This document shows positions 1 through 64,000 of a DNA stretch of 64,000 nt, piece by piece (position 1 is the stretch's first letter; each line of letters starts with the position of its first letter). Under the pieces are notes generated by a model. That model worked only from the letters and a program-made list of their open reading frames with translations. It did not search any database and was not told where the DNA came from. The position numbers and the translations under genes are program-made. The stretch comes from Leadbetterella byssophila DSM 17132 (GTDB lineage: Bacteria > Bacteroidota > Bacteroidia > Cytophagales > Spirosomataceae), in assembly GCF_000166395.1 (NCBI RefSeq), contig NC_014655.1, forward strand, positions 1,240,001 through 1,304,000, in the 5' to 3' direction.

Positions 1-470
1 CGGTATACTTGAGATTTGGTAGACCAGTGGTTCCTGTATTCACTCCTGCTGATCAAAAATTTGAAATCGGTAAGGCATGGATGGTGAACGAAGGTAAAGA
101 TGTTACCATCATTGCCACAGGGCACTTGGTTTGGGAAGCCATTCAAGCCGGAGAAAAATTAGAGGAACTAGGCATATCTGCAGAGATCATCAATATACAT
201 ACCATTAAGCCTCTTGATACAGCGGCAATCCTGAAATCTGTAAAGAAAACCGGATGTGTAGTAACTTGTGAAGAACATCAGGCTAATGGAGGACTTGGAG
301 ATGCCGTAGCTCAATTCCTAACTACTGAATACTTAGTACCGCAAGAATACATTGCCGTTAAAGACTCCTTTGGTGAATCAGGAACTCCTGACCAACTGAT
401 GGCCAAATACGGCTTGAAAGCAGACAATATTGTTGCTGCAGCACAAAAAGTAATCAGCAGAAAGAAATAA
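1..470 (+). CDS. Transketolase C-terminal subunit, 5' end outside the window
   Basis: This is the C-terminal part of a transketolase-family protein, which transfers two-carbon ketol units in the non-oxidative pentose phosphate pathway with thiamine diphosphate. The reading frame is open from the left edge (first whole codon at base 3), and the residues before the first TTG read VYL followed by RFGRP, the usual run inside the pyrimidine-binding domain. The rest, from about residue 30 (VTIIATGHLVWEAIQAGEKL), is the transketolase C-terminal domain. About 155 residues are visible, so either a split small subunit or a full-length enzyme is possible. The ECF sigma gene begins 5 bases after the stop, so the two may be co-transcribed. 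Confidence 0.9.
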   Translation, partial: VYLRFGRPVVPVFTPADQKFEIGKAWMVNEGKDVTIIATGHLVWEAIQAGEKLEELGISAEIINIHTIKPLDTAAILKSVKKTGCVVTCEEHQANGGLGDAVAQFLTTEYLVPQEYIAVKDSFGESGTPDQLMAKYGLKADNIVAAAQKVISRKK

Positions 471-475
471 GCTGA

Positions 476-1021
476 ATGAAAGACGACGCGATCATCGAAC
501 TTCTGGAAAATCCGGAAAGCCACGAAAAGGCCTTTCGTCTAATCCTCTCTTCCTACAAAGAGAAGATCTATTACCACATTCGTAAAATAGTGGTTGACCA
601 TGATGATGCTGACGACGTAACACAAGAAACTTTTATCAAGATTTGGAGGAACCTCGACAAGTTTCGGGGTGACTCCAAACTTTATACTTGGCTGTACAGA
701 ATAGCTACCAACGAAGCACTTACCTTTTTGCAGAAGAAGCGTAAGGACATGTCTGTCTCTATTGATGACAATGAAATGTTAGTAGCTACCTTAGAATCTC
801 CCCAATCAGACACTTACCTGAGTGGAGACGAGATTCAAATCAAACTACAAAAAGCTTTACTGGAACTAACCGACAAGCAAAGAGTAGTTTTCAACCTGAA
901 ATACTTTGAAAATCTGAAATATGAGGAAATCGCAGAAATAACAGATACCAGTGTAGGAGGACTTAAGGCAACTTACCATTTCGCCGTGAAGAAAATTGAG
1001 GAATATTTATCACGAGCTTAA
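476..1021 (+). CDS. ECF-type RNA polymerase sigma-70 factor
   Basis: This 181-residue alternative sigma factor directs RNA polymerase to a small regulon, usually in response to an envelope signal. Region 2 spans about residues 15-90, with the DADDVTQETFIKIW helix at 44-57 and the TWLYRIATNEA promoter-melting stretch at 71-81. An acidic linker follows (95-120). Region 4 (122-180) carries the helix-turn-helix at about 148-172 (KYEEIAEITDTSVGGLKATY). There is no region 1 or 3, as expected for ECF factors. The next two genes, a repeat-bearing membrane protein and a Spy-like periplasmic protein, are the usual context for a sigma/anti-sigma system in this phylum. The target promoter is unknown. Confidence 0.92.
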   Translation: MKDDAIIELLENPESHEKAFRLILSSYKEKIYYHIRKIVVDHDDADDVTQETFIKIWRNLDKFRGDSKLYTWLYRIATNEALTFLQKKRKDMSVSIDDNEMLVATLESPQSDTYLSGDEIQIKLQKALLELTDKQRVVFNLKYFENLKYEEIAEITDTSVGGLKATYHFAVKKIEEYLSRA

Positions 1022-1064
1022 ACCATTTGTCTTTGCAAAAGTCTAATATTAAAAAGTTTTAAAA

Positions 1065-1733
1065 ATGGAAAATCGCAGCATAAAATCCCCTTTTAAGGCC
1101 CCAGAAAACTACTTCGAGGAGTTAGAAGGAAGGATTTTGTCTGAAGTCAAGATTTCAGGCTTACCTGCTGCCTTACCCGTTCCAGAAGGATATTTTTCAG
1201 ATCTTGAGAATGAGATCATGGCGCAAGTTAAGATGGATCAATTGAACTTGTCCACTCCTCCATCGTATTTTGAAGAAATGGAAGAGCAGATTCTAGCTCA
1301 AGTTAAACTCTCAAAAATCCCCGAACTTTCTACACCGCAGAATTATTTCTCTGATCTAGAATCAAAACTTCTGGCTCAAATCCAATTGGAAGGCATAAAG
1401 GAACTTCCTACTCCTATAGGATACTTTGACCGGTTGGAAAATGAAGTTTTAAATAAGATTCAGAAACCGAAATTCACTATTTTCAGAAATGTATTTCGTT
1501 ATGCAGCCGCTTCTATCGTTGTCGTACTAACCGCATATGGTGTATGGAATTCCCGTCCGCATGACGAATGGGCAGATGTATCTTCAGCAGAGATGGTTGC
1601 ATATCTTTCAGAACAGCCTCTAATGGCAGAAGACCTTACCTTTGTTTTAGATGGAAACGAAAATCTATTAACTACAGAAATATCTGATTCAGAGATATCA
1701 GATTATTTGATGGATAATGGAATAATTATGTAA
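1065..1733 (+). CDS. Membrane protein with five PxxYF repeats, probable anti-sigma partner
   Basis: This 222-residue protein has five degenerate copies of a unit of about 26 residues, with consensus (T/V)PxxYFxxLExxILxQVK. The YF dipeptides fall at residues 16, 43, 68, 94 and 120, a spacing of 25-27. A single membrane span follows at about 143-161 (FRYAAASIVVVLTAYGVW), then an acidic extracytoplasmic tail. Lying 44 bases after an ECF sigma gene, with a cytoplasmic N-terminus and one membrane span, it fits a membrane anti-sigma factor. It has no recognisable zinc-binding HxxxCxxC motif. The PxGYF motif is familiar at the N-termini of sigma-linked Bacteroidota membrane proteins. Five tandem copies look unusual. 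The function is inferred from context. Confidence 0.8.
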   Translation: MENRSIKSPFKAPENYFEELEGRILSEVKISGLPAALPVPEGYFSDLENEIMAQVKMDQLNLSTPPSYFEEMEEQILAQVKLSKIPELSTPQNYFSDLESKLLAQIQLEGIKELPTPIGYFDRLENEVLNKIQKPKFTIFRNVFRYAAASIVVVLTAYGVWNSRPHDEWADVSSAEMVAYLSEQPLMAEDLTFVLDGNENLLTTEISDSEISDYLMDNGIIM

Positions 1734-2194
1734 TGGAAGCGATGAAATACCTTTCACTTGGATTTTTACTTATGCTATCTATAGGTGCCTTTGCTCAACA
1801 GGGACCTGGTAGAGCCTCTGTAAATGCATCCAGGACGGCTGCCACACAAGATAGGATCACGCAGATTAAAATAGCCAAACTTACAGCTGACATGAAGCTA
1901 ACTAAGGTTCAGGCTCAAAAATTCTGGCCTATCTATGACGCATTTGATTTACAAAGACGTGAAATCAGGAGAGAAATCCGCTCTTTGTCGAGAAACTTCT
2001 CTGAAGATGATGATGCCTTCAAAAAACAGGAGAGAATTCAAGACCTGAAACAAAAAGAATTAGACCTTACTAAACGATACAAAGCTGATTTCTTAAAAGT
2101 GATCAGCGAGCAGCAATACGGCATCATGCTGGTATCAGAAGAAAGATTTAATCAGACCCTCTTGGAAACGCTCAAGGAACGTAATAAAGATTAA
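1733..2194 (+). CDS. Spy/CpxP-like periplasmic helical protein
   Basis: The first ATG overlaps the preceding stop (TAATG), suggesting translational coupling. A second ATG at 1742 gives a cleaner signal peptide (MKYLSLGFLLMLSIGAFA, cleavage before Q). The mature protein of about 130 residues is highly charged and helical, with a KLTxxQAxxFWPIYD segment near residues 55-69 that resembles the LTxxQ motif of Spy/CpxP-type periplasmic stress proteins. Small proteins of this kind often follow an ECF sigma and membrane anti-sigma gene in Bacteroidota. A role as periplasmic sensor or chaperone is inferred from fold resemblance and context. Confidence 0.75.
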   Translation: MEAMKYLSLGFLLMLSIGAFAQQGPGRASVNASRTAATQDRITQIKIAKLTADMKLTKVQAQKFWPIYDAFDLQRREIRREIRSLSRNFSEDDDAFKKQERIQDLKQKELDLTKRYKADFLKVISEQQYGIMLVSEERFNQTLLETLKERNKD

Positions 2195-3351
2195 TGCAAC
2201 TGTATCTTCAGGCTTTGGCCTTAGCCAAGGAAACCACCCTCAGCCCTGATGAATTCTCCCTTAAATTCTCAGGTAAATTAGGGCCCGAATTACTCCGGCA
2301 GGTAGCCCGACAAATCCACTACCAAAAGATACTCCAACATAAAGTACCTTCCTGGGGTGAAAATACCATAGCTCCCCCCTCTCTGAATATTGAGCAAAGT
2401 AGTTCTGAGTCCACTGCAAAATTCAAAGCCTCTTTATTAAATGGTAATAAAGGAATTGACCTTAGCGGTGGAATGGGGGTAGACTCCTATTTTCTATCTG
2501 AAAATTGTGAACTCTTCATTCATAACGAACCCAATACGGAATTATCCAAAATAGTACAGTATAACTTTTCTATACTTGGAAGAAAGAATGTCAAATTCAC
2601 TCAGAAGAAAGCGGAGGAACTGCCTTTGGAGGAAGCGGACTTTATATATTTAGACCCTTCCAGGAGAGACGCGGATTTAAAAAAGGTGTTTCTTCCAGAA
2701 GATTGCTCCCCTAATCTACCTCAACTTCGAGAAAGATTACTGCAGTTTACTCCGGTCATTTTGGTAAAATACGCCCCCATGCTAGATATCAAAAAGGCCA
2801 TCAAAGATTTGGAAACAGTGAGTGAAATCTGGGTACTGGCAGATAAAAATGAAGTGAAGGAGTTGATTTTTAAAATAGAAAGGAAGGTAACTAGTGCCCC
2901 ATTGATTCATGCAGTGAATCTAGGACAATCTCCCTTTACATTCACCTTCGAAGAGGAAAGTAATGCTGCAATCCCATACGCGAGGCCCAAAAAGTACTTA
3001 TACGAGCCCAATGCTGCCATCATGAAATCCGGAGCCTTCCAGACGGTAGCAATGAAATATAACCTAGGTAAATTAGCCAAAAATAGTCACCTTTATACTT
3101 CAGATGAGTACATCTCTGACTTCCCTGGAAGAGTTTTAGAAATTGAAGAAGTGACTAATTTTGATAAAAAACGTCTAAAAAATAGATTTTCAAATCAAAA
3201 AGTCCATGTCATAGTGAGAAACTTCCCCGAAAAACCGGAAGAAATCAAAAAGAAAATGGGATGGAAAGACGGAGGTGAACATTTTGTTTATTTCACCACC
3301 TTAGAAAATCTCCAGAAAACATGTATCATAACTAAAAAAGTAAGCCAATGA
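2194..3351 (+). CDS. Class I SAM-dependent methyltransferase with THUMP-like C-terminus
   Basis: This 385-residue putative RNA or base methyltransferase has a helical N-terminal region (1-75), then a Rossmann methyltransferase domain. SAM-binding motif I is GIDLSGGMGVDSYF at 87-100, and a catalytic-loop motif YLDPSRRD at 152-159 resembles the DPPR/DPPY loops of RNA methyltransferases. A THUMP-like domain probably covers about residues 300-385. It begins at an ATG overlapping the previous stop (TAATG), and its own stop overlaps the next ATG (ATGA), so it is translated within the same unit. The substrate cannot be read from sequence. Confidence 0.8.
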   Translation: MQLYLQALALAKETTLSPDEFSLKFSGKLGPELLRQVARQIHYQKILQHKVPSWGENTIAPPSLNIEQSSSESTAKFKASLLNGNKGIDLSGGMGVDSYFLSENCELFIHNEPNTELSKIVQYNFSILGRKNVKFTQKKAEELPLEEADFIYLDPSRRDADLKKVFLPEDCSPNLPQLRERLLQFTPVILVKYAPMLDIKKAIKDLETVSEIWVLADKNEVKELIFKIERKVTSAPLIHAVNLGQSPFTFTFEEESNAAIPYARPKKYLYEPNAAIMKSGAFQTVAMKYNLGKLAKNSHLYTSDEYISDFPGRVLEIEEVTNFDKKRLKNRFSNQKVHVIVRNFPEKPEEIKKKMGWKDGGEHFVYFTTLENLQKTCIITKKVSQ

Positions 3352-4178
3352 AAAAGGTATTGATCGCAGTACTCATCTGTTTAAGTAGTACGGCATTTGC
3401 ACAAGTTTATGTAGGTTCTAATTTTCATAATGGAGAAGAAAAAAGATCCTATTCCATCCTTACTACTCAGAATAGTAAAGAATTAATAGATGATTTAGAA
3501 AAGTATTTAGGACAATACGGCAAAGTCACTAAACCGTCTAAGAACACCTATAGGATCCAAAACCTAAAGGGAAATTCTGTCTCTTCTGATTTGAATTATG
3601 TAGATGTAGTATCAAAATCTACTAAGAAGATGGAAAAGTTAGAATTCTTCTTCTTAAATGATGCACATAATGCTCTAAGTGACAATGAACTTAATCCTGG
3701 TGCTGCAGAAAAATTTGTTTCTGACTTTTTACAATATAATCAATCTCAAGCCCAGGCACGCCTAAGAGCTGAAAACGTTTCTTTAGCTGAAGATGAGCTG
3801 AAAGAAGGCAAAAAAGAACAAAGTAAGATTGAAAAATCAATTGAAAACAATCTTAAGGAACAACAGAAATTAGGTAAAAAGCTTGATTCCACCCCTGAAT
3901 TAATGGCAAAAGCCATGTCAGAAAAAGAGGAGATCATCTCTCAACTATCTACAGATAGTACTGTTGTAATAGATGACAAAGCTAAAAATGAGATCAGCAA
4001 AGCTTCTCAGAAAAAAGACAAAGAGATCTCTAAAATTCAGAAGGAAGCGGAGAAAGCAGAAGATAAGCTCTCGAAAAAAGAGAAGGAACTAGAAGATTTA
4101 AAGAAGGAATTAAGTATCGCTAAAATGAAAGTCAGAGCGTTAGAGAAAGTAGTATCTGACGCAAAAAGTTTAAAGTAA
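3348..4178 (+). CDS. Exported coiled-coil protein of unknown function
   Basis: A signal peptide is clear (MKKVLIAVLICLSSTAFA, cleavage before Q19). Residues 19-125 form a mixed, possibly globular part. From about 135 to the end, the sequence is Lys/Glu-rich with heptad-like spacing and should form a long coiled coil. No catalytic motif or known family was recognised. The gene overlaps the methyltransferase stop by four bases (ATGA) and is the last gene of the sigma-to-methyltransferase run. It is followed by a hairpin terminator. It is probably periplasmic, but its role is unknown. Confidence 0.75.
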   Translation: MKKVLIAVLICLSSTAFAQVYVGSNFHNGEEKRSYSILTTQNSKELIDDLEKYLGQYGKVTKPSKNTYRIQNLKGNSVSSDLNYVDVVSKSTKKMEKLEFFFLNDAHNALSDNELNPGAAEKFVSDFLQYNQSQAQARLRAENVSLAEDELKEGKKEQSKIEKSIENNLKEQQKLGKKLDSTPELMAKAMSEKEEIISQLSTDSTVVIDDKAKNEISKASQKKDKEISKIQKEAEKAEDKLSKKEKELEDLKKELSIAKMKVRALEKVVSDAKSLK

Positions 4179-4269
4179 AAAGGAGCCGTCTAAAAAGGTA
4201 GATGAGCGGTCTGAGAATTGAATATTTAGACACCCTGCCTGTAGGGGGGTACGAATAAAAAAAACAGGA

Positions 4270-4299
4270 GAGGCTGACTATTTTGGACAGCCTCTTTTT
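4270..4299 (+). terminator. Intrinsic terminator after the coiled-coil gene
   Basis: A 7-bp perfect stem, GAGGCTG (4270-4276) with CAGCCTC (4288-4294), has an 11-base loop and is followed directly by a T run. It closes the + strand gene run that ends at 4178. Confidence 0.85.
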
Positions 4300-4591
4300 A
4301 TCTATAAAGCATACGATCCAAATGCGCAAGTTCTCTATCCAACTGTCTGGCTTCATGAGGACTTAGCCTGCCATCTCTCCATGCTTTACGTTCTAAGGCA
4401 TCAATATGCTTGTATTTCTGCATGATTTTTTGGTATTTGCCTCTCGGCATACGAGTATGCCTCATTTCTCTATCTATACGTTTTTTAGCTTCCCTCTCGT
4501 AAGAAAATCTCTTCGGAAAACGTTCAGGCTCCGCACTTATGCATGAAACGGATATAAGGGAAACAAACAGGATGATTAGGCTCTTTTTCAT
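4298..4591 (-). CDS. Small basic lipoprotein, unknown function
   Basis: This 97-residue protein has a lipoprotein-type signal (MKKSLIILFVSLISVSC, acylated Cys at 17). The mature part is very rich in Arg, Lys and His, with helical segments such as RIDREMRHTRMPRGKYQKIM and ALERKAWRDGRLSPHEARQL. Similar short Arg-rich exported proteins occur widely in Bacteroidota without assigned function. The gene stands alone on the minus strand, and its stop abuts the T run of the convergent terminator. The signal peptide supports it being real, but no function is claimed. Confidence 0.7.
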   Translation of the reverse strand: MKKSLIILFVSLISVSCISAEPERFPKRFSYEREAKKRIDREMRHTRMPRGKYQKIMQKYKHIDALERKAWRDGRLSPHEARQLDRELAHLDRMLYR

Positions 4592-4643
4592 AAAAATTTC
4601 ATATTTTTTTATACCTCTTAGAACAAAAACCGAGAGAAAGGTT

Positions 4644-4825
4644 TAAATTTGCACCTGTTAATGCCCCGTTAACATATATTTTGAGAAATGAAGCAACATT
4701 TTTCATGTTTTTAACGTTACTTATAATATAAACACAACGAAAGATATTTTTTTGGATAAAAGATTATTATAGTGGTTTATTTTAGGGGTTAGATTAAAGC
4801 TCTCGGATTTTCTGGGAGCTTTTCT
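4644..4825 (+). ncRNA. Candidate small RNA or orphan transcript in a 330-base gap
   Basis: The gap 4592-4921 has no plausible gene. TAAATTTG at 4644-4651 matches the Bacteroidota -7 element and shares TTTGCACCT with the rpsT promoter in this window. Just downstream lies a perfect hairpin TGTTAA/TTAACA (4656-4661 and 4669-4674). A terminator-like hairpin on the same strand sits at 4797-4824 (AAAGCTC/GAGCTTT) followed by a T run. No coding region precedes that terminator on the + strand, so a transcript of about 165 bases would explain both signals. No -33 TTG was found at the right distance. Bases 4826-4921 hold only AT-rich sequence and probably the tesB promoter. Confidence 0.35.
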
Positions 4826-4832
4826 TTTTTTA
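4797..4832 (+). terminator. Orphan hairpin terminator
   Basis: AAAGCTC at 4797-4803 pairs with GAGCTTT near 4817-4823 and is followed by a long T-rich tract. It lies upstream of tesB and has no + strand gene in front of it. It could end the candidate small RNA or act as a leader attenuator. Confidence 0.6.
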
Positions 4833-4921
4833 TTTTCAGTTAATTTTTCATTAGTCTTTAGTTATTTCCTAATACAAAGCAGTAGAATTTCTTTAGATTT
4901 ACACAAGAGTAAATTCAAAGC

Positions 4922-5782
4922 ATGACAGACGTACAGGAATTAATAGAACTTATCAAACTGGAGAGAAAAGGAGAAACCGTATTCTTAGGAAAAAATTACC
5001 TATCCCCCTGGAAACGAGTATTTGGAGGACAGGTTTTAGCCCAAGCTTTAAGTGCAGCAACCCAGACGGTTTCAGAAGATAGAGGTGTACATTCCTTACA
5101 CTCTTATTTCCTCTTGCCCGGGGACATTGAAGTTCCTATTGTATTTGAAGTAGAAAGAGTGCGTGACGGAGGTAGTTTTAGTACTAGAAGAGTAGTGGCA
5201 AAACAAAACGGTATTCCCATCTTTATCCTTTCTGCATCCTTCCAAATCAAAGGACAGGAAGGTTTTGATCACAGCTTAACCATGCCTCAAGTAAAACAAC
5301 CTGAAGAATTGCAGAGCGATGAAGAGATCATAAAGAAGTATGAAAAATATATTCCAAATTCACTGGCAGAGCTCATCTATTCTCGTCCCTTTGATTTTAA
5401 AATAGTGGAAGGTTTTGACCTTTTTGATCAATCCAGAAAGGCCCCAATTCGTCATGTTTGGTTCAAGACCAAACAAAAAGCTGACGTATCCCCAGATCTC
5501 CATCAACAAATGATGACCTATGTTTCAGACTATAACCTTCTGATCACTTCCACCCTGCCTCATATTGACGGTCCCTATCCCACAAATGTCTTTATGGCAA
5601 GCCTGGATCATGCTATCTGGTTTCACAGGGAAGTAAATGTGAATGATTGGTTACTGTATGCACTAGACAGCCCTTCTGCCTCTAATACTAGAGGTTTTAC
5701 TCGTGGAAATATCTTCACACGTGACGGAAAGTTGGTTGCGTCAGTTGCCCAGGAAGGACTTATCAGACCCTTAAATAAATAA
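4922..5782 (+). CDS. tesB: Acyl-CoA thioesterase II
   Basis: TesB hydrolyses medium- and long-chain acyl-CoAs to free fatty acids and CoA. The 286-residue length equals that of the E. coli enzyme. Two hot-dog domains are visible: the N-terminal one contains the FGGQVLAQAL helix (34-43) and HSLHSYFLLPGD, and the C-terminal one contains YVSDYNLL, SLDHAIWFHR and SVAQEGLIR. These supply the expected Asp and Gln of the catalytic triad. The Thr of E. coli appears as Ser before LDHAIWF, a conservative change. It is the first gene of a tight set with the nitronate-monooxygenase-like gene 4 bases downstream. Confidence 0.93.
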   Translation: MTDVQELIELIKLERKGETVFLGKNYLSPWKRVFGGQVLAQALSAATQTVSEDRGVHSLHSYFLLPGDIEVPIVFEVERVRDGGSFSTRRVVAKQNGIPIFILSASFQIKGQEGFDHSLTMPQVKQPEELQSDEEIIKKYEKYIPNSLAELIYSRPFDFKIVEGFDLFDQSRKAPIRHVWFKTKQKADVSPDLHQQMMTYVSDYNLLITSTLPHIDGPYPTNVFMASLDHAIWFHREVNVNDWLLYALDSPSASNTRGFTRGNIFTRDGKLVASVAQEGLIRPLNK

Positions 5783-5785
5783 AAT

Positions 5786-6721
5786 ATGAAAACCTTAAGT
5801 GAATTACAGTTGCCCCTGGTAGCTGCTCCTATGTTTATTATCTCCACACCAAAACTCGTTACAGCCTGCTGTAAATCAGGGGTAGTAGGCACCTTTCCGG
5901 CACTAAATGCACGTACTTCAGAGGCCTTAGAAGAATGGATAATAGGGATAAAGCAGGAATTGCAAGATTTTGAAGACAAAACTGGACAAGAACCTGCACC
6001 CTTCGGCATAAATCTGATTGTGCATCCTAGTAATACCCGACTAGAAGCAGATATACAGATCATAATAAAACATAAGGTTCCTTTAGTTATTACATCTTTA
6101 GGGGCAATAAGTCAGATTGTCGATGCTGTGCACTCTTATGGAGGAATAATCTTCCATGATGTTATCAAGAGAAGACATGCTGAAAAAGCTGCTGAAGCCG
6201 GAGTGGATGGACTCATTCTGGTTTGCGCAGGAGCCGGTGGGCATGCGGGATTGCTTAATCCTATGGCTTTTGTAGGTGAAGTCCGTACCTTTTTTTCTAA
6301 GACCATTCTCCTTTCGGGATGCATAAGTCATGGTGGAGATATTGCCGCAGCTTTAGCCATGGGAGCAGATTTTGCCTATGCAGGAACCATGTTTATAGCC
6401 ACAGAAGAATGCGCCGCTGCAAATGAATACAAAGAAATGGTGCTAGATAGTAGGGCCGAAGAGATAGTTTATACAGCAGCCATTTCCGGAGTAAATGCCA
6501 GTTTCCTTGAAAAAAGCCTCAAGGCGAACGGAATAAGTCCGGAGGAATGGGGTAAGAGTGCGAAGCTGGACTTTGGATCTGAAGCCAAAGCCTGGAAAAA
6601 CGTATGGTCAGCCGGACAAGGCGTAGGTTCCATTCAGGAAATCTTAAGGACCGAAAAGAGGATTAACCAACTAAAAGAAGAATTCAGAGCAAGCATAAAG
6701 AAGTTAAATTCCTATATCTAA
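5786..6721 (+). CDS. Nitronate monooxygenase-like FMN oxidoreductase
   Basis: This 311-residue TIM-barrel flavoprotein belongs to the 2-nitropropane dioxygenase/nitronate monooxygenase family. It opens with the family-typical hydrophobic strand LPLVAAPMFIIS (9-20). GAGGHAG at 149-155 holds the active-site His region, LSGCISHGGDIAAALAMGAD (176-195) binds FMN phosphate, and YAGTMF at 198-203 follows. The family oxidises alkyl nitronates, and enoyl reductase FabK is a relative. With tesB directly upstream, a fatty-acid-related flavoenzyme is an alternative. The stop overlaps the next ATG by one base (TAATG). Confidence 0.85.
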   Translation: MKTLSELQLPLVAAPMFIISTPKLVTACCKSGVVGTFPALNARTSEALEEWIIGIKQELQDFEDKTGQEPAPFGINLIVHPSNTRLEADIQIIIKHKVPLVITSLGAISQIVDAVHSYGGIIFHDVIKRRHAEKAAEAGVDGLILVCAGAGGHAGLLNPMAFVGEVRTFFSKTILLSGCISHGGDIAAALAMGADFAYAGTMFIATEECAAANEYKEMVLDSRAEEIVYTAAISGVNASFLEKSLKANGISPEEWGKSAKLDFGSEAKAWKNVWSAGQGVGSIQEILRTEKRINQLKEEFRASIKKLNSYI

Positions 6722-7062
6722 TGAAGAAGCAGTGCAAAGAATGCGGTTCTTTAATGCACGGCAGGTCAGATAAGAAATTTTGTAGTGATTTGTGCAGAAA
6801 TGCTTATCACAACAAACGAACCGCCATACTACATCCTGCCGTCAAACGCATCAATAGGGCTTTGCAAAAGAATCGCTCTATTTTAGCCTTGGTAGATCAG
6901 GAAATTATTCCCAAAGAAGAATTACTCGATGAAGGCTTTAACTTTAAATACGAAACACACCGTACGGTTTTAGAAAATGGTACGGTGTGTCACTATGTTT
7001 ATGAGCAAGGATATATGCAAATAGATGCTCAAACTATTCGTTTGATCCGAAGTAAAACTTAA
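6721..7062 (+). CDS. Small zinc-ribbon protein
   Basis: This 113-residue protein has an N-terminal treble-clef or zinc-ribbon motif with C5, C8, C21 and C25 (CKEC, then CSDLC). It is followed by a basic helix (RNAYHNKRTAIL), a helical middle, and a beta-rich end that may wrap back on itself (HRTVLENGTVCHYVYEQGYM). Proteins of this build are common and uncharacterised in Bacteroidota and may bind nucleic acid or ribosomes. It is translationally coupled to the upstream flavoprotein gene. Its 3' end overlaps the convergent mnmA gene by 4 bases. Confidence 0.75.
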   Translation: MKKQCKECGSLMHGRSDKKFCSDLCRNAYHNKRTAILHPAVKRINRALQKNRSILALVDQEIIPKEELLDEGFNFKYETHRTVLENGTVCHYVYEQGYMQIDAQTIRLIRSKT

Positions 7063-8165
7063 ACTCTATAGCTTTTCATTATCCATCCACCGCCTATCAC
7101 ATCATCCCCTTCGTAAAAAACGGCAGCTTGGCCGGGAGCGATGGCTGATACAGGTTGTGAAAATTCAACCTCAATCTTATCTGCATCCGTTTGACGAATG
7201 AAGGCCATTTCACCTTGGTCTTTGTATCGAATTTTTGTCAGTGATTCAAGTCCACCTTCAGGTATGCTAGCATACTTCTGCAGATTCAACTTGCTAACCA
7301 CCATTCCATTCTTCTTCAGGTACTCTTCTGTCCCTAGAACTACTTCGTTTGTTTCCTTGCGAATTTCCGTCACAAAGACCGGATATCCCAAGGCTATTTT
7401 CAAACCCTTTCTTTGACCAATGGTGTAAAAAGGATAACCTTCGTGTTTCCCTACCACTTGTCCATTTTCAAGTACAAAATTTCCTCCAGCTACTTGTTCT
7501 TCTAAGCCCTCTATCCTTCTTTTTAAAAATCCTCTGTAGTCATTATCCGGCACAAAGCAGATTTCATAAGATTCTGACTTGTTTACCAAATCATAAAATC
7601 CCTTCTGTCTAGCCATTTCTCTAATCTCTGCTTTAGTTAGATCTCCCAAAGGCAAAAGTGTACGTGAAAGGCTTTCTTGAGAAACTCCCCACAAAACGTA
7701 ACTTTGATCTTTAGTGGTGTCTTTACCCCTTGAGATTACATATCTGCCGTTTTCTTGTCGGATCTTCGCATAATGCCCGGTAGCAATAAACTCGCAGTTT
7801 AAATTATCTGCCCTACGAAGAAGCGCATCCCATTTAATATGCGTGTTACAAAGTACACATGGATTAGGGGTTCTTCCCTCTAGGTATTCACCTGTAAAAT
7901 GATCTATTACAGAATCTCCGAATTCTGATCGTATATCTAGAATATAATGGGGGAATCCTAAATTTACTGCAATGGCCCGGGCATCATTAATGGAGTCTAA
8001 GCTGCAGCAACCAGTTTCTTTTTTTGTACCACCGGAAGAAGCGTAATCCCATGTTTTCATGGTCATTCCCACTACCTCGTAACCCTGTTCGTGCAAAAGC
8101 ACGGCTGCCAATGAGCTATCAATACCACCGCTCATGGCCACTAATACTCTTCCTCTCTTTGTCAT
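7059..8165 (-). CDS. mnmA: tRNA 2-thiouridine synthase MnmA
   Basis: MnmA adds sulfur to U34 of tRNA-Lys, -Glu and -Gln. The N-terminal ATP-pyrophosphatase loop is SGGIDSS at 12-18. The catalytic cysteines are C103 (in NPCVLCN) and C203 (in YEICFVPDNDYRGFL). The tRNA-binding and C-terminal barrel regions (YTIGQRKGL and onward) are complete, and 368 residues is normal. A short inverted repeat, GAGGG/CCCTC (8175-8179 and 8187-8191), lies just upstream of the start and could form a leader hairpin. The gene stands alone, convergent with the zinc-ribbon gene. Confidence 0.96.
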   Translation of the reverse strand: MTKRGRVLVAMSGGIDSSLAAVLLHEQGYEVVGMTMKTWDYASSGGTKKETGCCSLDSINDARAIAVNLGFPHYILDIRSEFGDSVIDHFTGEYLEGRTPNPCVLCNTHIKWDALLRRADNLNCEFIATGHYAKIRQENGRYVISRGKDTTKDQSYVLWGVSQESLSRTLLPLGDLTKAEIREMARQKGFYDLVNKSESYEICFVPDNDYRGFLKRRIEGLEEQVAGGNFVLENGQVVGKHEGYPFYTIGQRKGLKIALGYPVFVTEIRKETNEVVLGTEEYLKKNGMVVSKLNLQKYASIPEGGLESLTKIRYKDQGEMAFIRQTDADKIEVEFSQPVSAIAPGQAAVFYEGDDVIGGGWIMKSYRV

Positions 8166-8248
8166 TCTTTCTGCGAGGGTTCAAGGCCCTCCGTTTTGTT
8201 TATGTTACAAATTAAGTAAACGCATAGTATTCCTTTTTGGTTCTTTCT

Positions 8249-8256
8249 TAATTTTG
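8249..8256 (+). promoter_or_regulatory. -7 promoter element of the TrpF-like gene
   Basis: TAATTTTG followed by C matches the TAnnTTTG consensus. It lies 16 bases before the ATG at 8272 and favours that start over the longer reading frame that opens inside mnmA. Confidence 0.6.
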
Positions 8257-8271
8257 CAAAAAACAAACTCT

Positions 8272-8817
8272 ATGTTAAATAAAAGGATTCTAGTTAAAAG
8301 TGTCACAAATTTATCGGAGGCGAGGTACTGTGCTGGCATGTTTGTGGACTTTATCTCCTTTGAACTCAATGAAAATAATCCTTACTTCATCCCTAAGAAA
8401 AACTTTGATGAGATAAGGGGATGGTTAAGCGGGGTTAAAATATTAGGTAGTTTTGAAGGAGGAGATGCAGAACAAATCAATGAAAAAATAAAGGAATATG
8501 ATCTAGATGGCTTCATCCTGGCAGAAGATCAGTCAGACCTTTTGGCTGCCGTTCAGGTACCGCTCATCATTCAGGAATACTCCAAATCACCACTTCCTTA
8601 TCTACCACAAGACAGCATTCTACTTTGGACTGGCGAAGGTCTTCCTACAGAAAGAACTTCCTCCGAAATCCTATTAGGGTTTGATTTTAAACGAGTTACA
8701 GAAAATGACTCGAGTGCAGATGGGTATGCCTTCTTAGGAAGTTTCGAAAAGCAAGTTGGTGAAAACTCTTATGATGAGTTAATGGAAGCCTTAGAGTATA
8801 TTGAAGAAAACTATTGA
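8272..8817 (+). CDS. TrpF-like beta/alpha-barrel protein lacking the catalytic Cys
   Basis: This 181-residue protein resembles phosphoribosylanthranilate isomerase (tryptophan biosynthesis) at its N-terminus (LVKSVTNLSEARYCAGMFVD, compare K-I-C-G-I-T-N). However, no Cys is present at the position of the catalytic Cys, and the protein is about 20 residues short. The frame stays open upstream to 8134, but the -7 element at 8249 and an N-terminus in register with TrpF support the ATG at 8272. It is not near other trp genes. A non-enzymatic or altered-substrate paralog is likely, and the true function is unknown. Confidence 0.7.
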   Translation: MLNKRILVKSVTNLSEARYCAGMFVDFISFELNENNPYFIPKKNFDEIRGWLSGVKILGSFEGGDAEQINEKIKEYDLDGFILAEDQSDLLAAVQVPLIIQEYSKSPLPYLPQDSILLWTGEGLPTERTSSEILLGFDFKRVTENDSSADGYAFLGSFEKQVGENSYDELMEALEYIEENY

Positions 8818-8958
8818 TAAATGACTGATTTTCAGTATATTTAACAAAATAACAGAAAACTAAAATAGAAGAAAAAAAATTAATAAACCAAAAAGCTACC
8901 CTTATCCAGTTAAAATACCATTCATGTATATTGTAATACCAAGTACTGATTAGCCATA

Positions 8959-8966
8959 TACCTTTG
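8959..8966 (+). promoter_or_regulatory. -7 promoter element of the PspC gene
   Basis: TACCTTTG fits TAnnTTTG exactly. The possible TTG start at 8964 lies inside this element, so translation almost certainly starts at the ATG at 8988. The rest of the gap 8818-8958 is AT-rich with no other feature seen. Confidence 0.6.
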
Positions 8967-8987
8967 CTTTACAAATATGAAAAAGCT

Positions 8988-9428
8988 ATGTATAGAATTA
9001 AAAATCGGGACAGTATTTTAGGAGGTGTTTGCCTAGGATTGGCGGAACACTTCCGAACAGACGTAACCTTAATTCGGATCGTATTTGTGATCCTTTTGTT
9101 TACGCCTTTGCCCGTGGGAATAACTTATATGGTATTATGGGTTTTACTCCCTACAAGGTATGGATACTTGGAATCAGTTAGTAATAATTTAAATGTTGTT
9201 AATGAAATGAGCAATCAAACTAAAAACGGAAATATAGCTGGAGGATTGGTCCTCATTATACTGGGAGCCATATTTTCCTTCAAGACGTTCTTTGATATAA
9301 ACCTATTTACTTATATCAAGAACATGTGGCCTTTGGTCCTCATAGGTCTTGGCGTTTGGATCATAGTTAAAGAAAGAGATGACTTACCACATAACCACGG
9401 AGGAAATCCTGGTGGTACTAGCTTCTAA
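8988..9428 (+). CDS. PspC-domain membrane protein
   Basis: This 146-residue inner-membrane protein has an N-terminal PspC domain (1-58), with the family signature RIKNRDSILGGVCLGLAEHF and an amphipathic start followed by a hydrophobic span (27-54). Two further membrane spans (82-102 and 112-128) resemble the LiaI/LiaF-type transmembrane region. It ends in a short His/Gly-rich tail. PspC proteins sense or protect the inner membrane under envelope stress. The next gene begins 6 bases later and carries the same kind of membrane region, so the two probably form one stress module. The start is set by the promoter element at 8959-8966. Confidence 0.85.
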   Translation: MYRIKNRDSILGGVCLGLAEHFRTDVTLIRIVFVILLFTPLPVGITYMVLWVLLPTRYGYLESVSNNLNVVNEMSNQTKNGNIAGGLVLIILGAIFSFKTFFDINLFTYIKNMWPLVLIGLGVWIIVKERDDLPHNHGGNPGGTSF

Positions 9429-9434
9429 TAAATC

Positions 9435-10397
9435 ATGAAGAATCCAAATAACATCATCCTAGGCGGAATCTTAATTCTGCTAGGAGGCATTCTACTCGGA
9501 ATAGTAAACCATTGGTTTAGCTTCGAGATCAGCATGCGCGAACTATCTAAGTATTGGCCTATCCTGATCGTTCTAGCCGGAGTAGCAGTATTGTTTGACG
9601 GCAGAAGGAGTATTATGAATTCTACTTCCGTACTTTTGGTTGCCTTAGCCATTCCATTCGGCATTTACAATTGTACTTCAAATTCAATCAATAGATTCCA
9701 GGTTGAAATTGATGATGATGAATTTGACGCACAAATTTCAGAAGATGATTCCAGCTCAAAATTAGACCATAAAAGTTATACCGTGCCTAAACTAGCAGGT
9801 GTTCAGACTGCGGAACTGAAGATTGAAGGAGGTGCAGCAGAATTTGACCTTGAGCCTAGTGAAGATTCTACCTTATTTGTAGCTGACACACATAAAGGAG
9901 GAAAAATCAATTATTCTCTGAGGGAACAAACAGAAGGATCCCACCAAAAAGTGGAATTCAAAATGAAAGGTAGAAAAAGCTTCAAATGGAATGAGAAGGG
10001 AGTTGACAACAAGATCCTGTTCAAATTAAACACTCAACCTATCTGGGATATTAAGATGGAAGTGGGAGCAGGTGACGTAGATTATGACCTCTCTAAACAC
10101 AAGGTTCAGAAACTTAAGTTTGAAACAGGTGCTTCTAATATAGTATTAACCTTAGGTGATCTTTTAGATAAAACGGAAGTGGATATTGAAAGTGGAGTAG
10201 CCAATATCGAAATCAAAGTTCCTGAATCAGTGGGTTGTGAAATCAAAGTGGATGGAGCATTGAATGCGAAGGACTTCCCAGGCTTCACCAAAATCAATTC
10301 AAAACTTTATCAAACTCCAGGATTTGATACGGCTACTAAGAAGATTTTGATCAGAACAGAAAGTGGAATGTCAAACTTCGAAGTAAAAAGATACTGA
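9435..10397 (+). CDS. LiaF-like membrane protein with extracytoplasmic beta domain
   Basis: This 320-residue protein begins with a LiaI/LiaF-type membrane region of three spans (about 7-24, 40-55 and 62-78). A very acidic linker follows (about 90-110, IDDDEFDAQISEDDSSS). From about 115 to the end there is a repetitive beta-rich domain with alternating Gly/Val/Ile strands (AELKIEGGAAEFDLEPSED, KMEVGAGDVDYDLS, KFETGASNIVLTLGD, DIESGVANIEIKVPES), like the LiaF C-terminal or auto-adhesin head folds. LiaF regulates envelope-stress signalling in Firmicutes. Coupling to the upstream PspC gene suggests a related role here, but no histidine kinase lies nearby. Confidence 0.75.
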   Translation: MKNPNNIILGGILILLGGILLGIVNHWFSFEISMRELSKYWPILIVLAGVAVLFDGRRSIMNSTSVLLVALAIPFGIYNCTSNSINRFQVEIDDDEFDAQISEDDSSSKLDHKSYTVPKLAGVQTAELKIEGGAAEFDLEPSEDSTLFVADTHKGGKINYSLREQTEGSHQKVEFKMKGRKSFKWNEKGVDNKILFKLNTQPIWDIKMEVGAGDVDYDLSKHKVQKLKFETGASNIVLTLGDLLDKTEVDIESGVANIEIKVPESVGCEIKVDGALNAKDFPGFTKINSKLYQTPGFDTATKKILIRTESGMSNFEVKRY

Positions 10398-10400
10398 TAA

Positions 10401-10420
10401 AAGGGGGCTACGGCCCCCTT
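10401..10420. terminator. Bidirectional hairpin terminator
   Basis: AAGGGGGC (10401-10408) pairs perfectly with GCCCCCTT (10413-10420) around a TACG tetraloop, between convergent genes. The T runs are modest on both sides. Confidence 0.8.
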
Positions 10421-11624
10421 AATCTTTATATTTCAACGCTTTCACCGGCGTTATACCCCGAATGCTTAAAGTTGGTAAAACGGTCACCGCTAAAACCACT
10501 AAAAATACACCCAGATTCACACACAGCACCACCGCAAAATTCCATTCTATAGGAACATAATTCATATAGTAGTTCTGGGCATCCAGTTTGATTACATGAA
10601 ATTTCCACTGTAGATAAGCCAAACCCAAAGCCAGAACATTTCCCAGAACCAAGCCCCATCCAATTATCCTTGAACTATTGATCAAGAATATATTTCTAAT
10701 CTTAGCTGTAGGGGCACCCAGTGACTTTAGTAATCCTATCATAGGAGTCCTTTCCATAATCATAATAAGTAGCACCGAAATCATATTAAAGGCAGCAACC
10801 ACCATTATTAATACGATAATCAATACAATGTTACGATCCAGAAATTTAAACCACTCAAAAAAATGCGGTAATAGCTCTTCTACCTGAGTCACCTTATATT
10901 CCAAAGGAAAGATTTCCATCAACTCCTTTTTTACAGTAGGTAGAGAAGATAGATCCTTCAAGTAAATGTCATAATGCCCAAACTCTCCGTTCTCCCAGGC
11001 ATTGATCCTTTGTATCAAACCCAAATCACTTAAAACATACAACTGATCCAGTTCCTCCACATGTGTATCATAAATCCCTACTACTTCCACCTTACGGGCT
11101 CGGGGAGGATCCTGGATAAAATAAACGTAAAGGGACTCCCCTACTTTTACATTTAGAATGCCTGCCGTTCGTTTACTGATCATAATTTGGTTCAAGGAGT
11201 CTACCGTCTTCCCTTCCACCAAATTGTTCTTCATTTCTGACCAATCATACTCCTGATCTACCCCTTTTAATACGGCCCCCGTAATTTCTTCTTCTGATTT
11301 TAGAATTACCGACTTATAAGCCACCCTATTAATGGATTTAACATGGGGTAAATTCTTTACCTTTTGGTAATAATCTGAATTATTTGGGAGTGGAGTTTCT
11401 TCAAATGAACGATTAAGTGTAATTTTGCTGACCTGAATATGAGAGGTCTGGCTAAAGAGTTTTTCCTTAATGGTATTTTTGAAACCTAAGAGCACAAAAA
11501 ACGATAATACAATCACGGAAACCGTGATAGCCACACTCAAAACGCCTACTTTCACAATTACTCTCGAAAAAGATTGGCCTTTTGATTTTCGTATTCTGTT
11601 TGCAATAAAGTAGGAGATGTTCAT
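10419..11624 (-). CDS. FtsX/LolC-type ABC transporter permease
   Basis: This 401-residue inner-membrane permease has the lipoprotein-releasing (LolC/LolE) architecture: one membrane span near the N-terminus (VGVLSVAITVSVIVLSFFVL), a large periplasmic MacB/PCD-like domain (about 50-255), and three spans in the FtsX domain near the C-terminus ending in RGITPVKALKYKD. The frame extends upstream to a TTG at 11645, but that codon lies inside a -7 element, so the ATG at 11624 is preferred. No ATPase gene is adjacent, so a LolD-type partner must be encoded elsewhere. It probably moves lipoproteins from the inner membrane. Confidence 0.85.
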   Translation of the reverse strand: MNISYFIANRIRKSKGQSFSRVIVKVGVLSVAITVSVIVLSFFVLLGFKNTIKEKLFSQTSHIQVSKITLNRSFEETPLPNNSDYYQKVKNLPHVKSINRVAYKSVILKSEEEITGAVLKGVDQEYDWSEMKNNLVEGKTVDSLNQIMISKRTAGILNVKVGESLYVYFIQDPPRARKVEVVGIYDTHVEELDQLYVLSDLGLIQRINAWENGEFGHYDIYLKDLSSLPTVKKELMEIFPLEYKVTQVEELLPHFFEWFKFLDRNIVLIIVLIMVVAAFNMISVLLIMIMERTPMIGLLKSLGAPTAKIRNIFLINSSRIIGWGLVLGNVLALGLAYLQWKFHVIKLDAQNYYMNYVPIEWNFAVVLCVNLGVFLVVLAVTVLPTLSIRGITPVKALKYKD

Positions 11625-11642
11625 GGAATTAAACTGCTTGCG

Positions 11643-11650
11643 CAAAAATA
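11643..11650 (-). promoter_or_regulatory. -7 element of the LolC-type gene
   Basis: Read on the minus strand this is TATTTTTG followed by C. A TTG lies 15 bases upstream (11666-11668), slightly closer than usual. It resolves the permease start to 11624. Confidence 0.55.
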
Positions 11651-11690
11651 GTACAGCAATTAATACAAATCGTCAGAATATAGTTTAATT

Positions 11691-13217
11691 ATGCAGGAGA
11701 TACTTATAATAGATTTTGGATCTCAGTATACTCAGCTTATTGCTCGTAGAGTCCGTGAGCTTAATGTATATTGTGAAATCCACCCGTTCAATAAGATCCC
11801 TGAAATTACGGAAAACATCAAGGGAATTATCCTTTCAGGAAGCCCAAGTTCTGTAATGGAGGAAGGATCACCTACGTTGGACCTTAATCAATTCAGAGGT
11901 AAACTACCTTTGTTGGGAGTGTGTTTTGGCGCACAATTATTGGCGAAAGAATTTGGTGGCCTTGTGGAGAAGTCGGATTCAAGAGAGTATGGAAGGGCGC
12001 ATTTGAACAGTCTGGTGCCAAATGACAAACTCCTAAAAGGAATTCCTGCAAAATCCCAAGTCTGGATGTCACACGGTGACACCATTACTCGTCTACCTGA
12101 AGGAGCTATTTTAACAGCTTCTACAGAATCAGTAAGAAATGCTGCTTATACCTTCGAAGGAGAGGAAACGTACTGTATCCAATTCCACCCTGAAGTGACG
12201 CACTCCACTGACGGAAAGAAGATGTTAGAGAACTTTGTTGTAGACATCTGTGGATGTGACCAAAGTTATACTCCGGAATCTTTTGTTGAGAGTACTGTTG
12301 CTGAATTAAAAGCTCAACTTGGACAAGATAAAGTAGTAATGGGGCTTTCAGGCGGGGTTGACAGCTCTGTGGCCGCGCTTTTGATTCACAAAGCCATAGG
12401 AGAAAACCTTTACTGTATTTTTGTAGACAATGGTCTCCTTAGAAAGAATGAATTTGAGCAGGTATTAGAGTCTTATAAGGGCCTAGGACTGAATGTTAAG
12501 GGGGTAGACGCTAAAGATAGATTCTATGCAGCACTTAAGGGCCTTACAGACCCTGAAGCTAAAAGAAAGGCCATTGGTAAAACCTTTATTGACGTGTTTG
12601 ATGATGAGGCGCACCTGATTCAGGACGTGAAATGGTTAGGTCAAGGTACCATTTATCCGGATATCATCGAATCTGTATCCGTTAAAGGACCTTCAGTAAC
12701 TATCAAGTCGCACCATAATGTAGGTGGTTTACCGGACTACATGAAATTAAAAGTGGTAGAACCACTAAAACTTCTTTTTAAAGACGGTGTAAGACAAGTG
12801 GGTAGATCTATGGGAATGCCAGATCACCTGATCAACAGACATCCTTTCCCTGGACCAGGTTTAGGCATCCGTATTTTGGGAGATATTACTCCTGAAAAAG
12901 TAGCCATACTTCAGAACGTTGATCACATCTTCATCCAAGGTCTAAAGGATAAAGGACTATATGATAGTATCTGGCAAGCAGGTGCTATATTATTACCGGT
13001 TCAAAGTGTAGGTGTTATGGGAGACGAAAGAACATATGAAAATGTGGTTGCACTTCGCGCAGTAACCAGTGTAGACGGTATGACCGCTGACTGGGCACAC
13101 CTTCCTTATGAATTCCTGGGTGAAGTATCAAATCAAATTATCAATAAAGTTAAAGGGGTGAATAGAGTGGTGTATGACATTAGCTCTAAACCTCCGGCAA
13201 CTATCGAATGGGAATAA
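11691..13217 (+). CDS. guaA: GMP synthase (glutamine-hydrolysing)
   Basis: GuaA converts XMP to GMP with ATP and glutamine. The class I amidotransferase domain has its nucleophile C78 in GVCFGAQ and the triad H166 and E168 in QFHPEVTHS. The synthetase domain starts with the ATP-pyrophosphatase loop LSGGVDSS at 219-226. The C-terminal dimerisation domain ([15 protein letters not shown] and onward) is complete, and the protein ends in the typical KPPATIEWE. The 508-residue length is normal. It is a single-gene unit closed by a hairpin terminator 3 bases past the stop. No guaB is nearby. Confidence 0.98.
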
Positions 13218-13219
13218 AA

Positions 13220-13245
13220 AAAGGGGCTTTACGCCCCTTTTACTA
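13220..13245. terminator. Bidirectional terminator after guaA
   Basis: AAAGGGGC (13220-13227) pairs with GCCCCTTT (13233-13240) around TTTAC. A-rich and T-rich flanks on both sides let it serve guaA and the convergent glycosyltransferase gene. Confidence 0.85.
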
Positions 13246-13248
13246 TTT

Positions 13249-14418
13249 TTAAGCTCCTTTCTCTGTAACTAACTTTCCGGAATCCATCTTCTTCTGTCTG
13301 TCTTCCTTAAAAGTACTCGCTTTACTTCTCACATATCTTACTCTCTCTTTCTCAAGTAAGAACCCTACCAGAATGTACAAAGAGAAGATCACCAAAATGG
13401 AAATGGCAAGCTGTGTATTTGTAAAGTACATTCTAGAAAAATAGATGGCTGAAGTAAAGAGGATGGTGAATCCATACAAGATAAATGAGGCCACTACATG
13501 AGATAACCCCAAATCCACCATCAAATGATGTAGGTGACTTCTATCTGCTGAAAAAGGAGATTTTCCTCTCAAAATCCTCAAACTGAACACTCTAAGTGTA
13601 TCAAAAATAGGAACAGATAATAATGCGATGGCAATTACCGGCGCATTTTGGTATACATTATCACTATTGATATTTAGTACGTTAACCTCCACAAACTTCA
13701 AGGCCATTACCGCTACCCAAAATCCTACGATCAATGAGCCGGTATCTCCCATGAAGATCTTACTGGTGTTAGAGAAGTTAAACCGAAGAAAAGCAAAGAG
13801 TGAAGCTGATAAACTGAAGCCCAAACAAGCTAAAGACCAATACCCATTTAACATGAACCACAGTGCGAATCCTCCACTGGCTATCATGGCCACACCGGCT
13901 GATAGTCCATCAATACCATCAATCAGGTTAAATGCATTAATCAATGCCACAATAAGAAAGATAGAAAACCCTACACTTACAATGTAAGGAAGTTCATGCA
14001 CCCCAAAGATTCCAAAAAAACTAGAGATTCTTAAGTCAGAACCAACGACAATAAGTAAAGCCGCCAGAATCTGAGAGAATATCTTTTTTGTAGCACTAAG
14101 TCCATAAATATCATCTTTTATACCTAAGAAAAATAGAATGATGGTACATGCAAAAACCTTGTGCATTAAATACCCTTCATCCATAAAGTTCCAGATCATA
14201 TATCCTATCAATGTACCGGCAAATATCCCTACTCCACCAAAAGTAGGTACCGGATGCTTGTGCGAGCTCCTTTTGATAGGACTGTCAGATAGATTCCTCT
14301 CTTCACACGTCTTTCTAATCACAGGTATAGACTGCCATGTCACAAACAATGCAGTTAAACCCGATATGATGATTCGGAAAAAATTCTGAGGAACTAACTC
14401 TTCAAGTATAAGACTCAT
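13249..14418 (-). CDS. WecA/TagO-type undecaprenyl-phosphate GlcNAc-1-phosphate transferase
   Basis: This 389-residue polytopic membrane enzyme of the MraY/WecA family (glycosyltransferase 4) moves a sugar-1-phosphate from a UDP-sugar to a polyprenyl phosphate to begin a surface glycan. The family motifs are present: PTFGGVGIF (58-66), GIKDD (99-103), NLIDGIDGL (164-172), FMGDTGS (222-228) and the HLHH loop (295-298). HLHH instead of the MraY pattern points to WecA-like GlcNAc specificity. Gene context agrees, because a WcaF-type acetyltransferase lies next on the same strand. The C-terminal tail is long, basic and cytoplasmic. Confidence 0.9.
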   Translation of the reverse strand: MSLILEELVPQNFFRIIISGLTALFVTWQSIPVIRKTCEERNLSDSPIKRSSHKHPVPTFGGVGIFAGTLIGYMIWNFMDEGYLMHKVFACTIILFFLGIKDDIYGLSATKKIFSQILAALLIVVGSDLRISSFFGIFGVHELPYIVSVGFSIFLIVALINAFNLIDGIDGLSAGVAMIASGGFALWFMLNGYWSLACLGFSLSASLFAFLRFNFSNTSKIFMGDTGSLIVGFWVAVMALKFVEVNVLNINSDNVYQNAPVIAIALLSVPIFDTLRVFSLRILRGKSPFSADRSHLHHLMVDLGLSHVVASFILYGFTILFTSAIYFSRMYFTNTQLAISILVIFSLYILVGFLLEKERVRYVRSKASTFKEDRQKKMDSGKLVTEKGA

Positions 14419-14530
14419 AAAAAGTGGTATAATATTCTCAACTGCTTCATTTCACCAAGGCCCCCCTTGATTAATAATTATAACATGGCTACGTAAAAAT
14501 ATACAATAGTACGAATTAATAAAAAAAAAG

Positions 14531-15079
14531 TTAGTGTATGGTTCGCATTTTTACCGAAACCGCAGGATTTCCCTGATACACCTGATACTCTTCACAGTCC
14601 TTCGTAGCTACAGAATTTACAGTTAAGACGGCATGAGATTTTAAAGTCACACCAGGACATACAATTGCTTTCGCTCCTACCCACGATCCATCTTCCAAAA
14701 TCACTTCTCCCATCATGAGATCAAAGGTCCTTTTACTAAAATTATGATTTCCCGTTAGCAATAATGCTCCTTGGGAAACACAACAATTCGCGCCAATTTT
14801 CACCCGAACTAAATTGTCTATCCATACGTCTTCTCCTATCCAACTATAATCTCCAATCTCTAAAAACCAAGGATGCTTAATATTTACATTAGGCTTAAGC
14901 ATTACCCCATCCCCAATCTTTGCCCCGAAAAGCTTCAGTATAAATAACTTCAATCCTACCGGAACCAGGAGTTGTGAATGTATAAACATCTTGCTAAAAA
15001 CGTGCCAAAGTATTCGTTTTACCGGACCGGCACCCGGCTGATACTCAGGATTCCTGTATTCCTTAAGCTCTACCTTCAT
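14531..15079 (-). CDS. wcaF: WcaF-like putative colanic acid acetyltransferase
   Basis: This 182-residue hexapeptide-repeat (left-handed beta-helix) acyltransferase, of the WcaF/LbetaH type, acetylates exopolysaccharide sugars with acetyl-CoA. The hexad pattern runs from about residue 55 (IGDGVMLKPNVNIKHPWFLE) to 170, and the catalytic His is probably in LLLTGNHNF. The N-terminus is hydrophobic and basic, with HSQLLVPVGLKLFILKLFGA. Its 5' end overlaps the upstream dehydrogenase gene by 17 bases, so the two are co-transcribed. Together with the downstream WecA-type gene it suggests surface-glycan synthesis. Confidence 0.82.
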   Translation of the reverse strand: MKVELKEYRNPEYQPGAGPVKRILWHVFSKMFIHSQLLVPVGLKLFILKLFGAKIGDGVMLKPNVNIKHPWFLEIGDYSWIGEDVWIDNLVRVKIGANCCVSQGALLLTGNHNFSKRTFDLMMGEVILEDGSWVGAKAIVCPGVTLKSHAVLTVNSVATKDCEEYQVYQGNPAVSVKMRTIH

Positions 15080-16322
15080 GAATCAAGCGGTTTAATAAAT
15101 GAGTGCTTTTATCTCTACCTTCCTCTAACCTATCCCCAAGAAAATTGCTGGTTGCCAAGAATTGTTTCTCGTATGCTTTCTTATCTCCCAATTCCAAGAT
15201 ATTTGTCCACTCGTGCACAGCCGTATGATACGCCAGGTCATCAATCAAATAATCTTTGTTCTTTACAGCAGTCTTCAGAGATTCTTCTAATAAGTCTGGA
15301 TTAGTAAACAAATATTCCGCTAATCCCACCCTCAAACGGAATGGAGGAGTTTGACAAACCATGTTCTTATAAGGATCTATACCCAAATCTGCCCAGGTAC
15401 AAACCATGGTTAACAAACTCAAGTGCGAGTTAGGTTTATGATTACTTCCCGGATTTAGGGTATATTCTCTCATTAACTTATCATCTAGCATGTAAGGAGC
15501 TTTTCTCTCCCCAAAAACCTTATCTCTTGCCTTTAACACCCGAGAAGCAAGGGCATTCTTGTTTTCAGTTATCATCAGCCCAAAGAGCTCATTCTCAATT
15601 CTGGCAAATTTCCTCACATCCTTGATGGCAAAGGGGTTTTCAAAGGCCAAGCCAGAATATACATGCGGTTTATACGAGAAAATCCTTAAGGTAAGCAGGA
15701 GCTTAATATTATCTATCCCTTGAACTTGACTTTTGTCTTCCCAAGGATAGGCTTTTCTATGCATAAAAGCAGTACCTAGGCTCTCAAAACCCACATGGGT
15801 GATCACCTGTATATCCGCCATCATTTGATCATGATGTTTGTAGGACTCCAACTCTTCCACCATTGCCCCTGTACTCAAATACAGTTGCTTCACAGCTTCA
15901 AATGCGTCTTCCTCACATCTATGTCTATACATGGCAATGATCTGCCCGTCAGGAGAAATAGAAGGCCCAAATAAGGCATGTGAGCCTACGATCTGGGCAT
16001 CAGCAGGTAGATGTCTCTCAAATGCTTTGATTTCTGGAGTCTTGACAGAGGTTTGTCCGGTAACTATAGCGCCATACTTTGTAGAAGGGCCAGAAATTCT
16101 TAGCACTTCTTCTATTTTTTCCGTCTCTACGGCATACATGATGACATCACAGCTACGGGAAACAGCAACTGCATCCGGAAGTATCTTTACTAATGGTAGA
16201 GCTCTTTGAAGTTCTTCCTCTTTCCCGGGAACATCACATCCATAAACGTCAAATCCTTTTTGGGACCAGATTCGGGCAAATAATCTACCCATATCTCCTA
16301 GGCCTATGACACCAATTTTCAT
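15063..16322 (-). CDS. Prephenate-dehydrogenase-like protein, long form
   Basis: The 419-residue protein starts with an NAD(P)-binding Rossmann motif, IGVIGLGDMG (3-12), and has the TyrA-type active-site stretch SHALFGP at 114-120, so it resembles prephenate dehydrogenase (tyrosine synthesis). The long C-terminal helical region (about 210-419) is more like the fungal NADP enzymes than the usual short bacterial TyrA, and no chorismate mutase or ACT domain is seen. Context (WcaF and WecA-type genes) is not aromatic biosynthesis. It may be a true prephenate dehydrogenase or a relative with another substrate. A -7 element lies 18 bases upstream. Confidence 0.75.
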   Translation of the reverse strand: MKIGVIGLGDMGRLFARIWSQKGFDVYGCDVPGKEEELQRALPLVKILPDAVAVSRSCDVIMYAVETEKIEEVLRISGPSTKYGAIVTGQTSVKTPEIKAFERHLPADAQIVGSHALFGPSISPDGQIIAMYRHRCEEDAFEAVKQLYLSTGAMVEELESYKHHDQMMADIQVITHVGFESLGTAFMHRKAYPWEDKSQVQGIDNIKLLLTLRIFSYKPHVYSGLAFENPFAIKDVRKFARIENELFGLMITENKNALASRVLKARDKVFGERKAPYMLDDKLMREYTLNPGSNHKPNSHLSLLTMVCTWADLGIDPYKNMVCQTPPFRLRVGLAEYLFTNPDLLEESLKTAVKNKDYLIDDLAYHTAVHEWTNILELGDKKAYEKQFLATSNFLGDRLEEGRDKSTHLLNRLIHEGRA

Positions 16323-16340
16323 ATATGTGCACTAAAAACA

Positions 16341-16348
16341 CAAATGTA
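16341..16348 (-). promoter_or_regulatory. -7 element of the prephenate-dehydrogenase-like gene
   Basis: On the minus strand this reads TACATTTG, an exact TAnnTTTG match, 18 bases before the ATG. No -33 TTG was seen at standard spacing. Confidence 0.5.
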
Positions 16349-16371
16349 GGAGAAAGCTGGTGGAATAAAAA

Positions 16372-16396
16372 AAAGCCCGATAAGTAATCGGGCTTT
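16372..16396 (-). terminator. Terminator of the amidohydrolase operon
   Basis: A 10-bp perfect stem, AAAGCCCGAT (16372-16381) and ATCGGGCTTT (16387-16396), has loop AAGTA. Read on the minus strand it ends in an eight-T run, so it closes the two amidohydrolase genes. Confidence 0.9.
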
Positions 16397-16401
16397 CCTT
16401 T

Positions 16402-17697
16402 CTATTTTTCTAAACCGTACTTCTCAAAGTACTTGTTAGCTAATCGTTTTTGTTTGTCGTCAAGGTTTACCGCAGCCCCTCTTATATAGGCTTCAGTTAC
16501 CTTAGCAGTACGCATGTCTAGCAAGTCTCCTTCGCTGATCACGAAAGTGGCATGTTTACCTGCTTCCAATGTACCCACCCATTTATCAATACCTAAGATC
16601 TTGGCATTATTCAATGTTATTAGCGACAAAGCCTCCGCCTTTGTAAGACCATGAGCCGCTGTATTTCCTGCTACGAAAGGTAAGTTTCTGGTTCTCCAGT
16701 AGGAATCATTGTAATGTAATCCTACCATTAAACCTTTCTTCACTAGCATGGCCGGTAAACGGTATGGCTCCCACACATCATCATCTACTCTATCCGGTAA
16801 GCGGTGAGTAGGGGAAACGATGATAGGCACATTGTTCTCTTTTAAGGTTTGGATAGCTAAATCAGAAGTAACCGCACCTACTACTACCGGATGCTTCACT
16901 CCTACTTCTTTACAGAACTGTATAGCTTCAATGACCTCTTTGTCTGTTCCAGCCTGGATAAAAAGACGCTGGTCTCCGCTAAGTATTCCGTTTAAGGAAG
17001 TAAGCTTTAAATTATCATGAGGCTGGCCTCCTGCCTTTTGAGCATTTGACTGAGCAAACATCTGACGAAGTTCATCGATAGATTTCTGGTAATTCTCGTT
17101 TTTACGAGGCTCTCTGGAGAAAGTTTGAGGATTAAATCCAAAGCTCATTCTACGAGGCCAATTTAACCATACTCCGTCATCTGCTTTTAAAACGGCATCT
17201 TCCCAGTTCCAGCCATCCAAATACATGATAGCTGACCTGCCTGAAATAATACCACCCGTAGGAGTAGCCTGGGTAATCAACACCCCGTTACCACGAACAG
17301 TTGGAATCACTTCCGAGTCCGTATTATAAGCTATAAGCGCTCTCACGTTAGGATTATAGTCGCCTAACTCCTGATGATCCAAGGTAGGTCTGCTGGATTC
17401 GATCTCCGCTAAACCCAAAGTATTGGCAGGAGAAATAACTCCCGGGTAAATATGTTTACCTTGCACATCTACCTTCTTTGCATTGGGATATTTCGAGCTC
17501 AAATTAGCATCCGCTACTTCTTTGATCACCCCGTTTTCCATTACTAGAGAACCGGAGGCATATTCCGTTCCATTGCCCACAAAAATATGGGCATTAAAAA
17601 ATATCACAGGCTCCTTAGAAGCTTTTCCGGCTCCCGGATTCTGTGCCATACTCATTCCCGACAATAGGCACAATAAGGAGATTACTATTTTCTTCAT
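16402..17697 (-). CDS. Exported amidohydrolase-family protein without metal ligands
   Basis: A signal peptide is present (MKKIVISLLCLLSGMSMA, cleavage before Q19). The 431-residue protein has the composite fold of imidazolonepropionase-like amidohydrolases: a small beta domain at both ends and a barrel in between. The normal metal-binding HxH after the first beta-strand is missing: the aligned stretch reads GVISPANTLG (86-95). The later GNTAAHGLTKAEAL and VGTLEAGKHATFVI segments are family-typical. It overlaps its upstream neighbour by 4 bases and is probably an inactive or non-metal partner of that larger enzyme. It is likely periplasmic. Confidence 0.82.
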   Translation of the reverse strand: MKKIVISLLCLLSGMSMAQNPGAGKASKEPVIFFNAHIFVGNGTEYASGSLVMENGVIKEVADANLSSKYPNAKKVDVQGKHIYPGVISPANTLGLAEIESSRPTLDHQELGDYNPNVRALIAYNTDSEVIPTVRGNGVLITQATPTGGIISGRSAIMYLDGWNWEDAVLKADDGVWLNWPRRMSFGFNPQTFSREPRKNENYQKSIDELRQMFAQSNAQKAGGQPHDNLKLTSLNGILSGDQRLFIQAGTDKEVIEAIQFCKEVGVKHPVVVGAVTSDLAIQTLKENNVPIIVSPTHRLPDRVDDDVWEPYRLPAMLVKKGLMVGLHYNDSYWRTRNLPFVAGNTAAHGLTKAEALSLITLNNAKILGIDKWVGTLEAGKHATFVISEGDLLDMRTAKVTEAYIRGAAVNLDDKQKRLANKYFEKYGLEK

Positions 17698-20600
17698 TTA
17701 CCGCTAGCGTTTAAAGTTTGTAGGAAAGATTCTAATTGTTCTACAGAAATATTGTCATATTCCATGATATGATCACAGTGTACTTCCTGTGCTCTTGGAC
17801 GCATAACCGGACGCTCAGTAGGCGTACCTTTCACTTTTTCGGCCAAAAGAATCTGAACAAGTCTGTTCTTCTCATCTCTTAGTTCTTTTTCCTTTTGCTC
17901 TTTTGTAGTTAAGTCAAAATAGATAGCACCATCAATGATAGTTTTCTCAGGTTTTGCATAGATAGACAAAGGATTATCTGTCCAAAGAACTAAATCAGCG
18001 TCTTTACCTGCTTTGATAGAACCTAATCTATTATCTAAATGAAGCATTTTTGCGGGGTTAAGCGTAACCGTCTTCCACGCTTCTTCTTCTGTCAATCCAC
18101 CATAAAGTACAGTTTTAGCCGCTTCCTGATTAAGGCGTCTTGCCATTTCAGCATCATCAGAGTTGATTGCCGTAGGAATACCCATCTTAGTTAAGATAGC
18201 TGCATTAAATGGAATAGCCTCTTTTACCTCCATTTTATATGCCCACCAGTCAGAGAAAGTAGAACCGTTAATGCCTCTAGCTTTCATCTTATCTGCCACT
18301 TTATAACCTTCAAGGATGTGAGTGAAAGTATTGATCTTGAATCCTAAAGAATCAGCTACCTTCATTAACATGTTGATTTCAGACTGCACGTAGGAGTGAC
18401 AAGTGATATTTCTTTCCCCATTTAGAATTTCCACTAATGCATCCAGTTCAAGATCACGTTTTGGCGGAACCAAACCTGTCTTTACTTTAGCTTTGTTATA
18501 AGCTTCCCACTCATTTTTATAGGCGATTGCTCTTGTAAAAGCATCAATAAAGACTTGCTCAACACCCATACGAGTGATAGGGTAGCGATTAGGAGTTGTA
18601 TTTGCATTACCTCTCTTCACGTTTTCACCCAAAGCAAACTTGATGAATTTAGGAGAGTTAGGAATCAACAAATTATCAGGTGACTCACCCCATTTCAATT
18701 TGATGATGGCAGACTGTCCACCTATACAGTCAGCAGAGCCGTGCAATAATTGAGAAGTAGTAACGCCTCCTGCCAATTGTCTGTAGATATTGATATCTTC
18801 CGAGTTAATCACGTCCTCTTGACGAACTTCAGAGGATACAGATTCCACTTCATTGATAGAGAACAATGCAATATGACTATGTTCATCAATGATACCGTTA
18901 GTTAGGTGTTTACCTGTACCATCTATAACTTTAGCACCTGCCGAGGATAGGTTCTTACCTACTGAGTGAATTTTACCATTCTTCACCAGAACATCTGCTA
19001 CAATTTTACCTTCTTTCTCGTTTGTCCAAACGGTAGCACCTTTGATCAATAGATCTTCCTGCTTAGGTAGCTCTTTATTGCCCCACCCAGTGAAAGGATA
19101 AAGCATGCCTCCTTTGTTTTCCGCAACTTTATCTGCAGCTTTTGGAGCATCTTTCTTTGCAACAGCTTCTTCTGCTAGTTCAGCAGACCATGTGAAAGTT
19201 TGACCTTTTGCATCTACACCCTGGCCAGAAATCTTCTTATCACCAATTACTCCAGTTAAACGAGTAACCCCTTCGTTTCCTTTCTTGTAAGTGATGGTTA
19301 AGAAATTCTTATCACGGGTAACTGTAGGCTTAAGCTTTACAGTATCTAATGCAAATTCAAACGCAGGTTTATCTACCTCTCCTGTAACCGTTAGCGTATT
19401 AAAACCAGGTACATTTGTTTTGTACTTGCCTGCGATTTCAGAAAGTGAAATATCTGTGATCACATAGCGCTTTCCTTGCACCCAGTTCTCTAAAATTCTT
19501 GCCTTATCATCAAAGATCTCCTTATCTGTAATCAAGAAGTTTGCCAACAAACCATTTTTGATAGTACCCACCTGATCTTCAATTTTCAAAGCTTTAGCAG
19601 GATTAACTGTCAATGCAGCTAAAGCATCTTTTTTGCTTAATCCGGCTTTGATAGCAGCCTGAATCTGAGCAAAGAATGTAGATTTCATAGCCAAATCAGA
19701 TGCAGTGAAAGAGAATTCTACTCCTTTAGCCTGCAAAGCTGCAGGGTTACCCGGAGCTAATTCCCAATGCTTAAGATCAGCTAAGCTTACGTTTTCAGCA
19801 TCAATAGGATCTTCAACATCCAAAGCTTTCGGGAAATTCAAAGGTAAGATCATATGCGTACCCAAAGACTTGATCTCATCAATACGCTTATATTCATCTC
19901 CACCACCTTTGATGATGTATTTCACTCCGAATTCCTTTCCGATCTTTGCTACTCTTAAAACATCGTGGAAATTAGTGGCATGAAATACAGAAGGAAGAGC
20001 TTGGTTAGCATTGAACGCTTCTAAAGATAGATTTCTTTCTTTTGCAGCATTTGTCTTTTTGTACCAATCTGCATCATAATAGGTCTGACGTAATAAAGCT
20101 ACACATCCCATCAAAGAAACAGGATAGGTCTGAGTGCTTAGGCCTTTAAGGAAGGAGTAGTGCGAAGAAACATCACCTTTAAGTAGAGATGTACTTTCTT
20201 TCTCATCATTCAAGGATACCAAAACTGAATTACCTCTTACGATACCGTCCTTAACGTGAGACACCACTGCACCAAAACCTATTTTACGCAGCTCCTCTGC
20301 AGATTTAGGGTTGATAGTGAATAATTCTGAAGCCTTTACTTCTGGCTTGATGGCCATATTATGCGAGTAAGCGCCTTTTTTATCAGAATCAAATTTCATT
20401 TCGTAGAAGTTGCCTCTTCCACCCATTCCTCTTTTCAATTCCGGCATACCGTAATCTGAATAGATGTCTACGAAAGATGGGTAAACGTGTTTTCCTTTCA
20501 GATCAATGACCTGAGTAGATTTGGGAACTTCAAAATTCTTTCCCACTTTTTCGATTTTCTCGTCATGCACAAGTAGCCAAGCCTCTTCTATTACCGTGCT

Positions 20601-20735
20601 GGGATCTACATGCAATGTAGCATTCTTAAACAGGTAATAGCCGGGACGTTTATCTTGCACGCCGTTTTGGTTTGGCTGCGCAAAAACACTCGACTGACTC
20701 AGAACAAGAAGCAATAGTAAAAATACTTTCTTCAT
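17694..20735 (-). CDS. Exported tandem amidohydrolase (1013 aa), second domain intact
   Basis: A signal peptide (MKKVFLLLLLVLSQSSVFA) precedes two amidohydrolase units. The first (about 30-425) has lost the HxH metal site: the aligned residues read DIYSD at 90-94. A beta-rich linker of about 120 residues (430-545, including ITYKKGNEGVTRLTGV) follows. The second unit (560-945) keeps the ligands H619 and H621 (DEHSH), H780, H806 and D860/D861 (NSDDAE), so it should be a metal-dependent hydrolase of the imidazolonepropionase or dipeptidase type. It is the first gene of the operon with the 431-residue protein. The substrate is unknown. Proteins of this layout occur in other Bacteroidota. Confidence 0.88.
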   Translation of the reverse strand: MKKVFLLLLLVLSQSSVFAQPNQNGVQDKRPGYYLFKNATLHVDPSTVIEEAWLLVHDEKIEKVGKNFEVPKSTQVIDLKGKHVYPSFVDIYSDYGMPELKRGMGGRGNFYEMKFDSDKKGAYSHNMAIKPEVKASELFTINPKSAEELRKIGFGAVVSHVKDGIVRGNSVLVSLNDEKESTSLLKGDVSSHYSFLKGLSTQTYPVSLMGCVALLRQTYYDADWYKKTNAAKERNLSLEAFNANQALPSVFHATNFHDVLRVAKIGKEFGVKYIIKGGGDEYKRIDEIKSLGTHMILPLNFPKALDVEDPIDAENVSLADLKHWELAPGNPAALQAKGVEFSFTASDLAMKSTFFAQIQAAIKAGLSKKDALAALTVNPAKALKIEDQVGTIKNGLLANFLITDKEIFDDKARILENWVQGKRYVITDISLSEIAGKYKTNVPGFNTLTVTGEVDKPAFEFALDTVKLKPTVTRDKNFLTITYKKGNEGVTRLTGVIGDKKISGQGVDAKGQTFTWSAELAEEAVAKKDAPKAADKVAENKGGMLYPFTGWGNKELPKQEDLLIKGATVWTNEKEGKIVADVLVKNGKIHSVGKNLSSAGAKVIDGTGKHLTNGIIDEHSHIALFSINEVESVSSEVRQEDVINSEDINIYRQLAGGVTTSQLLHGSADCIGGQSAIIKLKWGESPDNLLIPNSPKFIKFALGENVKRGNANTTPNRYPITRMGVEQVFIDAFTRAIAYKNEWEAYNKAKVKTGLVPPKRDLELDALVEILNGERNITCHSYVQSEINMLMKVADSLGFKINTFTHILEGYKVADKMKARGINGSTFSDWWAYKMEVKEAIPFNAAILTKMGIPTAINSDDAEMARRLNQEAAKTVLYGGLTEEEAWKTVTLNPAKMLHLDNRLGSIKAGKDADLVLWTDNPLSIYAKPEKTIIDGAIYFDLTTKEQKEKELRDEKNRLVQILLAEKVKGTPTERPVMRPRAQEVHCDHIMEYDNISVEQLESFLQTLNASGK

Positions 20736-20793
20736 ATTATCTAGTTTGGTTTCAACATTCCGAAATTTATGAAAAACTTAGAATAATATTTTC

Positions 20794-20830
20794 CGAAAAC
20801 AACAATCTATCGATATAATCATTGTTTTCG
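20794..20830. repeat. Inverted repeat between divergent genes
   Basis: CGAAAACAA (20794-20802) and TTGTTTTCG (20822-20830) are perfect 9-base arms 19 bases apart, with the palindrome ATCGAT (20809-20814) close to the centre. It lies between the divergent amidohydrolase operon and the nucleotidyltransferase gene, so it may be a shared operator. Confidence 0.45.
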
Positions 20831-20885
20831 TGGATAAGGCTTCTTATTATTTACCGTGAAGTACCAAAAATCTCCTTTCTGCGCG

Positions 20886-20893
20886 TATTTTTG
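20886..20893 (+). promoter_or_regulatory. -7 element of the nucleotidyltransferase gene
   Basis: TATTTTTG matches TAnnTTTG and lies 19 bases before the ATG at 20913. The GTG at 20856 that opens the frame lies upstream of this promoter, so 20913 is the start. Confidence 0.6.
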
Positions 20894-20912
20894 TAGAAAT
20901 AACCAAGAATCA

Positions 20913-21812
20913 ATGAAACCTACATTACTAATTTTGGCAGCCGGAATGGGCAGTCGCTATGGAGGAATTAAACAATTGGACAATTTCGGACCGAACGGAG
21001 AAACCATTATAGATTACTCCCTATATGATGCGATTAGAAGTGGATTTGGAAAGATTGTCTTTATTATAAGAGAAGAATTAAAAGAAGACTTTATACGCAT
21101 TTTTGATCCTAAACTTAAAGGAAAAATAGATTACGAATTAGCTTTCCAGGAAGTTGACTCTTATTTACCTGAAGGACTTGAAGGAGTTAAAAGAGAAAAG
21201 CCATGGGGAACGGGTCATGCCATGCTTTGTGCCTGGAAACACACCCAAACACCATTTGCTGTGATAAATGCAGATGATTTCTACGGAGAAGAAGCCTTCC
21301 AAACGGTTGCTGAATTTCTTAGAACAGACACCCGTGATGATGTACATACTTTGATTGGGTATCAGCTTAAGAATACCCTATCAGAAAACGGAACGGTTAG
21401 TAGAGGAGTTTGTACTGTAGATGATCATCATTTTTTAACGGATGTTGTAGAACGTACAAAAATTGAACGTCTCGAAGATGGAAAAATCGTTTTTCATGAC
21501 CTAGGTGAGCCGGTTGTCCTAGAAGAAAACACTACAGTTTCCATGAACTTCTGGGGTTTCAAACCAAGTGTATTCCAAGAAACCGAAAAGATGTTCCATG
21601 CCTATGCCAAAGAACATTTTGATGCACCAAAAGCAGAATTCTACATTCCTAAGGTGATGAGTAACCTCATGGCTGAAGGAAAAGGCAAATGCAAAGTGTT
21701 CACTAATACATCCGACTGGTTTGGAGTAACTTATCCGGAAGACAAACAAAAAGTACAGGTAGCCATAAATGCCCTGATAGAACAAGGAAAGTATCCGGAA
21801 AAACTTTGGTGA
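20913..21812 (+). CDS. Sugar-phosphate nucleotidyltransferase-like protein
   Basis: This 299-residue protein begins with the nucleotidyltransferase signature LLILAAGMGSRYGG (5-18), which binds NTP phosphates, followed by IKQLDNFGPNG. The fold is that of nucleotide-sugar pyrophosphorylases. The motif GTGHAMLCA and NADDFYG (metal-binding Asp) fit the same family, as does FWGFKPSVF further on. Which sugar phosphate it uses cannot be told. The alpha/beta hydrolase gene starts one base after its stop, so the two form an operon. Confidence 0.85.
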   Translation: MKPTLLILAAGMGSRYGGIKQLDNFGPNGETIIDYSLYDAIRSGFGKIVFIIREELKEDFIRIFDPKLKGKIDYELAFQEVDSYLPEGLEGVKREKPWGTGHAMLCAWKHTQTPFAVINADDFYGEEAFQTVAEFLRTDTRDDVHTLIGYQLKNTLSENGTVSRGVCTVDDHHFLTDVVERTKIERLEDGKIVFHDLGEPVVLEENTTVSMNFWGFKPSVFQETEKMFHAYAKEHFDAPKAEFYIPKVMSNLMAEGKGKCKVFTNTSDWFGVTYPEDKQKVQVAINALIEQGKYPEKLW

Positions 21813-21813
21813 T

Positions 21814-22524
21814 ATGAAAATTATATGGATTCACGGGTTTGGAGAAGATAGTACAGTTTGGGAGGATTTCCTCCCAAAACTACCTGCTTATTATCAGCAT
21901 TTTACCTTTGACCATGCCTTAATCACCAAGGCGACAGATATAAGTGATTATGCGCTTATCCTCCGTGAATTCATAGAATTACATGAGATCACCAATCCTA
22001 TCCTGATTGGACATTCCATGGGCGGGTACATAGCTTTAGAATATGCAGCCATATTCCCAGATGAAGTCTCTGGTTTAGGTTTATTTCATTCCTCTGCCGC
22101 AGCAGATTCCGAAGATAAAAAAGTAGAAAGGTTAAAGACTGCTCAGTTCATACAGAAGAATGGCAGTAAGGCTTTTATAGAAAATTTTTATCCTAAAATG
22201 TTCTCTTCACCGGAAAACTATGAAGAGTTGATTTCAAGAAATATAGAAAGATATTCTCTCATTCCTGCGGAATCTCTGTCGACAGCTACATTAGCCATGA
22301 GAAACCGAAAGGATCACATCAATACCCTGAGTACCTTCAAATTTCCCCTCTTCCAAATCTTAGGCAAGTCAGACAAATTTGTCCCCTTAGAACTGGCTCT
22401 GCAACAAACCATTCAACTTCAAAAGCCCTATACCCTTGTATTAAACGAGGCTGCACACGCGGGCATGATAGAACAAGCACCCATATGTGCAGAATTCATT
22501 CGACATTTCCTACATCAGCTCTAG
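21814..22524 (+). CDS. Alpha/beta-fold hydrolase
   Basis: This 236-residue cytoplasmic hydrolase starts with the oxyanion-hole HGFGEDSTVWEDF (7-19). The nucleophile elbow GHSMGG is at 66-71 with Ser68. An acid is likely at GKSDKFVP, and the catalytic His at EAAHAGMIEQAP near the C-terminus. No signal peptide is seen. It follows the nucleotidyltransferase gene by one base and overlaps the convergent rodA gene by 4 bases. The substrate is unknown; small esterases and MenH-like enzymes share this build. Confidence 0.85.
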   Translation: MKIIWIHGFGEDSTVWEDFLPKLPAYYQHFTFDHALITKATDISDYALILREFIELHEITNPILIGHSMGGYIALEYAAIFPDEVSGLGLFHSSAAADSEDKKVERLKTAQFIQKNGSKAFIENFYPKMFSSPENYEELISRNIERYSLIPAESLSTATLAMRNRKDHINTLSTFKFPLFQILGKSDKFVPLELALQQTIQLQKPYTLVLNEAAHAGMIEQAPICAEFIRHFLHQL

Positions 22525-23801
22525 ACCTTATAACTCCTATGAGCGTCTAACTTCAAGAAAATAAATAGAAGGATGGTAAAGGACAAAAGGGATGAACCTC
22601 CATAACTTAAGAAAGGAAGAGGAATCCCAATGATCGGAATCAATCCAATGGTCATACCTATATTCACTAATAAGTGAAAAAACAGGATACTACCTACCCC
22701 ATAACCGTAGATTCTTGCAAACTTAAATTTCTGCTTTTCTGCCAGATTGAAAATACGGGTAATCAAGATAAAATAGAGAGCAATCACCACGAACACTCCT
22801 ACAAACCCCCATTCTTCTCCCACTGTACAGAAAATAAAGTCAGTAGACTGTTCCGGTACAAAGTCAAATTTAGTCTGAGTTCCCTGTAGCCATCCTTTGC
22901 CAAATAGTCCTCCTGAGCCAATAGCAAGCTTAGACTGGGAGATATTCCAACCTGCCCCTAAAGGATCCACATCAGGATTAACAAGTACCATAATTCTTTT
23001 TTGCTGGTGTGGAGCAAATACATTGTTCAAAGCAAAGTCAATGGCCATCACAAAACCACTGAATAGAATAAAGAGTCCAATAACCCTTTGTAGGTTTTGG
23101 CGGTTTCTTTCGTACCTCTTTAAGAATAAATACCAGAACAATACTGCTACTAAAGCTAGGCCCAAAAGAACAATCCAGATTTGACCTTCAAACACTAAAC
23201 CTAGTATAAATAAAGCAATGAAGGCTAAAATCAAAGCAGGATAAACACCTGGAAGCCCCTCTCTATAAAGTATGATAATAAAGGCTCCAAATGCCAATGC
23301 AGAACCCGTTTCCTTCTGGAGAATGATGATCAAAGGAGGCAAAAAGATCAGAACACAAGCCCTCAATAGGTCCTTAAATTTAGTAACCGAAATACCTTGT
23401 GTACTTAAATACCTGGCTAAAGCTAACAAGGTAATGGTCTTCGCTAACTCAGCAGGCTGAAATTGAAAGCCTCCAAACCTTAACCACGAGCGAGAACCTT
23501 TGATATCTGGTGCTATAAATATGGTTAAGACCAGTACAAGTATCCAAAAACCATAAAACAGATACGCAAAGGTGTCATAGACCTTGTAATCTACGAATAG
23601 AATGACCATTATAATGAAAAAGGCTAATCCCATGAATAAGATTTGCTTTCCGGCATTATGGTCTAAGGAGTAAATGGGTTTAGGGTTATCTACATTATAA
23701 ACGGCTGCATAAATATTGATTAAGCCTATTCCTAATAAAATGATGTATATCCAAACGGTGGTCCAATCCAGACCTTTCTTAATGTCAATCTCTCTCGCCA
23801 T
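22521..23801 (-). CDS. rodA: Rod-shape determining protein RodA
   Basis: RodA is the SEDS-family peptidoglycan polymerase of the elongasome and works with PBP2. The 426 residues contain about ten membrane spans. Typical segments are GSRSWLRFGGFQFQPAE (the SEDS signature before the long extracellular loop), GWNISQSKLAIGSGG, QGTQTKFDFVPEQSTDFIF and the C-terminal IPLPFLSYGGSSL. It follows mrdA by 3 bases in one operon. No MreB, MreC or MreD gene precedes them in this window. Confidence 0.95.
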   Translation of the reverse strand: MAREIDIKKGLDWTTVWIYIILLGIGLINIYAAVYNVDNPKPIYSLDHNAGKQILFMGLAFFIIMVILFVDYKVYDTFAYLFYGFWILVLVLTIFIAPDIKGSRSWLRFGGFQFQPAELAKTITLLALARYLSTQGISVTKFKDLLRACVLIFLPPLIIILQKETGSALAFGAFIIILYREGLPGVYPALILAFIALFILGLVFEGQIWIVLLGLALVAVLFWYLFLKRYERNRQNLQRVIGLFILFSGFVMAIDFALNNVFAPHQQKRIMVLVNPDVDPLGAGWNISQSKLAIGSGGLFGKGWLQGTQTKFDFVPEQSTDFIFCTVGEEWGFVGVFVVIALYFILITRIFNLAEKQKFKFARIYGYGVGSILFFHLLVNIGMTIGLIPIIGIPLPFLSYGGSSLLSFTILLFIFLKLDAHRSYKV

Positions 23802-23804
23802 GTA

Positions 23805-25628
23805 TTATAATGATTTACCTGCCACAGTGGTGTATCTAGTAGCCATGATCTGCTGTTTATAGGCCTCCCTATTGTGTGCTCCCTTTAAATATTTTTCCAT
23901 CATCAAACCTGCTATAGGAGCAGATGCCACTCCACCAAAACCTGCATTTTCTACCACCACCGCTATAGCAATCTTAGGATTATGTTTGGGTGCGAAACCG
24001 ATGAATAAAGCATGGTCTCTTTTACCCTTACCATTCTGAGAAGTACCGGTTTTTCCACAAACCTCAATATCTTTGATTTGAGCTGCCCTACCTGTACCAG
24101 CTTGCACCACAAGCTCCATTCCTTTAACAATTTCCTCAAAATGACGTTTATCAATACCCGTTTGATGAATCTCCACCGCGGTCTTTTTCCCTGCTTTAGG
24201 ATCTAGACCTACGGTATTAACAATATGAGGAGTCACCCAGTAACCCCTGTTGGCCATTACTGCAGCCAGGTTTGCCAACTTTAATACATTCACCCCATAT
24301 TCTCCTTCACCAATACTGATGGAGTAGATGGTAGAATACTTCCATTGATTTTTACCATAGATCTTATCGTAAAGTTCCGGGGTAGGTATTACACCTTTGG
24401 TTTCAGAGGGAAGGTCTATACCTAAATGTACCCCAAAACCAAATTTCCGGATCTTCTCATTCCACGCGGCTAAACCTAAAGCTACCTGGCTCTCTCCCTT
24501 GGTTTCTTTTATGTTATGTAAAATCCTTCTAAGTACATTGTCAAAATAGGGGTTAGAAGACTTTTGAATGGCAGTATACAAATTAGCCGTCTCTCCCGCA
24601 CTGTGCATCGAGAATTTACTATTACCAGATAAGGAAGTGGATGGAGTGATGACACCATCCCCCAAACCAATTGCTGCTTGAACTAGTTTAAATGTAGATC
24701 CCGGACGGTAAAATGCCGATACAGGACGGTTATTCAAGGGCCTATCCGGATTCTTCGCTAAAACAGTATAGTTCTTCGAAAACTCTCTTCCGGACAATAA
24801 CACCGGATCGTAGGTTGGATAGGATCCAATAGCCAAAATCCCTCCCGTAGAAGGCTCAATAGCCACTACAGCCCCCACCTTCCCTTGAAACAAGGAATCT
24901 GCCAATTGTTGAATACCTAAATCAATGTGTGTGTATAGGTTATTTCCTATTACAGCAGCCGTATCGTATCTTCCTTCGCTGTATGAACCCTTATCTTCAC
25001 CTTTGGAGTTCATTAAGACCAATCTACTCCCTCGGGTACCTCTCAAATCCAACTCGTAATATTTTTCCAGACCTGCCAATCCAATGTAATCACCCTTTCT
25101 GTAATATTCTTCCTCTTGCTCTTCGTATTGCTTTTTGGGAATTTCACCGATATAGCCAAGAGCGTTCGCCATAGTATTACCCGGGTATGTCCTATAAAAG
25201 GATTGTTCAAAGTGAAAACCAGGATATTGAATCATGGCGTCAATCACTCCAGAATATTCCTGTTTAGACAATTGACGCAAGAACAATGAAGCGCGCAATT
25301 TGGAGTATTCCCTAGCTTGATTCAGCATAGAGTCTACATAATTCTTGTCTATACCAAAAAGATTGCAGAAGGACACCGTATCAAAAGGCAATACCTTTTG
25401 AGGTATGACATACATATCATATACTTCCTCGTTCGCCACAATCAACTTCCCCGATCTATCATAAATCTGCCCACGCAGAGGAATAGAAATCTCCTTACGT
25501 ATTGAATTTAAGGCATCTATCGACCTATATTCCTTATCCACCACCTGCAGATAAAATAACCTAGATAGATAGATAATGCCTATAGTATAGACAAAGATCA
25601 AGATAGGAAATTTTCGATTTTCGAACAT
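23805..25628 (-). CDS. mrdA: Penicillin-binding protein 2
   Basis: This class B peptidoglycan transpeptidase crosslinks side wall together with RodA. One N-terminal membrane span (about 8-28) is followed by the dimerisation domain with the RGQIYDRSG signature (52-60). The transpeptidase motifs are STFK at 311-314 (Ser311 nucleophile), SSN at 357-359 and KTGT at 526-529. Length 607 is normal. The upstream neighbour on this strand is yjdI/yjdJ, closed by its own terminator, so mrdA-rodA has its own promoter and is apart from any mre genes. Confidence 0.95.
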   Translation of the reverse strand: MFENRKFPILIFVYTIGIIYLSRLFYLQVVDKEYRSIDALNSIRKEISIPLRGQIYDRSGKLIVANEEVYDMYVIPQKVLPFDTVSFCNLFGIDKNYVDSMLNQAREYSKLRASLFLRQLSKQEYSGVIDAMIQYPGFHFEQSFYRTYPGNTMANALGYIGEIPKKQYEEQEEEYYRKGDYIGLAGLEKYYELDLRGTRGSRLVLMNSKGEDKGSYSEGRYDTAAVIGNNLYTHIDLGIQQLADSLFQGKVGAVVAIEPSTGGILAIGSYPTYDPVLLSGREFSKNYTVLAKNPDRPLNNRPVSAFYRPGSTFKLVQAAIGLGDGVITPSTSLSGNSKFSMHSAGETANLYTAIQKSSNPYFDNVLRRILHNIKETKGESQVALGLAAWNEKIRKFGFGVHLGIDLPSETKGVIPTPELYDKIYGKNQWKYSTIYSISIGEGEYGVNVLKLANLAAVMANRGYWVTPHIVNTVGLDPKAGKKTAVEIHQTGIDKRHFEEIVKGMELVVQAGTGRAAQIKDIEVCGKTGTSQNGKGKRDHALFIGFAPKHNPKIAIAVVVENAGFGGVASAPIAGLMMEKYLKGAHNREAYKQQIMATRYTTVAGKSL

Positions 25629-25705
25629 GAGGATTGCAGAGTTAGATTTCGGAATACAAATTTGATAAAAAAGGACGGTTTTTTCACGGGTCTGAAAAAA
25701 ATAAA

Positions 25706-25733
25706 ATTCCGGGCTTCGTACGAAACCCGGAAT
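25706..25733 (-). terminator. Terminator of the yjdI-yjdJ pair
   Basis: ATTCCGGG (25706-25713) pairs with CCCGGAAT (25726-25733), and an inner TTCG/CGAA stem is separated by one mismatch. On the minus strand the hairpin is followed by a T-rich tract. Confidence 0.85.
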
Positions 25734-25768
25734 CCTAAAAATAAGCCTACTAAACCAGCTCCTATTAA

Positions 25769-26050
25769 TTACGACAAAACGTCCTGATACTCCTCAGAAC
25801 CAGTCAATACCTTCTTAGCAAAGGGACATAAAGGCAAGATCTTTAAACCATTTTCTCTGGCATAGGCCACACCAGCATTCACTAATTTTTTCCCTACTCC
25901 TTTTCCATTCTGCGAAGGATCTACTTGTGTATGATCAATGATAATCTTTGAAGTCCCGGCTTTTGAATAGGTCATCTCTCCTACTTTAAGCCCATCTTCT
26001 ATAGCTTCAAATATACCTTTAGTCTCAGTTTGTGAATGTTTGATTTCCAT
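25769..26050 (-). CDS. yjdJ: YjdJ-like GNAT N-acetyltransferase
   Basis: This 93-residue minimal acetyltransferase has the acetyl-CoA-binding loop in DPSQNGKGVGKKLV (Q-x-x-G-x-G pattern, about residues 44-57). The strand IIIDHTQVDP before it and the helix NAGVAYARENGLKILPLCPFA after it are typical of the YjdJ type. The substrate is unknown. It is encoded 3 bases after a mono-cluster ferredoxin-like gene, the same pairing as yjdI-yjdJ in E. coli, which supports the assignment. Confidence 0.85.
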   Translation of the reverse strand: MEIKHSQTETKGIFEAIEDGLKVGEMTYSKAGTSKIIIDHTQVDPSQNGKGVGKKLVNAGVAYARENGLKILPLCPFAKKVLTGSEEYQDVLS

Positions 26051-26053
26051 AAT

Positions 26054-26269
26054 TTATTTATTGATAATATAACCCAATGCACCTGAAGGGCAATGATCAA
26101 TTTGTTCGATTAATTCTTCTTTACTAGCATTCAAAGGCTTTATCCATGGTTTATCTTTGGGATGATACACCTTTGAAAGCCTTCTAACGCATTCTCCAGC
26201 ATGTACGCATTTTGATGGCATCCATAAGATCGTGATATCGGGATGCTCTGTATATTTTTTAGTATCCAT
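26054..26269 (-). CDS. yjdI: YjdI-like divergent 4Fe-4S mono-cluster protein
   Basis: This 71-residue protein has Cys at 21, 27 and 60 in CVHAGEC and the CPSGAL stretch, matching the divergent 4Fe-4S mono-cluster domain of YjdI. The frame continues upstream to 26305, but the ATG at 26269 gives the usual N-terminus (MDTKKYTEHPDITILWMPSK). It is co-transcribed with the acetyltransferase. The role in the cell is unknown, and an electron-transfer or sensing function is only inferred from the domain. Confidence 0.82.
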   Translation of the reverse strand: MDTKKYTEHPDITILWMPSKCVHAGECVRRLSKVYHPKDKPWIKPLNASKEELIEQIDHCPSGALGYIINK

Positions 26270-26319
26270 GTGAATAGGTTTTAAAAGATAACATTTTATT
26301 CTCAAAATTCATTCCAGAC

Positions 26320-26367
26320 ATGGATTTACCCTATTATATTTCGCCTCTCAAAGCTCTACTGCGGTGA
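26320..26367 (+). pseudogene. pxpB: Possible pxpB remnant upstream of pxpC
   Basis: A 15-codon frame reads MDLPYYISPLKALLR and stops with a TGA that overlaps the GTG start of pxpC. It resembles the usual PxpB/KipI N-terminus (hydrophobic-x-I-x-P-L-G-D-x-A-L-L-I), lacking the G-D and then everything after. Intact 5-oxoprolinase operons carry pxpB at this place with an overlapping stop and start. The likeness is short and could be chance; a leader peptide is the main alternative. Confidence 0.4.
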
Positions 26368-27215
26368 AATTTCTTAAAATTGGATTAAATACTAGTATAC
26401 AAGATCTAGGGCGCAAAGGGGCTAGAAAATGGGGCATTGGCTCCTCCGGAGCAATGGATCAATTCTCCCTTCAATCATTGAATGCATTTTTAAACAAACC
26501 TGTAGAGAGTGCATGTTTAGAATTTACTTTTCCTGCACCGGAAATCCTATTTGAAGAAGAAGTAACCTTCTGTAATTATGGAGCAGATTTTGGCCCGAGA
26601 TTAAACGACTCTCCTATTCTAATTGGGAAAATTTACCATACTAAACCAGGAGATACATTAAGGTTTACTCGGCACCAATCAGGAATGTGGAGTTATCTGG
26701 GTTTTGCAGGGAGTGTAGAGTCAGAACGATGGCTGGGAAGCTATTCGCAAAATGAAAAATTAGTCCATCCTTCGTTACCGAAAATTCTAAAAATAAAAGC
26801 AGAGTATTTTAATAGATCGGGAATACTTCCACCTTTAAAAAGTAGAGAAAAAATTCGCTTTGTACCCGGAAAGTACTGTACAAATATTCCAAATGAAACC
26901 TTTACCATAGATGCCTCTAGCAATAGAATGGGATATAGACTTAAAGGACCTGCACTTACTGGGTACAAGGAACAAATCTCTTTCCCGGTGGAGAGAGGAT
27001 GTATACAGTTGCTACCTGATGGACAATTAGTAGTTTTGATGTCAGAATCGCAAACCACCGGCGGATACCCGCTATGGGGATGGGTGGTGGATATAGATGC
27101 ATTAAGTCAATTAAAGCCAGGGCAATCTTTCTTTTGGGAAAAGATTTCTGCAGAAGAAGCCTGGGAGATTAACCAGAAAAAGAAGGAATTCTTTCAAAAA
27201 TTGGCATGGAAATAG
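26364..27215 (+). CDS. pxpC: 5-oxoprolinase subunit C-like (biotin-dependent carboxyltransferase family)
   Basis: PxpC normally forms ATP-dependent 5-oxoprolinase with PxpA and PxpB. The N-terminus (LNTSIQDLGRKGARKWGIGSSGAMDQFS) and the late motif SESQTTGGYP are family hallmarks. The protein is only 283 residues. The conserved glycine-rich stretch after the middle AGS is replaced by VESERWLGSYSQNEKL, so it is a divergent member. Translation probably starts at GTG 26364, overlapping a short frame resembling the start of pxpB. It overlaps pxpA by 10 bases. Function may be altered or lost. Confidence 0.8.
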   Translation: MKFLKIGLNTSIQDLGRKGARKWGIGSSGAMDQFSLQSLNAFLNKPVESACLEFTFPAPEILFEEEVTFCNYGADFGPRLNDSPILIGKIYHTKPGDTLRFTRHQSGMWSYLGFAGSVESERWLGSYSQNEKLVHPSLPKILKIKAEYFNRSGILPPLKSREKIRFVPGKYCTNIPNETFTIDASSNRMGYRLKGPALTGYKEQISFPVERGCIQLLPDGQLVVLMSESQTTGGYPLWGWVVDIDALSQLKPGQSFFWEKISAEEAWEINQKKKEFFQKLAWK

Positions 27216-27937
27216 AGATCAATTGTGACATGGGAGAAAGAGCAGAGACCCAACTGGATTTAGAACTCATGCCCTATGTAGACGCCGTCAATATATCCTG
27301 TGGATACCATGCAGGAAGTTTGGACATTTTACGTACCACCATAAAAAATGCCCAGATACATGGATTGAAAATCGGAGCGCATCCGGGATTCAAAGACCCT
27401 GAGCACTTCGGCAGAAGGAAAATCTTCCTATCCAAAAAGGAAATCTATACCTTGGTTAGAGAACAATTGGAAATTTTCTCCAATGAATGCGGAAATTTTT
27501 CCCATGTAAAACCCCATGGAGCATTGTATAACATGTCTGCAGATATGGAAGATTATGCGGAAGCTATTGCAAAAGCGGTGTTAGACCATAACCCTGATCT
27601 AGAACTTTACGGACTAGCAAATTCGATTAGCATCAAAAAAGCTGAAGAACTAGGATTAAAAACATGTTCTGAAGGTTTTGCAGACCGTGCTTATCTTCAA
27701 AATGGATTATTAGCTCCAAGAGAAAGGGAAGGTTCAGTACTAACTGACCGCCAAAGAATTGAAATACAATTCAAAGCCTTTTTAGAAGGATCAGCACTAC
27801 CGGATATAAACGAAAAGCCCGGACCTATCATCCGGGCTTCCACCTTATGCGTGCACAGCGATTCTCCTCATGCCTTGAAAACCGCCCAATGGCTTAACGA
27901 ATTAATTCTCCGCTCAAGGTCAGGAGATTCAATTTAG
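27206..27937 (+). CDS. pxpA: 5-oxoprolinase subunit A (LamB/YcsF family)
   Basis: This 243-residue protein of the LamB/YcsF family forms the ring-opening part of ATP-dependent 5-oxoprolinase, which turns pyroglutamate into glutamate. Conserved segments are INCDMGE (4-10), NISCGYHAG, IGAHPGFKDPEHFGRR, HVKPHGALYN and FADRAYLQNG, all intact. It follows the divergent pxpC with a 10-base overlap. Its 3' end runs 44 bases into the convergent TolC-type gene. No pxpB is present in this window, so activity would need a partner gene elsewhere. Confidence 0.9.
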   Translation: MEIEINCDMGERAETQLDLELMPYVDAVNISCGYHAGSLDILRTTIKNAQIHGLKIGAHPGFKDPEHFGRRKIFLSKKEIYTLVREQLEIFSNECGNFSHVKPHGALYNMSADMEDYAEAIAKAVLDHNPDLELYGLANSISIKKAEELGLKTCSEGFADRAYLQNGLLAPREREGSVLTDRQRIEIQFKAFLEGSALPDINEKPGPIIRASTLCVHSDSPHALKTAQWLNELILRSRSGDSI

Positions 27938-29192
27938 AAATTCTTAGGTTATACTCTGCCGTTACTAAGCGGTTCATAATGGTGGTATAACGCGTTTGCG
28001 CATCATTAATCTCTAAGATGGTACTAGCACCTAGCTTGAACTTCTCAGCAGATATCTCAAGGTTTTCCTGCGCAGTAGCTATGTTCTGCTGCTCCAGTTC
28101 TAATAGCCTTTTCTGTGTTTCATACTGATAAAATGCGGCAGTAATCTGATTTTCCAGATTATTCATCCACTCGTCTTTCTGAAGTTTTATAATATCCGCA
28201 TTAATCTTTGTGGCTTCTATATTCCTTTTGATCACCTTTCCATCAAATATCCTCCAGGAAGCGGTCAAACCGGTAGACAAACCGGTACTTTGGCTATTGC
28301 TGATTAAACCGGCATTGTTATAGTTGAAATTATATCCAAAGCTGGAATTCAAAATGATGGTAGGTTTCAAAAATCCTTTGGCTTCCTTTTGTTCCATTTG
28401 ATTAATCTCCTCTTGTTTTCTTAAGGCTAAGAACTCAGGATTTATGCTCTTTGCCTGATCTTTCAAGTAATTCAAGTCAAACAGTTGGTAATCATCCGTC
28501 CTATCTTCCACTTTGAAATCAGCATCGGGATCTCTTCCAAGTAATCTATTCAAGGCAATCTTTGCATTACGCAACTGTATAGACACATTGGTTTGGTCTG
28601 TCAATTGAGTGGTCAAATCAGCTTTGGACTGTAAGAAATCCAATTTAGAACCTCTACCTATCTGCCATCTTTCTTCTGTCAATTTTTGACGCTCTTCGTA
28701 GTAATGTATGATCTGATTGATATACCCAAGGGTACTCTGCAATCGCTGAATATTGTAATACGCTTCCATCACATCACTGATGGTAGACTGTAAGACTGCT
28801 TGCCTTTGAATTTCCGACAGTTGGCCTAAGCTCTTTAACCTTTCAAAGGTAGCTTGCATTCTGCCTCCGTTATACAAGGTATACTGTAGAGCCAAAGAAG
28901 TGTTTGGAGAGACAGAAGTACCAAAACGGTTGATCACCCGACCGTCAATGAAGTTCTGATTTACTTGGTTAAAAGTAGAATTGATAGAGGTGTTCCAATC
29001 TAAAGTGGGCGTCATCCCTGCATTTCCCTTAAAAATGCGGTTATTGACCAAATCTACTTGCTTTTGGGCTACCTGAACTCCATAATTATTCTCCAACGCA
29101 ATACTTACGGCATCATCAAGGCGTAAGGTATCTTGGGCATGAGACAATAAATTAACACACAGGCATAAAGCCGTAATAAATGTACTTTTCAT
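27894..29192 (-). CDS. TolC-family outer-membrane efflux protein
   Basis: This 432-residue outer-membrane channel of a tripartite efflux pump has a signal peptide starting at ATG 29192 (MKSTFITALCLCVNLLSHA). The frame extends to 29219, but that start would overlap the pump gene. Two TolC-type repeats are visible: long helical coiled coils alternating with beta strands (for example VQVAQKQVDLVNNRIFKGNAG and GASTILEINDAQTRY near the C-terminus). It is the last gene of the adaptor-pump-channel operon and ends convergently into pxpA. The substrate is unknown. Confidence 0.9.
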   Translation of the reverse strand: MKSTFITALCLCVNLLSHAQDTLRLDDAVSIALENNYGVQVAQKQVDLVNNRIFKGNAGMTPTLDWNTSINSTFNQVNQNFIDGRVINRFGTSVSPNTSLALQYTLYNGGRMQATFERLKSLGQLSEIQRQAVLQSTISDVMEAYYNIQRLQSTLGYINQIIHYYEERQKLTEERWQIGRGSKLDFLQSKADLTTQLTDQTNVSIQLRNAKIALNRLLGRDPDADFKVEDRTDDYQLFDLNYLKDQAKSINPEFLALRKQEEINQMEQKEAKGFLKPTIILNSSFGYNFNYNNAGLISNSQSTGLSTGLTASWRIFDGKVIKRNIEATKINADIIKLQKDEWMNNLENQITAAFYQYETQKRLLELEQQNIATAQENLEISAEKFKLGASTILEINDAQTRYTTIMNRLVTAEYNLRISKLNLLTLSGELIR

Positions 29193-29199
29193 AAAAGTC

Positions 29200-32100
29200 T
29201 TAAGCTTCTGCCATTTCATCTATGGCCTTCATTCTTTCAAAATTCTTTTCCTTACTCCAGTAGATATACATAGCAGGAATGACATATAGAGTAAGTATCA
29301 ATGACACTACTAGACCTCCGATAACCACGATACCCATAGATCTTCTACTGGTACCTGCAGCTCCTAAAGCAGCGGCAATGGGTAAAGCACCAAAGGCCGT
29401 AGCTAAAGTAGTCATCAAAATGGGACGTAAACGCAATACTGCAGCTTCCAGAGCAGCCTCAGCTTTTGATAGTCCCCTTTCACGCAATTGATTGGCAAAT
29501 TCCACAATCAAAATGCCGTTTTTGGTTACCAAACCTATCAACATGATCATACCAATTTGGCTAAAGATATTTATGGTCTGATCAAATAACCAAAGAGACA
29601 ATACTGCGCCAGCGATAGCTAAAGGTACAGTACACATGATGATCAATGGATCCACGAAACTTTCAAACTGAGCCGCCAATATCAGGTACACTAGAATTAA
29701 GGCTAAACCGAAAGAGAACAAGGTATTTGAAGAACTCTCTGCAAAGTCTCTTGAAGATCCGGTTAAGGCCGTACGTACTTCCGGATCATTTAACTCATCA
29801 CGTATAGCATCCATAGCTTTAATACCGTCTGAAATGGTCTTTCCAGGAGCTAGTCCCGCCGTTACAGTAGCAGACATATATCTATCATAGTGATACAACT
29901 GCGGAGGGCTACTGTTTTCCACTACCGTTACAATATTATCCATTTGAATGAGTTCACCGGCAGAGTTCTTCACGTGCATGCTTTTCAAATCCAAAGGAGC
30001 ATTTCTATCCTCTTTCTCAAACTGACCAATCACCTGATACTGCCTACCGTTCATGGTGAAGTAACTAAAGCGCTGACCGGCAAAGGCCAGGTTCATGGTT
30101 TGAGCCACATCTGCAACTGCCACTCCTAAGCTCTTCGCCTTTTCACGATCAATATGTACAGATAATTCAGGTTTAGTGAACTTCAAATCCACAGTTGAGA
30201 TAGGGAATGTAGGGTCATTCTCTACTTTTTCCATGAATTTAGGTAGATATTCCCTCATCTTCTCTAAGTCAGGGGTTTGAATTACATATCCTACAGGAAG
30301 CCCTCCCCTTCTATTCACAGAGATGGTTTGCTGCTGGTTAATAAATGTCCTACCTACTGTAAATTTCTTTGTCAAATTAGTTAGGTAGTTCGCTATTTCA
30401 TCTTGCGACTTGGTTCTCTCGTGCTTCTCAGTCAGCATAATCCTTCCGAAACCTGTATTTGCACCACCACTTCCTCCAAAACCCGGAGAGGTTATAGCCA
30501 TGATACCCCTGATTTCCGGAACGGAGTCTCTCATCACTTGTGTAACTTCACTAATGAAAGAGTCCATAGCTTCATAGGAGAAGCCTTCTGGCCCTAGAAA
30601 GTTGAGGGACAAACTACTCCTGTCATCCAATGGGGCCAATTCATTATTCAGTTTAGAACCAAAGAAAAATAATAAAGCTAGAACGACAACCATGATAGGA
30701 GCTACTATCCATTTCTTATGTAAGAAATTAGACAAACTGCTTCTGTAGGAAGTCTCCATCTTCTCAAAATATGGTTCAGTGGCTTCGTAGAAGCGTGTTC
30801 TCTTGATTTCTTTCCTATTCAGATAGGCATTCAGCATAGGCGTTAATGTCAGTGACACAAATGCTGAGATCAATACAGCACTAGCTAGCACTACACCAAA
30901 CTCCATGAATAGCTTTCCTACGAAACCTTCCATAAAGATTACCGGTAGGAAAACAGCTGCAAGCGTGATGGAAGTGGAGATAACCGCGAATATGATCTCA
31001 TTTGAACCTTTGATAGAGGCCTCTATAGGGTTCATACCTTCCTCAATCTTCTTATAGATGTTTTCTGTAACCACAATACCGTCATCTACCACAAGACCCG
31101 TAGCGAGCACGATAGCCAATAAGGTCAAAACGTTTACTGAGAAACCCAGTAAAAACATAATAAAGAAGGTACCTACTAAAGACACCGGGATATCAATAAG
31201 AGGGCGGAAAGCCACAATCCAGTCACGGAAGAATAGGAATATAATAATCACCACCAGTACTATGGCGATCAGAATGGTCTCAGCCACCTCAGTTACGGAT
31301 TGCTTGATGAAGGTGGTGGTATCAAAGATTACTCCCATGCTGATGTCATCCGGAAGTGTCTTTTCTATCTCTGCCTTTCTCTTGTAAGCTTCTTCTGCTA
31401 TATCCAGGTAATTTGCACCAGGCTGAGGTTGGATAGCAATACCATTCATAGGTACTCCATTCAAGCGCATGCTAGTTTCCAGGTTTTCCGGACCTAATTC
31501 AGCATAGCCTATATCTCTCAGACGTACGTTTGTCTCACCCACGTTCCGTACAATCATGTTGTTAAAGTCCTCAACAGATTGGAATCTACCTATAGTCTTT
31601 ACTACTAATTCTGTAGCTGCCCCTTGTAATTTACCGGAAGGAAGTTCTACGTTTTCTCTCTCTAACGCGGATCTAACATCCTGAGTGGTAACTCCAAATG
31701 CTGCCATTTTATTAGGATTCATCCATATACGCATGGCGTATCTCTTCATCCCCCAAATACGGATCTCACTTACTCCTTCTATGGTTTCTAGTCGGGGAGC
31801 CACCGTATTCTCCGCAAAATCTGACATTTCCAGAATATTTCTCTTATCACTTTGGATATAGAAAGCTAAGATGGCATCAGAGTTAGCATCTGCTTTACGA
31901 ACTATGGGCACCCCGTCTAAGTCGCGCGGCAACTGCCCCACTGCAGAGTTCACTTTATCACGAACGTCATTTGTGGCTTTCTCCATGTCCATCCCCAGGT
32001 TAAATTCCACGGTGATGTTAGAGCGACCCTGGTTAGAGGAAGAGGAAACGCTTCGGATACCTTCTACACTATTCAGAGCCTTTTCCAGTGGCTCGGTGAT

Positions 32101-32286
32101 TTGAGACTCGATAATGTCCGCATTTGCTCCCGGATAGGAAGCACTAACGTTTACTATAGGCGGATCCACGGATGGGAACTCCCGTACTCCTAAGAAATTA
32201 TATCCAATAATCCCAAAGAGCATGATGAGGAGGTTCATCACAATGGCTAAGACCGGCCTTTTGATTGAAAGGGTTGAAATTGACAT
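29200..32286 (-). CDS. RND-family efflux pump, inner-membrane component
   Basis: This 1028-residue AcrB/HAE1-type proton-driven pump has twelve membrane spans and two large periplasmic loops. The N-terminus SISTLSIKRPVLAIVMNLLI is family-typical. The TM4 proton-relay Asp pair is in ATGLVVDDGIVVTENI, and ASYPGANADIIESQITEPLE belongs to the first porter loop. The second half shows GLVTKNGILIVEFANQLRE. It lies between adaptor and TolC genes with 3- and 7-base gaps. Drug or fatty-acid export cannot be told apart from sequence. No regulator gene is adjacent. Confidence 0.95.
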   Translation of the reverse strand: MSISTLSIKRPVLAIVMNLLIMLFGIIGYNFLGVREFPSVDPPIVNVSASYPGANADIIESQITEPLEKALNSVEGIRSVSSSSNQGRSNITVEFNLGMDMEKATNDVRDKVNSAVGQLPRDLDGVPIVRKADANSDAILAFYIQSDKRNILEMSDFAENTVAPRLETIEGVSEIRIWGMKRYAMRIWMNPNKMAAFGVTTQDVRSALERENVELPSGKLQGAATELVVKTIGRFQSVEDFNNMIVRNVGETNVRLRDIGYAELGPENLETSMRLNGVPMNGIAIQPQPGANYLDIAEEAYKRKAEIEKTLPDDISMGVIFDTTTFIKQSVTEVAETILIAIVLVVIIIFLFFRDWIVAFRPLIDIPVSLVGTFFIMFLLGFSVNVLTLLAIVLATGLVVDDGIVVTENIYKKIEEGMNPIEASIKGSNEIIFAVISTSITLAAVFLPVIFMEGFVGKLFMEFGVVLASAVLISAFVSLTLTPMLNAYLNRKEIKRTRFYEATEPYFEKMETSYRSSLSNFLHKKWIVAPIMVVVLALLFFFGSKLNNELAPLDDRSSLSLNFLGPEGFSYEAMDSFISEVTQVMRDSVPEIRGIMAITSPGFGGSGGANTGFGRIMLTEKHERTKSQDEIANYLTNLTKKFTVGRTFINQQQTISVNRRGGLPVGYVIQTPDLEKMREYLPKFMEKVENDPTFPISTVDLKFTKPELSVHIDREKAKSLGVAVADVAQTMNLAFAGQRFSYFTMNGRQYQVIGQFEKEDRNAPLDLKSMHVKNSAGELIQMDNIVTVVENSSPPQLYHYDRYMSATVTAGLAPGKTISDGIKAMDAIRDELNDPEVRTALTGSSRDFAESSSNTLFSFGLALILVYLILAAQFESFVDPLIIMCTVPLAIAGAVLSLWLFDQTINIFSQIGMIMLIGLVTKNGILIVEFANQLRERGLSKAEAALEAAVLRLRPILMTTLATAFGALPIAAALGAAGTSRRSMGIVVIGGLVVSLILTLYVIPAMYIYWSKEKNFERMKAIDEMAEA

Positions 32287-32289
32287 GGC

Positions 32290-33333
32290 TTAATTAGAAC
32301 TTACGGGATCTCCTTCTTTTAAAGTAATTAATCCACTTGTGATAACAGAATCTCCAATTGCTAGTCCTTTTAAGACTTCCACTTTGCTTACATCCCGGAA
32401 TCCGGTTTGAACCTTAACAAGTTTGGCTTTGCCATCCTTCTTCAAATATACCTGCATACCATCCACCACAGGAATAACTGCTTCAGATGGCACCATGATG
32501 GTTTTGGTCTTCTTAATCTCCACCGCTACATTAACAAACATCCCCGGCACTAAATCTCCGTTTTGATTCGGGGAGATGGCTCTAACCTTCAAAGACCGGT
32601 TTACATCTATGGAAGGATCTATGGCGATCACCGTAGCCGGACGGAATTCCGGTGATCCATCCGTTTTAAATTGGATAGTGCTTCCCACCTTGATATCATT
32701 AATGTAACGCTCCGGAGTAGTAAAGTCAATCTTTATGGGACTGTACTGAGTCAAGGTAGTAATCACATTTGAAGGGGTTACATATGCCCCCAGTGAAATA
32801 TTTTTAAGACTGATTTTCCCCGTAAACGGCGCTCTAATCTCAGTTTTTGCTAATTGAACCTTCAAAAGATCCTTGTCGGCCTTCAAGGTTTGGACCTTAT
32901 TTAAGGAGATTTCATACTCTTCTTTGGAGATAGCATTGATATCCAAAAGTTTACGATGACGGGCTTCAGTCTGAGCGGCTAATTGTTCTTCTAACTCAAT
33001 CTTTTTTAATTGTGCCAAAATGTCATCGTCCTTAATCTTAGCAATGAGATATCCCTTTGGAACCACCGTACCTTCCGGAATGGACAGACGGGTGATGAGA
33101 CCTGAAATTTCACTCCTGATTTCAACGTGGTCATTTGCCACAGTGGAACCTGAAGCTGAAATGGTTGAGGCATTTTCTTCGTAGTCTACCACATATAAAT
33201 TCAACTTCGCTCCCCCTCCTTTTCTAGGTCCTCCTCCGCCACCGGCAGGTGCAGCTGAGTCACCCGAAAAAAAGAGCATTTTACCTACTATAAGAGCTAG
33301 AATTAACAGCCCCGCAATAATTAATGGTCTCAT
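32290..33333 (-). CDS. RND efflux periplasmic adaptor (membrane fusion protein)
   Basis: This 347-residue adaptor links the RND pump to the TolC channel. An N-terminal membrane anchor (PLIIAGLLILALIVGKMLFF, about 3-22) is followed by a Gly-rich linker. Then comes a lipoyl half-motif (VEIRSEISGLITRLSIPEGT), a helical hairpin (about 110-155, EEQLAAQTEARHRKLLDINA), the second lipoyl half (EIRAPFTGKISLKNISLGAY) and beta-barrel domains. It is the first gene of the three-gene operon on the minus strand. Confidence 0.92.
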   Translation of the reverse strand: MRPLIIAGLLILALIVGKMLFFSGDSAAPAGGGGGPRKGGGAKLNLYVVDYEENASTISASGSTVANDHVEIRSEISGLITRLSIPEGTVVPKGYLIAKIKDDDILAQLKKIELEEQLAAQTEARHRKLLDINAISKEEYEISLNKVQTLKADKDLLKVQLAKTEIRAPFTGKISLKNISLGAYVTPSNVITTLTQYSPIKIDFTTPERYINDIKVGSTIQFKTDGSPEFRPATVIAIDPSIDVNRSLKVRAISPNQNGDLVPGMFVNVAVEIKKTKTIMVPSEAVIPVVDGMQVYLKKDGKAKLVKVQTGFRDVSKVEVLKGLAIGDSVITSGLITLKEGDPVSSN

Positions 33334-33432
33334 ATCAAATTTTAAGGTTCCAAAAACAATACTTAATTTGCTAAAATAAAATAAATGTCTAGAAATACTA
33401 TAGGTACGTGGATAACACTTTATTATTCATAG

Positions 33433-33451
33433 ACAAAATTTAAGATTTTGT
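33433..33451. repeat. Inverted repeat upstream of the YcsG-like gene
   Basis: ACAAAAT (33433-33439) and ATTTTGT (33445-33451) are perfect 7-base arms 5 bases apart, 22 bases before the TTG start and between divergent units. It is a possible operator but also AT-rich, so chance is possible. Confidence 0.3.
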
Positions 33452-33473
33452 ATTTTTATAAAAAAACTAAAGC

Positions 33474-34619
33474 TTGAAGCGTTTTTCTTCTCCCTTTATC
33501 GCTGCCACCTTTATGATGGCTACTTCAGCTATTGGCCCCGGTTTTTTGACTCAAACTACCGTTTTTACCCAACAATTACTGTATAATTTCGGATTTGTCA
33601 TCCTGCTTTCCCTCGTAATAGACATTATTACGCAAGTCAGCATATGGCAAGCTCTCTCCTATTCCAATTCCTCTGTTCAAAAGCTTGCCCACAGAATCCA
33701 TCCTGTCCTCAGCTGGGTATTTTGTGTTGCCATAGCCACAGGAGGGCTGGTTTTTAATATTGGCAACCTTGCCGGTGCAGGATTAGGACTTAATGCACTT
33801 TTAGCTTTACCCACCCCTATAGGAGTCATCCTCTCAGCGCTCATTGCCATCATTCTATTTCTAAGCAAAAGTCAATTAAAGTGGCTGGATTATACCGTAA
33901 AAATTTTGGGAGTCCTAATGATATTAATGCTTATGGGCATGGTATTTATGACCCAGAATGACTTTGGCAAAATATTAAAGTTCACATTACTACCAGAAGA
34001 AATCAATATAAAGGCGACACTAACCCTAGTAGGAGGTACTGTAGGCGGCTATATTACCTTTGCCGGAGCACAAAGATTATTGGACAGTGGTATAGTTGGA
34101 CCACAATATCAATCGCAAGTTAAACAAAGCGCCTACAGAGGAATCCTATTAACTGGAACGTTCAGGTTTCTATTATATTGGGTTATACTCTACATAGTAA
34201 TTCAAGGTGGGCACTTGAATCCCGACAATCCAACCGCTTCAGTATTTGAAAGTTATTTTGGAAGTTGGGGAAACAAGGCCTTTGGACTCATGATCTTTTC
34301 CGCTGCCTTAACTTCTGTTATAGGAGCTACTTATACCTCCATATCCTTCTTGAAAGATTTAAATCAGGCCTTCACTTCTAAATGGACTCCAGCTTTATTT
34401 GTGATCCCGTCTTTACTGATTTATTTGTGGCTGGGAAAACCCGTGGTCTTGTTAGTATGGGCAGGTTATATGAACAGTTTTATCCTTCCCGTAGGCTTAG
34501 CAATTGTACTCTTTGCTATTCAGAAATGGAAAATCTTACCCTTATCTAAAGTTTGGCTGTTCTTAGCTTGGTTAACCGTAATGATTTTATTAGGTTTTGG
34601 GATATATTCCTTTTTGTAA
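33474..34619 (+). CDS. YcsG-like NRAMP-related membrane transporter
   Basis: This 381-residue protein has about eleven membrane spans. Its first span reads ATSAIGPGFLTQTTVFTQQ, resembling the NRAMP superfamily, but the metal-binding DPGN of true metal transporters is replaced by IGPGF, and no MPH motif is seen in span 6. This matches the YcsG branch, which in B. subtilis sits with ycsF (pxpA) and kipI/kipA. Here the pxp genes lie 5.5 kb away, separated by the efflux operon. Pyroglutamate or another organic solute is a plausible substrate. The start is probably TTG, since no ATG fits. An inverted repeat lies just upstream. Confidence 0.75.
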   Translation: MKRFSSPFIAATFMMATSAIGPGFLTQTTVFTQQLLYNFGFVILLSLVIDIITQVSIWQALSYSNSSVQKLAHRIHPVLSWVFCVAIATGGLVFNIGNLAGAGLGLNALLALPTPIGVILSALIAIILFLSKSQLKWLDYTVKILGVLMILMLMGMVFMTQNDFGKILKFTLLPEEINIKATLTLVGGTVGGYITFAGAQRLLDSGIVGPQYQSQVKQSAYRGILLTGTFRFLLYWVILYIVIQGGHLNPDNPTASVFESYFGSWGNKAFGLMIFSAALTSVIGATYTSISFLKDLNQAFTSKWTPALFVIPSLLIYLWLGKPVVLLVWAGYMNSFILPVGLAIVLFAIQKWKILPLSKVWLFLAWLTVMILLGFGIYSFL

Positions 34620-34645
34620 ACTATAAAAATCTCACAAAATTCCTT

Positions 34646-34653
34646 TAGTTTTG
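34646..34653 (+). promoter_or_regulatory. -7 element of the 38-residue peptide gene
   Basis: TAGTTTTG followed by C is an exact TAnnTTTG match, 20 bases before the ATG at 34674. This gives the short frame its own promoter. Confidence 0.55.
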
Positions 34654-34673
34654 CAAAAAAAAGACAAAACGCT

Positions 34674-34790
34674 ATGTTCGGATACGAATTTCCTACTTGG
34701 TTACCCATTCTTTTCTTTGTAGTACTTCTAATTAGCTCCTATATCGTGGGCAAATGGTTAGTAAAGAACGACCGAAAATATAAATCATAA
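34674..34790 (+). CDS. 38-residue single-span membrane peptide
   Basis: The frame reads MFGYEFPTWLPILFFVVL, continues as LISSYIVGKWLVKNDRKYKS, and stops with TAA at 34788-34790. Residues 9-29 form a good hydrophobic span, flanked by an acidic N-end and a basic C-end (KNDRKYK), suggesting N-out/C-in topology. A -7 element at 34646-34653 lies 20 bases upstream. It follows the transporter gene by 54 bases and overlaps the convergent rhodanese gene by 6 bases. Small peptides of this build sometimes accompany transporters. No family was recognised. Confidence 0.55.
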   Translation: MFGYEFPTWLPILFFVVLLISSYIVGKWLVKNDRKYKS

Positions 34791-35054
34791 TGCGAGACCC
34801 TCGGTCAAATGAAATATGGGAATAGTAGCCAGTTTTTTCTCCAAGACTCTGGCTACTATGCTACTTCGCATTCCATTAGAGCAGACCACTACTAATTTCT
34901 CCTCCTTCTTCAAATCTTCTATATAATAATTCAATTCGTGAGCCGGGATATTTCTTCCTCCTACATTATAGTTGGAGAATTCTATCTTTTCCCTGACGTC
35001 CACAATCTCTGAATCTTTAAAGTCTTTCAGTTCTTCCTTACTTATTTCTTTCAT
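34785..35054 (-). CDS. Single-domain rhodanese-like protein
   Basis: This 89-residue single rhodanese domain carries the active-site Cys58 in VVVCSNGMRSS, a loop of the sulfurtransferase type. The N-terminal DSEIVDVREKIEFSNYNVGG is the usual start of the fold. Small rhodaneses of this size are often sulfur carriers or stress proteins. The gene overlaps the radC stop by 4 bases, so it is co-translated with radC. Its 3' end overlaps the small membrane peptide on the other strand. Confidence 0.85.
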   Translation of the reverse strand: MKEISKEELKDFKDSEIVDVREKIEFSNYNVGGRNIPAHELNYYIEDLKKEEKLVVVCSNGMRSSIVARVLEKKLATIPIFHLTEGLAL

Positions 35055-35728
35055 AACAATCCGTTTTCCACAAAGCTGTAATAACCGTTATCCGTAAAGA
35101 TCAAATGATCCGCTACTTCTATATCCAAATATACGGCAGCCGATTTGATTTTTTGAGTTAATTGGATATCCTGCTTACTAGGATGCAGCTGACCTGAAGG
35201 ATGATTGTGACACAGCAAGATGGAGGTGCTAAAATTCTCCAAGGCCGCTTTAAAAAGCAATCTAATATCTACCATAGTAGCATTCAAACCTCCTTTACTG
35301 ATCTGTATAGTTTGCAAAATTTGGAGTTGTCTGTTCAAGCATAACATCCAGAACTCTTCCCTATACAAATCTGAAAGATAAGGCTTAAAATGTTCGTAGG
35401 CATCCTGAGCCGTTTTAATCTTGGGCTTCTGTATTCCCTTACGTCTCCTGGCTAGTTCAAATGCAGCCACTAGAGTCACTGCTTTGGTATTACCTATACC
35501 CTTAAATTGCACCAAGTCCTGTACATTTAGACGGGCCAAATGCATAAGATCATGATTCACTCTTACTAGGATCTGCTTTCCTATATCTAAAGCAGAATGC
35601 TGAACAGTACCTTTTCCTATCAGGATGGACAATAACTCAGCGTTTGACAGTGCGGATACTCCTTTTTGTAATAATTTTTCTCTAGGCTGATCTTCTTCAG
35701 CCCAGGATTTTATAGACCTCTTTTTCAT
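35051..35728 (-). CDS. radC: RadC-family JAB-domain protein
   Basis: This 225-residue protein has an N-terminal helix-hairpin-helix part (VQFKGIGNTKAVTLVAAFELA) and a C-terminal MPN/JAB metalloprotease-like domain with the zinc motif HNHPSG and HPSKQD, the UPF0758/RadC signature. The old DNA-repair name rests on weak genetics. The frame extends to 35785, but that would start inside the rpsT terminator, so ATG 35728 is chosen. It lies downstream of rpsT and overlaps the rhodanese gene by 4 bases. Confidence 0.88.
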   Translation of the reverse strand: MKKRSIKSWAEEDQPREKLLQKGVSALSNAELLSILIGKGTVQHSALDIGKQILVRVNHDLMHLARLNVQDLVQFKGIGNTKAVTLVAAFELARRRKGIQKPKIKTAQDAYEHFKPYLSDLYREEFWMLCLNRQLQILQTIQISKGGLNATMVDIRLLFKAALENFSTSILLCHNHPSGQLHPSKQDIQLTQKIKSAAVYLDIEVADHLIFTDNGYYSFVENGLL

Positions 35729-35753
35729 ATGGATTGGAGGCCAAATAACAAAA

Positions 35754-35779
35754 AAAGGCCGACAGTTACGTCGACCTTT
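35754..35779 (-). terminator. rpsT terminator
   Basis: AAAGG plus CGAC (from 35754) pairs with GTCG plus CCTTT (ending 35779) with one internal mismatch. Read on the minus strand it is followed by a run of seven T. It lies between rpsT and the radC ATG. Confidence 0.8.
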
Positions 35780-35800
35780 ACTCAATTTCTTTTTTTCAGA

Positions 35801-36058
35801 TTAAGCTGCAAGAGTCTTCACATGCTTAGACAATGAAGATTTCAAGTTAGCAGCTTTATTCTTGTGAATAACGTTCTTACGAGCTAATTTATCCACCATC
35901 GAAGATACAGTCTTCAATAAAGCTGAAGCTTCTACTGCGTCAGTTAAACTTCTCAATTTTCTGATAGCAGTTCTTGCGGTTTTATGCTGATAGCGATTTC
36001 TTAATCTTTTCGCCTCGTTAGATCTGATTCTTTTAAGAGCTGATTTATGATTTGCCAT
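35801..36058 (-). CDS. rpsT: 30S ribosomal protein S20
   Basis: This 85-residue primary 16S rRNA-binding protein is strongly basic and helical, starting [20 protein letters not shown], with the conserved [13 protein letters not shown] segment. Length is normal. It is alone in front of a terminator, with radC and a rhodanese gene downstream. A complete promoter lies upstream at 36090-36117. S20 commonly autoregulates its own translation, but no such element was identified here. Confidence 0.97.
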
Positions 36059-36089
36059 TTAAATAAACTTTATCCATTTTTTCGAGGTG

Positions 36090-36117
36090 CAAATATATAA
36101 ACATATTTTCAAACCAA
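36090..36117 (-). promoter_or_regulatory. rpsT promoter, -33 and -7 elements
   Basis: On the minus strand, TTG (36117-36115), a 17-base spacer and TATATTTG (36097-36090) form a full Bacteroidota promoter 32 bases before the rpsT ATG. It is the best complete example in the window. Confidence 0.7.
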
Positions 36118-36181
36118 CCAATATTTTTGGAAATTTCCTCAATTAATCCCTGATTTTCCACTTATTATAGGCATACTTAGG

Positions 36182-36189
36182 TAATTTTG
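36182..36189 (+). promoter_or_regulatory. -7 element of the glycerophosphodiesterase gene
   Basis: TAATTTTG followed by C matches TAnnTTTG and lies 18 bases before the ATG at 36207. Confidence 0.55.
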
Positions 36190-36206
36190 CCCCAAATAAA
36201 TGTCTC

Positions 36207-37061
36207 ATGAAGAAATACTTTATATTATTACTGATTGCCTTTACTGCCTGTAGAACTTCTGCACCGTATGTAAAAACACCTTCCAACTTATCAACGCATT
36301 TAAGTCCGGGAAGTTCGATTTACCCTATGATTTCTATTCACCGTGGAGGTGGAGAGATACCTAATTACCCGGAAAACTGTCTGGAATCCTTCCAACATTT
36401 CGCTAAGATGATGCCTAGCATTATCGAATGTGATATTGCCATCTCATTAGACTCGGTACTTTATCTTATGCATGATAATACACTAGAAAGGACTACCACA
36501 GGCTCCGGCAAGATCCAGGAAAAATCTTGGGAGTATATTAAGACCCTGCAACTTAAAGATAACTTTGGCACATTAACTCCCTACAAAGTACCTACACTGA
36601 TGGAAACCCTAAAATGGGGTAAGAACAAAGTTCTGTTTACTTTAGATGTAAAAAGAGGAACACCGTTCAAAAAAGTGATTGATGAAGTGGTTAAGACGAA
36701 ATCTGAAAATAACAGTATCATCATTACTTATAATGCTACGGATGCAAAAACCGTTTACGACCTACATCCGGGCTTGATGATCTCTGTCACCATAATGAAA
36801 GTAGAAGACTATGAAAGGTTAAATGCATTAGGTATACCTGATAAAAACATGGTGGCCTTCATTGGTACGCATGAACCCAAAGCAGAATTAATTGAATTCC
36901 TTCATAGTAAAGGCATTCCTACTATCTTAGGAGTATTGGGTAACTTAGATAAAAAAGCAGCAGCTCAAGGAAATAAAGTTTACAAAAATTACATAGATTT
37001 GGGTGTGGATATATTATCTACGGATCGTCCTGAGGCGGTCTATAGTGTGATCAAACCCTAA
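36207..37061 (+). CDS. Glycerophosphodiester phosphodiesterase-family lipoprotein
   Basis: A lipoprotein signal ends in FTACRTS (Cys15). The GDPD TIM barrel begins with HRGGGEIPNYPENCLESF. ECDIAISLDSVLYLMHDNTL supplies the metal-binding Glu/Asp pair and the second catalytic His, and LDVKRGT follows. The enzyme cleaves glycerophosphodiesters to glycerol-3-phosphate and an alcohol, here at the outer surface or in the periplasm. At 284 residues it is complete. It starts an operon with the M20 amidohydrolase 5 bases after and the Sua5/YciO-type gene. Confidence 0.88.
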   Translation: MKKYFILLLIAFTACRTSAPYVKTPSNLSTHLSPGSSIYPMISIHRGGGEIPNYPENCLESFQHFAKMMPSIIECDIAISLDSVLYLMHDNTLERTTTGSGKIQEKSWEYIKTLQLKDNFGTLTPYKVPTLMETLKWGKNKVLFTLDVKRGTPFKKVIDEVVKTKSENNSIIITYNATDAKTVYDLHPGLMISVTIMKVEDYERLNALGIPDKNMVAFIGTHEPKAELIEFLHSKGIPTILGVLGNLDKKAAAQGNKVYKNYIDLGVDILSTDRPEAVYSVIKP

Positions 37062-37065
37062 GAAA

Positions 37066-38367
37066 ATGAAAAAACTACTCCTACTTGCTCTACTTTCCTC
37101 CTCCTCTACCCTCATGGCTCAAGATGCCTTGAAGAAAAGAGTGATTGCCGAGTCTGATAAAATAGAATCCAAGGTCATTCAGTGGAGACGGGATTTCCAT
37201 CAACATCCTGAACTAGGTAACCAGGAAGTAAGGACGGCAAAAATCGTTGCTGATCATTTGCGCTCATTGGGTATAGAAGTTCAAGAAAAGGTAGCGTTTA
37301 CCGGCGTGGTTGGGATATTAAAGGGTGGAAAGCCCGGGCCGGTTGTTGCCCTGCGAGCTGATATGGATGCTTTACCGGTTACAGAAAGAGTAGATGTACC
37401 TTTTAAATCTACGGTCAAAGCTATATATAATGAGCAAGAAACAGGTGTAATGCATGCCTGTGGTCATGACTCGCATGTAGCCATATTAATGGGAGTAGCT
37501 GAGATCCTAGCAGGAATGAAAAAGGATTTACCTGGAACTGTAAAGTTTATCTTCCAACCGGCTGAAGAAGGAGTACAGGATAAAAGTGTTCCATTTGGGG
37601 CAGACGGCATGGTCAAAGCCGGGGTTTTAGAAAATCCAAAAGTGGACGTTATCTTCGGTTTACATATCAACTCTCCCACTCCTGCGGGAATGATCTCCTA
37701 TAAGCCCGGCCCAACTATGGCTGCAGTAGATGAGATGGAGATAGTAGTAAAAGGGAAGCAAACGCACGGGGCATACCCATGGGATGGTGTAGATCCGGTA
37801 GTAACGGCTTCTCAAATTGTAAACGGCCTACAAACCATAGTATCTAGAAATGTAAAGCTAATTGAAGCACCGGCTGTAGTTACGGTGGGAGCCATACATG
37901 GGGGAATCAGACATAATATCATCCCTGAATCTGTTAAGATGATAGGTACCATCAGAACGCTTACCCGTGAACAGAGAATATTTGTACATAAGAGAATAGA
38001 AGGTATAGTGAAGAATATTGCGGAAGCTAATCAATGTGAGGCTGAAGTTAAGATCATACCGGGATATCCGGTCACCATGAACCACGAAGAACTAACCAGA
38101 AAAATGGTACCTACCTTTATTGAAACCGTAGGTAAAGATATGGTTCAAGAGGTTCCTGTGGTTATGGGAGCGGAAGACTTCTCTTACTACCAAGAAAAGG
38201 TGCCGGGCCTATTCTTTTTCTTAGGTGGACGTGATCCTAAAACTCCTATAGAGAAGGCCGCACCACACCATACCCCTGATTTTTATCTTGATGAATCAGG
38301 ATTCAAAAATGGAGTTAGAACATTTTGTAATCTAGTTTTAAATTACGCAGAATTACATGGCCGCTGA
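37066..38367 (+). CDS. Exported M20-family amidohydrolase (IAA-amino acid hydrolase type)
   Basis: This 433-residue protein has a signal peptide (MKKLLLLALLSSSSTLMA, before Q19). Metal-site motifs are ADMDALPV, HACGHDSHVAIL and the catalytic Glu pair in QPAEEG, with a dimerisation lid in the middle and a C-terminal His in AAPHHTPDFYLDE. The family hydrolyses N-acyl amino acids (hippurate or IAA conjugates) with two divalent metals. It lies between the glycerophosphodiesterase and Sua5/YciO genes and overlaps the latter by 11 bases. Confidence 0.93.
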   Translation: MKKLLLLALLSSSSTLMAQDALKKRVIAESDKIESKVIQWRRDFHQHPELGNQEVRTAKIVADHLRSLGIEVQEKVAFTGVVGILKGGKPGPVVALRADMDALPVTERVDVPFKSTVKAIYNEQETGVMHACGHDSHVAILMGVAEILAGMKKDLPGTVKFIFQPAEEGVQDKSVPFGADGMVKAGVLENPKVDVIFGLHINSPTPAGMISYKPGPTMAAVDEMEIVVKGKQTHGAYPWDGVDPVVTASQIVNGLQTIVSRNVKLIEAPAVVTVGAIHGGIRHNIIPESVKMIGTIRTLTREQRIFVHKRIEGIVKNIAEANQCEAEVKIIPGYPVTMNHEELTRKMVPTFIETVGKDMVQEVPVVMGAEDFSYYQEKVPGLFFFLGGRDPKTPIEKAAPHHTPDFYLDESGFKNGVRTFCNLVLNYAELHGR

Positions 38368-38974
38368 GCTGATAGAAATAGTCCCGGGAAACCCCGATAT
38401 GCGAAAAATTAAACAGGTTGTAGAATGTTTAATGGATGGGGGTATTATCATATATCCTACGGATACGGTGTATTCCATGGGCTGTAATTCTTATCACAAT
38501 AAGGCGGTTGAAAAACTATGCAAGATCAAAGGGATCAAACCCAATCAGAACAAATTCTCCATAGTTTGTCATGATCTTAGTGATATTGCTACCTATGCGA
38601 AGGTCTCTAACGAGGCCTTTCGCACTATGAAGCAGTACTTACCTGGCCCTTACACCTTTATATTACCTTCAACGAACGAATTACCCAAGCTGCTACAAAC
38701 CAGTAGAAAGACCATTGGAATCAGGGTTCCTGACCACATGATCCCTCAAACTTTAATCAAAGAATTAGGGCGACCTATCATTACCACTTCTGTTAAGTAC
38801 GATGATATACGCGAATACCCGAATGAGATAGAAGTGATCTATGAAGAAAACATGTACTTAGCAGACATCATTATAGATGGTGGATGGTGTGGAATTGTCC
38901 CGTCTACTATAGTAGACTGCACGGATCCGGACCATTTCGAAGTGATCAGAGAGGGACTAGGCGAGTTCCAGTAA
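38357..38974 (+). CDS. Sua5/YciO/TsaC-family protein
   Basis: This 205-residue YrdC-fold protein carries IIIYPTDTVYSMGC near residues 29-42 and LCKIKGIKPNQNKFSIVC, the nucleotide-binding features of the family that makes threonylcarbamoyl-AMP for t6A in tRNA. The short form without a Sua5 domain and with the GIKPNQNK stretch looks closer to YciO than to TsaC. The later STIVDCTDPDHFEVIREG is typical of both. It overlaps the upstream M20 gene by 11 bases. Whether it makes t6A or is a YciO paralog is open. Confidence 0.85.
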   Translation: MAAELIEIVPGNPDMRKIKQVVECLMDGGIIIYPTDTVYSMGCNSYHNKAVEKLCKIKGIKPNQNKFSIVCHDLSDIATYAKVSNEAFRTMKQYLPGPYTFILPSTNELPKLLQTSRKTIGIRVPDHMIPQTLIKELGRPIITTSVKYDDIREYPNEIEVIYEENMYLADIIIDGGWCGIVPSTIVDCTDPDHFEVIREGLGEFQ

Positions 38975-39113
38975 GTCTTTGCACAGAGACTTCTTCGAGT
39001 GAAAATCATCTTCATCTAAACTACTCAAAGTCAGAGGTAGTAGAAAAATCCAAATTAAAGCATATATTTTTTTCGCTAACCCAAAAAAATTTGGGCAGTT
39101 TCAAATATTACCA

Positions 39114-39139
39114 AATTTTAACCTATCATAGTTAAAATT
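39114..39139. repeat. Inverted repeat upstream of susC
   Basis: AATTTTAAC (39114-39122) and GTTAAAATT (39131-39139) are perfect 9-base arms 8 bases apart, about 150 bases before the susC ATG. The geometry suits a dimeric activator site upstream of the promoter. Confidence 0.45.
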
Positions 39140-39218
39140 AAACAATTAGTTAATAAGCGAATTTGTAGTTTTACTGATTTTTTCTAATATTTTTTAAAGA
39201 TTTTACTCATAATCGCTA

Positions 39219-39233
39219 ATTGCATATTGCAAT
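39219..39233. repeat. Small palindrome over the possible susC -33 element
   Basis: ATTGCA (39219-39224), TAT and TGCAAT (39228-39233) form a perfect dyad that includes the TTG at 39227-39229 proposed as -33. Binding there would compete with polymerase. Confidence 0.4.
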
Positions 39234-39287
39234 ATTGAAGACTCTTTAGCAATTTTGTACATTAACCAATTTAAACATAAACTTTTT

Positions 39288-42200
39288 ATGATCAAAAGGA
39301 TTACGTTACTTTTTGTAATGGTGATCATAGGTCTGAATTTGGCCTATGCACAAACAGAAGTAAGCGGGGTGGTGAAAGCCGCCGACGATGGGCTGGGAGT
39401 TCCCGGCGTAAGTGTTATGGTCAAAGGTAGCACCAATGGTGTGTCTACTGATGCCTCAGGTAACTATGTTATCCGTAACGTTCCATCTGGAGCTACTCTT
39501 GTCTTCAAGGCAGTTGGTTTTGAGAGTCAGGAAGTAGCTGTTAACGGAAAAACGACGGTTAACGTAACTCTAAAATCCGATGAAAGGATGCTAGAGGAGG
39601 TACTTGTAATCGGTTACGGTACTATTTCTGCTGACAAGCACGTAGGTGCTTCTGCTCAGATCGGTGCTGATAAGATTGCCTTACGTCCTACAGCTAACGC
39701 CTTGAATGCGGTTATCGGTGCTGCACCGGGTATACAAGCCACTAGTGCAGGTGGTGCTCCAGGATCTGCTCCGAGCATTCGAGTAAGAGGTTTTGGTTCC
39801 ATCAACGCTTCAAATGATGCCTTGTATGTAGTGGACGGCGTTCCTTACGATGCGGGTTCTTCAAACATCAACCCTGATGACATCGAAACCATCAGCGTTT
39901 TGAAAGATGCTTCTACCACTGCCATTTATGGTTCAAGAGGAGCAAACGGTGTGGTAATGATTACTACCAAGAAAGGTAAGACAGGAAAACAAAACTTCAA
40001 TTTCCATGCGTCTGCTGGGGTGATTGCAAGAGGTCTTCCTGAGTATGACCTTGTAAATGCTGAAGAGTATTATCCTTTACAGTGGGAAGCTTACCGTAAC
40101 GCTTTAGCGTATGGTCAAAAGATCCCTATGAACATTGCTAACCAAATTGCATCTGGTCAATTAGACTCATACAATGGTTCTAGCTACAAGGGTATCTACA
40201 GCATGTTAAACTACAACCCGTTCAATGTGCCTAACAACCAAATCGTAGGTGTTGACGGAAAATTGAACCCAGCTGCTAAACTTCTTTATCCAGAAGATTT
40301 GGATTGGGCTAGCGCGGTAGAAAACGGTGGCAAGAGTAGACAAAACTACAATCTAAGCTACGATGGTGGTACTAACAAAAACAACTACTACGCATCTCTT
40401 GGTTACACGAAAGAAGAAGGTTTTATTCAAAAATCTAGCTTAGAGAGATGGACAGGTAGATTAAGAGCTGAATCTCAAGTTACTAAGTTCTTAAAATTAG
40501 GAGCTAACTTAAGCGGTACTTATAGATTAGGAAGCGGGCCTTCTTCTTTCTCCGGCTCTTCTTATATCAACCCATTCTTCTACACTCGTTTTGCTGGTCC
40601 TATCTTCCCTATCCACTTACATAATGCTGATGGTACTTATGCACTGGATGGAAACGGTAATAAACAATATGACCGTGGTGACTTACGTCCTTTCTCTGGT
40701 GGACGTCATAGCATTTGGGAAAATGAATTAGATGAAACTTTGGTTACACGTAGTGCAATAGGTGGTAGAACTTTTGCTACCATCAATATCTTAAAAGATT
40801 TGAAATTCACTACTAACTTATCAATGGACTACGAAACCATCAATACTCGCGAATTTGATAACGCAGTATTAGGTGACGGCGCTCCTTCTGGTAGAGCTTA
40901 CAATCAATTTGACGGAACTCGTTCCATTACTTGGAACCAGTTACTAGAATACGAGAAAAATGTTGGTAAAAACAACTTCAACTTCCTATTAGGTCACGAA
41001 GCTTATCAATATAAGTATAACTACCTAAGAGGTGGACGTTCAGGTCAAGTAGTTGACGGTGTAATTGAATTAGTTAACTTCTCTGAAGTACTTTCATTGA
41101 GTGCATATGAGGACAACTACAGAATTGAATCTTATTTCTCACGTTTGAACTGGGATCATGATGGTAAGTATATGGGATCCGTATCCTTCCGTCGTGATGG
41201 TAACTCTCGTTTTGCTCCAGATGTTCGTTGGGCTAACTTCTGGTCACTAGGTGGTGCTTGGAACATTAAGAAAGAAAGCTTCTTCAATGCTCCTGATATT
41301 GATATCTTGAAACTTCGTGCTAGCTACGGTCAAGTAGGTAATGATGCCGGTGTAGGTTACTATCCTTACCATGCGCTTTATCAATTGGGCTACAACAATA
41401 ACGGTGTACCTGGTTTCTTACAGCAAAACATTCCTAACCCTGAGTTAACTTGGGAAACCGGTAAAAACTTCGATATCGGTGTGGACTTCGGTTTCTTCAA
41501 CAAGAGACTTACAGGATCATTGGAATACTTCAATAGAGTAACTGACGGTTTGATCTTTGGTGTACCTGTTCCATTCCAAAACGGTGGTTTAACCGGATCT
41601 GGTGGATTTAGCATCAACAAAAACATCGGTAGTCTATATAACAGAGGTATTGAATTATCTCTAAACGGAAGAGTAGTAAAATCGGGTGACTTCACTTATG
41701 ATGCAACCCTTAACTTGACTTCCTTCAAAAACCAAATCACTAAGATGCCAGATGATCAACCATTAATCATCAATGGTACTAAAGCATATGAAGTAGGACG
41801 TTCAATTTATGACTTCTACTTGAGAGAATATGCGGGTGTAGATGCAGAATCTGGTCAAGCACTTTATAAAACTAACCAAATCACTGCTAACACAAAGATT
41901 GTAAACGGAGATACTTTAACTACAGTTATTGGTGAAGCTAACTATAGATTCTCTGGTGAATCATCTATTCCTAAGTTCTACGGATCATTGAACAACAACT
42001 TCCGTTACAAAGGATTCTCTTTGGGCGTATTGTTCACTTTCCAAGTGGGTGGTAAAGTTTATGACTCTGTTTACGGATCGTTGATGCACTCTGGAACTTA
42101 CGGTAACTCTATGCACAAAGACATCTTAGGTCGTTGGACAGAAGAGAATAAAAACTCTAACATCCCTCGTTTGGATAACGCTAGAACAGCTGACTTTGGT

Positions 42201-42452
42201 GGAGGTTCTACTCGTTGGTTAACTTCTGCTTCTTATTTCCAGTTGAACAACATCACTCTAGGATATGACATTCCGGCTAGCTGGGCGAAAGCCATCCAAG
42301 CTAAGAATGCTCAGATCTACGTTACGGGTGAAAACCTATACTTGGGTTCTGCTAGAAGAGGTATGAACGTTACAGGTAGCTTTAACGGAACCGTGGATAA
42401 CAGTTATAACTTTAACAAAGTTTACACTGCAGGTATCAAGGTTGGTTTTTAA
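39288..42452 (+). CDS. SusC/RagA-family TonB-dependent outer-membrane transporter
   Basis: This 1054-residue TonB-dependent transporter imports large nutrients with the SusD lipoprotein. The signal peptide starts at ATG 39288 (MIKRITLLFVMVIIGLNLAYA); the frame extends to 39255 but the signal fixes the start. A carboxypeptidase-like regulatory domain follows (TEVSGVVKAADDGLGVPGVS), then a TonB-box-like stretch LEEVLVIGYGT, the plug (SIRVRGFGSINASNDALYVV), and the 22-strand barrel ending in NKVYTAGIKVGF. The substrate is unknown because no glycosidase or regulator gene is next to the pair. The SusD partner starts 21 bases after. Confidence 0.95.
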   Translation: MIKRITLLFVMVIIGLNLAYAQTEVSGVVKAADDGLGVPGVSVMVKGSTNGVSTDASGNYVIRNVPSGATLVFKAVGFESQEVAVNGKTTVNVTLKSDERMLEEVLVIGYGTISADKHVGASAQIGADKIALRPTANALNAVIGAAPGIQATSAGGAPGSAPSIRVRGFGSINASNDALYVVDGVPYDAGSSNINPDDIETISVLKDASTTAIYGSRGANGVVMITTKKGKTGKQNFNFHASAGVIARGLPEYDLVNAEEYYPLQWEAYRNALAYGQKIPMNIANQIASGQLDSYNGSSYKGIYSMLNYNPFNVPNNQIVGVDGKLNPAAKLLYPEDLDWASAVENGGKSRQNYNLSYDGGTNKNNYYASLGYTKEEGFIQKSSLERWTGRLRAESQVTKFLKLGANLSGTYRLGSGPSSFSGSSYINPFFYTRFAGPIFPIHLHNADGTYALDGNGNKQYDRGDLRPFSGGRHSIWENELDETLVTRSAIGGRTFATINILKDLKFTTNLSMDYETINTREFDNAVLGDGAPSGRAYNQFDGTRSITWNQLLEYEKNVGKNNFNFLLGHEAYQYKYNYLRGGRSGQVVDGVIELVNFSEVLSLSAYEDNYRIESYFSRLNWDHDGKYMGSVSFRRDGNSRFAPDVRWANFWSLGGAWNIKKESFFNAPDIDILKLRASYGQVGNDAGVGYYPYHALYQLGYNNNGVPGFLQQNIPNPELTWETGKNFDIGVDFGFFNKRLTGSLEYFNRVTDGLIFGVPVPFQNGGLTGSGGFSINKNIGSLYNRGIELSLNGRVVKSGDFTYDATLNLTSFKNQITKMPDDQPLIINGTKAYEVGRSIYDFYLREYAGVDAESGQALYKTNQITANTKIVNGDTLTTVIGEANYRFSGESSIPKFYGSLNNNFRYKGFSLGVLFTFQVGGKVYDSVYGSLMHSGTYGNSMHKDILGRWTEENKNSNIPRLDNARTADFGGGSTRWLTSASYFQLNNITLGYDIPASWAKAIQAKNAQIYVTGENLYLGSARRGMNVTGSFNGTVDNSYNFNKVYTAGIKVGF

Positions 42453-42473
42453 TTCTTAAGGAACACAGACATC

Positions 42474-43955
42474 ATGAAATTAAAAGTATTAGCAATATCC
42501 CTAATTGCCGCAGGAATGTTCAGCTCTTGTAAGCAAGAGTTCTTAGAAACAAAACCGACGGACAAAACTTCCACAGCGGATGCTTTCGCTACCACCAAGA
42601 ATGCTTGGGCGGCAGTGAACGGTATGCACCGTTATATGTGGTCTCAGATCTACGGCCAACAGTCGCAAGGTGGTTACGCAGGTAATATGTTGAAAGTCGA
42701 TATCTACGGAGAGGACTTAGTATTCCCTAACACCGCAAGTAGCTGGTTAAGAAGCGAGTATCAGTGGTTAAGCAACAATAACCCTTCTCACTATGCTAAC
42801 CTATATCACTGGGGCTTCCACTATGCATTGATCGGTAACGCGAACATGATCATCGCGAACATTGACAATGCAGTGGGTGAACAAAAAGATAAGGATGCTA
42901 TCAAAGCTGAAGCTTTGACATACCGTGCCTTCTCTTACTTCCAGTTGGTACAATTGTTCGGTAAGCGTTATGTTGCTGGTCAACCTAACTCTGACCTAGG
43001 TGTTTCTCTAATCCTTACTCCTTCTACGACTCCTGCTCCTAGAAGCACTGTAGCAGAGGTGTACGCTCAAATCGATGCAGATATCAACGAAGCTATCGCT
43101 TTGTTTAACTCATCTGGATTCAAGAGAAATGCAAAATCGCACTTCGATATTAACGTAGCTCAAGGTATTAAAGCTAGAGTTGCCTTAACGAAACAAGATT
43201 GGGCTACAGCTGTTGAAGCTGCTCGCGCTGCTCGTGCAGGATATCCTTTAATGAGCTCTGCAGATTACGTGAAAGGTTTCAATAACTACGAGAATAACGA
43301 GTGGATGTGGGGTTCTAGAATCATCACTGCTGAGACGAACTATTTCTACTCGTATTTTGCTTACATTTCTCATAATTTCAACTCTACTGTAATCAGAACA
43401 AACCCTAAATTGATCTTCTCTAAACTGTACGATAAAATATCAGCTACAGATATTAGAAAGACTTTGTTCGATCCTACAGGAACTGCATGGACTATGCCGT
43501 CAAGCTCTTACCAAAGATTCCCGTACATGCACAAGAAGTTCTTAGTTAACGATCCTGCAAACTCAGTAGGTGATATTCCTTACATGCGTGCAGCGGAAAT
43601 GTACTTGATCGAAGCTGAAGCTCTTGCCGCACAAGGAAAAGATGCAGAAGCAGCTGAAGTATTGTATAACCTAGTGATCACTCGTGATCCAGCTTATACC
43701 AAATCTACTAAAACAGGCGCAGAACTATTGGATGAGATCCTAACTCAAAGAAGAATCGAGCTTTGGGGCGAAGGATTCCGTTTCTACGACTTGAAGAGAA
43801 GAGGTTTAAAACTGGATAGAACAGGTGGTAACCATAATGCAACTTATACTAACGGCTTAATGACTGTTGAGCCAGATGATAAGAGATGGCAGATGGCTAT
43901 TCCTGACGAGGAAATCAAGAGAACTAACGGTGTTGTAGTACAGAACCCTCTGTAA
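42474..43955 (+). CDS. SusD/RagB-family surface lipoprotein
   Basis: This 493-residue SusD-type lipoprotein sits on the outside of the cell and caps the SusC barrel. The lipoprotein signal ends in MFSSC (Cys19), followed by the family-typical KQEFLETKPTDKTSTADAF. Helical TPR-like segments run through AEALTYRAFSYFQLVQLFG, and the C-terminal domain contains RAAEMYLIEAEALAAQGK and TQRRIELWGEGFRFYDLKRR. It is complete and is closed by a strong terminator. The ligand is not known. Confidence 0.94.
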   Translation: MKLKVLAISLIAAGMFSSCKQEFLETKPTDKTSTADAFATTKNAWAAVNGMHRYMWSQIYGQQSQGGYAGNMLKVDIYGEDLVFPNTASSWLRSEYQWLSNNNPSHYANLYHWGFHYALIGNANMIIANIDNAVGEQKDKDAIKAEALTYRAFSYFQLVQLFGKRYVAGQPNSDLGVSLILTPSTTPAPRSTVAEVYAQIDADINEAIALFNSSGFKRNAKSHFDINVAQGIKARVALTKQDWATAVEAARAARAGYPLMSSADYVKGFNNYENNEWMWGSRIITAETNYFYSYFAYISHNFNSTVIRTNPKLIFSKLYDKISATDIRKTLFDPTGTAWTMPSSSYQRFPYMHKKFLVNDPANSVGDIPYMRAAEMYLIEAEALAAQGKDAEAAEVLYNLVITRDPAYTKSTKTGAELLDEILTQRRIELWGEGFRFYDLKRRGLKLDRTGGNHNATYTNGLMTVEPDDKRWQMAIPDEEIKRTNGVVVQNPL

Positions 43956-43976
43956 CTCACGCCTTACAAAAATAGA

Positions 43977-44011
43977 AGCAACCCTGCCCTCCGGTAGGGT
44001 TGCTTTTTTTA
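43977..44011 (+). terminator. Terminator of the SusC/SusD pair
   Basis: GCAACCCTGCC (from 43978) pairs with GGTAGGGTTGC (to 44003) with one G-T wobble around a CTCC loop, followed by seven T. It overlaps the stop codon region of the convergent acyl-CoA dehydrogenase gene. Confidence 0.9.
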
Positions 44012-45367
44012 TACAAAGGCACTAAATCCTGTGATGGATCTACCCACAATCAGTGTATTGATTTCTTTGGTCCCTTCGTAAGAGTATATGGCTTCAGCAT
44101 CTGCAACGAACCTGGCTACATTATAATCCAGAAGTATACCATTGCCTCCCATTACTTCTCTCGCTCCTCTAACAATGTCCCTGGTCCTAAGTGTACAGAA
44201 CACCTTAGCTAAGGAGGCATGTTCGTCTTTCAATTTATCTTCATCCTGCAGTTCAGATAAGCGATAAACCAACGTTTGCATAGCCGTCAGATTAGAAATC
44301 ATCTCTACTAGGTGATTTTGGATCAACTGAAAAGAGGCAATGGGCTTACCAAATTGCTTCCTGGTTTTAGTATATTCCAAAGCATTTTCATAGGCTCCCC
44401 GTGCACAGCCTACCGCCATCCATGCTACACCCGCCCTAGTCATTCGTAATACGTTTGCAGTATCTTTAAAGCTGTTTGCATGAGGGAGCCTGTCTTTCTC
44501 TTCCACTATGCAATCTTTCAAAGTAATCAGACCATTTTGAACGATACGAAGAGCCATCTTCCCCTTTATCTTTTCCACATGAACACCAGGATTCTCCTTC
44601 CTTACTAAAAAACCTTTCACCTCCCCACTATCTACGTCCCTGGCCCAGATGATAATCACATCAGCAAAGGTGGCATTGCCTATCCACTTTTTTTGTCCAT
44701 TCAATACCCAGCCGTCAGCTGTTTGCTTACAAGTTGTAGTAAGTCCACCGGCAGCTCCGGAACCCACTTCAGGCTCAGTCAAACCGAATGCCCCTATCTT
44801 TTCCATTCTATTCATTTTCGGAAGCCATTCCTGTTTCTGTTCCTCTGAACCACATAAATAGATAGAACCCATACTGAGCCCACTTTGTACACCGAAGAAG
44901 GTGGCAATGGATGCATCTACCCGAGCCATCTCCATAGCCAGCACTCCTTCCATCATATAAGGTAAATTAGGACATCCATACCCTTCAAATGTAACTCCTG
45001 CTAGCCCTAGATCCCCCATTTTAGGAATCAGTTCAAAAGGAAACTCATCCCTTAACCAATATTCATTCACAATAGGCGCTACTTCCGTTTCCATAAATTC
45101 CCGAACTTTCAATTGGAGGGCCCTTTGCTCGGCGGTAAGTTTATCACTCAATTCATAGAAATCCGGATTAGGCTCCGGTAAGGGTTTATTCCTCTTGCCA
45201 CCGGAATTCAGCATCTTCATGAGACCTTGTAGTTGGGCCGCATCCATCTTACTCAATTGCTGCATGGCTCCAGCCAAATCTACTTTCTCATTTAAGGCTT
45301 TCAGTTGCTTTAAATCGACTTGCTTCAGCAGGGCAATCACCTGCCTGATGTCTTGGATTATACTCAT
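44009..45367 (-). CDS. Acyl-CoA dehydrogenase, glutaryl-CoA dehydrogenase-like
   Basis: This 452-residue FAD enzyme oxidises acyl-CoA at the alpha-beta bond. The FAD and substrate motifs are GAFGLTEPEVGSGA and WIGNATFADVIIIWA, and the catalytic Glu sits in SYEGTKEINTLI near the end, as in glutaryl-CoA and medium-chain enzymes. An extra N-terminal part of about 55 residues (helical, Gln/Leu-rich, to NSGGKRNKPLPEPNPDF) is longer than in the core family. The frame reaches 45412, but ATG 45367 is the first good start. It stands alone, convergent with the SusD gene. Confidence 0.88.
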   Translation of the reverse strand: MSIIQDIRQVIALLKQVDLKQLKALNEKVDLAGAMQQLSKMDAAQLQGLMKMLNSGGKRNKPLPEPNPDFYELSDKLTAEQRALQLKVREFMETEVAPIVNEYWLRDEFPFELIPKMGDLGLAGVTFEGYGCPNLPYMMEGVLAMEMARVDASIATFFGVQSGLSMGSIYLCGSEEQKQEWLPKMNRMEKIGAFGLTEPEVGSGAAGGLTTTCKQTADGWVLNGQKKWIGNATFADVIIIWARDVDSGEVKGFLVRKENPGVHVEKIKGKMALRIVQNGLITLKDCIVEEKDRLPHANSFKDTANVLRMTRAGVAWMAVGCARGAYENALEYTKTRKQFGKPIASFQLIQNHLVEMISNLTAMQTLVYRLSELQDEDKLKDEHASLAKVFCTLRTRDIVRGAREVMGGNGILLDYNVARFVADAEAIYSYEGTKEINTLIVGRSITGFSAFV

Positions 45368-45459
45368 TTCATAAGGATTTTGCTTAGACAAATTGCGAAA
45401 TCTCTGGGGCAAATCCTAGGACTTATGCAGATATCCGGAGGTAATTGTAGTGTATTTAA

Positions 45460-45648
45460 ATGGATCCGTATAATAGCCCTATTGCGTTTGAGCAAAAAAG
45501 TAGAAACTGTAATAAGAAATTATTTCTAAAGGGATCAGAAAATTATAGCGCAGAATTGTACGATTACAAAAGCCTTGTACGCTTAGAGTACACCATACCA
45601 TTTGAAAATTTTTCTATTGGTATTAGTGAAATTAGATGGGAGTTCTAA
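45460..45648 (+). CDS. Possible 62-residue protein or gene remnant
   Basis: In the gap 45368-45709 one short frame starts at ATG just after an in-frame TAA. It encodes MDPYNSPIAFEQKSRNCNKK and continues to a protein-like end (SLVRLEYTIPFENFSIGISE, then IRWEF). The alternating hydrophobic pattern looks like the last strands of a beta domain, so it may be the tail of a decayed gene. No promoter element or family was recognised. The rest of the gap shows nothing clear beyond a weak AAGGG/CCCTT hairpin (45704-45720) at the end of the Crp-family gene. Confidence 0.35.
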   Translation: MDPYNSPIAFEQKSRNCNKKLFLKGSENYSAELYDYKSLVRLEYTIPFENFSIGISEIRWEF

Positions 45649-45709
45649 TACGGTCTATGAGCCTATTTTATTAAGAAACCAGTATTTGAGCAGTGATTAA
45701 AAGAAGGGC

Positions 45710-46288
45710 CTATAACCCTTTTTTGGAAAGTTCCTTTCTCACCCTACTAAGACTCTCAGGAGTTATTCCCAAATAAGAAGCAATCATCCACTGTGGTACC
45801 CTCATCATGAGGTCAGGATAGGTCTTCACAAATTCCAAATAACGCTCTTCTGCACTGGCTCCTATCAGCATGGATATTCTGTGTTGCAATTGGCCTATAT
45901 GCCTTTGCAATAGCGTTTCATTATATTGGGCAAAGCTCTTAGTCCCTACTGCAGCCTGACACATAAAATCCTGGCTCAAGAAGGCCACCTTCGTTTCTTC
46001 TATGGCATCTATAAAATATTCTGTAGGGGAATGAAAAAAGATGGAAGCTCTGTCCGCTAAGAACCAGCCTTCCGGAGCAAATTGGACGATATGCTCTTTT
46101 CCGCCATTGTCTATTGTATAAAAACGTAGCAACCCTTCTTCTATAAATAAGGATTCTTCACAGATTTCACCGGCACGTAATGCGAACTCCCCTTTTTGTA
46201 TGGTCTTCCTTTGCATAAATGGCTCTAAGCCCTTCACCTCCTCTACAGTTAAACCTGCTCTTTCTATCAGATAGTCCTGCAACTTCAT
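45710..46288 (-). CDS. Crp/Fnr-family regulator with cyclic-nucleotide-like domain
   Basis: This 192-residue protein has an N-terminal cupin-like sensory domain (about 20-120; FALRAGEICEESLFIEEGLL) and a C-terminal helix-turn-helix region (about 145-190) with PQWMIASYLGITPESLSRVRKEL. It lacks the Cys cluster of Fnr, and the Arg-Ser phosphate-binding pair for cAMP is not obvious, so the ligand is unknown. This type is common in Bacteroidota. It is co-transcribed with the TPR lipoprotein gene, overlapping it by 4 bases. Confidence 0.85.
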   Translation of the reverse strand: MKLQDYLIERAGLTVEEVKGLEPFMQRKTIQKGEFALRAGEICEESLFIEEGLLRFYTIDNGGKEHIVQFAPEGWFLADRASIFFHSPTEYFIDAIEETKVAFLSQDFMCQAAVGTKSFAQYNETLLQRHIGQLQHRISMLIGASAEERYLEFVKTYPDLMMRVPQWMIASYLGITPESLSRVRKELSKKGL

Positions 46289-47268
46289 ATCCAGGGATCT
46301 TTTAATGATTGTGCCATTTTAATGTATTTGTCGGCTGACTGACCCAGTTTAACCGCACCTTTGCTTAGGAAATAATACAGATAATCTACCTCAGGATGAG
46401 TCCTCTCTATTTCTTCCCAAACCTTCATGGCTTCCGCATATAAGCCCTTTTGGAACAAAATCAAACCTGCATTTCTCTTGACATAGGGATCTTCTTCATC
46501 CAGAACTTCTGCCCTTCTCTGGATGTTCTCTCCTTCTATTGCCTTACCAGACTCAATATTAAATAATACCAAATTATTCAAAACAAATAGGGCCTGCGGA
46601 TCTTTCTTCTCTGCCTTATGTAAGAGTTCTAAGCCTTTTTCAAACTCCCTTTTCCTTCCATAAAGCACCGCCCTATTGTTTAGAGCATAAACGAAGTCCG
46701 GTTGGATAGCCAAAGCTTTATCCAGAACCACTTCCGCTTCTTTATCCCTGTATTGAACCAGATACACATAGCCTAAATTAGTCAAGGCCTCCACGTACTG
46801 AGGCGACAATTCGATGGCCTTTTTCAAGCGCTCCTCCCCTTCTTGAAACTTGTTTTGTAGAATGTAGTTTTGTCCTACCGCGTTCCAGTAGGAAGAGGAG
46901 GTGTCTAATTTGGATTGTAATCCGTCTAAAAGAGATTGAGCTTTCTCCGTATTCCCGGTTTCAGAATACCACTTAGCAAGGTTAAAATGGGCATCCGTGA
47001 AGGTTCTATCCAGTTCAACTGCCTTCTTGAAATCGTCTCCGGCTTCCTCTAGCCTACCCCATTGAAGGTAAATCAAACCTCTGTTATTATAGGCATCTGC
47101 TAATTCAGGATCCTTCTTGATGGCTTCAGAAAAAAAGTGCTCTGCTTTGTCAAACTCTTTCTTTTTAAAATGAAAATTTCCCCTCGTAAAAAACTCCGCA
47201 GATTCTTTTCTATTTTTGCAGGAAACGTTAGTCAATAATATACAAAAAACGATTAAAACTATTCTCAT
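46285..47268 (-). CDS. TPR-repeat lipoprotein
   Basis: A lipoprotein signal (MRIVLIVFCILLTNVSC, Cys17) is followed by about eight tetratricopeptide repeats (for example ADAYNNRGLIYLQWGRLEEA and VEALTNLGYVYLVQYRDKEA), a scaffold for protein contacts. It is 327 residues from ATG 47268. A longer start at 47286 exists but weakens the signal peptide. This ATG shares bases 47267-47268 with the ATG of the divergent gene on the other strand, so both promoters lie inside coding DNA. It precedes the Crp-family gene in one operon. Confidence 0.85.
   Translation of the reverse strand: MRIVLIVFCILLTNVSCKNRKESAEFFTRGNFHFKKKEFDKAEHFFSEAIKKDPELADAYNNRGLIYLQWGRLEEAGDDFKKAVELDRTFTDAHFNLAKWYSETGNTEKAQSLLDGLQSKLDTSSSYWNAVGQNYILQNKFQEGEERLKKAIELSPQYVEALTNLGYVYLVQYRDKEAEVVLDKALAIQPDFVYALNNRAVLYGRKREFEKGLELLHKAEKKDPQALFVLNNLVLFNIESGKAIEGENIQRRAEVLDEEDPYVKRNAGLILFQKGLYAEAMKVWEEIERTHPEVDYLYYFLSKGAVKLGQSADKYIKMAQSLKDPWI
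47211..47218 (+). promoter_or_regulatory. -7 element of the 80-residue gene
   Basis: TATTTTTG followed by C matches TAnnTTTG and lies 48 bases before the ATG at 47267, inside the coding region of the divergent TPR gene. Confidence 0.5.
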
Positions 47269-47509
47269 GAGATTCGTTAAGAACATTGAAAATGATTACT
47301 GTGCAGCCACACTATTTTCCGCTAATAATAAGTACATTATAAAATTTGAAGCAGGTAACTTAGAACAAATTTACAAAGTATCTGAATTAGATGTATCCGG
47401 AGAGGATGATGTAGAGGAAATGTTAGGGGATACTTTTATGAAAAAGGTCATGCAAAGGTTCCAGGAAATGCATGAGGATTTTGATGAAATACTGGATTCA
47501 ATAGATTAA
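47267..47509 (+). CDS. Conserved 80-residue protein of unknown function
   Basis: This small acidic protein has an N-terminal beta part (MRFVKNIENDYCAATLFSAN, then KYIIKFEAGNLEQIYKVSEL) and a helical C-terminus (MLGDTFMKKVMQRFQEMHED). It looks like a small conserved cytoplasmic protein of Bacteroidota. The frame extends upstream to 47216, but the -7 element at 47211-47218 makes ATG 47267 the better start. It is divergent to the TPR gene with overlapping start codons. It precedes the serine-biosynthesis fusion by 92 bases. No function is known. Confidence 0.75.
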   Translation: MRFVKNIENDYCAATLFSANNKYIIKFEAGNLEQIYKVSELDVSGEDDVEEMLGDTFMKKVMQRFQEMHEDFDEILDSID

Positions 47510-47536
47510 TCTGTATTGATTTTTAAACATTTTATA

Positions 47537-47579
47537 GTAGATATTCGGGATTATAAAATTCCATTCAAAAAATATCTAC
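47537..47579 (+). promoter_or_regulatory. Nested hairpin upstream of the SerB-SerA fusion
   Basis: GTAGATATT (47537-47545) and AATATCTAC (47571-47579) are perfect 9-base arms. Inside, GGGATT (47547-47552) pairs with AATTCC (47557-47562) with one G-T wobble around ATAA. There is no T run after it, so it is not a plain terminator. It lies 22 bases before the TTG start at 47602 and may be an RNA leader or an operator. Confidence 0.45.
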
Positions 47580-47601
47580 AATAGATGCTTAAATTTATGG
47601 G

Positions 47602-49524
47602 TTGAATAACCTTTTGGATTTCACCGTGATAACAGAACCAAAAAAGTACTTCCTCATCGACTTTGACAGCACCATCACGAAGGTGGAAGGTCTAGATGAG
47701 TTAGCCGCTATAGCCCTAAAATCAGATCCTGAGGGAGAGAGCAAAGTAGCGAGAATAAAAGAATTAACAGACAAAGGTATGGCGGGAGAGCTATCCTTTT
47801 CTGAATCCCTCACGCAGAGACTGGCCTTACTGAAAGCTAACAAAAGCCATGTTGATATTTTAATTGAGTTCCTCAAAGAAAATATAACTGACTCATTTGA
47901 TAGGAACAGGGCCTTCCTTAAAGAATTTGCAGATCAAATTCTGATCATTTCCAGTGGATTTAAAGATTTCATTGTTCCTATAGCCAAACACTTGGGACTT
48001 AAACCGGAGAATGTCTACGCCAATACCTTTATCTACAATGAGACGGGAGATATTGTCGGTGTAGATCAGTCTAATCCTCTTTCCAAAACTGGTGGTAAAA
48101 TAGAGGTAGTTAAGTTCTTGAACTTAGATGGACATGTTTCTGTCATAGGAGATGGATTTACGGATTTTGAGATCAAGAAGCATGGCCTTGCCCAGAGGTT
48201 TTATGCCTTTATAGAAAACGTGGAAAGAAGTTCTGTTACTTCAGTTGCTGACTTTGTCATCAAAAGTCTGGACGAATTCCTTTTCTATAACCAATTACCC
48301 AGAGGCTACTCCTATCCAAAGAGCATGATCAAAGTGCTCCTCTTGGAAAACGTTCACCCTGCTGCAAAAGCAGCTTTTGAAGAACAAGGATTCAATGTGG
48401 AATTCCTAAAAGGGGCTCTAGATGAAGATGAACTTTGTGAAAAGATCAAAGACGTCTCTATCATAGGTATCCGTTCCAAAACTCAAATCACGAAGAGAGT
48501 TCTGGAACATGCCGAAAAACTTTTAGCCATAGGAGCTTTCTGCATTGGAACTAACCAAATAGATCTGAAAGAAGCTGAAAAAAGAGGTATCTGTGTTTTC
48601 AACGCCCCTTATAGCAATACCCGTTCGGTGGTAGAATTAGTGATCGGAGAGATGATCATGCTGATTCGTAAGGTATTTGTAAAAAGTACCGGTATGCACC
48701 AAGGGAAATGGGATAAATCTGCCGTTAACAGTTTTGAAGTTAGAGGCAAAAAACTGGGAATGATAGGTTATGGGCACATTGGTACACAACTTTCCGTTCT
48801 AGGGGAAGCTTTAGGAATGGAAGTTTATTTCTATGATATTGCCGACAAAATGCCGATAGGCAATGCGAAGAAATGCCGCAGTATGGAAGATGTCTTTAGA
48901 GTGGCGGATATAGTCTCCTTACATATAGACGGTAGAGAATCTAACACCCATCTTATCGGTGAGAAAGAGTTCAATCAGATGAAGGATGGAGTCATCTTCT
49001 TAAACCTCTCCAGAGGTCATGTGGTAGATATCCCTGCTTTAGTGCAGGCTTTGAAATCAGGAAAAGTGGGAGGTGCCGGAGTAGACGTATTTCCTCATGA
49101 GCCAAAAACAAATCATGAGCCTTTCAAATCCGAACTCATGGGTTTGGAAAACGTCATACTTACACCTCATATAGGTGGATCTACGGAAGAAGCGCAAGAA
49201 GGAATAGGAAATTATGTACCTGAGCGACTTTTGGAATACATTAATAACGGAAGTACTACAGGAACGGTGAACTTCCCTGAACTCAGTTTGCCATTATTAC
49301 ACGATTCCCATCGTCTATTGCATATCCATAAAAATGTACCAGGAATTTTAGCGAAATTGAATAATATTTTCGCGAAACACCATATCAACATTCGCGGTCA
49401 GTATTTGAAAACGAGCGCGGAAATTGGATATGTGATCGTTGATATTGAAAAATCTTATTCCAGGGAATTTGTACAGGACCTAAAGAGCATAGAGGAAACT
49501 ATTCGTTTCCGTATGTTGTTCTAA
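47602..49524 (+). CDS. Phosphoserine phosphatase-like/phosphoglycerate dehydrogenase fusion
   Basis: This 640-residue two-enzyme chain joins steps 1 and 3 of serine synthesis. The N-terminal HAD domain (about 15-225) has the phosphoserine phosphatase nucleophile motif DFDST (20-24), Ser/Gly motif SSG (117-119), Lys in SKTGGK and acid motif GDGFTD (183-188). The D-3-phosphoglycerate dehydrogenase part (242-560) has GYGHIG at 389-394, R291, E500 and H523, and an ACT domain follows (about 570-640). The first start is TTG 47602; GTG 47626 is an alternative. A hairpin lies upstream. SerC is not nearby. Confidence 0.85.
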   Translation: MNNLLDFTVITEPKKYFLIDFDSTITKVEGLDELAAIALKSDPEGESKVARIKELTDKGMAGELSFSESLTQRLALLKANKSHVDILIEFLKENITDSFDRNRAFLKEFADQILIISSGFKDFIVPIAKHLGLKPENVYANTFIYNETGDIVGVDQSNPLSKTGGKIEVVKFLNLDGHVSVIGDGFTDFEIKKHGLAQRFYAFIENVERSSVTSVADFVIKSLDEFLFYNQLPRGYSYPKSMIKVLLLENVHPAAKAAFEEQGFNVEFLKGALDEDELCEKIKDVSIIGIRSKTQITKRVLEHAEKLLAIGAFCIGTNQIDLKEAEKRGICVFNAPYSNTRSVVELVIGEMIMLIRKVFVKSTGMHQGKWDKSAVNSFEVRGKKLGMIGYGHIGTQLSVLGEALGMEVYFYDIADKMPIGNAKKCRSMEDVFRVADIVSLHIDGRESNTHLIGEKEFNQMKDGVIFLNLSRGHVVDIPALVQALKSGKVGGAGVDVFPHEPKTNHEPFKSELMGLENVILTPHIGGSTEEAQEGIGNYVPERLLEYINNGSTTGTVNFPELSLPLLHDSHRLLHIHKNVPGILAKLNNIFAKHHINIRGQYLKTSAEIGYVIVDIEKSYSREFVQDLKSIEETIRFRMLF

Positions 49525-49530
49525 TTATAT

Positions 49531-49560
49531 AGGCGCTACTTTTCTGTAGCGCCTTTTTTT
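49531..49560 (+). terminator. Terminator after the SerB-SerA fusion
   Basis: AGGCGCTAC (49531-49539) pairs perfectly with GTAGCGCCT (49546-49554), followed by a T run. It overlaps the stop of the convergent MscS gene. Confidence 0.9.
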
Positions 49561-50368
49561 ATGCCCAAGTCTTCTGTAACTCGACCGGATACGTCACACG
49601 TATACCGTTTTCTCCAAGGGCTTTCTTGATTTCTTTGTAGGATTTATAGTATACATCCCAGTAGGTTTTATCTGTAGCGAAAGGACGAACGTCTAATAAA
49701 ACCGCATTCTCCGCAAATTTCTGTATCTCTATAGTAGGTTCATCTGACAATCTGGAATCGACCCCGTCTAATGCACCTCGAATAATGGATTTCACCCTAT
49801 CAAAATCTTCCTCATAAGGCATGGCCACGGTTAAGTCTACTCTTAATTTGCCATTGGCACTTAAGTTAGTCATGACATCACTAGTGGCTATTCCATTCGG
49901 AATTACTACCCTCTTATTATCTGGGGTACGAATTACTGTATTGAAGATTTGGATCTCCTCCACATTTCCGAAAGTTCCTTTTAGATCAACCAAATCACCT
50001 ACCTTGTAAGGCTTAAAGATTAAAATCATTACACCTGAGGCGAAATGCTGCAAAGATCCCTGCATAGCTAGCCCAATGGCTAAACCTGCTCCACCTAAAA
50101 GCGCTATGAAGGATGCAGTCTTTACACCAAATCTCTCCGCAACAGAGATCACTACTAAGACCTTTATCAGGACCACAAGCATAGAACTTAAGAAAGGTAC
50201 TATAGTAGAATCCACTCCTCTGCTTTTTAAGGCTTTCCGTATTAAGGAGCCAACTTTGTTTGCAACCCAAAATCCAATAATCAAGGTCAGTATGGATACA
50301 AGCAAAATGGGAGCAAAATCCATCAATTTTTGAAGGGCATAATCCGTCTTTGTAAGTAAGGTTTCCAT
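49559..50368 (-). CDS. MscS-type mechanosensitive channel
   Basis: This 269-residue small-conductance mechanosensitive channel, of normal length, has three membrane spans. The third pore helix is GGAGLAIGLAMQGSLQHFASG, followed by the beta domain (KPYKVGDLVDLKGTFGNVEE) and a cytoplasmic vestibule with IRTPDNKRVVIPNG. It relieves turgor by opening under membrane tension. The gene stands alone on the minus strand, convergent with the serine fusion and divergent from the glutathione peroxidase gene. Confidence 0.93.
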   Translation of the reverse strand: METLLTKTDYALQKLMDFAPILLVSILTLIIGFWVANKVGSLIRKALKSRGVDSTIVPFLSSMLVVLIKVLVVISVAERFGVKTASFIALLGGAGLAIGLAMQGSLQHFASGVMILIFKPYKVGDLVDLKGTFGNVEEIQIFNTVIRTPDNKRVVIPNGIATSDVMTNLSANGKLRVDLTVAMPYEEDFDRVKSIIRGALDGVDSRLSDEPTIEIQKFAENAVLLDVRPFATDKTYWDVYYKSYKEIKKALGENGIRVTYPVELQKTWA

Positions 50369-50452
50369 ATGTTAATGTGAATTTATTTTACTTATGACCC
50401 TATTATGAAGAATAAGTCACGTGAAAACATTAACTTTAAGGCTAGTAAATTC

Positions 50453-50460
50453 TACCTTTG
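50453..50460 (+). promoter_or_regulatory. -7 element of the glutathione peroxidase gene
   Basis: TACCTTTG is an exact TAnnTTTG match 16 bases before the ATG at 50476. The TTG frame opening at 50458 lies inside it and is therefore not the start. Confidence 0.6.
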
Positions 50461-50475
50461 ACTAAAAAACATGCG

Positions 50476-51084
50476 ATGATGAAAACCTGGTTAATCGTAA
50501 TTGTATCCGGAGCGGTAGCCGCCTTGGTACTAAGTAATATTGGTTTGATAAAGAATATCTTTTCTGCGAAGAACGGTATAAGCACTATGGAAGAAAATTT
50601 TACACACAAAGGATCCTTTTATGACTTTACAGTAGATGATCTTGAGGGTAATCCTGTAGATCTGTCTGTTTACAAAGGCAAAAAAGTGGTTATCATCAAC
50701 ACTGCTTCGAAATGCGGTTTTACTCCACAATATGCAGAGTGGCAGAAATTTCATGAAAAGTATGGAGATAAAATTGCCGTCTTGGGCTTTCCTGCTAATA
50801 ATTTTATGAGCCAAGAACCCGGAAGTAACGAGGAAATTGCAGAATTTTGCCAGAGAAATTATGGCGTTACTTTCAAGATGTTCTCTAAAGTAGACGTAAA
50901 AGGAAAAGATAAGGCACCTCTCTATCGCTGGTTAAGTGAAAAGGACTTAAACGGATGGAACGATAAAGAACCTACCTGGAACTTTTGCAAATACGTGGTG
51001 GACGAAAACGGCAACTTAACGCACTTTTTTGAATCAAAGATAACTCCGGATAATGAGCAATTCCGGAAGGCTGTAGGAGTTTAA
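50476..51084 (+). CDS. Membrane-anchored glutathione peroxidase
   Basis: This 202-residue thiol peroxidase has the Cys (not selenocysteine) form in NTASKCGFTPQY, the Gln site region GFPANNFMSQEPGSNEEI, and the Trp-Asn stretch TWNFCKYVVD near the end. An N-terminal hydrophobic span (about 4-22, KTWLIVIVSGAVAALVLSN) is uncleaved-looking, so the enzyme is probably tethered to the outer face of the inner membrane rather than cytosolic. The start follows the promoter element at 50453-50460. The menA ATG overlaps its stop (TAATG), and the three genes gpx, menA and dinB form a tight operon. Confidence 0.9.
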   Translation: MMKTWLIVIVSGAVAALVLSNIGLIKNIFSAKNGISTMEENFTHKGSFYDFTVDDLEGNPVDLSVYKGKKVVIINTASKCGFTPQYAEWQKFHEKYGDKIAVLGFPANNFMSQEPGSNEEIAEFCQRNYGVTFKMFSKVDVKGKDKAPLYRWLSEKDLNGWNDKEPTWNFCKYVVDENGNLTHFFESKITPDNEQFRKAVGV

Positions 51085-51962
51085 TGAAGAAATGGATATC
51101 TGCCGCCAGGTTAAGAACTTTACCCCTGGCCTTGTCAAGTATATTAATGGGAGGCTTTTTAGCCCAAAGTGTTTTCATGTTCCGATGGGATGTTTTTCTT
51201 TGGGCCGTCATAACCACTATATTACTCCAAGTGATGTCCAATTTCGCCAATGATTATGGAGATACTCAGAATGGTGCTGATTCTTCAGATCGGATAGGCC
51301 CTGCACGTGCGGTGCAGAGCGGAGAGATTAGCAGAAGGCAAATGTTTATAGCCATCTGTATTACCGGCTTGGCTGCCTTTCTAAGCGGGCTTTGGCTATT
51401 GTATACCTCTTTTGGCGGTTTTGAGTCTAAATACTTTAAGATCTTCCTATCTCTAGGTATTTTGGCCATTGGAGCAGCTTATACCTACACCGCAGGTAAG
51501 AGACCTTACGGCTATCAGGGATTGGGAGATATATCTGTTTTCCTTTTCTTTGGTTTGACGGCGGTCATTGCCAGTTACTTCCTGTATACTCTGCATTTGG
51601 AATGGGAAATAGCCTTACCTGCCATCTCATGTGGAGCCTTAGCTACCGGAGTATTGAATATCAATAATCTTAGAGACAGGACATCAGATGAAAAGGCCGG
51701 TAAAATAACCTTAGCGGTAAGATTAGGTAGAAAAGGGACCATTTACTACCATTTCCTCTTGCTGGCTTTAGCGATGTTCTGTGCCTGGCTTTATATAGAT
51801 CTGAAGAATGGCAACTGGTATTATTTACTAAGTTTCCCGCTTATTCTTTTGAATGGGTTTCAAGTTGCAAAGTCTGAAAATCCAGACCCTTACTTGAAGA
51901 CACTTTCCTTGACCTCTTTGTTTTTCGTTATCGTATTTGGCCTAAGTTTAATCTTCAGATGA
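51084..51962 (+). CDS. menA: 1,4-dihydroxy-2-naphthoate prenyltransferase MenA
   Basis: MenA attaches the isoprenoid chain to DHNA to give demethylmenaquinone, the respiratory quinone of this phylum. The 292 residues form about eight or nine membrane spans. The Asp-rich motif NDYGDTQNGADSSDR (52-66) binds the prenyl diphosphate through Mg, and the second Asp-rich loop is NNLRDRTSDEKAGK. Start and stop overlap the flanking gpx and dinB genes by 1 and 4 bases, so the three are co-translated. Coupling of quinone synthesis with a peroxidase is unusual but could be operational. Confidence 0.95.
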   Translation: MKKWISAARLRTLPLALSSILMGGFLAQSVFMFRWDVFLWAVITTILLQVMSNFANDYGDTQNGADSSDRIGPARAVQSGEISRRQMFIAICITGLAAFLSGLWLLYTSFGGFESKYFKIFLSLGILAIGAAYTYTAGKRPYGYQGLGDISVFLFFGLTAVIASYFLYTLHLEWEIALPAISCGALATGVLNINNLRDRTSDEKAGKITLAVRLGRKGTIYYHFLLLALAMFCAWLYIDLKNGNWYYLLSFPLILLNGFQVAKSENPDPYLKTLSLTSLFFVIVFGLSLIFR

Positions 51963-52489
51963 AAGTAAATGAACTTCCCTACCAACCCGAATTCTTTGAT
52001 CGCTACATCAATGGAATTCCTTCTGATTTAAATTTATTAGTTAGTCTGGAAGATTTCTGTCCTACTAAGATCTTTGATCTGGATAAATTAGAAGAATTAG
52101 GAGATGCGGTATATGCACCCGGTAAATGGATAGGGAAAGAGATTTTACAGCATTGCATTGATACGGAAAGAATCATGGCTTACCGAGCTTTGTGTTTTAG
52201 CAGAAAGGAGAAGGCATCTTTACCGGGCTTTGATGAAAATATTTACGCTGCAAATTCTTTAGCCCACCAGAGATCTTACTCGGATCTTATGGAGGAATTT
52301 GAGTGTGTAAGGAAATCCACGATCTATCTCTTCCGCTCCTTCAGCGAAGAAACGCTACTGCAAGAAGGAATAGCAAATGGGAAGAATATTCTGGTAGGTG
52401 CTTTGGGATTTGTGATCATTGGACATGCTCTCCATCATCAGTGGATTTTGGAAGAGAGATACTATCCATTATTATCTGGTAAGGCTTAA
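51959..52489 (+). CDS. DinB-family protein
   Basis: This 176-residue four-helix-bundle protein of the DinB/YfiT type has three His positions for a metal: in LQHCIDTERIM, AHQRSYSDLMEE and HALHHQWILEERYY. These proteins bind a metal and often act as thiol-dependent transferases, but the reaction is unknown here. It overlaps menA by 4 bases and the convergent serine hydrolase gene by 18 bases. Confidence 0.85.
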   Translation: MKVNELPYQPEFFDRYINGIPSDLNLLVSLEDFCPTKIFDLDKLEELGDAVYAPGKWIGKEILQHCIDTERIMAYRALCFSRKEKASLPGFDENIYAANSLAHQRSYSDLMEEFECVRKSTIYLFRSFSEETLLQEGIANGKNILVGALGFVIIGHALHHQWILEERYYPLLSGKA

Positions 52490-53320
52490 TGCCAATGCGG
52501 TATAGGGTATCCACTGGTCGAACTTCTTCTCTAATTCAACTGCCCCTTGATGATCATCTGACAGAGCAGAAAAATAGACAAAGCCATCCATTTCCTTTAA
52601 ATCCATACGAACAGCGTGGCTAAAACCACAGCTTGAGCCTGTATGCAGCAAATGCCCCTCTGGAGTAACAAACCATCCTAAAGAGTAAGATAAGCCTCCT
52701 TCTGCGGGTGTTTGAATGGGAGAAGGCTGTACTGAAAATAGCCATCGAAGATATTCCTCCATATTCATATACAATCCACCATCACCCTGAGTGGCAGAAG
52801 TGGGCGACTGATCCCTTTCTACTATCTTTTCACCTTCCTTTGCACGGCCCAAAACACGATTTTCAATCTGCACGCCGACACGGTAAAAACGGGCACCACT
52901 TATTCCTAAGGGCGAAAAGATATGCTCCTGCATATAGCTTTCAAAACCTCCCTGCTGCTCCATAATCTCCCTCAAGACGCAATAACCTCCATTGTTATAA
53001 CGAAACCCTTGTCCGGATAAAAAGAACCGCTCCGAAGCATGGTCTTTCAAGATCTCCACTACTCCTTTATCTACTATCTGTTCCGTTGAAGTCCAGAAAT
53101 CTTCATAATCTGGCAATCCGGAGGTATGCAGTATACAGTCTCTAATGGTAATCCCTGAAGGAAATCCATCAAAGAATTTTGAAATATCTACATCTATATC
53201 CCATTTGATTATTCCGGCGGCGGTAAACTGCTTACTTAAAGATGCAAGTCGGTAGCGATTTACAAATGAGCCCTCTTTCTCGATCAGCTTTCCTTTAGAA
53301 ATCAAAGCGTAGGTTCTCAT
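52472..53320 (-). CDS. Short serine hydrolase (beta-lactamase fold), no signal peptide
   Basis: This 282-residue beta-lactamase/transpeptidase-like hydrolase has SxxK motif SLSK at 27-30 (RLASLSKQFTAAGII) and Tyr-x-Asn in FRYNNGGY. The third motif is likely HTGSSCGF. The protein starts only 26 residues before the catalytic Ser and lacks the usual signal peptide, so it appears cytoplasmic. An exported N-terminus may have been lost. It overlaps the upstream TauE gene by 4 bases as the last gene of the tex-tauE-hydrolase operon. Confidence 0.82.
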   Translation of the reverse strand: MRTYALISKGKLIEKEGSFVNRYRLASLSKQFTAAGIIKWDIDVDISKFFDGFPSGITIRDCILHTSGLPDYEDFWTSTEQIVDKGVVEILKDHASERFFLSGQGFRYNNGGYCVLREIMEQQGGFESYMQEHIFSPLGISGARFYRVGVQIENRVLGRAKEGEKIVERDQSPTSATQGDGGLYMNMEEYLRWLFSVQPSPIQTPAEGGLSYSLGWFVTPEGHLLHTGSSCGFSHAVRMDLKEMDGFVYFSALSDDHQGAVELEKKFDQWIPYTALALSLTR

Positions 53321-54066
53321 CTCAACATCAGGAATAAGGAAGATATCACCACTAGGGCTAGAATTAATTGCCTGTATTCTTTTTCTGGTAGGATCTTCAA
53401 AAGTTTAATCCCTAAAAAACCACCCAATAGGATAAAAGGTAATCCCATGATATTCAGCCAAATCCCCTCCCAGGTTAGGTTCTTCCAAACCAGAGCTTGA
53501 AGGGGGATCTTAGTAAAGTTTAGAATCATAATGAACCAGGCAGAAGTTGCCGTGAAGGTAACCTTATCCAGTTTTTTAGATAACATATATACGGACAATG
53601 CCGGTCCTGCAGCATTTCCTACCATGGTTGAAAATCCCATGATCAAACCAAATAAGGGTGAATACCAGGGATGTTCCACGGTCTGACGAAATCTATCACT
53701 TCTTTCAGTCAGCACCATAATGACAACTCCTAGAAGCAAACATACGCTGATCATGACCTTGAATACCTTATCGTTTACGTAATTGCCGGATATCAAACCT
53801 ATCCCTAAGCCTAATAAAGCCATAGGTAATAGTTTTTTGACTTCCGACCACAAAAAGGCTTTTCGATAATAAATTACTGCAATTGTATCCGCAAAGCACA
53901 GCAGTATTAGTACTATACCGGTAGAATATTTAGCTCCGAATATCCAAGCGAAAATGGGGACAGTCAGAGTCCCTATATTCATTATTCCGGTTTTTGACAT
54001 GCCTATTAGCATGGCACAAAGGAAATACAATGCCCATGCAGAAGGAGACTGTAACAACTCCTCCAT
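53317..54066 (-). CDS. TauE/SafE-family membrane exporter
   Basis: This 249-residue protein has about eight hydrophobic spans and the two-repeat TauE/SafE pattern: CAMLIGMSKTGIMNIGTLTV in the first half and FSTMVGNAAGPALSVYML in the second. Members export sulfite, sulfoacetate or related anions. It begins one base after tex and overlaps the hydrolase gene by 4 bases. The substrate is unknown, and no sulfur genes are adjacent. Confidence 0.88.
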   Translation of the reverse strand: MEELLQSPSAWALYFLCAMLIGMSKTGIMNIGTLTVPIFAWIFGAKYSTGIVLILLCFADTIAVIYYRKAFLWSEVKKLLPMALLGLGIGLISGNYVNDKVFKVMISVCLLLGVVIMVLTERSDRFRQTVEHPWYSPLFGLIMGFSTMVGNAAGPALSVYMLSKKLDKVTFTATSAWFIMILNFTKIPLQALVWKNLTWEGIWLNIMGLPFILLGGFLGIKLLKILPEKEYRQLILALVVISSLFLMLR

Positions 54067-54067
54067 G

Positions 54068-56188
54068 CTAAGCTTCTTTTAAGCTTAAACTGATCCTCTT
54101 TCTAGGAACATCAACTTCTAAAACCTTTGCCTTCACTTTTTGATGCACTTTAACCACTTCATTTGGATCCTTTACAAATCTATTAGCCAAATGCGATACA
54201 TGTACCAGTCCATCCTGATGTACACCCACATCCACAAAACATCCAAAGGCAGTGATATTCGTAACCACTCCCGGCAATATCATTCCTACTTTTAAGTCTT
54301 CTATGCTATTCACATCAGCAAATTCAAAGGCTTCAAAAGCTTCACGAGGATCTCTACCCGGCTTCTTAATCTCTTCCATAATGTCTCTCAAGGTAGGAAG
54401 ACCTATTTTATCTGTAACGTAGGCCTTTATATCCACCTTTTCCTGCAATTCCTTAGAAGCAATGAAAGATTTGAGATCCACTTTTAAATCTTTGGCCATT
54501 TTTTCTACCAAATGATAGGATTCCGGATGTACTGCGGTGTTATCCAAAGGGTGTTCCGCTCCGTGTATCCTTAAAAAACCGGCAGCTTGCTCAAACACTT
54601 TTTCTCCTAATCGTGGAACTTTCTTGAGGTCCTTTCTAGACTTGAACTTCCCATTAGAAGCCCTAAACTCTACTATATTATGAGCTATGGATGGTCCAAT
54701 TCCCGACACATAACTTAATAGATGTTTACTTGCGGTATTGAGCTCTACTCCCACTAAGTTTACACAAGATTCGACTACGGCGTCTAGGGATTCTTTTAGC
54801 TCCTTTTGGTTAACGTCATGCTGGTATTGTCCCACGCCTATGGATTTTGGATCTATTTTTACTAATTCAGCCAATGGATCCATTAAGCGTCTTCCAATAG
54901 AAACTGCACCTCTAACCGTTAAATCCTTTTCTGGAAACTCCTCTCTAGCCACTTCTGAGGCAGAGTAAATAGAGGCCCCTTGCTCAGAAACCATAATAAC
55001 CTTCTGGGGAAGCTGTTTTCTTTTTAAAAGATCTTTGACAAACTGCTCAGTTTCCCTCCCCGCAGTACCATTACCTATGGCTATTACTTCTGTCTTATGC
55101 TTTTCCCACAGATGAAGAAGTTTAGCTTCAGCTTCTTGCGCTTTAAATGTAGGATATATCACATCATCCGCCATGAGATTCCCCTGTGCATCTAAAATAA
55201 CCACTTTACAGCCTGTTCGGAAGCCAGGATCTATACCCATCGTACGCTTTTGCCCCATAGGAGCAGCTAATAGCAATTGCCTAAGGTTAGTAGTAAATAT
55301 CTCAATGGCAGCCTTATCTGCTTTTTCTTTGAGCGCATTATCAAATTCCTTTTCTAAACTAGGCATCATCAACCTTTTAAGGGCATCTGTAAGTGCTAAA
55401 TTTACCTGTTCTTTTGCCTCAGGAAGGCCTTTAAGAAGGAGTCTTTGCAATTGGTTTTCAGCATCTTCTTTTTCAATCTCTAAACCTACTTTTAATATGC
55501 CTTCTTCCTCTCCCCTCTTTATGGCAAGATATCTGTGAGATGGAATCCTTTTGGCTTCCTCTTCGTAATCAAAATAGTCTTTGAATTTCAAGCCCTCCTC
55601 TTCTTTCCCTTTCTTTACTTTAGAAACCACATATGCCGTCCTCTCGTAGATGCTTCTAACTCTTTTCCTGCACTCCAAATCATCTGCAATCCATTCCGCT
55701 ATGATATCTCTAGCTCCTGCAAGCGCTTCATCCACTGACTTCACCTTGTCATTCAGGTATCTTCCTGCTATAGATTCTAGATTTCTTTCCCTCTGATCAA
55801 AAATTAATTTTGCCAATGGTTCCAGTCCGGCCTCCATGGCTACTGAAGCCCTTGTTTTCTTCTTAGGTTTATACGGAAGGTAAATCTCCTCTAAATCAGC
55901 AAGCAAAAGGGTTTTCTCTAGTTTGTTTCGAAGTTCAGAAGTTAGTTTTCCCTGGGCTTCAATAGATTCAAGGATGGCTGTTCTTCTTTTGTCAGCTTCC
56001 TTCATTTTATCGTTCCACTTCTTGATTTCCAGGATATGGACCTCGTCCAAACTACCTGTAGCTTCTTTTCTATACCGGGCTATAAATGGCACTGTCCCTC
56101 CGGCCTCAAGTAGCTCCACGGTTTTACTTATCTGCTGAATGCTAACATTTAATAATTCAGAAATATATTGTAACTGTGCTGTAGTCAT
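54068..56188 (-). CDS. tex: Transcriptional accessory protein Tex
   Basis: Tex is a conserved RNA-binding protein linked to transcription elongation. Domain order is an N-terminal helical Tex region (1-200), a YqgF-like RNase H fold around GIDPGFRTGCKVVILDAQG (about 320-420), a double helix-hairpin-helix (LLSYVSGIGPSIAHNIVEFR), and a C-terminal S1 domain (about 630-706; GVVTNITAFGCFVDVGVHQD). Length 706 is normal. It is the first gene of a three-gene operon on this strand. Confidence 0.95.
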   Translation of the reverse strand: MTTAQLQYISELLNVSIQQISKTVELLEAGGTVPFIARYRKEATGSLDEVHILEIKKWNDKMKEADKRRTAILESIEAQGKLTSELRNKLEKTLLLADLEEIYLPYKPKKKTRASVAMEAGLEPLAKLIFDQRERNLESIAGRYLNDKVKSVDEALAGARDIIAEWIADDLECRKRVRSIYERTAYVVSKVKKGKEEEGLKFKDYFDYEEEAKRIPSHRYLAIKRGEEEGILKVGLEIEKEDAENQLQRLLLKGLPEAKEQVNLALTDALKRLMMPSLEKEFDNALKEKADKAAIEIFTTNLRQLLLAAPMGQKRTMGIDPGFRTGCKVVILDAQGNLMADDVIYPTFKAQEAEAKLLHLWEKHKTEVIAIGNGTAGRETEQFVKDLLKRKQLPQKVIMVSEQGASIYSASEVAREEFPEKDLTVRGAVSIGRRLMDPLAELVKIDPKSIGVGQYQHDVNQKELKESLDAVVESCVNLVGVELNTASKHLLSYVSGIGPSIAHNIVEFRASNGKFKSRKDLKKVPRLGEKVFEQAAGFLRIHGAEHPLDNTAVHPESYHLVEKMAKDLKVDLKSFIASKELQEKVDIKAYVTDKIGLPTLRDIMEEIKKPGRDPREAFEAFEFADVNSIEDLKVGMILPGVVTNITAFGCFVDVGVHQDGLVHVSHLANRFVKDPNEVVKVHQKVKAKVLEVDVPRKRISLSLKEA

Positions 56189-56242
56189 TCCAACCTTTTT
56201 CTATTAATTCAAGTCTATAATTTCAGAAACACAAATGTAACT

Positions 56243-56716
56243 ATGAAAAATCTATTCTATGCCTTAATCTTTTTTGCATTTTCGTGTCAATCAGACTCTG
56301 TTTTAGCTCCATTGATTAATGACATTGCGGAAGTTAAGTCAGGGCAATCTTTTGGGATGTGCGTAGGCAAATGCCATAATGAACTGGTAATCTCAGGAGA
56401 AAAAGTCACACTTATCCAGAAAGGAGTTTCAGAGAGAGGGGGCGACCTACAAACTTCGAGTGCAGACGCAAGTGAAAGATTAGATGCCATAAAAAAGATT
56501 TTCAAGAAATTCAAGAAATCAGATTTTCTAAAATTAAATGAAGTCTACGGGTGTCCGGACTGCGCAGACGGAGGTGCAGAATGGTTAAGCCTTAAGTTTA
56601 AGGACGGAAAAGTGAAGAAGGTAAGCTTTGAATATGGTAGCACTTTACCGGGATTTGAAGAAATCATTTCTGCCCTACGCACTGAGCGCTTATCTTTGAT
56701 AGAAAAAAACAGGTAA
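56243..56716 (+). CDS. Lipoprotein with two cysteine pairs
   Basis: This 157-residue lipoprotein has a signal ending in FAFSC (Cys15). The mature part contains GMCVGKC (C40 and C44) and YGCPDC (C104 and C107), which could form two disulfides or bind a metal. The N-terminal strand SFGMCVGKCHNELVISGEKV resembles small uncharacterised Bacteroidota lipoprotein domains of the DUF6438 type, but this match is from memory. It is adjacent to the HI0933-like flavoprotein gene, whose ATG follows its stop directly. Confidence 0.7.
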   Translation: MKNLFYALIFFAFSCQSDSVLAPLINDIAEVKSGQSFGMCVGKCHNELVISGEKVTLIQKGVSERGGDLQTSSADASERLDAIKKIFKKFKKSDFLKLNEVYGCPDCADGGAEWLSLKFKDGKVKKVSFEYGSTLPGFEEIISALRTERLSLIEKNR

Positions 56717-57925
56717 ATGGATATATATGACTTTTTAGTCATAGGGGGTGGTGCTTCAGGCTACTTTGCAGCCATCAATACTAAAGAAAAAGCGCCCCAT
56801 TTGAAGATAGGAATCATAGAGAAGCAGGGCAAGGTTCTCCAGAAGGTAAAGGTTTCAGGTGGGGGAAGATGTAATGTGACCAATGGAGAAACGGACCCCA
56901 AAATTCTCTCTAAAAATTATCCCAGAGGGGCGGATTTTTTGGAAACTGCGTTCCAGACCTTTGGATCTAAGGACACCTATTCCTGGTTTGAAAAAAGAGG
57001 TGTCAAACTAAAAACAGAGAAAGATGGAAGAGTATTTCCCGTTTCTGATTCTTCACAAAGTATAATTGATTGCTTTCTACGTCTTGCAAAAGGCGTAGAT
57101 TTGTTTTTAAAGACTAGGGTGGAAAATCTTGAGAGAGACGGCGAACTCTGGATCATTCATTGTTCTGATGATAGCATCTTTAAAGCTAAGCGACTGCTCA
57201 TTGCCACAGGCAGTGACAGTAGGATATGGTCTGCCCTACACCACTTAAATTTCAAAATAGAACCAGAAGTACCATCACTGTTTACATTTCAAATTCCCGA
57301 GCCTGAATTGCACGAACTTCAGGGTATCAGTTTTCCCAATGCCACAGTAAGGGCAGGCAAAATCCTACAAAATGGACCTCTATTAATAACACATTGGGGG
57401 CTCTCAGGACCTGCTATTTTAAAACTATCCGCTTGGGGGGCATACGCTCTAAAAGAAAAAGATTATCAGTTTGATTTAGAGGTAAATTGGCTCTCTGAGA
57501 AGGATATTAGGAAGGTGGAAGCTGATTTAAAAGCAAAATTTGCTGAAAATCCGAAAAAAAATGTGCGAATGTTGCCTTATGGCACTTTAACCCAAAGATT
57601 TTGGAACTATATTTGTGTAAGGTCAGGTATAGGAGAATTTCAAAAAGGGGCAGAAGCAGGCAAGAAGCAAATTGCCAAGCTATTAGAAAACCTGACAGCG
57701 GCAAAGTACAAAGTAAGCGGGAAGAGTACCTTTAAAGAGGAATTCGTAACTGCTGGAGGGGTTAGTTTGGATGAGATTCATGTAGAAACTTTTGCTTCCA
57801 AGCAGTACCCAAATTTGTATTTTGGTGGTGAAGTCTTAAACATTGATGCTATCACCGGCGGATTTAATTTCCAGGCAGCATGGACGGCAGGTTGGATTAT
57901 TTCTAGTGATGTTTCAAAGAAATAA
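56717..57925 (+). CDS. HI0933-like FAD-dependent oxidoreductase
   Basis: This 402-residue flavoprotein of the HI0933/YhiN family has the N-terminal FAD dinucleotide motif VIGGGASGYFAA (8-19). The conserved KVSGGGRCNVTNGE, the middle helical insertion (WFEKRGVKLKTEKDGRVFP) and the C-terminal GGEVLNIDAITGGFNFQAAW are all family hallmarks. The reaction is not known. It starts immediately after the upstream lipoprotein gene and is followed by a recombinase gene with its own promoter. Confidence 0.93.
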   Translation: MDIYDFLVIGGGASGYFAAINTKEKAPHLKIGIIEKQGKVLQKVKVSGGGRCNVTNGETDPKILSKNYPRGADFLETAFQTFGSKDTYSWFEKRGVKLKTEKDGRVFPVSDSSQSIIDCFLRLAKGVDLFLKTRVENLERDGELWIIHCSDDSIFKAKRLLIATGSDSRIWSALHHLNFKIEPEVPSLFTFQIPEPELHELQGISFPNATVRAGKILQNGPLLITHWGLSGPAILKLSAWGAYALKEKDYQFDLEVNWLSEKDIRKVEADLKAKFAENPKKNVRMLPYGTLTQRFWNYICVRSGIGEFQKGAEAGKKQIAKLLENLTAAKYKVSGKSTFKEEFVTAGGVSLDEIHVETFASKQYPNLYFGGEVLNIDAITGGFNFQAAWTAGWIISSDVSKK

Positions 57926-57960
57926 CCACTAAAATATGCTACATTATCAATGGAAACTTC

Positions 57961-57968
57961 TAATTTTG
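57961..57968 (+). promoter_or_regulatory. -7 element of the tyrosine recombinase gene
   Basis: TAATTTTG matches TAnnTTTG and lies 26 bases before the GTG start at 57995. There is no nearby ATG. Confidence 0.5.
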
Positions 57969-57994
57969 AATACTTACTTATAACCATTTAGACT

Positions 57995-58822
57995 GTGACC
58001 CATTTAATAGAAAGATTTACCGAACTTTTAAAAAAAGGTAAATACAATTCTGCGACCATAGCTGCGTATAGAAATGCTATTTTCGTTTTCTACAATAATT
58101 TCCGGGATTATCCTCAAAATAAATTCACTGATGAATTGATTTCGGAATACATCCTTAACCTTAGCAAGAAAACTAACCCTCAGGTAGCTGCGCAGACCGG
58201 AAAAGCCATTATCCTATTCTTTGACAAGATCTATAACCGCAAGCTAAACATCAAAGCCACCGGTAAGATCAAAGAAGAGCAGACCATTGAGATCCTGAGC
58301 AAATCTGAGCTGCAAACCTTGTTCAGCAGCATTAAAAACCTGAAACATAAATTGCTCCTGATCATGATCTATAATAATGGTCTCAAAGTCAATGAAGCCA
58401 TTAACTTGAAGGTAGGTGACATAGACACAGAAAATAATACCATAAAGATTGATGCAGACCAGCCAAAGAAAAGTCGCCTACTGCGCCTTAGCCCCGCTTT
58501 AAACGGACTGATAGAAGAATACAAACAAAAATATAAGCCCTCCGATGTGTTCTTCCCCGGTTCTGGTGGTATAGGACATTATTCAGCCAGGAATATACAG
58601 TTGGTTTTTCAAAAAGCTTTGAAGGAGGCAAAAATAGAAAAAGCGGCCAAACTGACCACTTTAAGACATAGTTTTGCTGTGCATTCTCTGGAAAATGGTA
58701 TCTCCATCAATCATTTGCAAAAGATCTTAGGACATAGTAATATTCAAACTACTTCCTTTTATGCCACATTTGCAAAGATTGAGTTACAAAACATCAGGTC
58801 TCCTTACGAAGATTTGATATAG
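57995..58822 (+). CDS. Tyrosine recombinase-like protein with changed catalytic residues
   Basis: This 275-residue XerC/D-like protein has a SAM-like N-terminal DNA-binding part (1-90) and a recombinase catalytic domain (100-270). The first catalytic Arg of the family appears as Lys131 (GLKVNEAI in place of GLRxxE). The His of the H-x-x-R motif appears as Thr221 (TTLRHSFAVH, Arg224 kept). The LGHS His247 and nucleophile Tyr256 (SFYATF) remain, and a Lys is available at 158-159. It may be slow, inactive or work on a special site. Its 3' end overlaps the convergent pirin gene by 29 bases. No mobile element or att repeat was seen around it. Confidence 0.82.
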   Translation: MTHLIERFTELLKKGKYNSATIAAYRNAIFVFYNNFRDYPQNKFTDELISEYILNLSKKTNPQVAAQTGKAIILFFDKIYNRKLNIKATGKIKEEQTIEILSKSELQTLFSSIKNLKHKLLLIMIYNNGLKVNEAINLKVGDIDTENNTIKIDADQPKKSRLLRLSPALNGLIEEYKQKYKPSDVFFPGSGGIGHYSARNIQLVFQKALKEAKIEKAAKLTTLRHSFAVHSLENGISINHLQKILGHSNIQTTSFYATFAKIELQNIRSPYEDLI

Positions 58823-59684
58823 GAAGTGGCACTCTCTCTGTTTCACCGGGAACGGGAGGGAATTCATTCTTTTGCCACTTTTCCTTTGCCCTTTCTATCT
58901 TTTCTTTAGAAGAACTAAGAAAATTCCAGAAATAAAATCGTTCTTCCGGAAAAGGCTCTCCCCCGAAAATGTAAACTGTACTACCTGCTTTCATTTGGAA
59001 AGTGCATAAGGTTGCATCGTTTGCCACTAATATATGCTTTGGGTGGTATACATATTCCCCGGAGCGAACTTCACCTTCTAATATATAAAGCGCACTCTCT
59101 CCAAATAGTTGAGAGCCTATTTCTATATCTGCATCCCTCTCTGCTTTGACTTCTATGAGATACAAAGGACTGTATACAGGAACTCCGGATCTCTTACCCA
59201 TGACTTCACCAGCCACTAACCTATATTTTACCCCCTGCTCTTCCCAAGCAGGTAGTTCATCTGCATCAATATGATGGAAGGAAGGCTCCATGTCCTCTAA
59301 ATCTTTAGGCAAAGCCACCCAAATCTGTAAGCCGTGCAGTACTTTCTCAGAAGACCTCAAGTACGGAGGAGTTCGTTCAGAATGCACTACTCCCCTACCT
59401 GCAGTCATCCAGTTAACAGCTCCCGGTTTGATTTCCACTTCTGTCCCTAAACTATCTTTGTGTAGAACAACACCTTCAAAAAGATAAGTCAAAGTGGATA
59501 AGCCAATATGAGGATGGGGAGGAACATCCAGATTTTGATAATCCTTCAGATACGCAGGACCCATATGATCTATGAATGCAAAGGGCCCTACCATCCTTTT
59601 TTGACGAAAGGGCAGCAGACGACCAACTTTGAAGTTGCCTATATCTGCTGCCCTCTCTTCTATTATTAAACTTACATTAGACAT
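58794..59684 (-). CDS. Pirin-family bicupin protein
   Basis: This 296-residue protein has two cupin domains. The metal-binding first cupin shows PPHPHIGLSTLTYLFEGVV with the His pair, then GVVHSERTPP. Pirins bind Fe or act as quercetin 2,3-dioxygenases, but cellular roles differ. It starts on the minus strand 42 bases before the CoA-transferase stop, so it could be in the same unit. The C-terminus (LPISNLRKE) overlaps the recombinase gene on the other strand. Confidence 0.9.
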   Translation of the reverse strand: MSNVSLIIEERAADIGNFKVGRLLPFRQKRMVGPFAFIDHMGPAYLKDYQNLDVPPHPHIGLSTLTYLFEGVVLHKDSLGTEVEIKPGAVNWMTAGRGVVHSERTPPYLRSSEKVLHGLQIWVALPKDLEDMEPSFHHIDADELPAWEEQGVKYRLVAGEVMGKRSGVPVYSPLYLIEVKAERDADIEIGSQLFGESALYILEGEVRSGEYVYHPKHILVANDATLCTFQMKAGSTVYIFGGEPFPEERFYFWNFLSSSKEKIERAKEKWQKNEFPPVPGETERVPLPISNLRKET

Positions 59685-59726
59685 ACCATGTGCGAAATTT
59701 TAGACAATTTGCAAAGAAAGATGCAA

Positions 59727-61220
59727 TTAGTCTAACTTCATGGTGCCTTTATTTTTCAGATTCAGATGCCAACTGAACGCCTCTTCCAATAAGTGCGGAG
59801 TATGACCACCTCTTTCCTTGGCACGATCAAAATAGGATTGTAATTGTTCCCGATAGTCAGGATGAACACAATTATTAATAATCACCTGTGCCCTTTCTCG
59901 TGGAGCCAAACCGCGTAAATCAGCCAATCCTATGTCTGTAACAATGATATCTACATCATGCTCCGTGTGATCCACATGAGACACCATAGGTAGAATATGA
60001 GATATGCTGTTATTCTTAGATGCCGCTTGAGTAACAAAGATGCTTAAATAAGCATTTCTGGCAAAGTCACCTGAACCTCCTATGCCGTTCATTATATTAG
60101 TACCGCTAATATGAGTAGAGTTCACATTGCCGTAAATATCCACTTCAATAGCCGTATTGATAGCGATAATACCCAACCTACGTATCAGTCCTGGTGTATT
60201 CGATATATTCTGAGGTCGAAGTACAATCTTATCTCTGTAGTTCTGCAGATTCTCAAATATACGTTTATAACATGCTTCAGAAACCGTGATGGATGAAGCA
60301 GACGCCACGGACAGCTTACCCGCATCAATCAGATCAAAAGTACTGTCTTGCAATACCTCAGAAAACATGGTAAGATCATAGAAATTACTATGCTTGAAGC
60401 CAGAAAGAACGGCATTTGCCACTTTTCCGATTCCCGCCTGTATAGGTAGCAATCTTTCTGTCAAGTGACCTAGTTTTACTTCATTTTCAAAGAAGTTTAG
60501 GATGTGCTTCGCAATGGCAGTAGTCTTCTCGTCCGGTTCGGCTATATCCGCAGGACTATCTTTTATGTCTGTAAAAACTATAGCTACAATCTTGGAAGGA
60601 TCACAAGGTATGGTTCTTCTCCCTATCTTATTTTCTGCAGCAACTATTGGAATAACATTTCTATGGGGATAATCTTCTGCCTGATATATATCATGAATAC
60701 CAAAAATACTAGTAGGTACGGCTGTATTGATTTCGATAATCAATTTCTTCGCCAGTGCGGCAAAAGTCGCAGAATTTCCTACTGAGGTGGTAGGTATCAA
60801 ACTTCCGTCTCTTTCAATCCCGGCAGCTTCAATGACGGCAATATCTACGGATGGTAGGTTTTTGTTGTGCAGTAATTCGGCCGCCTCACTAAGGTGCTGA
60901 TCAATGAACAAAACCTCTCCCTCATTGATTTTTTGGCGAAGAACCCTGTCTACTTGGAAAGGCATTCTTTTCTTGAGCGCTCCGGCACTGGCTAACTTCC
61001 CATCTGTATCATGACCTAAAGAAGCACCGGTCATCAAGGTTATTTTTATACTTTCCTCTTTTGCACGGTCTGCAAGTGCAGGTAAAACGGCTTTACTATC
61101 TCCGGCTTTTGTAAAACCACTGGCTCCCACCACCATTTGGTCCTGAATAAAAGCTGCTGCTGATTTGGCATCCATCACTTTAGACAGCAGTTCAGGAACT
61201 TTAATTCTATCTGTCGGCAT
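59727..61220 (-). CDS. Acetyl-CoA hydrolase/succinyl-CoA:acetate CoA transferase family protein
   Basis: This 497-residue class I CoA transferase-type enzyme has two Rossmann-like halves. The first half contains GASGFTKAGDSKAVLPAL, and the second has the conserved glycine-rich stretch NGIGGSGDFARNAYLSIFV near residue 385, typical of the family. A Glu for the acyl-enzyme is likely in the middle of the chain. Members move CoA between acetate, succinate and others. It lies downstream of the feoAB genes with a 96-base gap that contains a promoter and palindrome. Confidence 0.88.
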   Translation of the reverse strand: MPTDRIKVPELLSKVMDAKSAAAFIQDQMVVGASGFTKAGDSKAVLPALADRAKEESIKITLMTGASLGHDTDGKLASAGALKKRMPFQVDRVLRQKINEGEVLFIDQHLSEAAELLHNKNLPSVDIAVIEAAGIERDGSLIPTTSVGNSATFAALAKKLIIEINTAVPTSIFGIHDIYQAEDYPHRNVIPIVAAENKIGRRTIPCDPSKIVAIVFTDIKDSPADIAEPDEKTTAIAKHILNFFENEVKLGHLTERLLPIQAGIGKVANAVLSGFKHSNFYDLTMFSEVLQDSTFDLIDAGKLSVASASSITVSEACYKRIFENLQNYRDKIVLRPQNISNTPGLIRRLGIIAINTAIEVDIYGNVNSTHISGTNIMNGIGGSGDFARNAYLSIFVTQAASKNNSISHILPMVSHVDHTEHDVDIIVTDIGLADLRGLAPRERAQVIINNCVHPDYREQLQSYFDRAKERGGHTPHLLEEAFSWHLNLKNKGTMKLD

Positions 61221-61295
61221 ATCCTAACTTTTGAAAGCTGCAAATTTCGAGGGCTTTACCCTACGTATAGTATGACTTTCCTCAAACCAAAAGTC

Positions 61296-61307
61296 TGAGA
61301 ATTCTCA
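61296..61307. repeat. Perfect palindrome at the CoA-transferase start site
   Basis: TGAGAATTCTCA is a perfect 12-base palindrome. It lies directly downstream of the -7 element at 61308-61315 on the minus strand, so it would cover the transcription start. A second dyad, GACTTT/AAAGTC (61274-61279 and 61290-61295), adjoins it. Confidence 0.45.
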
Positions 61308-61315
61308 CAAATGTA
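61308..61315 (-). promoter_or_regulatory. -7 element of the CoA-transferase gene
   Basis: On the minus strand this reads TACATTTG, an exact TAnnTTTG match. A TTG lies 14 bases upstream at 61330-61332, a little close. The leader would be about 80 bases. Confidence 0.5.
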
Positions 61316-61316
61316 A

Positions 61317-61427
61317 TCAACTGCAGCCGCAATCCGACCCACACCCCGGATTTTTCGGTCCCCACCATTTCCATGCTAAGAACCCAAGTGCCAATAGTAC
61401 AGCACCATATGCCAAAAAATCCTGCAT
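61317..61427 (-). CDS. FeoB-associated Cys-rich membrane peptide
   Basis: This 36-residue peptide has one hydrophobic span (MQDFLAYGAVLLALGFLAWK) and a Cys-rich tail with C29, C33 and C35 (NPGCGSDCGCS). Its ATG overlaps the feoB stop (TAATG), so it is translated after FeoB. Such FeoB-associated Cys-rich peptides are common in Bacteroidota and are thought to assist ferrous iron import. A longer frame to 61553 exists but runs inside feoB. Confidence 0.8.
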   Translation of the reverse strand: MQDFLAYGAVLLALGFLAWKWWGPKNPGCGSDCGCS

Positions 61428-63469
61428 TATTTTAATAATTGAAATGCCGCAAAGGCAGATAAATACGCTAATCCACTCATGAAAACAATCTGGATCAAGG
61501 TCCATTTCCATGAATTCGTTTCCCTTCGCATAACGCCAAGAGTAGACATACATTGCATAGCAAATGCATAGAATAACAACAAGGAAACACCCGTAGCCAA
61601 GTCAAACATAGCACTTCCATCAGGTCTTTTCTCTTGCCTCATTCTTTCTACAATCCTGGTTTCCTCTTCCCCCTGACTGCCAATATTATACAAAGTAGCC
61701 AGGTTACCAACAAACACTTCTCTGGCCGCAAATGAGGTCAGAACCGCAATACTTACTTTCCAATCATAACCCAATGGTCTAAAAACAGGCTCCACTGCAC
61801 TACCAATCATTCCAATATAGGAATTTCTTAGCTTGAAACCTTGTACTTCATCCTCCCATTCTTCCGGAGTCTTATTCTCTTGAGTGATCAATTCTTCCGC
61901 CTGCCCAAAGGTAGAAGCCGGACCATGAGCACCCAGAAACCATAACAATACCGATAAAGCTAATATGATCTTACCGGCCCCCTCTACAAATGCCTTCGTT
62001 TTCTCTATCATGGTATTCACCACATTAAATACCTGAGGTCTACGATAAGTTGGCATCTCGATGATCAGATAACTTTTTACTTCAGACCTCACCATCTTCT
62101 TTAATAACCATGCTCCTCCTAAGGCAGCTAAAAAGCCAAGAAAATACATCAAGGTCATCACTAAGCCCTGAAGCCCCATAAAGCCTCCTATGGTGGTATT
62201 TGGAATGACTAATGAGATGATGATCACGTAGATGGGAATCCTGGCAGAACAAGTTGCGAACGGAGTCACTAACATGGTAATCAGTCTTTCCTTTGGATTT
62301 TCAATGTTCCTGGCAGACATAATAGCCGGAATGGCACAAGCCACCCCTGAAATTAGAGGTACTACAGATTTACCACTTAACCCGAACGGGCGCATCAGCT
62401 TATCCATCAGGAATACTACTCTACTCATATATCCGCTCTCTTCTAATAGAGCTATAAACATGAAAAGAATAGCAATCTGCGGAATAAATATCACCACCCC
62501 ACCTATCCCGGGTACAATTCCTTCCGCTAAAAGTTCGGTAAACTTCCCTTCGGGTAAAGTTGCACTTATCCAAGCACTTAACTGAGCAAACTTCTCATCA
62601 ATCCAATCCGTAGGAATAGATGACCATGAAAATATGGACTGGAAAACCACAAGCATAATGGCGAAGAAGATCACATATCCCCAAACAGGATGCATCAGAA
62701 TTCGATCAACCTTTGCTTGCCAACCCGTAGCTTTATTTATATCCTTCTGATAAGCTTCTTTTAAGACTCCTTGAATCAGTTGGTATCTTCTAACCGTTTC
62801 TTTTTGTTGTAAACGCTTAATATCACTTACACTCAGAGTATCTTCAATCTTATGAATGCTGTTAAACTGTGCATTCTGAGACCTGTTCAACCAAGCTTTG
62901 TATTCTTTACCTCTAAAATAGCTTTCATCAACATCTGTCAATTCAAAAACCGGCTTGGTATCTGCATACTCATAAGAAGCGATGGCAGATTTTAGATCAT
63001 TAAAACCCAAACCGCTTTTGCTAGATATCAGAACGGTGGAGCATTTGAAGTAGGAACTGAGTTTTGACAGATCTATAGAAATGCCTTTGGGAGCCATTTG
63101 ATCTGCCATATTAATGGCCAAAATGGTAGGAAATCCTAGATCTTTGATCTGCGTAAGTAATAATAGATTACGCTTTAGGTTCTCCACTTCAGCTACCACT
63201 ACCACCACATTTGGATAATAGCTATTTTTCTCATCAAAGAGCGTTTCTAATACTACTTCTTCGTCTTTAGAATTAGGCTGAATGGAATATAAACCGGGCA
63301 AATCAATGATAGTGGCTTTTAGCTGATCATTGATTTTGGCATGACCTGTTTTCCTATCTACAGTTATTCCCGGATAATTACCAACTTTCTGATTGAGACC
63401 TGTTAATGTATTAAAAACGGAGGTTTTACCCACATTTGGATTACCTACCAGAGCTACCTTAATTTCCAT
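61427..63469 (-). CDS. feoB: Ferrous iron transporter FeoB
   Basis: FeoB is the inner-membrane Fe(II) importer with a cytosolic G domain. The G1 motif GNPNVGKT is at 9-16, DLPG at 56-59 and NMAD at about 119-122. The C-terminal membrane part contains Gate motifs such as SGVACAIPAIMSARNIE and FVGNLATLYN. At 680 residues it is complete. It overlaps feoA by 11 bases upstream and the Cys-rich peptide downstream, so the order is feoA-feoB-Cys peptide. Confidence 0.97.
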   Translation of the reverse strand: MEIKVALVGNPNVGKTSVFNTLTGLNQKVGNYPGITVDRKTGHAKINDQLKATIIDLPGLYSIQPNSKDEEVVLETLFDEKNSYYPNVVVVVAEVENLKRNLLLLTQIKDLGFPTILAINMADQMAPKGISIDLSKLSSYFKCSTVLISSKSGLGFNDLKSAIASYEYADTKPVFELTDVDESYFRGKEYKAWLNRSQNAQFNSIHKIEDTLSVSDIKRLQQKETVRRYQLIQGVLKEAYQKDINKATGWQAKVDRILMHPVWGYVIFFAIMLVVFQSIFSWSSIPTDWIDEKFAQLSAWISATLPEGKFTELLAEGIVPGIGGVVIFIPQIAILFMFIALLEESGYMSRVVFLMDKLMRPFGLSGKSVVPLISGVACAIPAIMSARNIENPKERLITMLVTPFATCSARIPIYVIIISLVIPNTTIGGFMGLQGLVMTLMYFLGFLAALGGAWLLKKMVRSEVKSYLIIEMPTYRRPQVFNVVNTMIEKTKAFVEGAGKIILALSVLLWFLGAHGPASTFGQAEELITQENKTPEEWEDEVQGFKLRNSYIGMIGSAVEPVFRPLGYDWKVSIAVLTSFAAREVFVGNLATLYNIGSQGEEETRIVERMRQEKRPDGSAMFDLATGVSLLLFYAFAMQCMSTLGVMRRETNSWKWTLIQIVFMSGLAYLSAFAAFQLLK

Positions 63470-63692
63470 TAGCGAGTAATTCTATTTCTATTTGTGAAGC
63501 CATTTCTTTTCTGATACACAGGGGTAAACCGTCTATTTTGAAATAGTAAGGATCTCCCAAAGGGGCTTTTAGAATTAACTCTACCTCTGAACCGGGTAGA
63601 CATCCCATATCCATCAGTTTTATGGGCAATGATTCCAGGTCCATATTCTTAATTTCAGCCTTTTGACCTGCCTTCAGTTCGTGTAACTTCAT
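63459..63692 (-). CDS. feoA: Ferrous iron transport protein FeoA
   Basis: This 77-residue SH3-like cytosolic partner of FeoB has the conserved LMDMGCLPGSEVELILKAPL and ends in RKEMASQIEIELLANGN. It overlaps feoB by 11 bases. The GH3 gene ends only 17 bases upstream, leaving little room for a separate promoter, so feoA may be read through from that gene or its promoter may lie inside the GH3 coding end. Confidence 0.95.
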   Translation of the reverse strand: MKLHELKAGQKAEIKNMDLESLPIKLMDMGCLPGSEVELILKAPLGDPYYFKIDGLPLCIRKEMASQIEIELLANGN

Positions 63693-63709
63693 TATTAGAC
63701 TAATTCTAT

Positions 63710-64000
63710 TTAGGGGCGTAAACTTCCTCGTAAAACGATGTCTCTGGAAGAAGATCCTACGCCTATCGCTACAGGGTCTTTGTACCTTTCTTTTTGAAGA
63801 TTTCGATTTACATACTCTAAATCTTCATTTCTTACTGTAAAGGTAATCCATTTTTCTTCACCAGCCTTCAAAAAAACCTTATCAAAATACTTTAATTGCT
63901 TCTCAGCTTGCACCACAGAGGTATTTTGAGGAGAAAAATAGACCTGGGGGATTTCATACCCATCTACTGACCCTATATTTTTTAAACGAAACTTTATCTC
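63710..64000 (-). CDS. C-terminal end of a GH3 glycosidase, cut by the window edge
   Basis: The frame is open to the right edge and encodes about 96 residues reading EIKFRLKNIGSVDGYEIPQV from the edge, then VYFSPQNTS and the KAGEEKWITFTVRNEDLEYV stretch. This is the fibronectin type III-like domain at the C-terminus of family 3 glycoside hydrolases, often beta-glucosidases. The catalytic domains lie outside the window. It ends 17 bases before feoA on the same strand. Confidence 0.82.
   Translation of the reverse strand, partial: EIKFRLKNIGSVDGYEIPQVYFSPQNTSVVQAEKQLKYFDKVFLKAGEEKWITFTVRNEDLEYVNRNLQKERYKDPVAIGVGSSSRDIVLRGSLRP

Follow-up and report, generated by a model that had tools for sequence, protein, structure and literature searches.

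A gene in the window (the whole 64,000-nucleotide stretch analysed, positions 1,240,001-1,304,000 of a 4.06-Mb single-contig genome) encodes a degenerate tyrosine recombinase that, with a probability we put at about two in three, is a host-domesticated, catalytically crippled enzyme turned predicted sequence-specific DNA-binding protein, working in a manner similar to MrpR. Its near-housekeeping conservation despite the loss of residues used for cutting suggests that the protein may now only grip DNA, perhaps as a regulator. The ancestor of one clade of the family would have acquired a chromosomal recombinase of the XerA/integron-integrase type, whose enzymatic role has since given way to DNA binding. 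The core-binding (CB) and catalytic-type (CAT) domains would still clamp a specific site, with Arg II, His III and the Tyr being kept for phosphate contact and structure. Arg I and the hairpin Lys, joined in this genus by His II, would have drifted, cutting being no longer needed or unwanted. The features are listed in Table 1.

Table 1. Positions in the window of the recombinase gene, its domains, its catalytic positions and nearby features.
Feature	Position	Strand	Basis or remark
tex	54068..56188	-	Pfam Tex domains; conserved neighbourhood
157-aa gene	56243-56716		Pfam: no match
BaiN/HI0933-type flavoprotein gene	56717..57925	+	PF03486, 211.2 bits; conserved upstream neighbour
Possible -7 promoter box TAATTTTG (TAnnTTTG)	57961..57968	+	Same aligned column in 10/10 genus members
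Degenerate tyrosine recombinase gene	57995..58822	+	GTG start, 275 aa plus stop
N-terminal CB (SAM-like) DNA-binding domain, unusually conserved	57995..58264	+	Residues 1-90
C-terminal CAT domain	58289..58789	+	Residues 99-265; PF00589; Foldseek and VIA matches XerA, IntI4, XerH
Lys131, replacing catalytic Arg I	58385..58387	+	Ortholog alignment
Gln156, aligned with catalytic beta-hairpin Lys	58460..58462	+	Alignment-dependent
Thr221, replacing His II of H-x-x-R	58655..58657	+	Ortholog alignment
Arg224, Arg II, kept	58664..58666	+	27/27 orthologs
His247, His III (LGH), kept	58733..58735	+	27/27 orthologs
Tyr256, nucleophile position, kept	58760..58762	+	27/27 orthologs

Gene, domain make-up and predicted fold

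Full-length orthologs, with E <= 1.3e-82 and at least 50% identity, were found in 27 of the 200 sampled genomes of the family and in 7 of 36 genera. Their start codon is GTG in 23 cases and ATG in 4, and the residues after it, THLIERFTE, are invariant in all 27; the GTG start is therefore right. The protein belongs by descent to the tyrosine recombinase superfamily, as it matches the Phage_integrase profile (PF00589, residues 101-258, 95.1 bits against a cut-off of 27.1) and its predicted structure has the CB plus CAT fold. The CB region is formed by helices in the predicted model, and residues 4-85 match PF13495 with 23.4 bits, which is under the cut-off of 27 for that profile. XerA_Arch (NF040815) is the best NCBIfam model, with 154.3 bits and thus short of its cut-off of 220, and among proteins of solved structure its sequence is nearest to XerA-like and integron integrases. 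Many other integrases encoded in genomes of the family are about 30-37% identical to the protein. Assignment as XerC or XerD was considered and rejected, because the same genome carries separate XerC- and XerD-like genes and the protein falls short with TIGR02225 (100.6 against 329.6) and TIGR02224 (93.6 against 335.15).

An AlphaFold model built with the 27 orthologs has a pLDDT of 85.5 and a pTM of 0.63, with pLDDT under 50 at residues 251-253 and 255-258, around the Tyr. Its best fold matches are XerA, IntI4 and XerH (4a8e: Z 22.0, rmsd 7.6, 249 residues aligned). Active recombinases outrank recombinase-fold repressors in this comparison, in which YopR/MrpR reaches Z 11.5 and SroF 12.0-12.9, and the fold of the protein thus does not single out repressors.

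Distribution, gene neighbourhood and upstream DNA

The gene is present in all 10 genomes of the window's genus and in 10 of the 11 genomes of a second genus (g27), the eleventh of which (G127) has a C-terminal piece of the ortholog at a contig end. Among 390 genomes of the order, 11 gave matches of at least 449 bits, all of them in this family, and the next best match scored 231 bits. The closest named relative is a protein from a Leadbetterella metagenome genome, with 85% identity. The gene is single copy. A search of a collection of genome contigs returned one ortholog (L039) and two distant matches.

The order tex-baiN-gene-pdxA is conserved: pdxA, in convergent orientation, lies directly 3' of the gene in 23 of the 27 loci, baiN lies upstream in 25, and tex was seen in 24. 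In many loci another gene, presumably symporter-like, lies between baiN and the recombinase gene, and in this genome and that of its closest relative other genes occupy the place of pdxA. As originally predicted, no mobile-element gene adjoins the recombinase gene in the window, the neighbours being tex, the BaiN/HI0933-type flavoprotein gene, a pirin gene, an acetyl-CoA hydrolase/transferase gene and the 157-aa gene, for which the label DUF6438 was not borne out by Pfam; for the other genomes this absence is judged from the shared gene order, Pfam having been run on few neighbours. The last 29 bases of the gene (58794-58822) are shared with the convergent pirin gene, which stands where 23 of the 27 loci carry pdxA. 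No tRNA was found within the window, and PADLOC gave no match to a defence system. The tex and pdxA trees show genus groups broadly as in the recombinase tree, with some weak forks, although L088, which belongs to the genus, does not group with its congeners in the tex tree. Because the gene order is conserved and these trees broadly agree, descent of the gene has probably been vertical, with no obvious mobile element around it. In genera that lack the gene, seven of seven 16-kb stretches around baiN contain neither tex nor pdxA, baiN being located elsewhere, so that no empty site could be read.

The gene was also predicted to have its own promoter, which the upstream DNA supports weakly. A TAnnTTTG box, possibly a Bacteroidota -7 box, is kept across the genus, but such boxes abound in the window (85 found versus 65.5 expected) and no -33 partner of the box was seen. 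A conserved binding site near the gene was sought and rejected, the upstream 90 bases being conserved no better than the upstream DNA of neighbouring genes. Synonymous sites in the first ten codons show modest conservation, largely due to the GTG start, and the inverted repeats within 55500-61500 are imperfect; no invertible segment is claimed. Given its varying neighbours and the lack of a recognisable site at its own promoter, the protein would most likely act in trans, as a regulator or as a DNA-bending or DNA-bridging factor. In g27 loci (L090, L092, L094-L097, L099, L101, L103, and L107), a candidate element consisting of GTGAC, then TTT, and AGTC about 15 bases on lies approximately 80 bases before the start codon; its GTGAC part is exact in 8 of the 10 loci.

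Catalytic positions and selective constraint

The original observation of two changed catalytic residues is right and understated. Lys131, Thr221, Arg224, His247 and Tyr256 fall on Arg I, His II, Arg II, His III and the Tyr, respectively, with the alignment of relatives and the PDB alignments in agreement, and to these is added Gln156 at the position of the hairpin Lys, which had gone unmentioned and lies in a variable loop with K158 and K159 nearby. Across the 27 orthologs, Arg I is Lys in 20, Arg in 6 and Ser in 1, and His II is His in 17, Asn in 8 and Thr in 2. All Asn and Thr residues belong to the window's genus, in which both positions are altered in 10 of 10 genomes (Lys at Arg I; Asn or Thr at His II). 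In g27, all 10 full copies have Lys at Arg I. The remaining seven orthologs have Arg (six) or Ser (one) at Arg I and invariably His at His II. The hairpin-Lys position, in a hard-to-align loop, is Lys in 11 orthologs (the 10 of g27 and L021) and variable in the other 16. By alignment, L021 has all six catalytic residues, and the other orthologs lack one, two or three. None of 23 outgroup rows (XerC, XerD and the partial L008 set aside) has lost Arg I, His II, Arg II, His III or Tyr, and the Lys is missing in one. This row is L060 (G247), a distant stand-alone relative of 279 aa from another family, with Pro at the hairpin-Lys position and the other five residues intact.

Homologs with the standard Arg and His, which had been named as evidence against the original prediction, do occur outside the genus, where 6 of the 27 orthologs have both, but neither residue is found in any of the 10 genomes within it. 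Together with the outgroup, these orthologs indicate that the standard Arg and His are the ancestral state. On a quick tree (no bootstrap, 8 of 26 outgroup rows used, catalytic columns left in), Arg I changed at least 3 times, His II at least 2 times and the hairpin Lys at least 11 times, the last of which may reflect misalignment. The change of Arg I to Lys apparently arose separately in the two genera. Compared with an active enzyme, the g27 protein is altered only at Arg I, and it may retain some activity.

The protein could also still be a recombinase, slow or highly selective, with Lys131, or another basic residue such as Arg164, serving for Arg I and His II being dispensable, which we consider unlikely. 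The positive charge at Arg I is retained by the Lys, and Arg164 is found in 10 of 10 genus members, in 2 of the 6 Arg-I-retaining orthologs and in none of the 23 outgroup rows; the window's genus may thus have a shifted catalytic Arg, as in CTnDOT integrase, which is described as having an alternative Arg, in the same source that describes Tyr for the first His in IntDes (PMC8138268). On the other hand, three of the six positions differ together in this genus, and the alignment contains no Arg column specific to all 21 orthologs without Arg I. Moreover, the corresponding mutant of Tn1549 Int, R225K, is reported to be inactive while still forming the DNA complex, and the same source states that the analogous Cre mutation blocks recombination (PMC5871717); by comparison with these mutants, the window protein would have lost recombination. 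Tyr256, Arg224 and His247, invariant in 27 of 27 orthologs, would also be expected of a residually active enzyme, but this argument is weakened because MrpR keeps its Tyr and because 71 of the 275 columns are invariant here. Replacement of the Tyr of MrpR is reported to destabilise the protein (PMC10516654).

The distribution of constraint along the protein is also opposite to that of XerC and XerD. Mean identity among the 27 orthologs is 73.0% in CB (residues 11-90) versus 54.7% in CAT, with CB ahead in 348 of 351 pairs, and residues 1-45 reach 87.5%. The corresponding values are 57.4 and 73.9% for XerD (CB ahead in 6 of 325 pairs), 55.7 and 65.7% for XerC (15 of 325), and 46.4 and 59.0% for 21 outgroup rows (37 of 210; the 26 rows minus XerD, XerC and three incomplete or short rows), the domain borders having been placed separately for every set by where its Arg I and His II lie, and thus being comparable, not identical. 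In tyrosine recombinases at large, CB is described as much less conserved than CAT (PMC8138268). This inversion is the strongest single sign that selection keeps DNA recognition and not cutting, although the well-conserved N-terminus could also reflect a protein partner. The CAT domain is itself strongly constrained.

Loss of catalytic residues might alternatively mark a decaying relic without function, a reading that is scarcely credible, being contradicted by selection and by the persistence of the gene throughout the genus. None of the 27 full-length orthologs has an internal stop (one further copy is cut by a contig end), and the N-terminal 45 residues are the conserved stretch noted above. 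Of 16 pairs, 11 allowed dS to be estimated and gave dN/dS values of 0.023-0.052, whereas 5 did not; dS exceeded 1 in 8 of the 11, and the pair with the lowest dS (0.269) gave a dN/dS of 0.052. These values are approximately in the range of those of tex (0.024-0.060) and pdxA (0.018-0.048); baiN (0.057-0.158) and the small upstream gene (0.117-0.174) were also compared, with fewer pairs for each of the four.

In the comparison with XerC and XerD of the same genomes that had been proposed, the six residues R, K, H, R, H and Y are kept in 26 of 26 rows of each. All 27 ortholog-bearing genomes have XerC and 26 have XerD, the XerC set being used without one partial row (L169) and the XerD set without the one genome that gave no match. 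Their presence would allow the protein to serve, without activity of its own, as a subunit of a mixed complex in which it places or holds back an active tyrosine recombinase. The C-terminal tail, through which Xer-type proteins contact one another, is kept in the orthologs: P270 is the same in all 27, and most outgroup rows end in a similar SPxxxL tail. XerC and XerD, however, form a pair that is complete without a third subunit. This genome showed a single close paralog that is intact, L002 (G000:C1:3366428-3367252, outside the window), a 275-aa XerA-like recombinase with 32% identity to the window protein; no evident ortholog of it exists in the other 26 genomes, where its best long match is 42% identical (partial matches, up to 46%) and where in many cases its best match is the ortholog of the window protein. 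L002 is probably a recent arrival and was rejected as a dedicated active partner, and the partner-subunit explanation as a whole is quite improbable. Another tyrosine recombinase gene, at G000:C1:1086480-1087261 (L007 and L008, outside the window), is broken by several in-frame stops; it shares 33% identity with residues 4-211 of the window protein.

The original prediction offered two functions, a DNA-binding protein or a very selective chromosomal recombinase. The former is favoured, because the changes are genus-wide, the gene is under strong purifying selection in a conserved order, XerC and XerD are intact, and CB is better conserved than CAT. We give even odds to a more specific course of events for the DNA-binding protein, in which catalysis would have disappeared stepwise, through independent losses of Arg I in two genera and a loss of His II in one, with CB held above the constraint seen in XerC and XerD, yielding a core regulator or DNA-architecture protein outside mobile elements that has a relative with all six residues in a related genus.

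Comparison with known recombinase-derived proteins

Recombinases turned DNA-binding proteins are known from eukaryotes. Ndc10 of budding yeast has a recombinase-like fold and binds DNA without catalysis, but differs from the window protein in being a eukaryotic centromere protein. Other cases are described from phages (PMC10516654) and transposons (PMC10293859). No report of a vertically inherited bacterial case was found in the literature searched, most subscription journals being outside its coverage. If the proposed reading holds, the gene would represent a vertically inherited recombinase-turned-DNA-binder of bacterial chromosomes whose intermediate stages still exist in related genera, and the order of the losses and the gain of the new role would become directly testable. 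It would also be a warning to annotators that a conserved 'integrase' may be a regulator.

By analogy with MrpR, Tn1549 Int and TnsF, the window protein should bind DNA and not recombine it. MrpR (YopR), the master repressor of the Bacillus subtilis prophage SPbeta, shares with it the CB plus CAT fold, the replacement of Arg I and His II (Asn at the latter in MrpR) and the retained Tyr, and is reported to be a repressor that showed no recombination in the assay used (PMC10516654). The structure of YopR (8bpz) aligns to the model with Z 11.5 and rmsd 16.1 over 227 residues. MrpR differs in being phage-encoded, the window protein being chromosomal, in keeping the Lys, and in having Val at His III and V257/R258 at the Arg II position (PMC10516654 Table 3). 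SroF, the phi3T repressor (9rd5, 9rgl), also has the recombinase fold (9rd5: Z 12.0, rmsd 8.5, 235 residues aligned) but is a phage protein with no sequence match to the window protein. A phmmer search at E up to 0.001 gave 13 matches, none of them a YopR/MrpR or SroF chain, and by sequence the protein does not belong to the MrpR/SroF family.

TnsF of Tn6022 is described as a recombinase-derived protein that is no longer catalytic and is used to recognise targets, and the Tsy element has an active relative (PMC10293859). It differs in its length of 498 aa, its zinc fingers, two CB domains and partial CAT, and its location beside TniQ in a transposon; identity with TnsF was thus rejected for the window protein, which has 275 aa, one CB and a full CAT and is flanked by tex, baiN and pirin genes. 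The closest systems in both sequence and fold are the XerA-type and integron-type recombinases (NF040815; 4a8e, 5hxy, 2a3v), from which the window protein is set apart by a score under the NF040815 cut-off and by changes, by alignment, at three catalytic positions.
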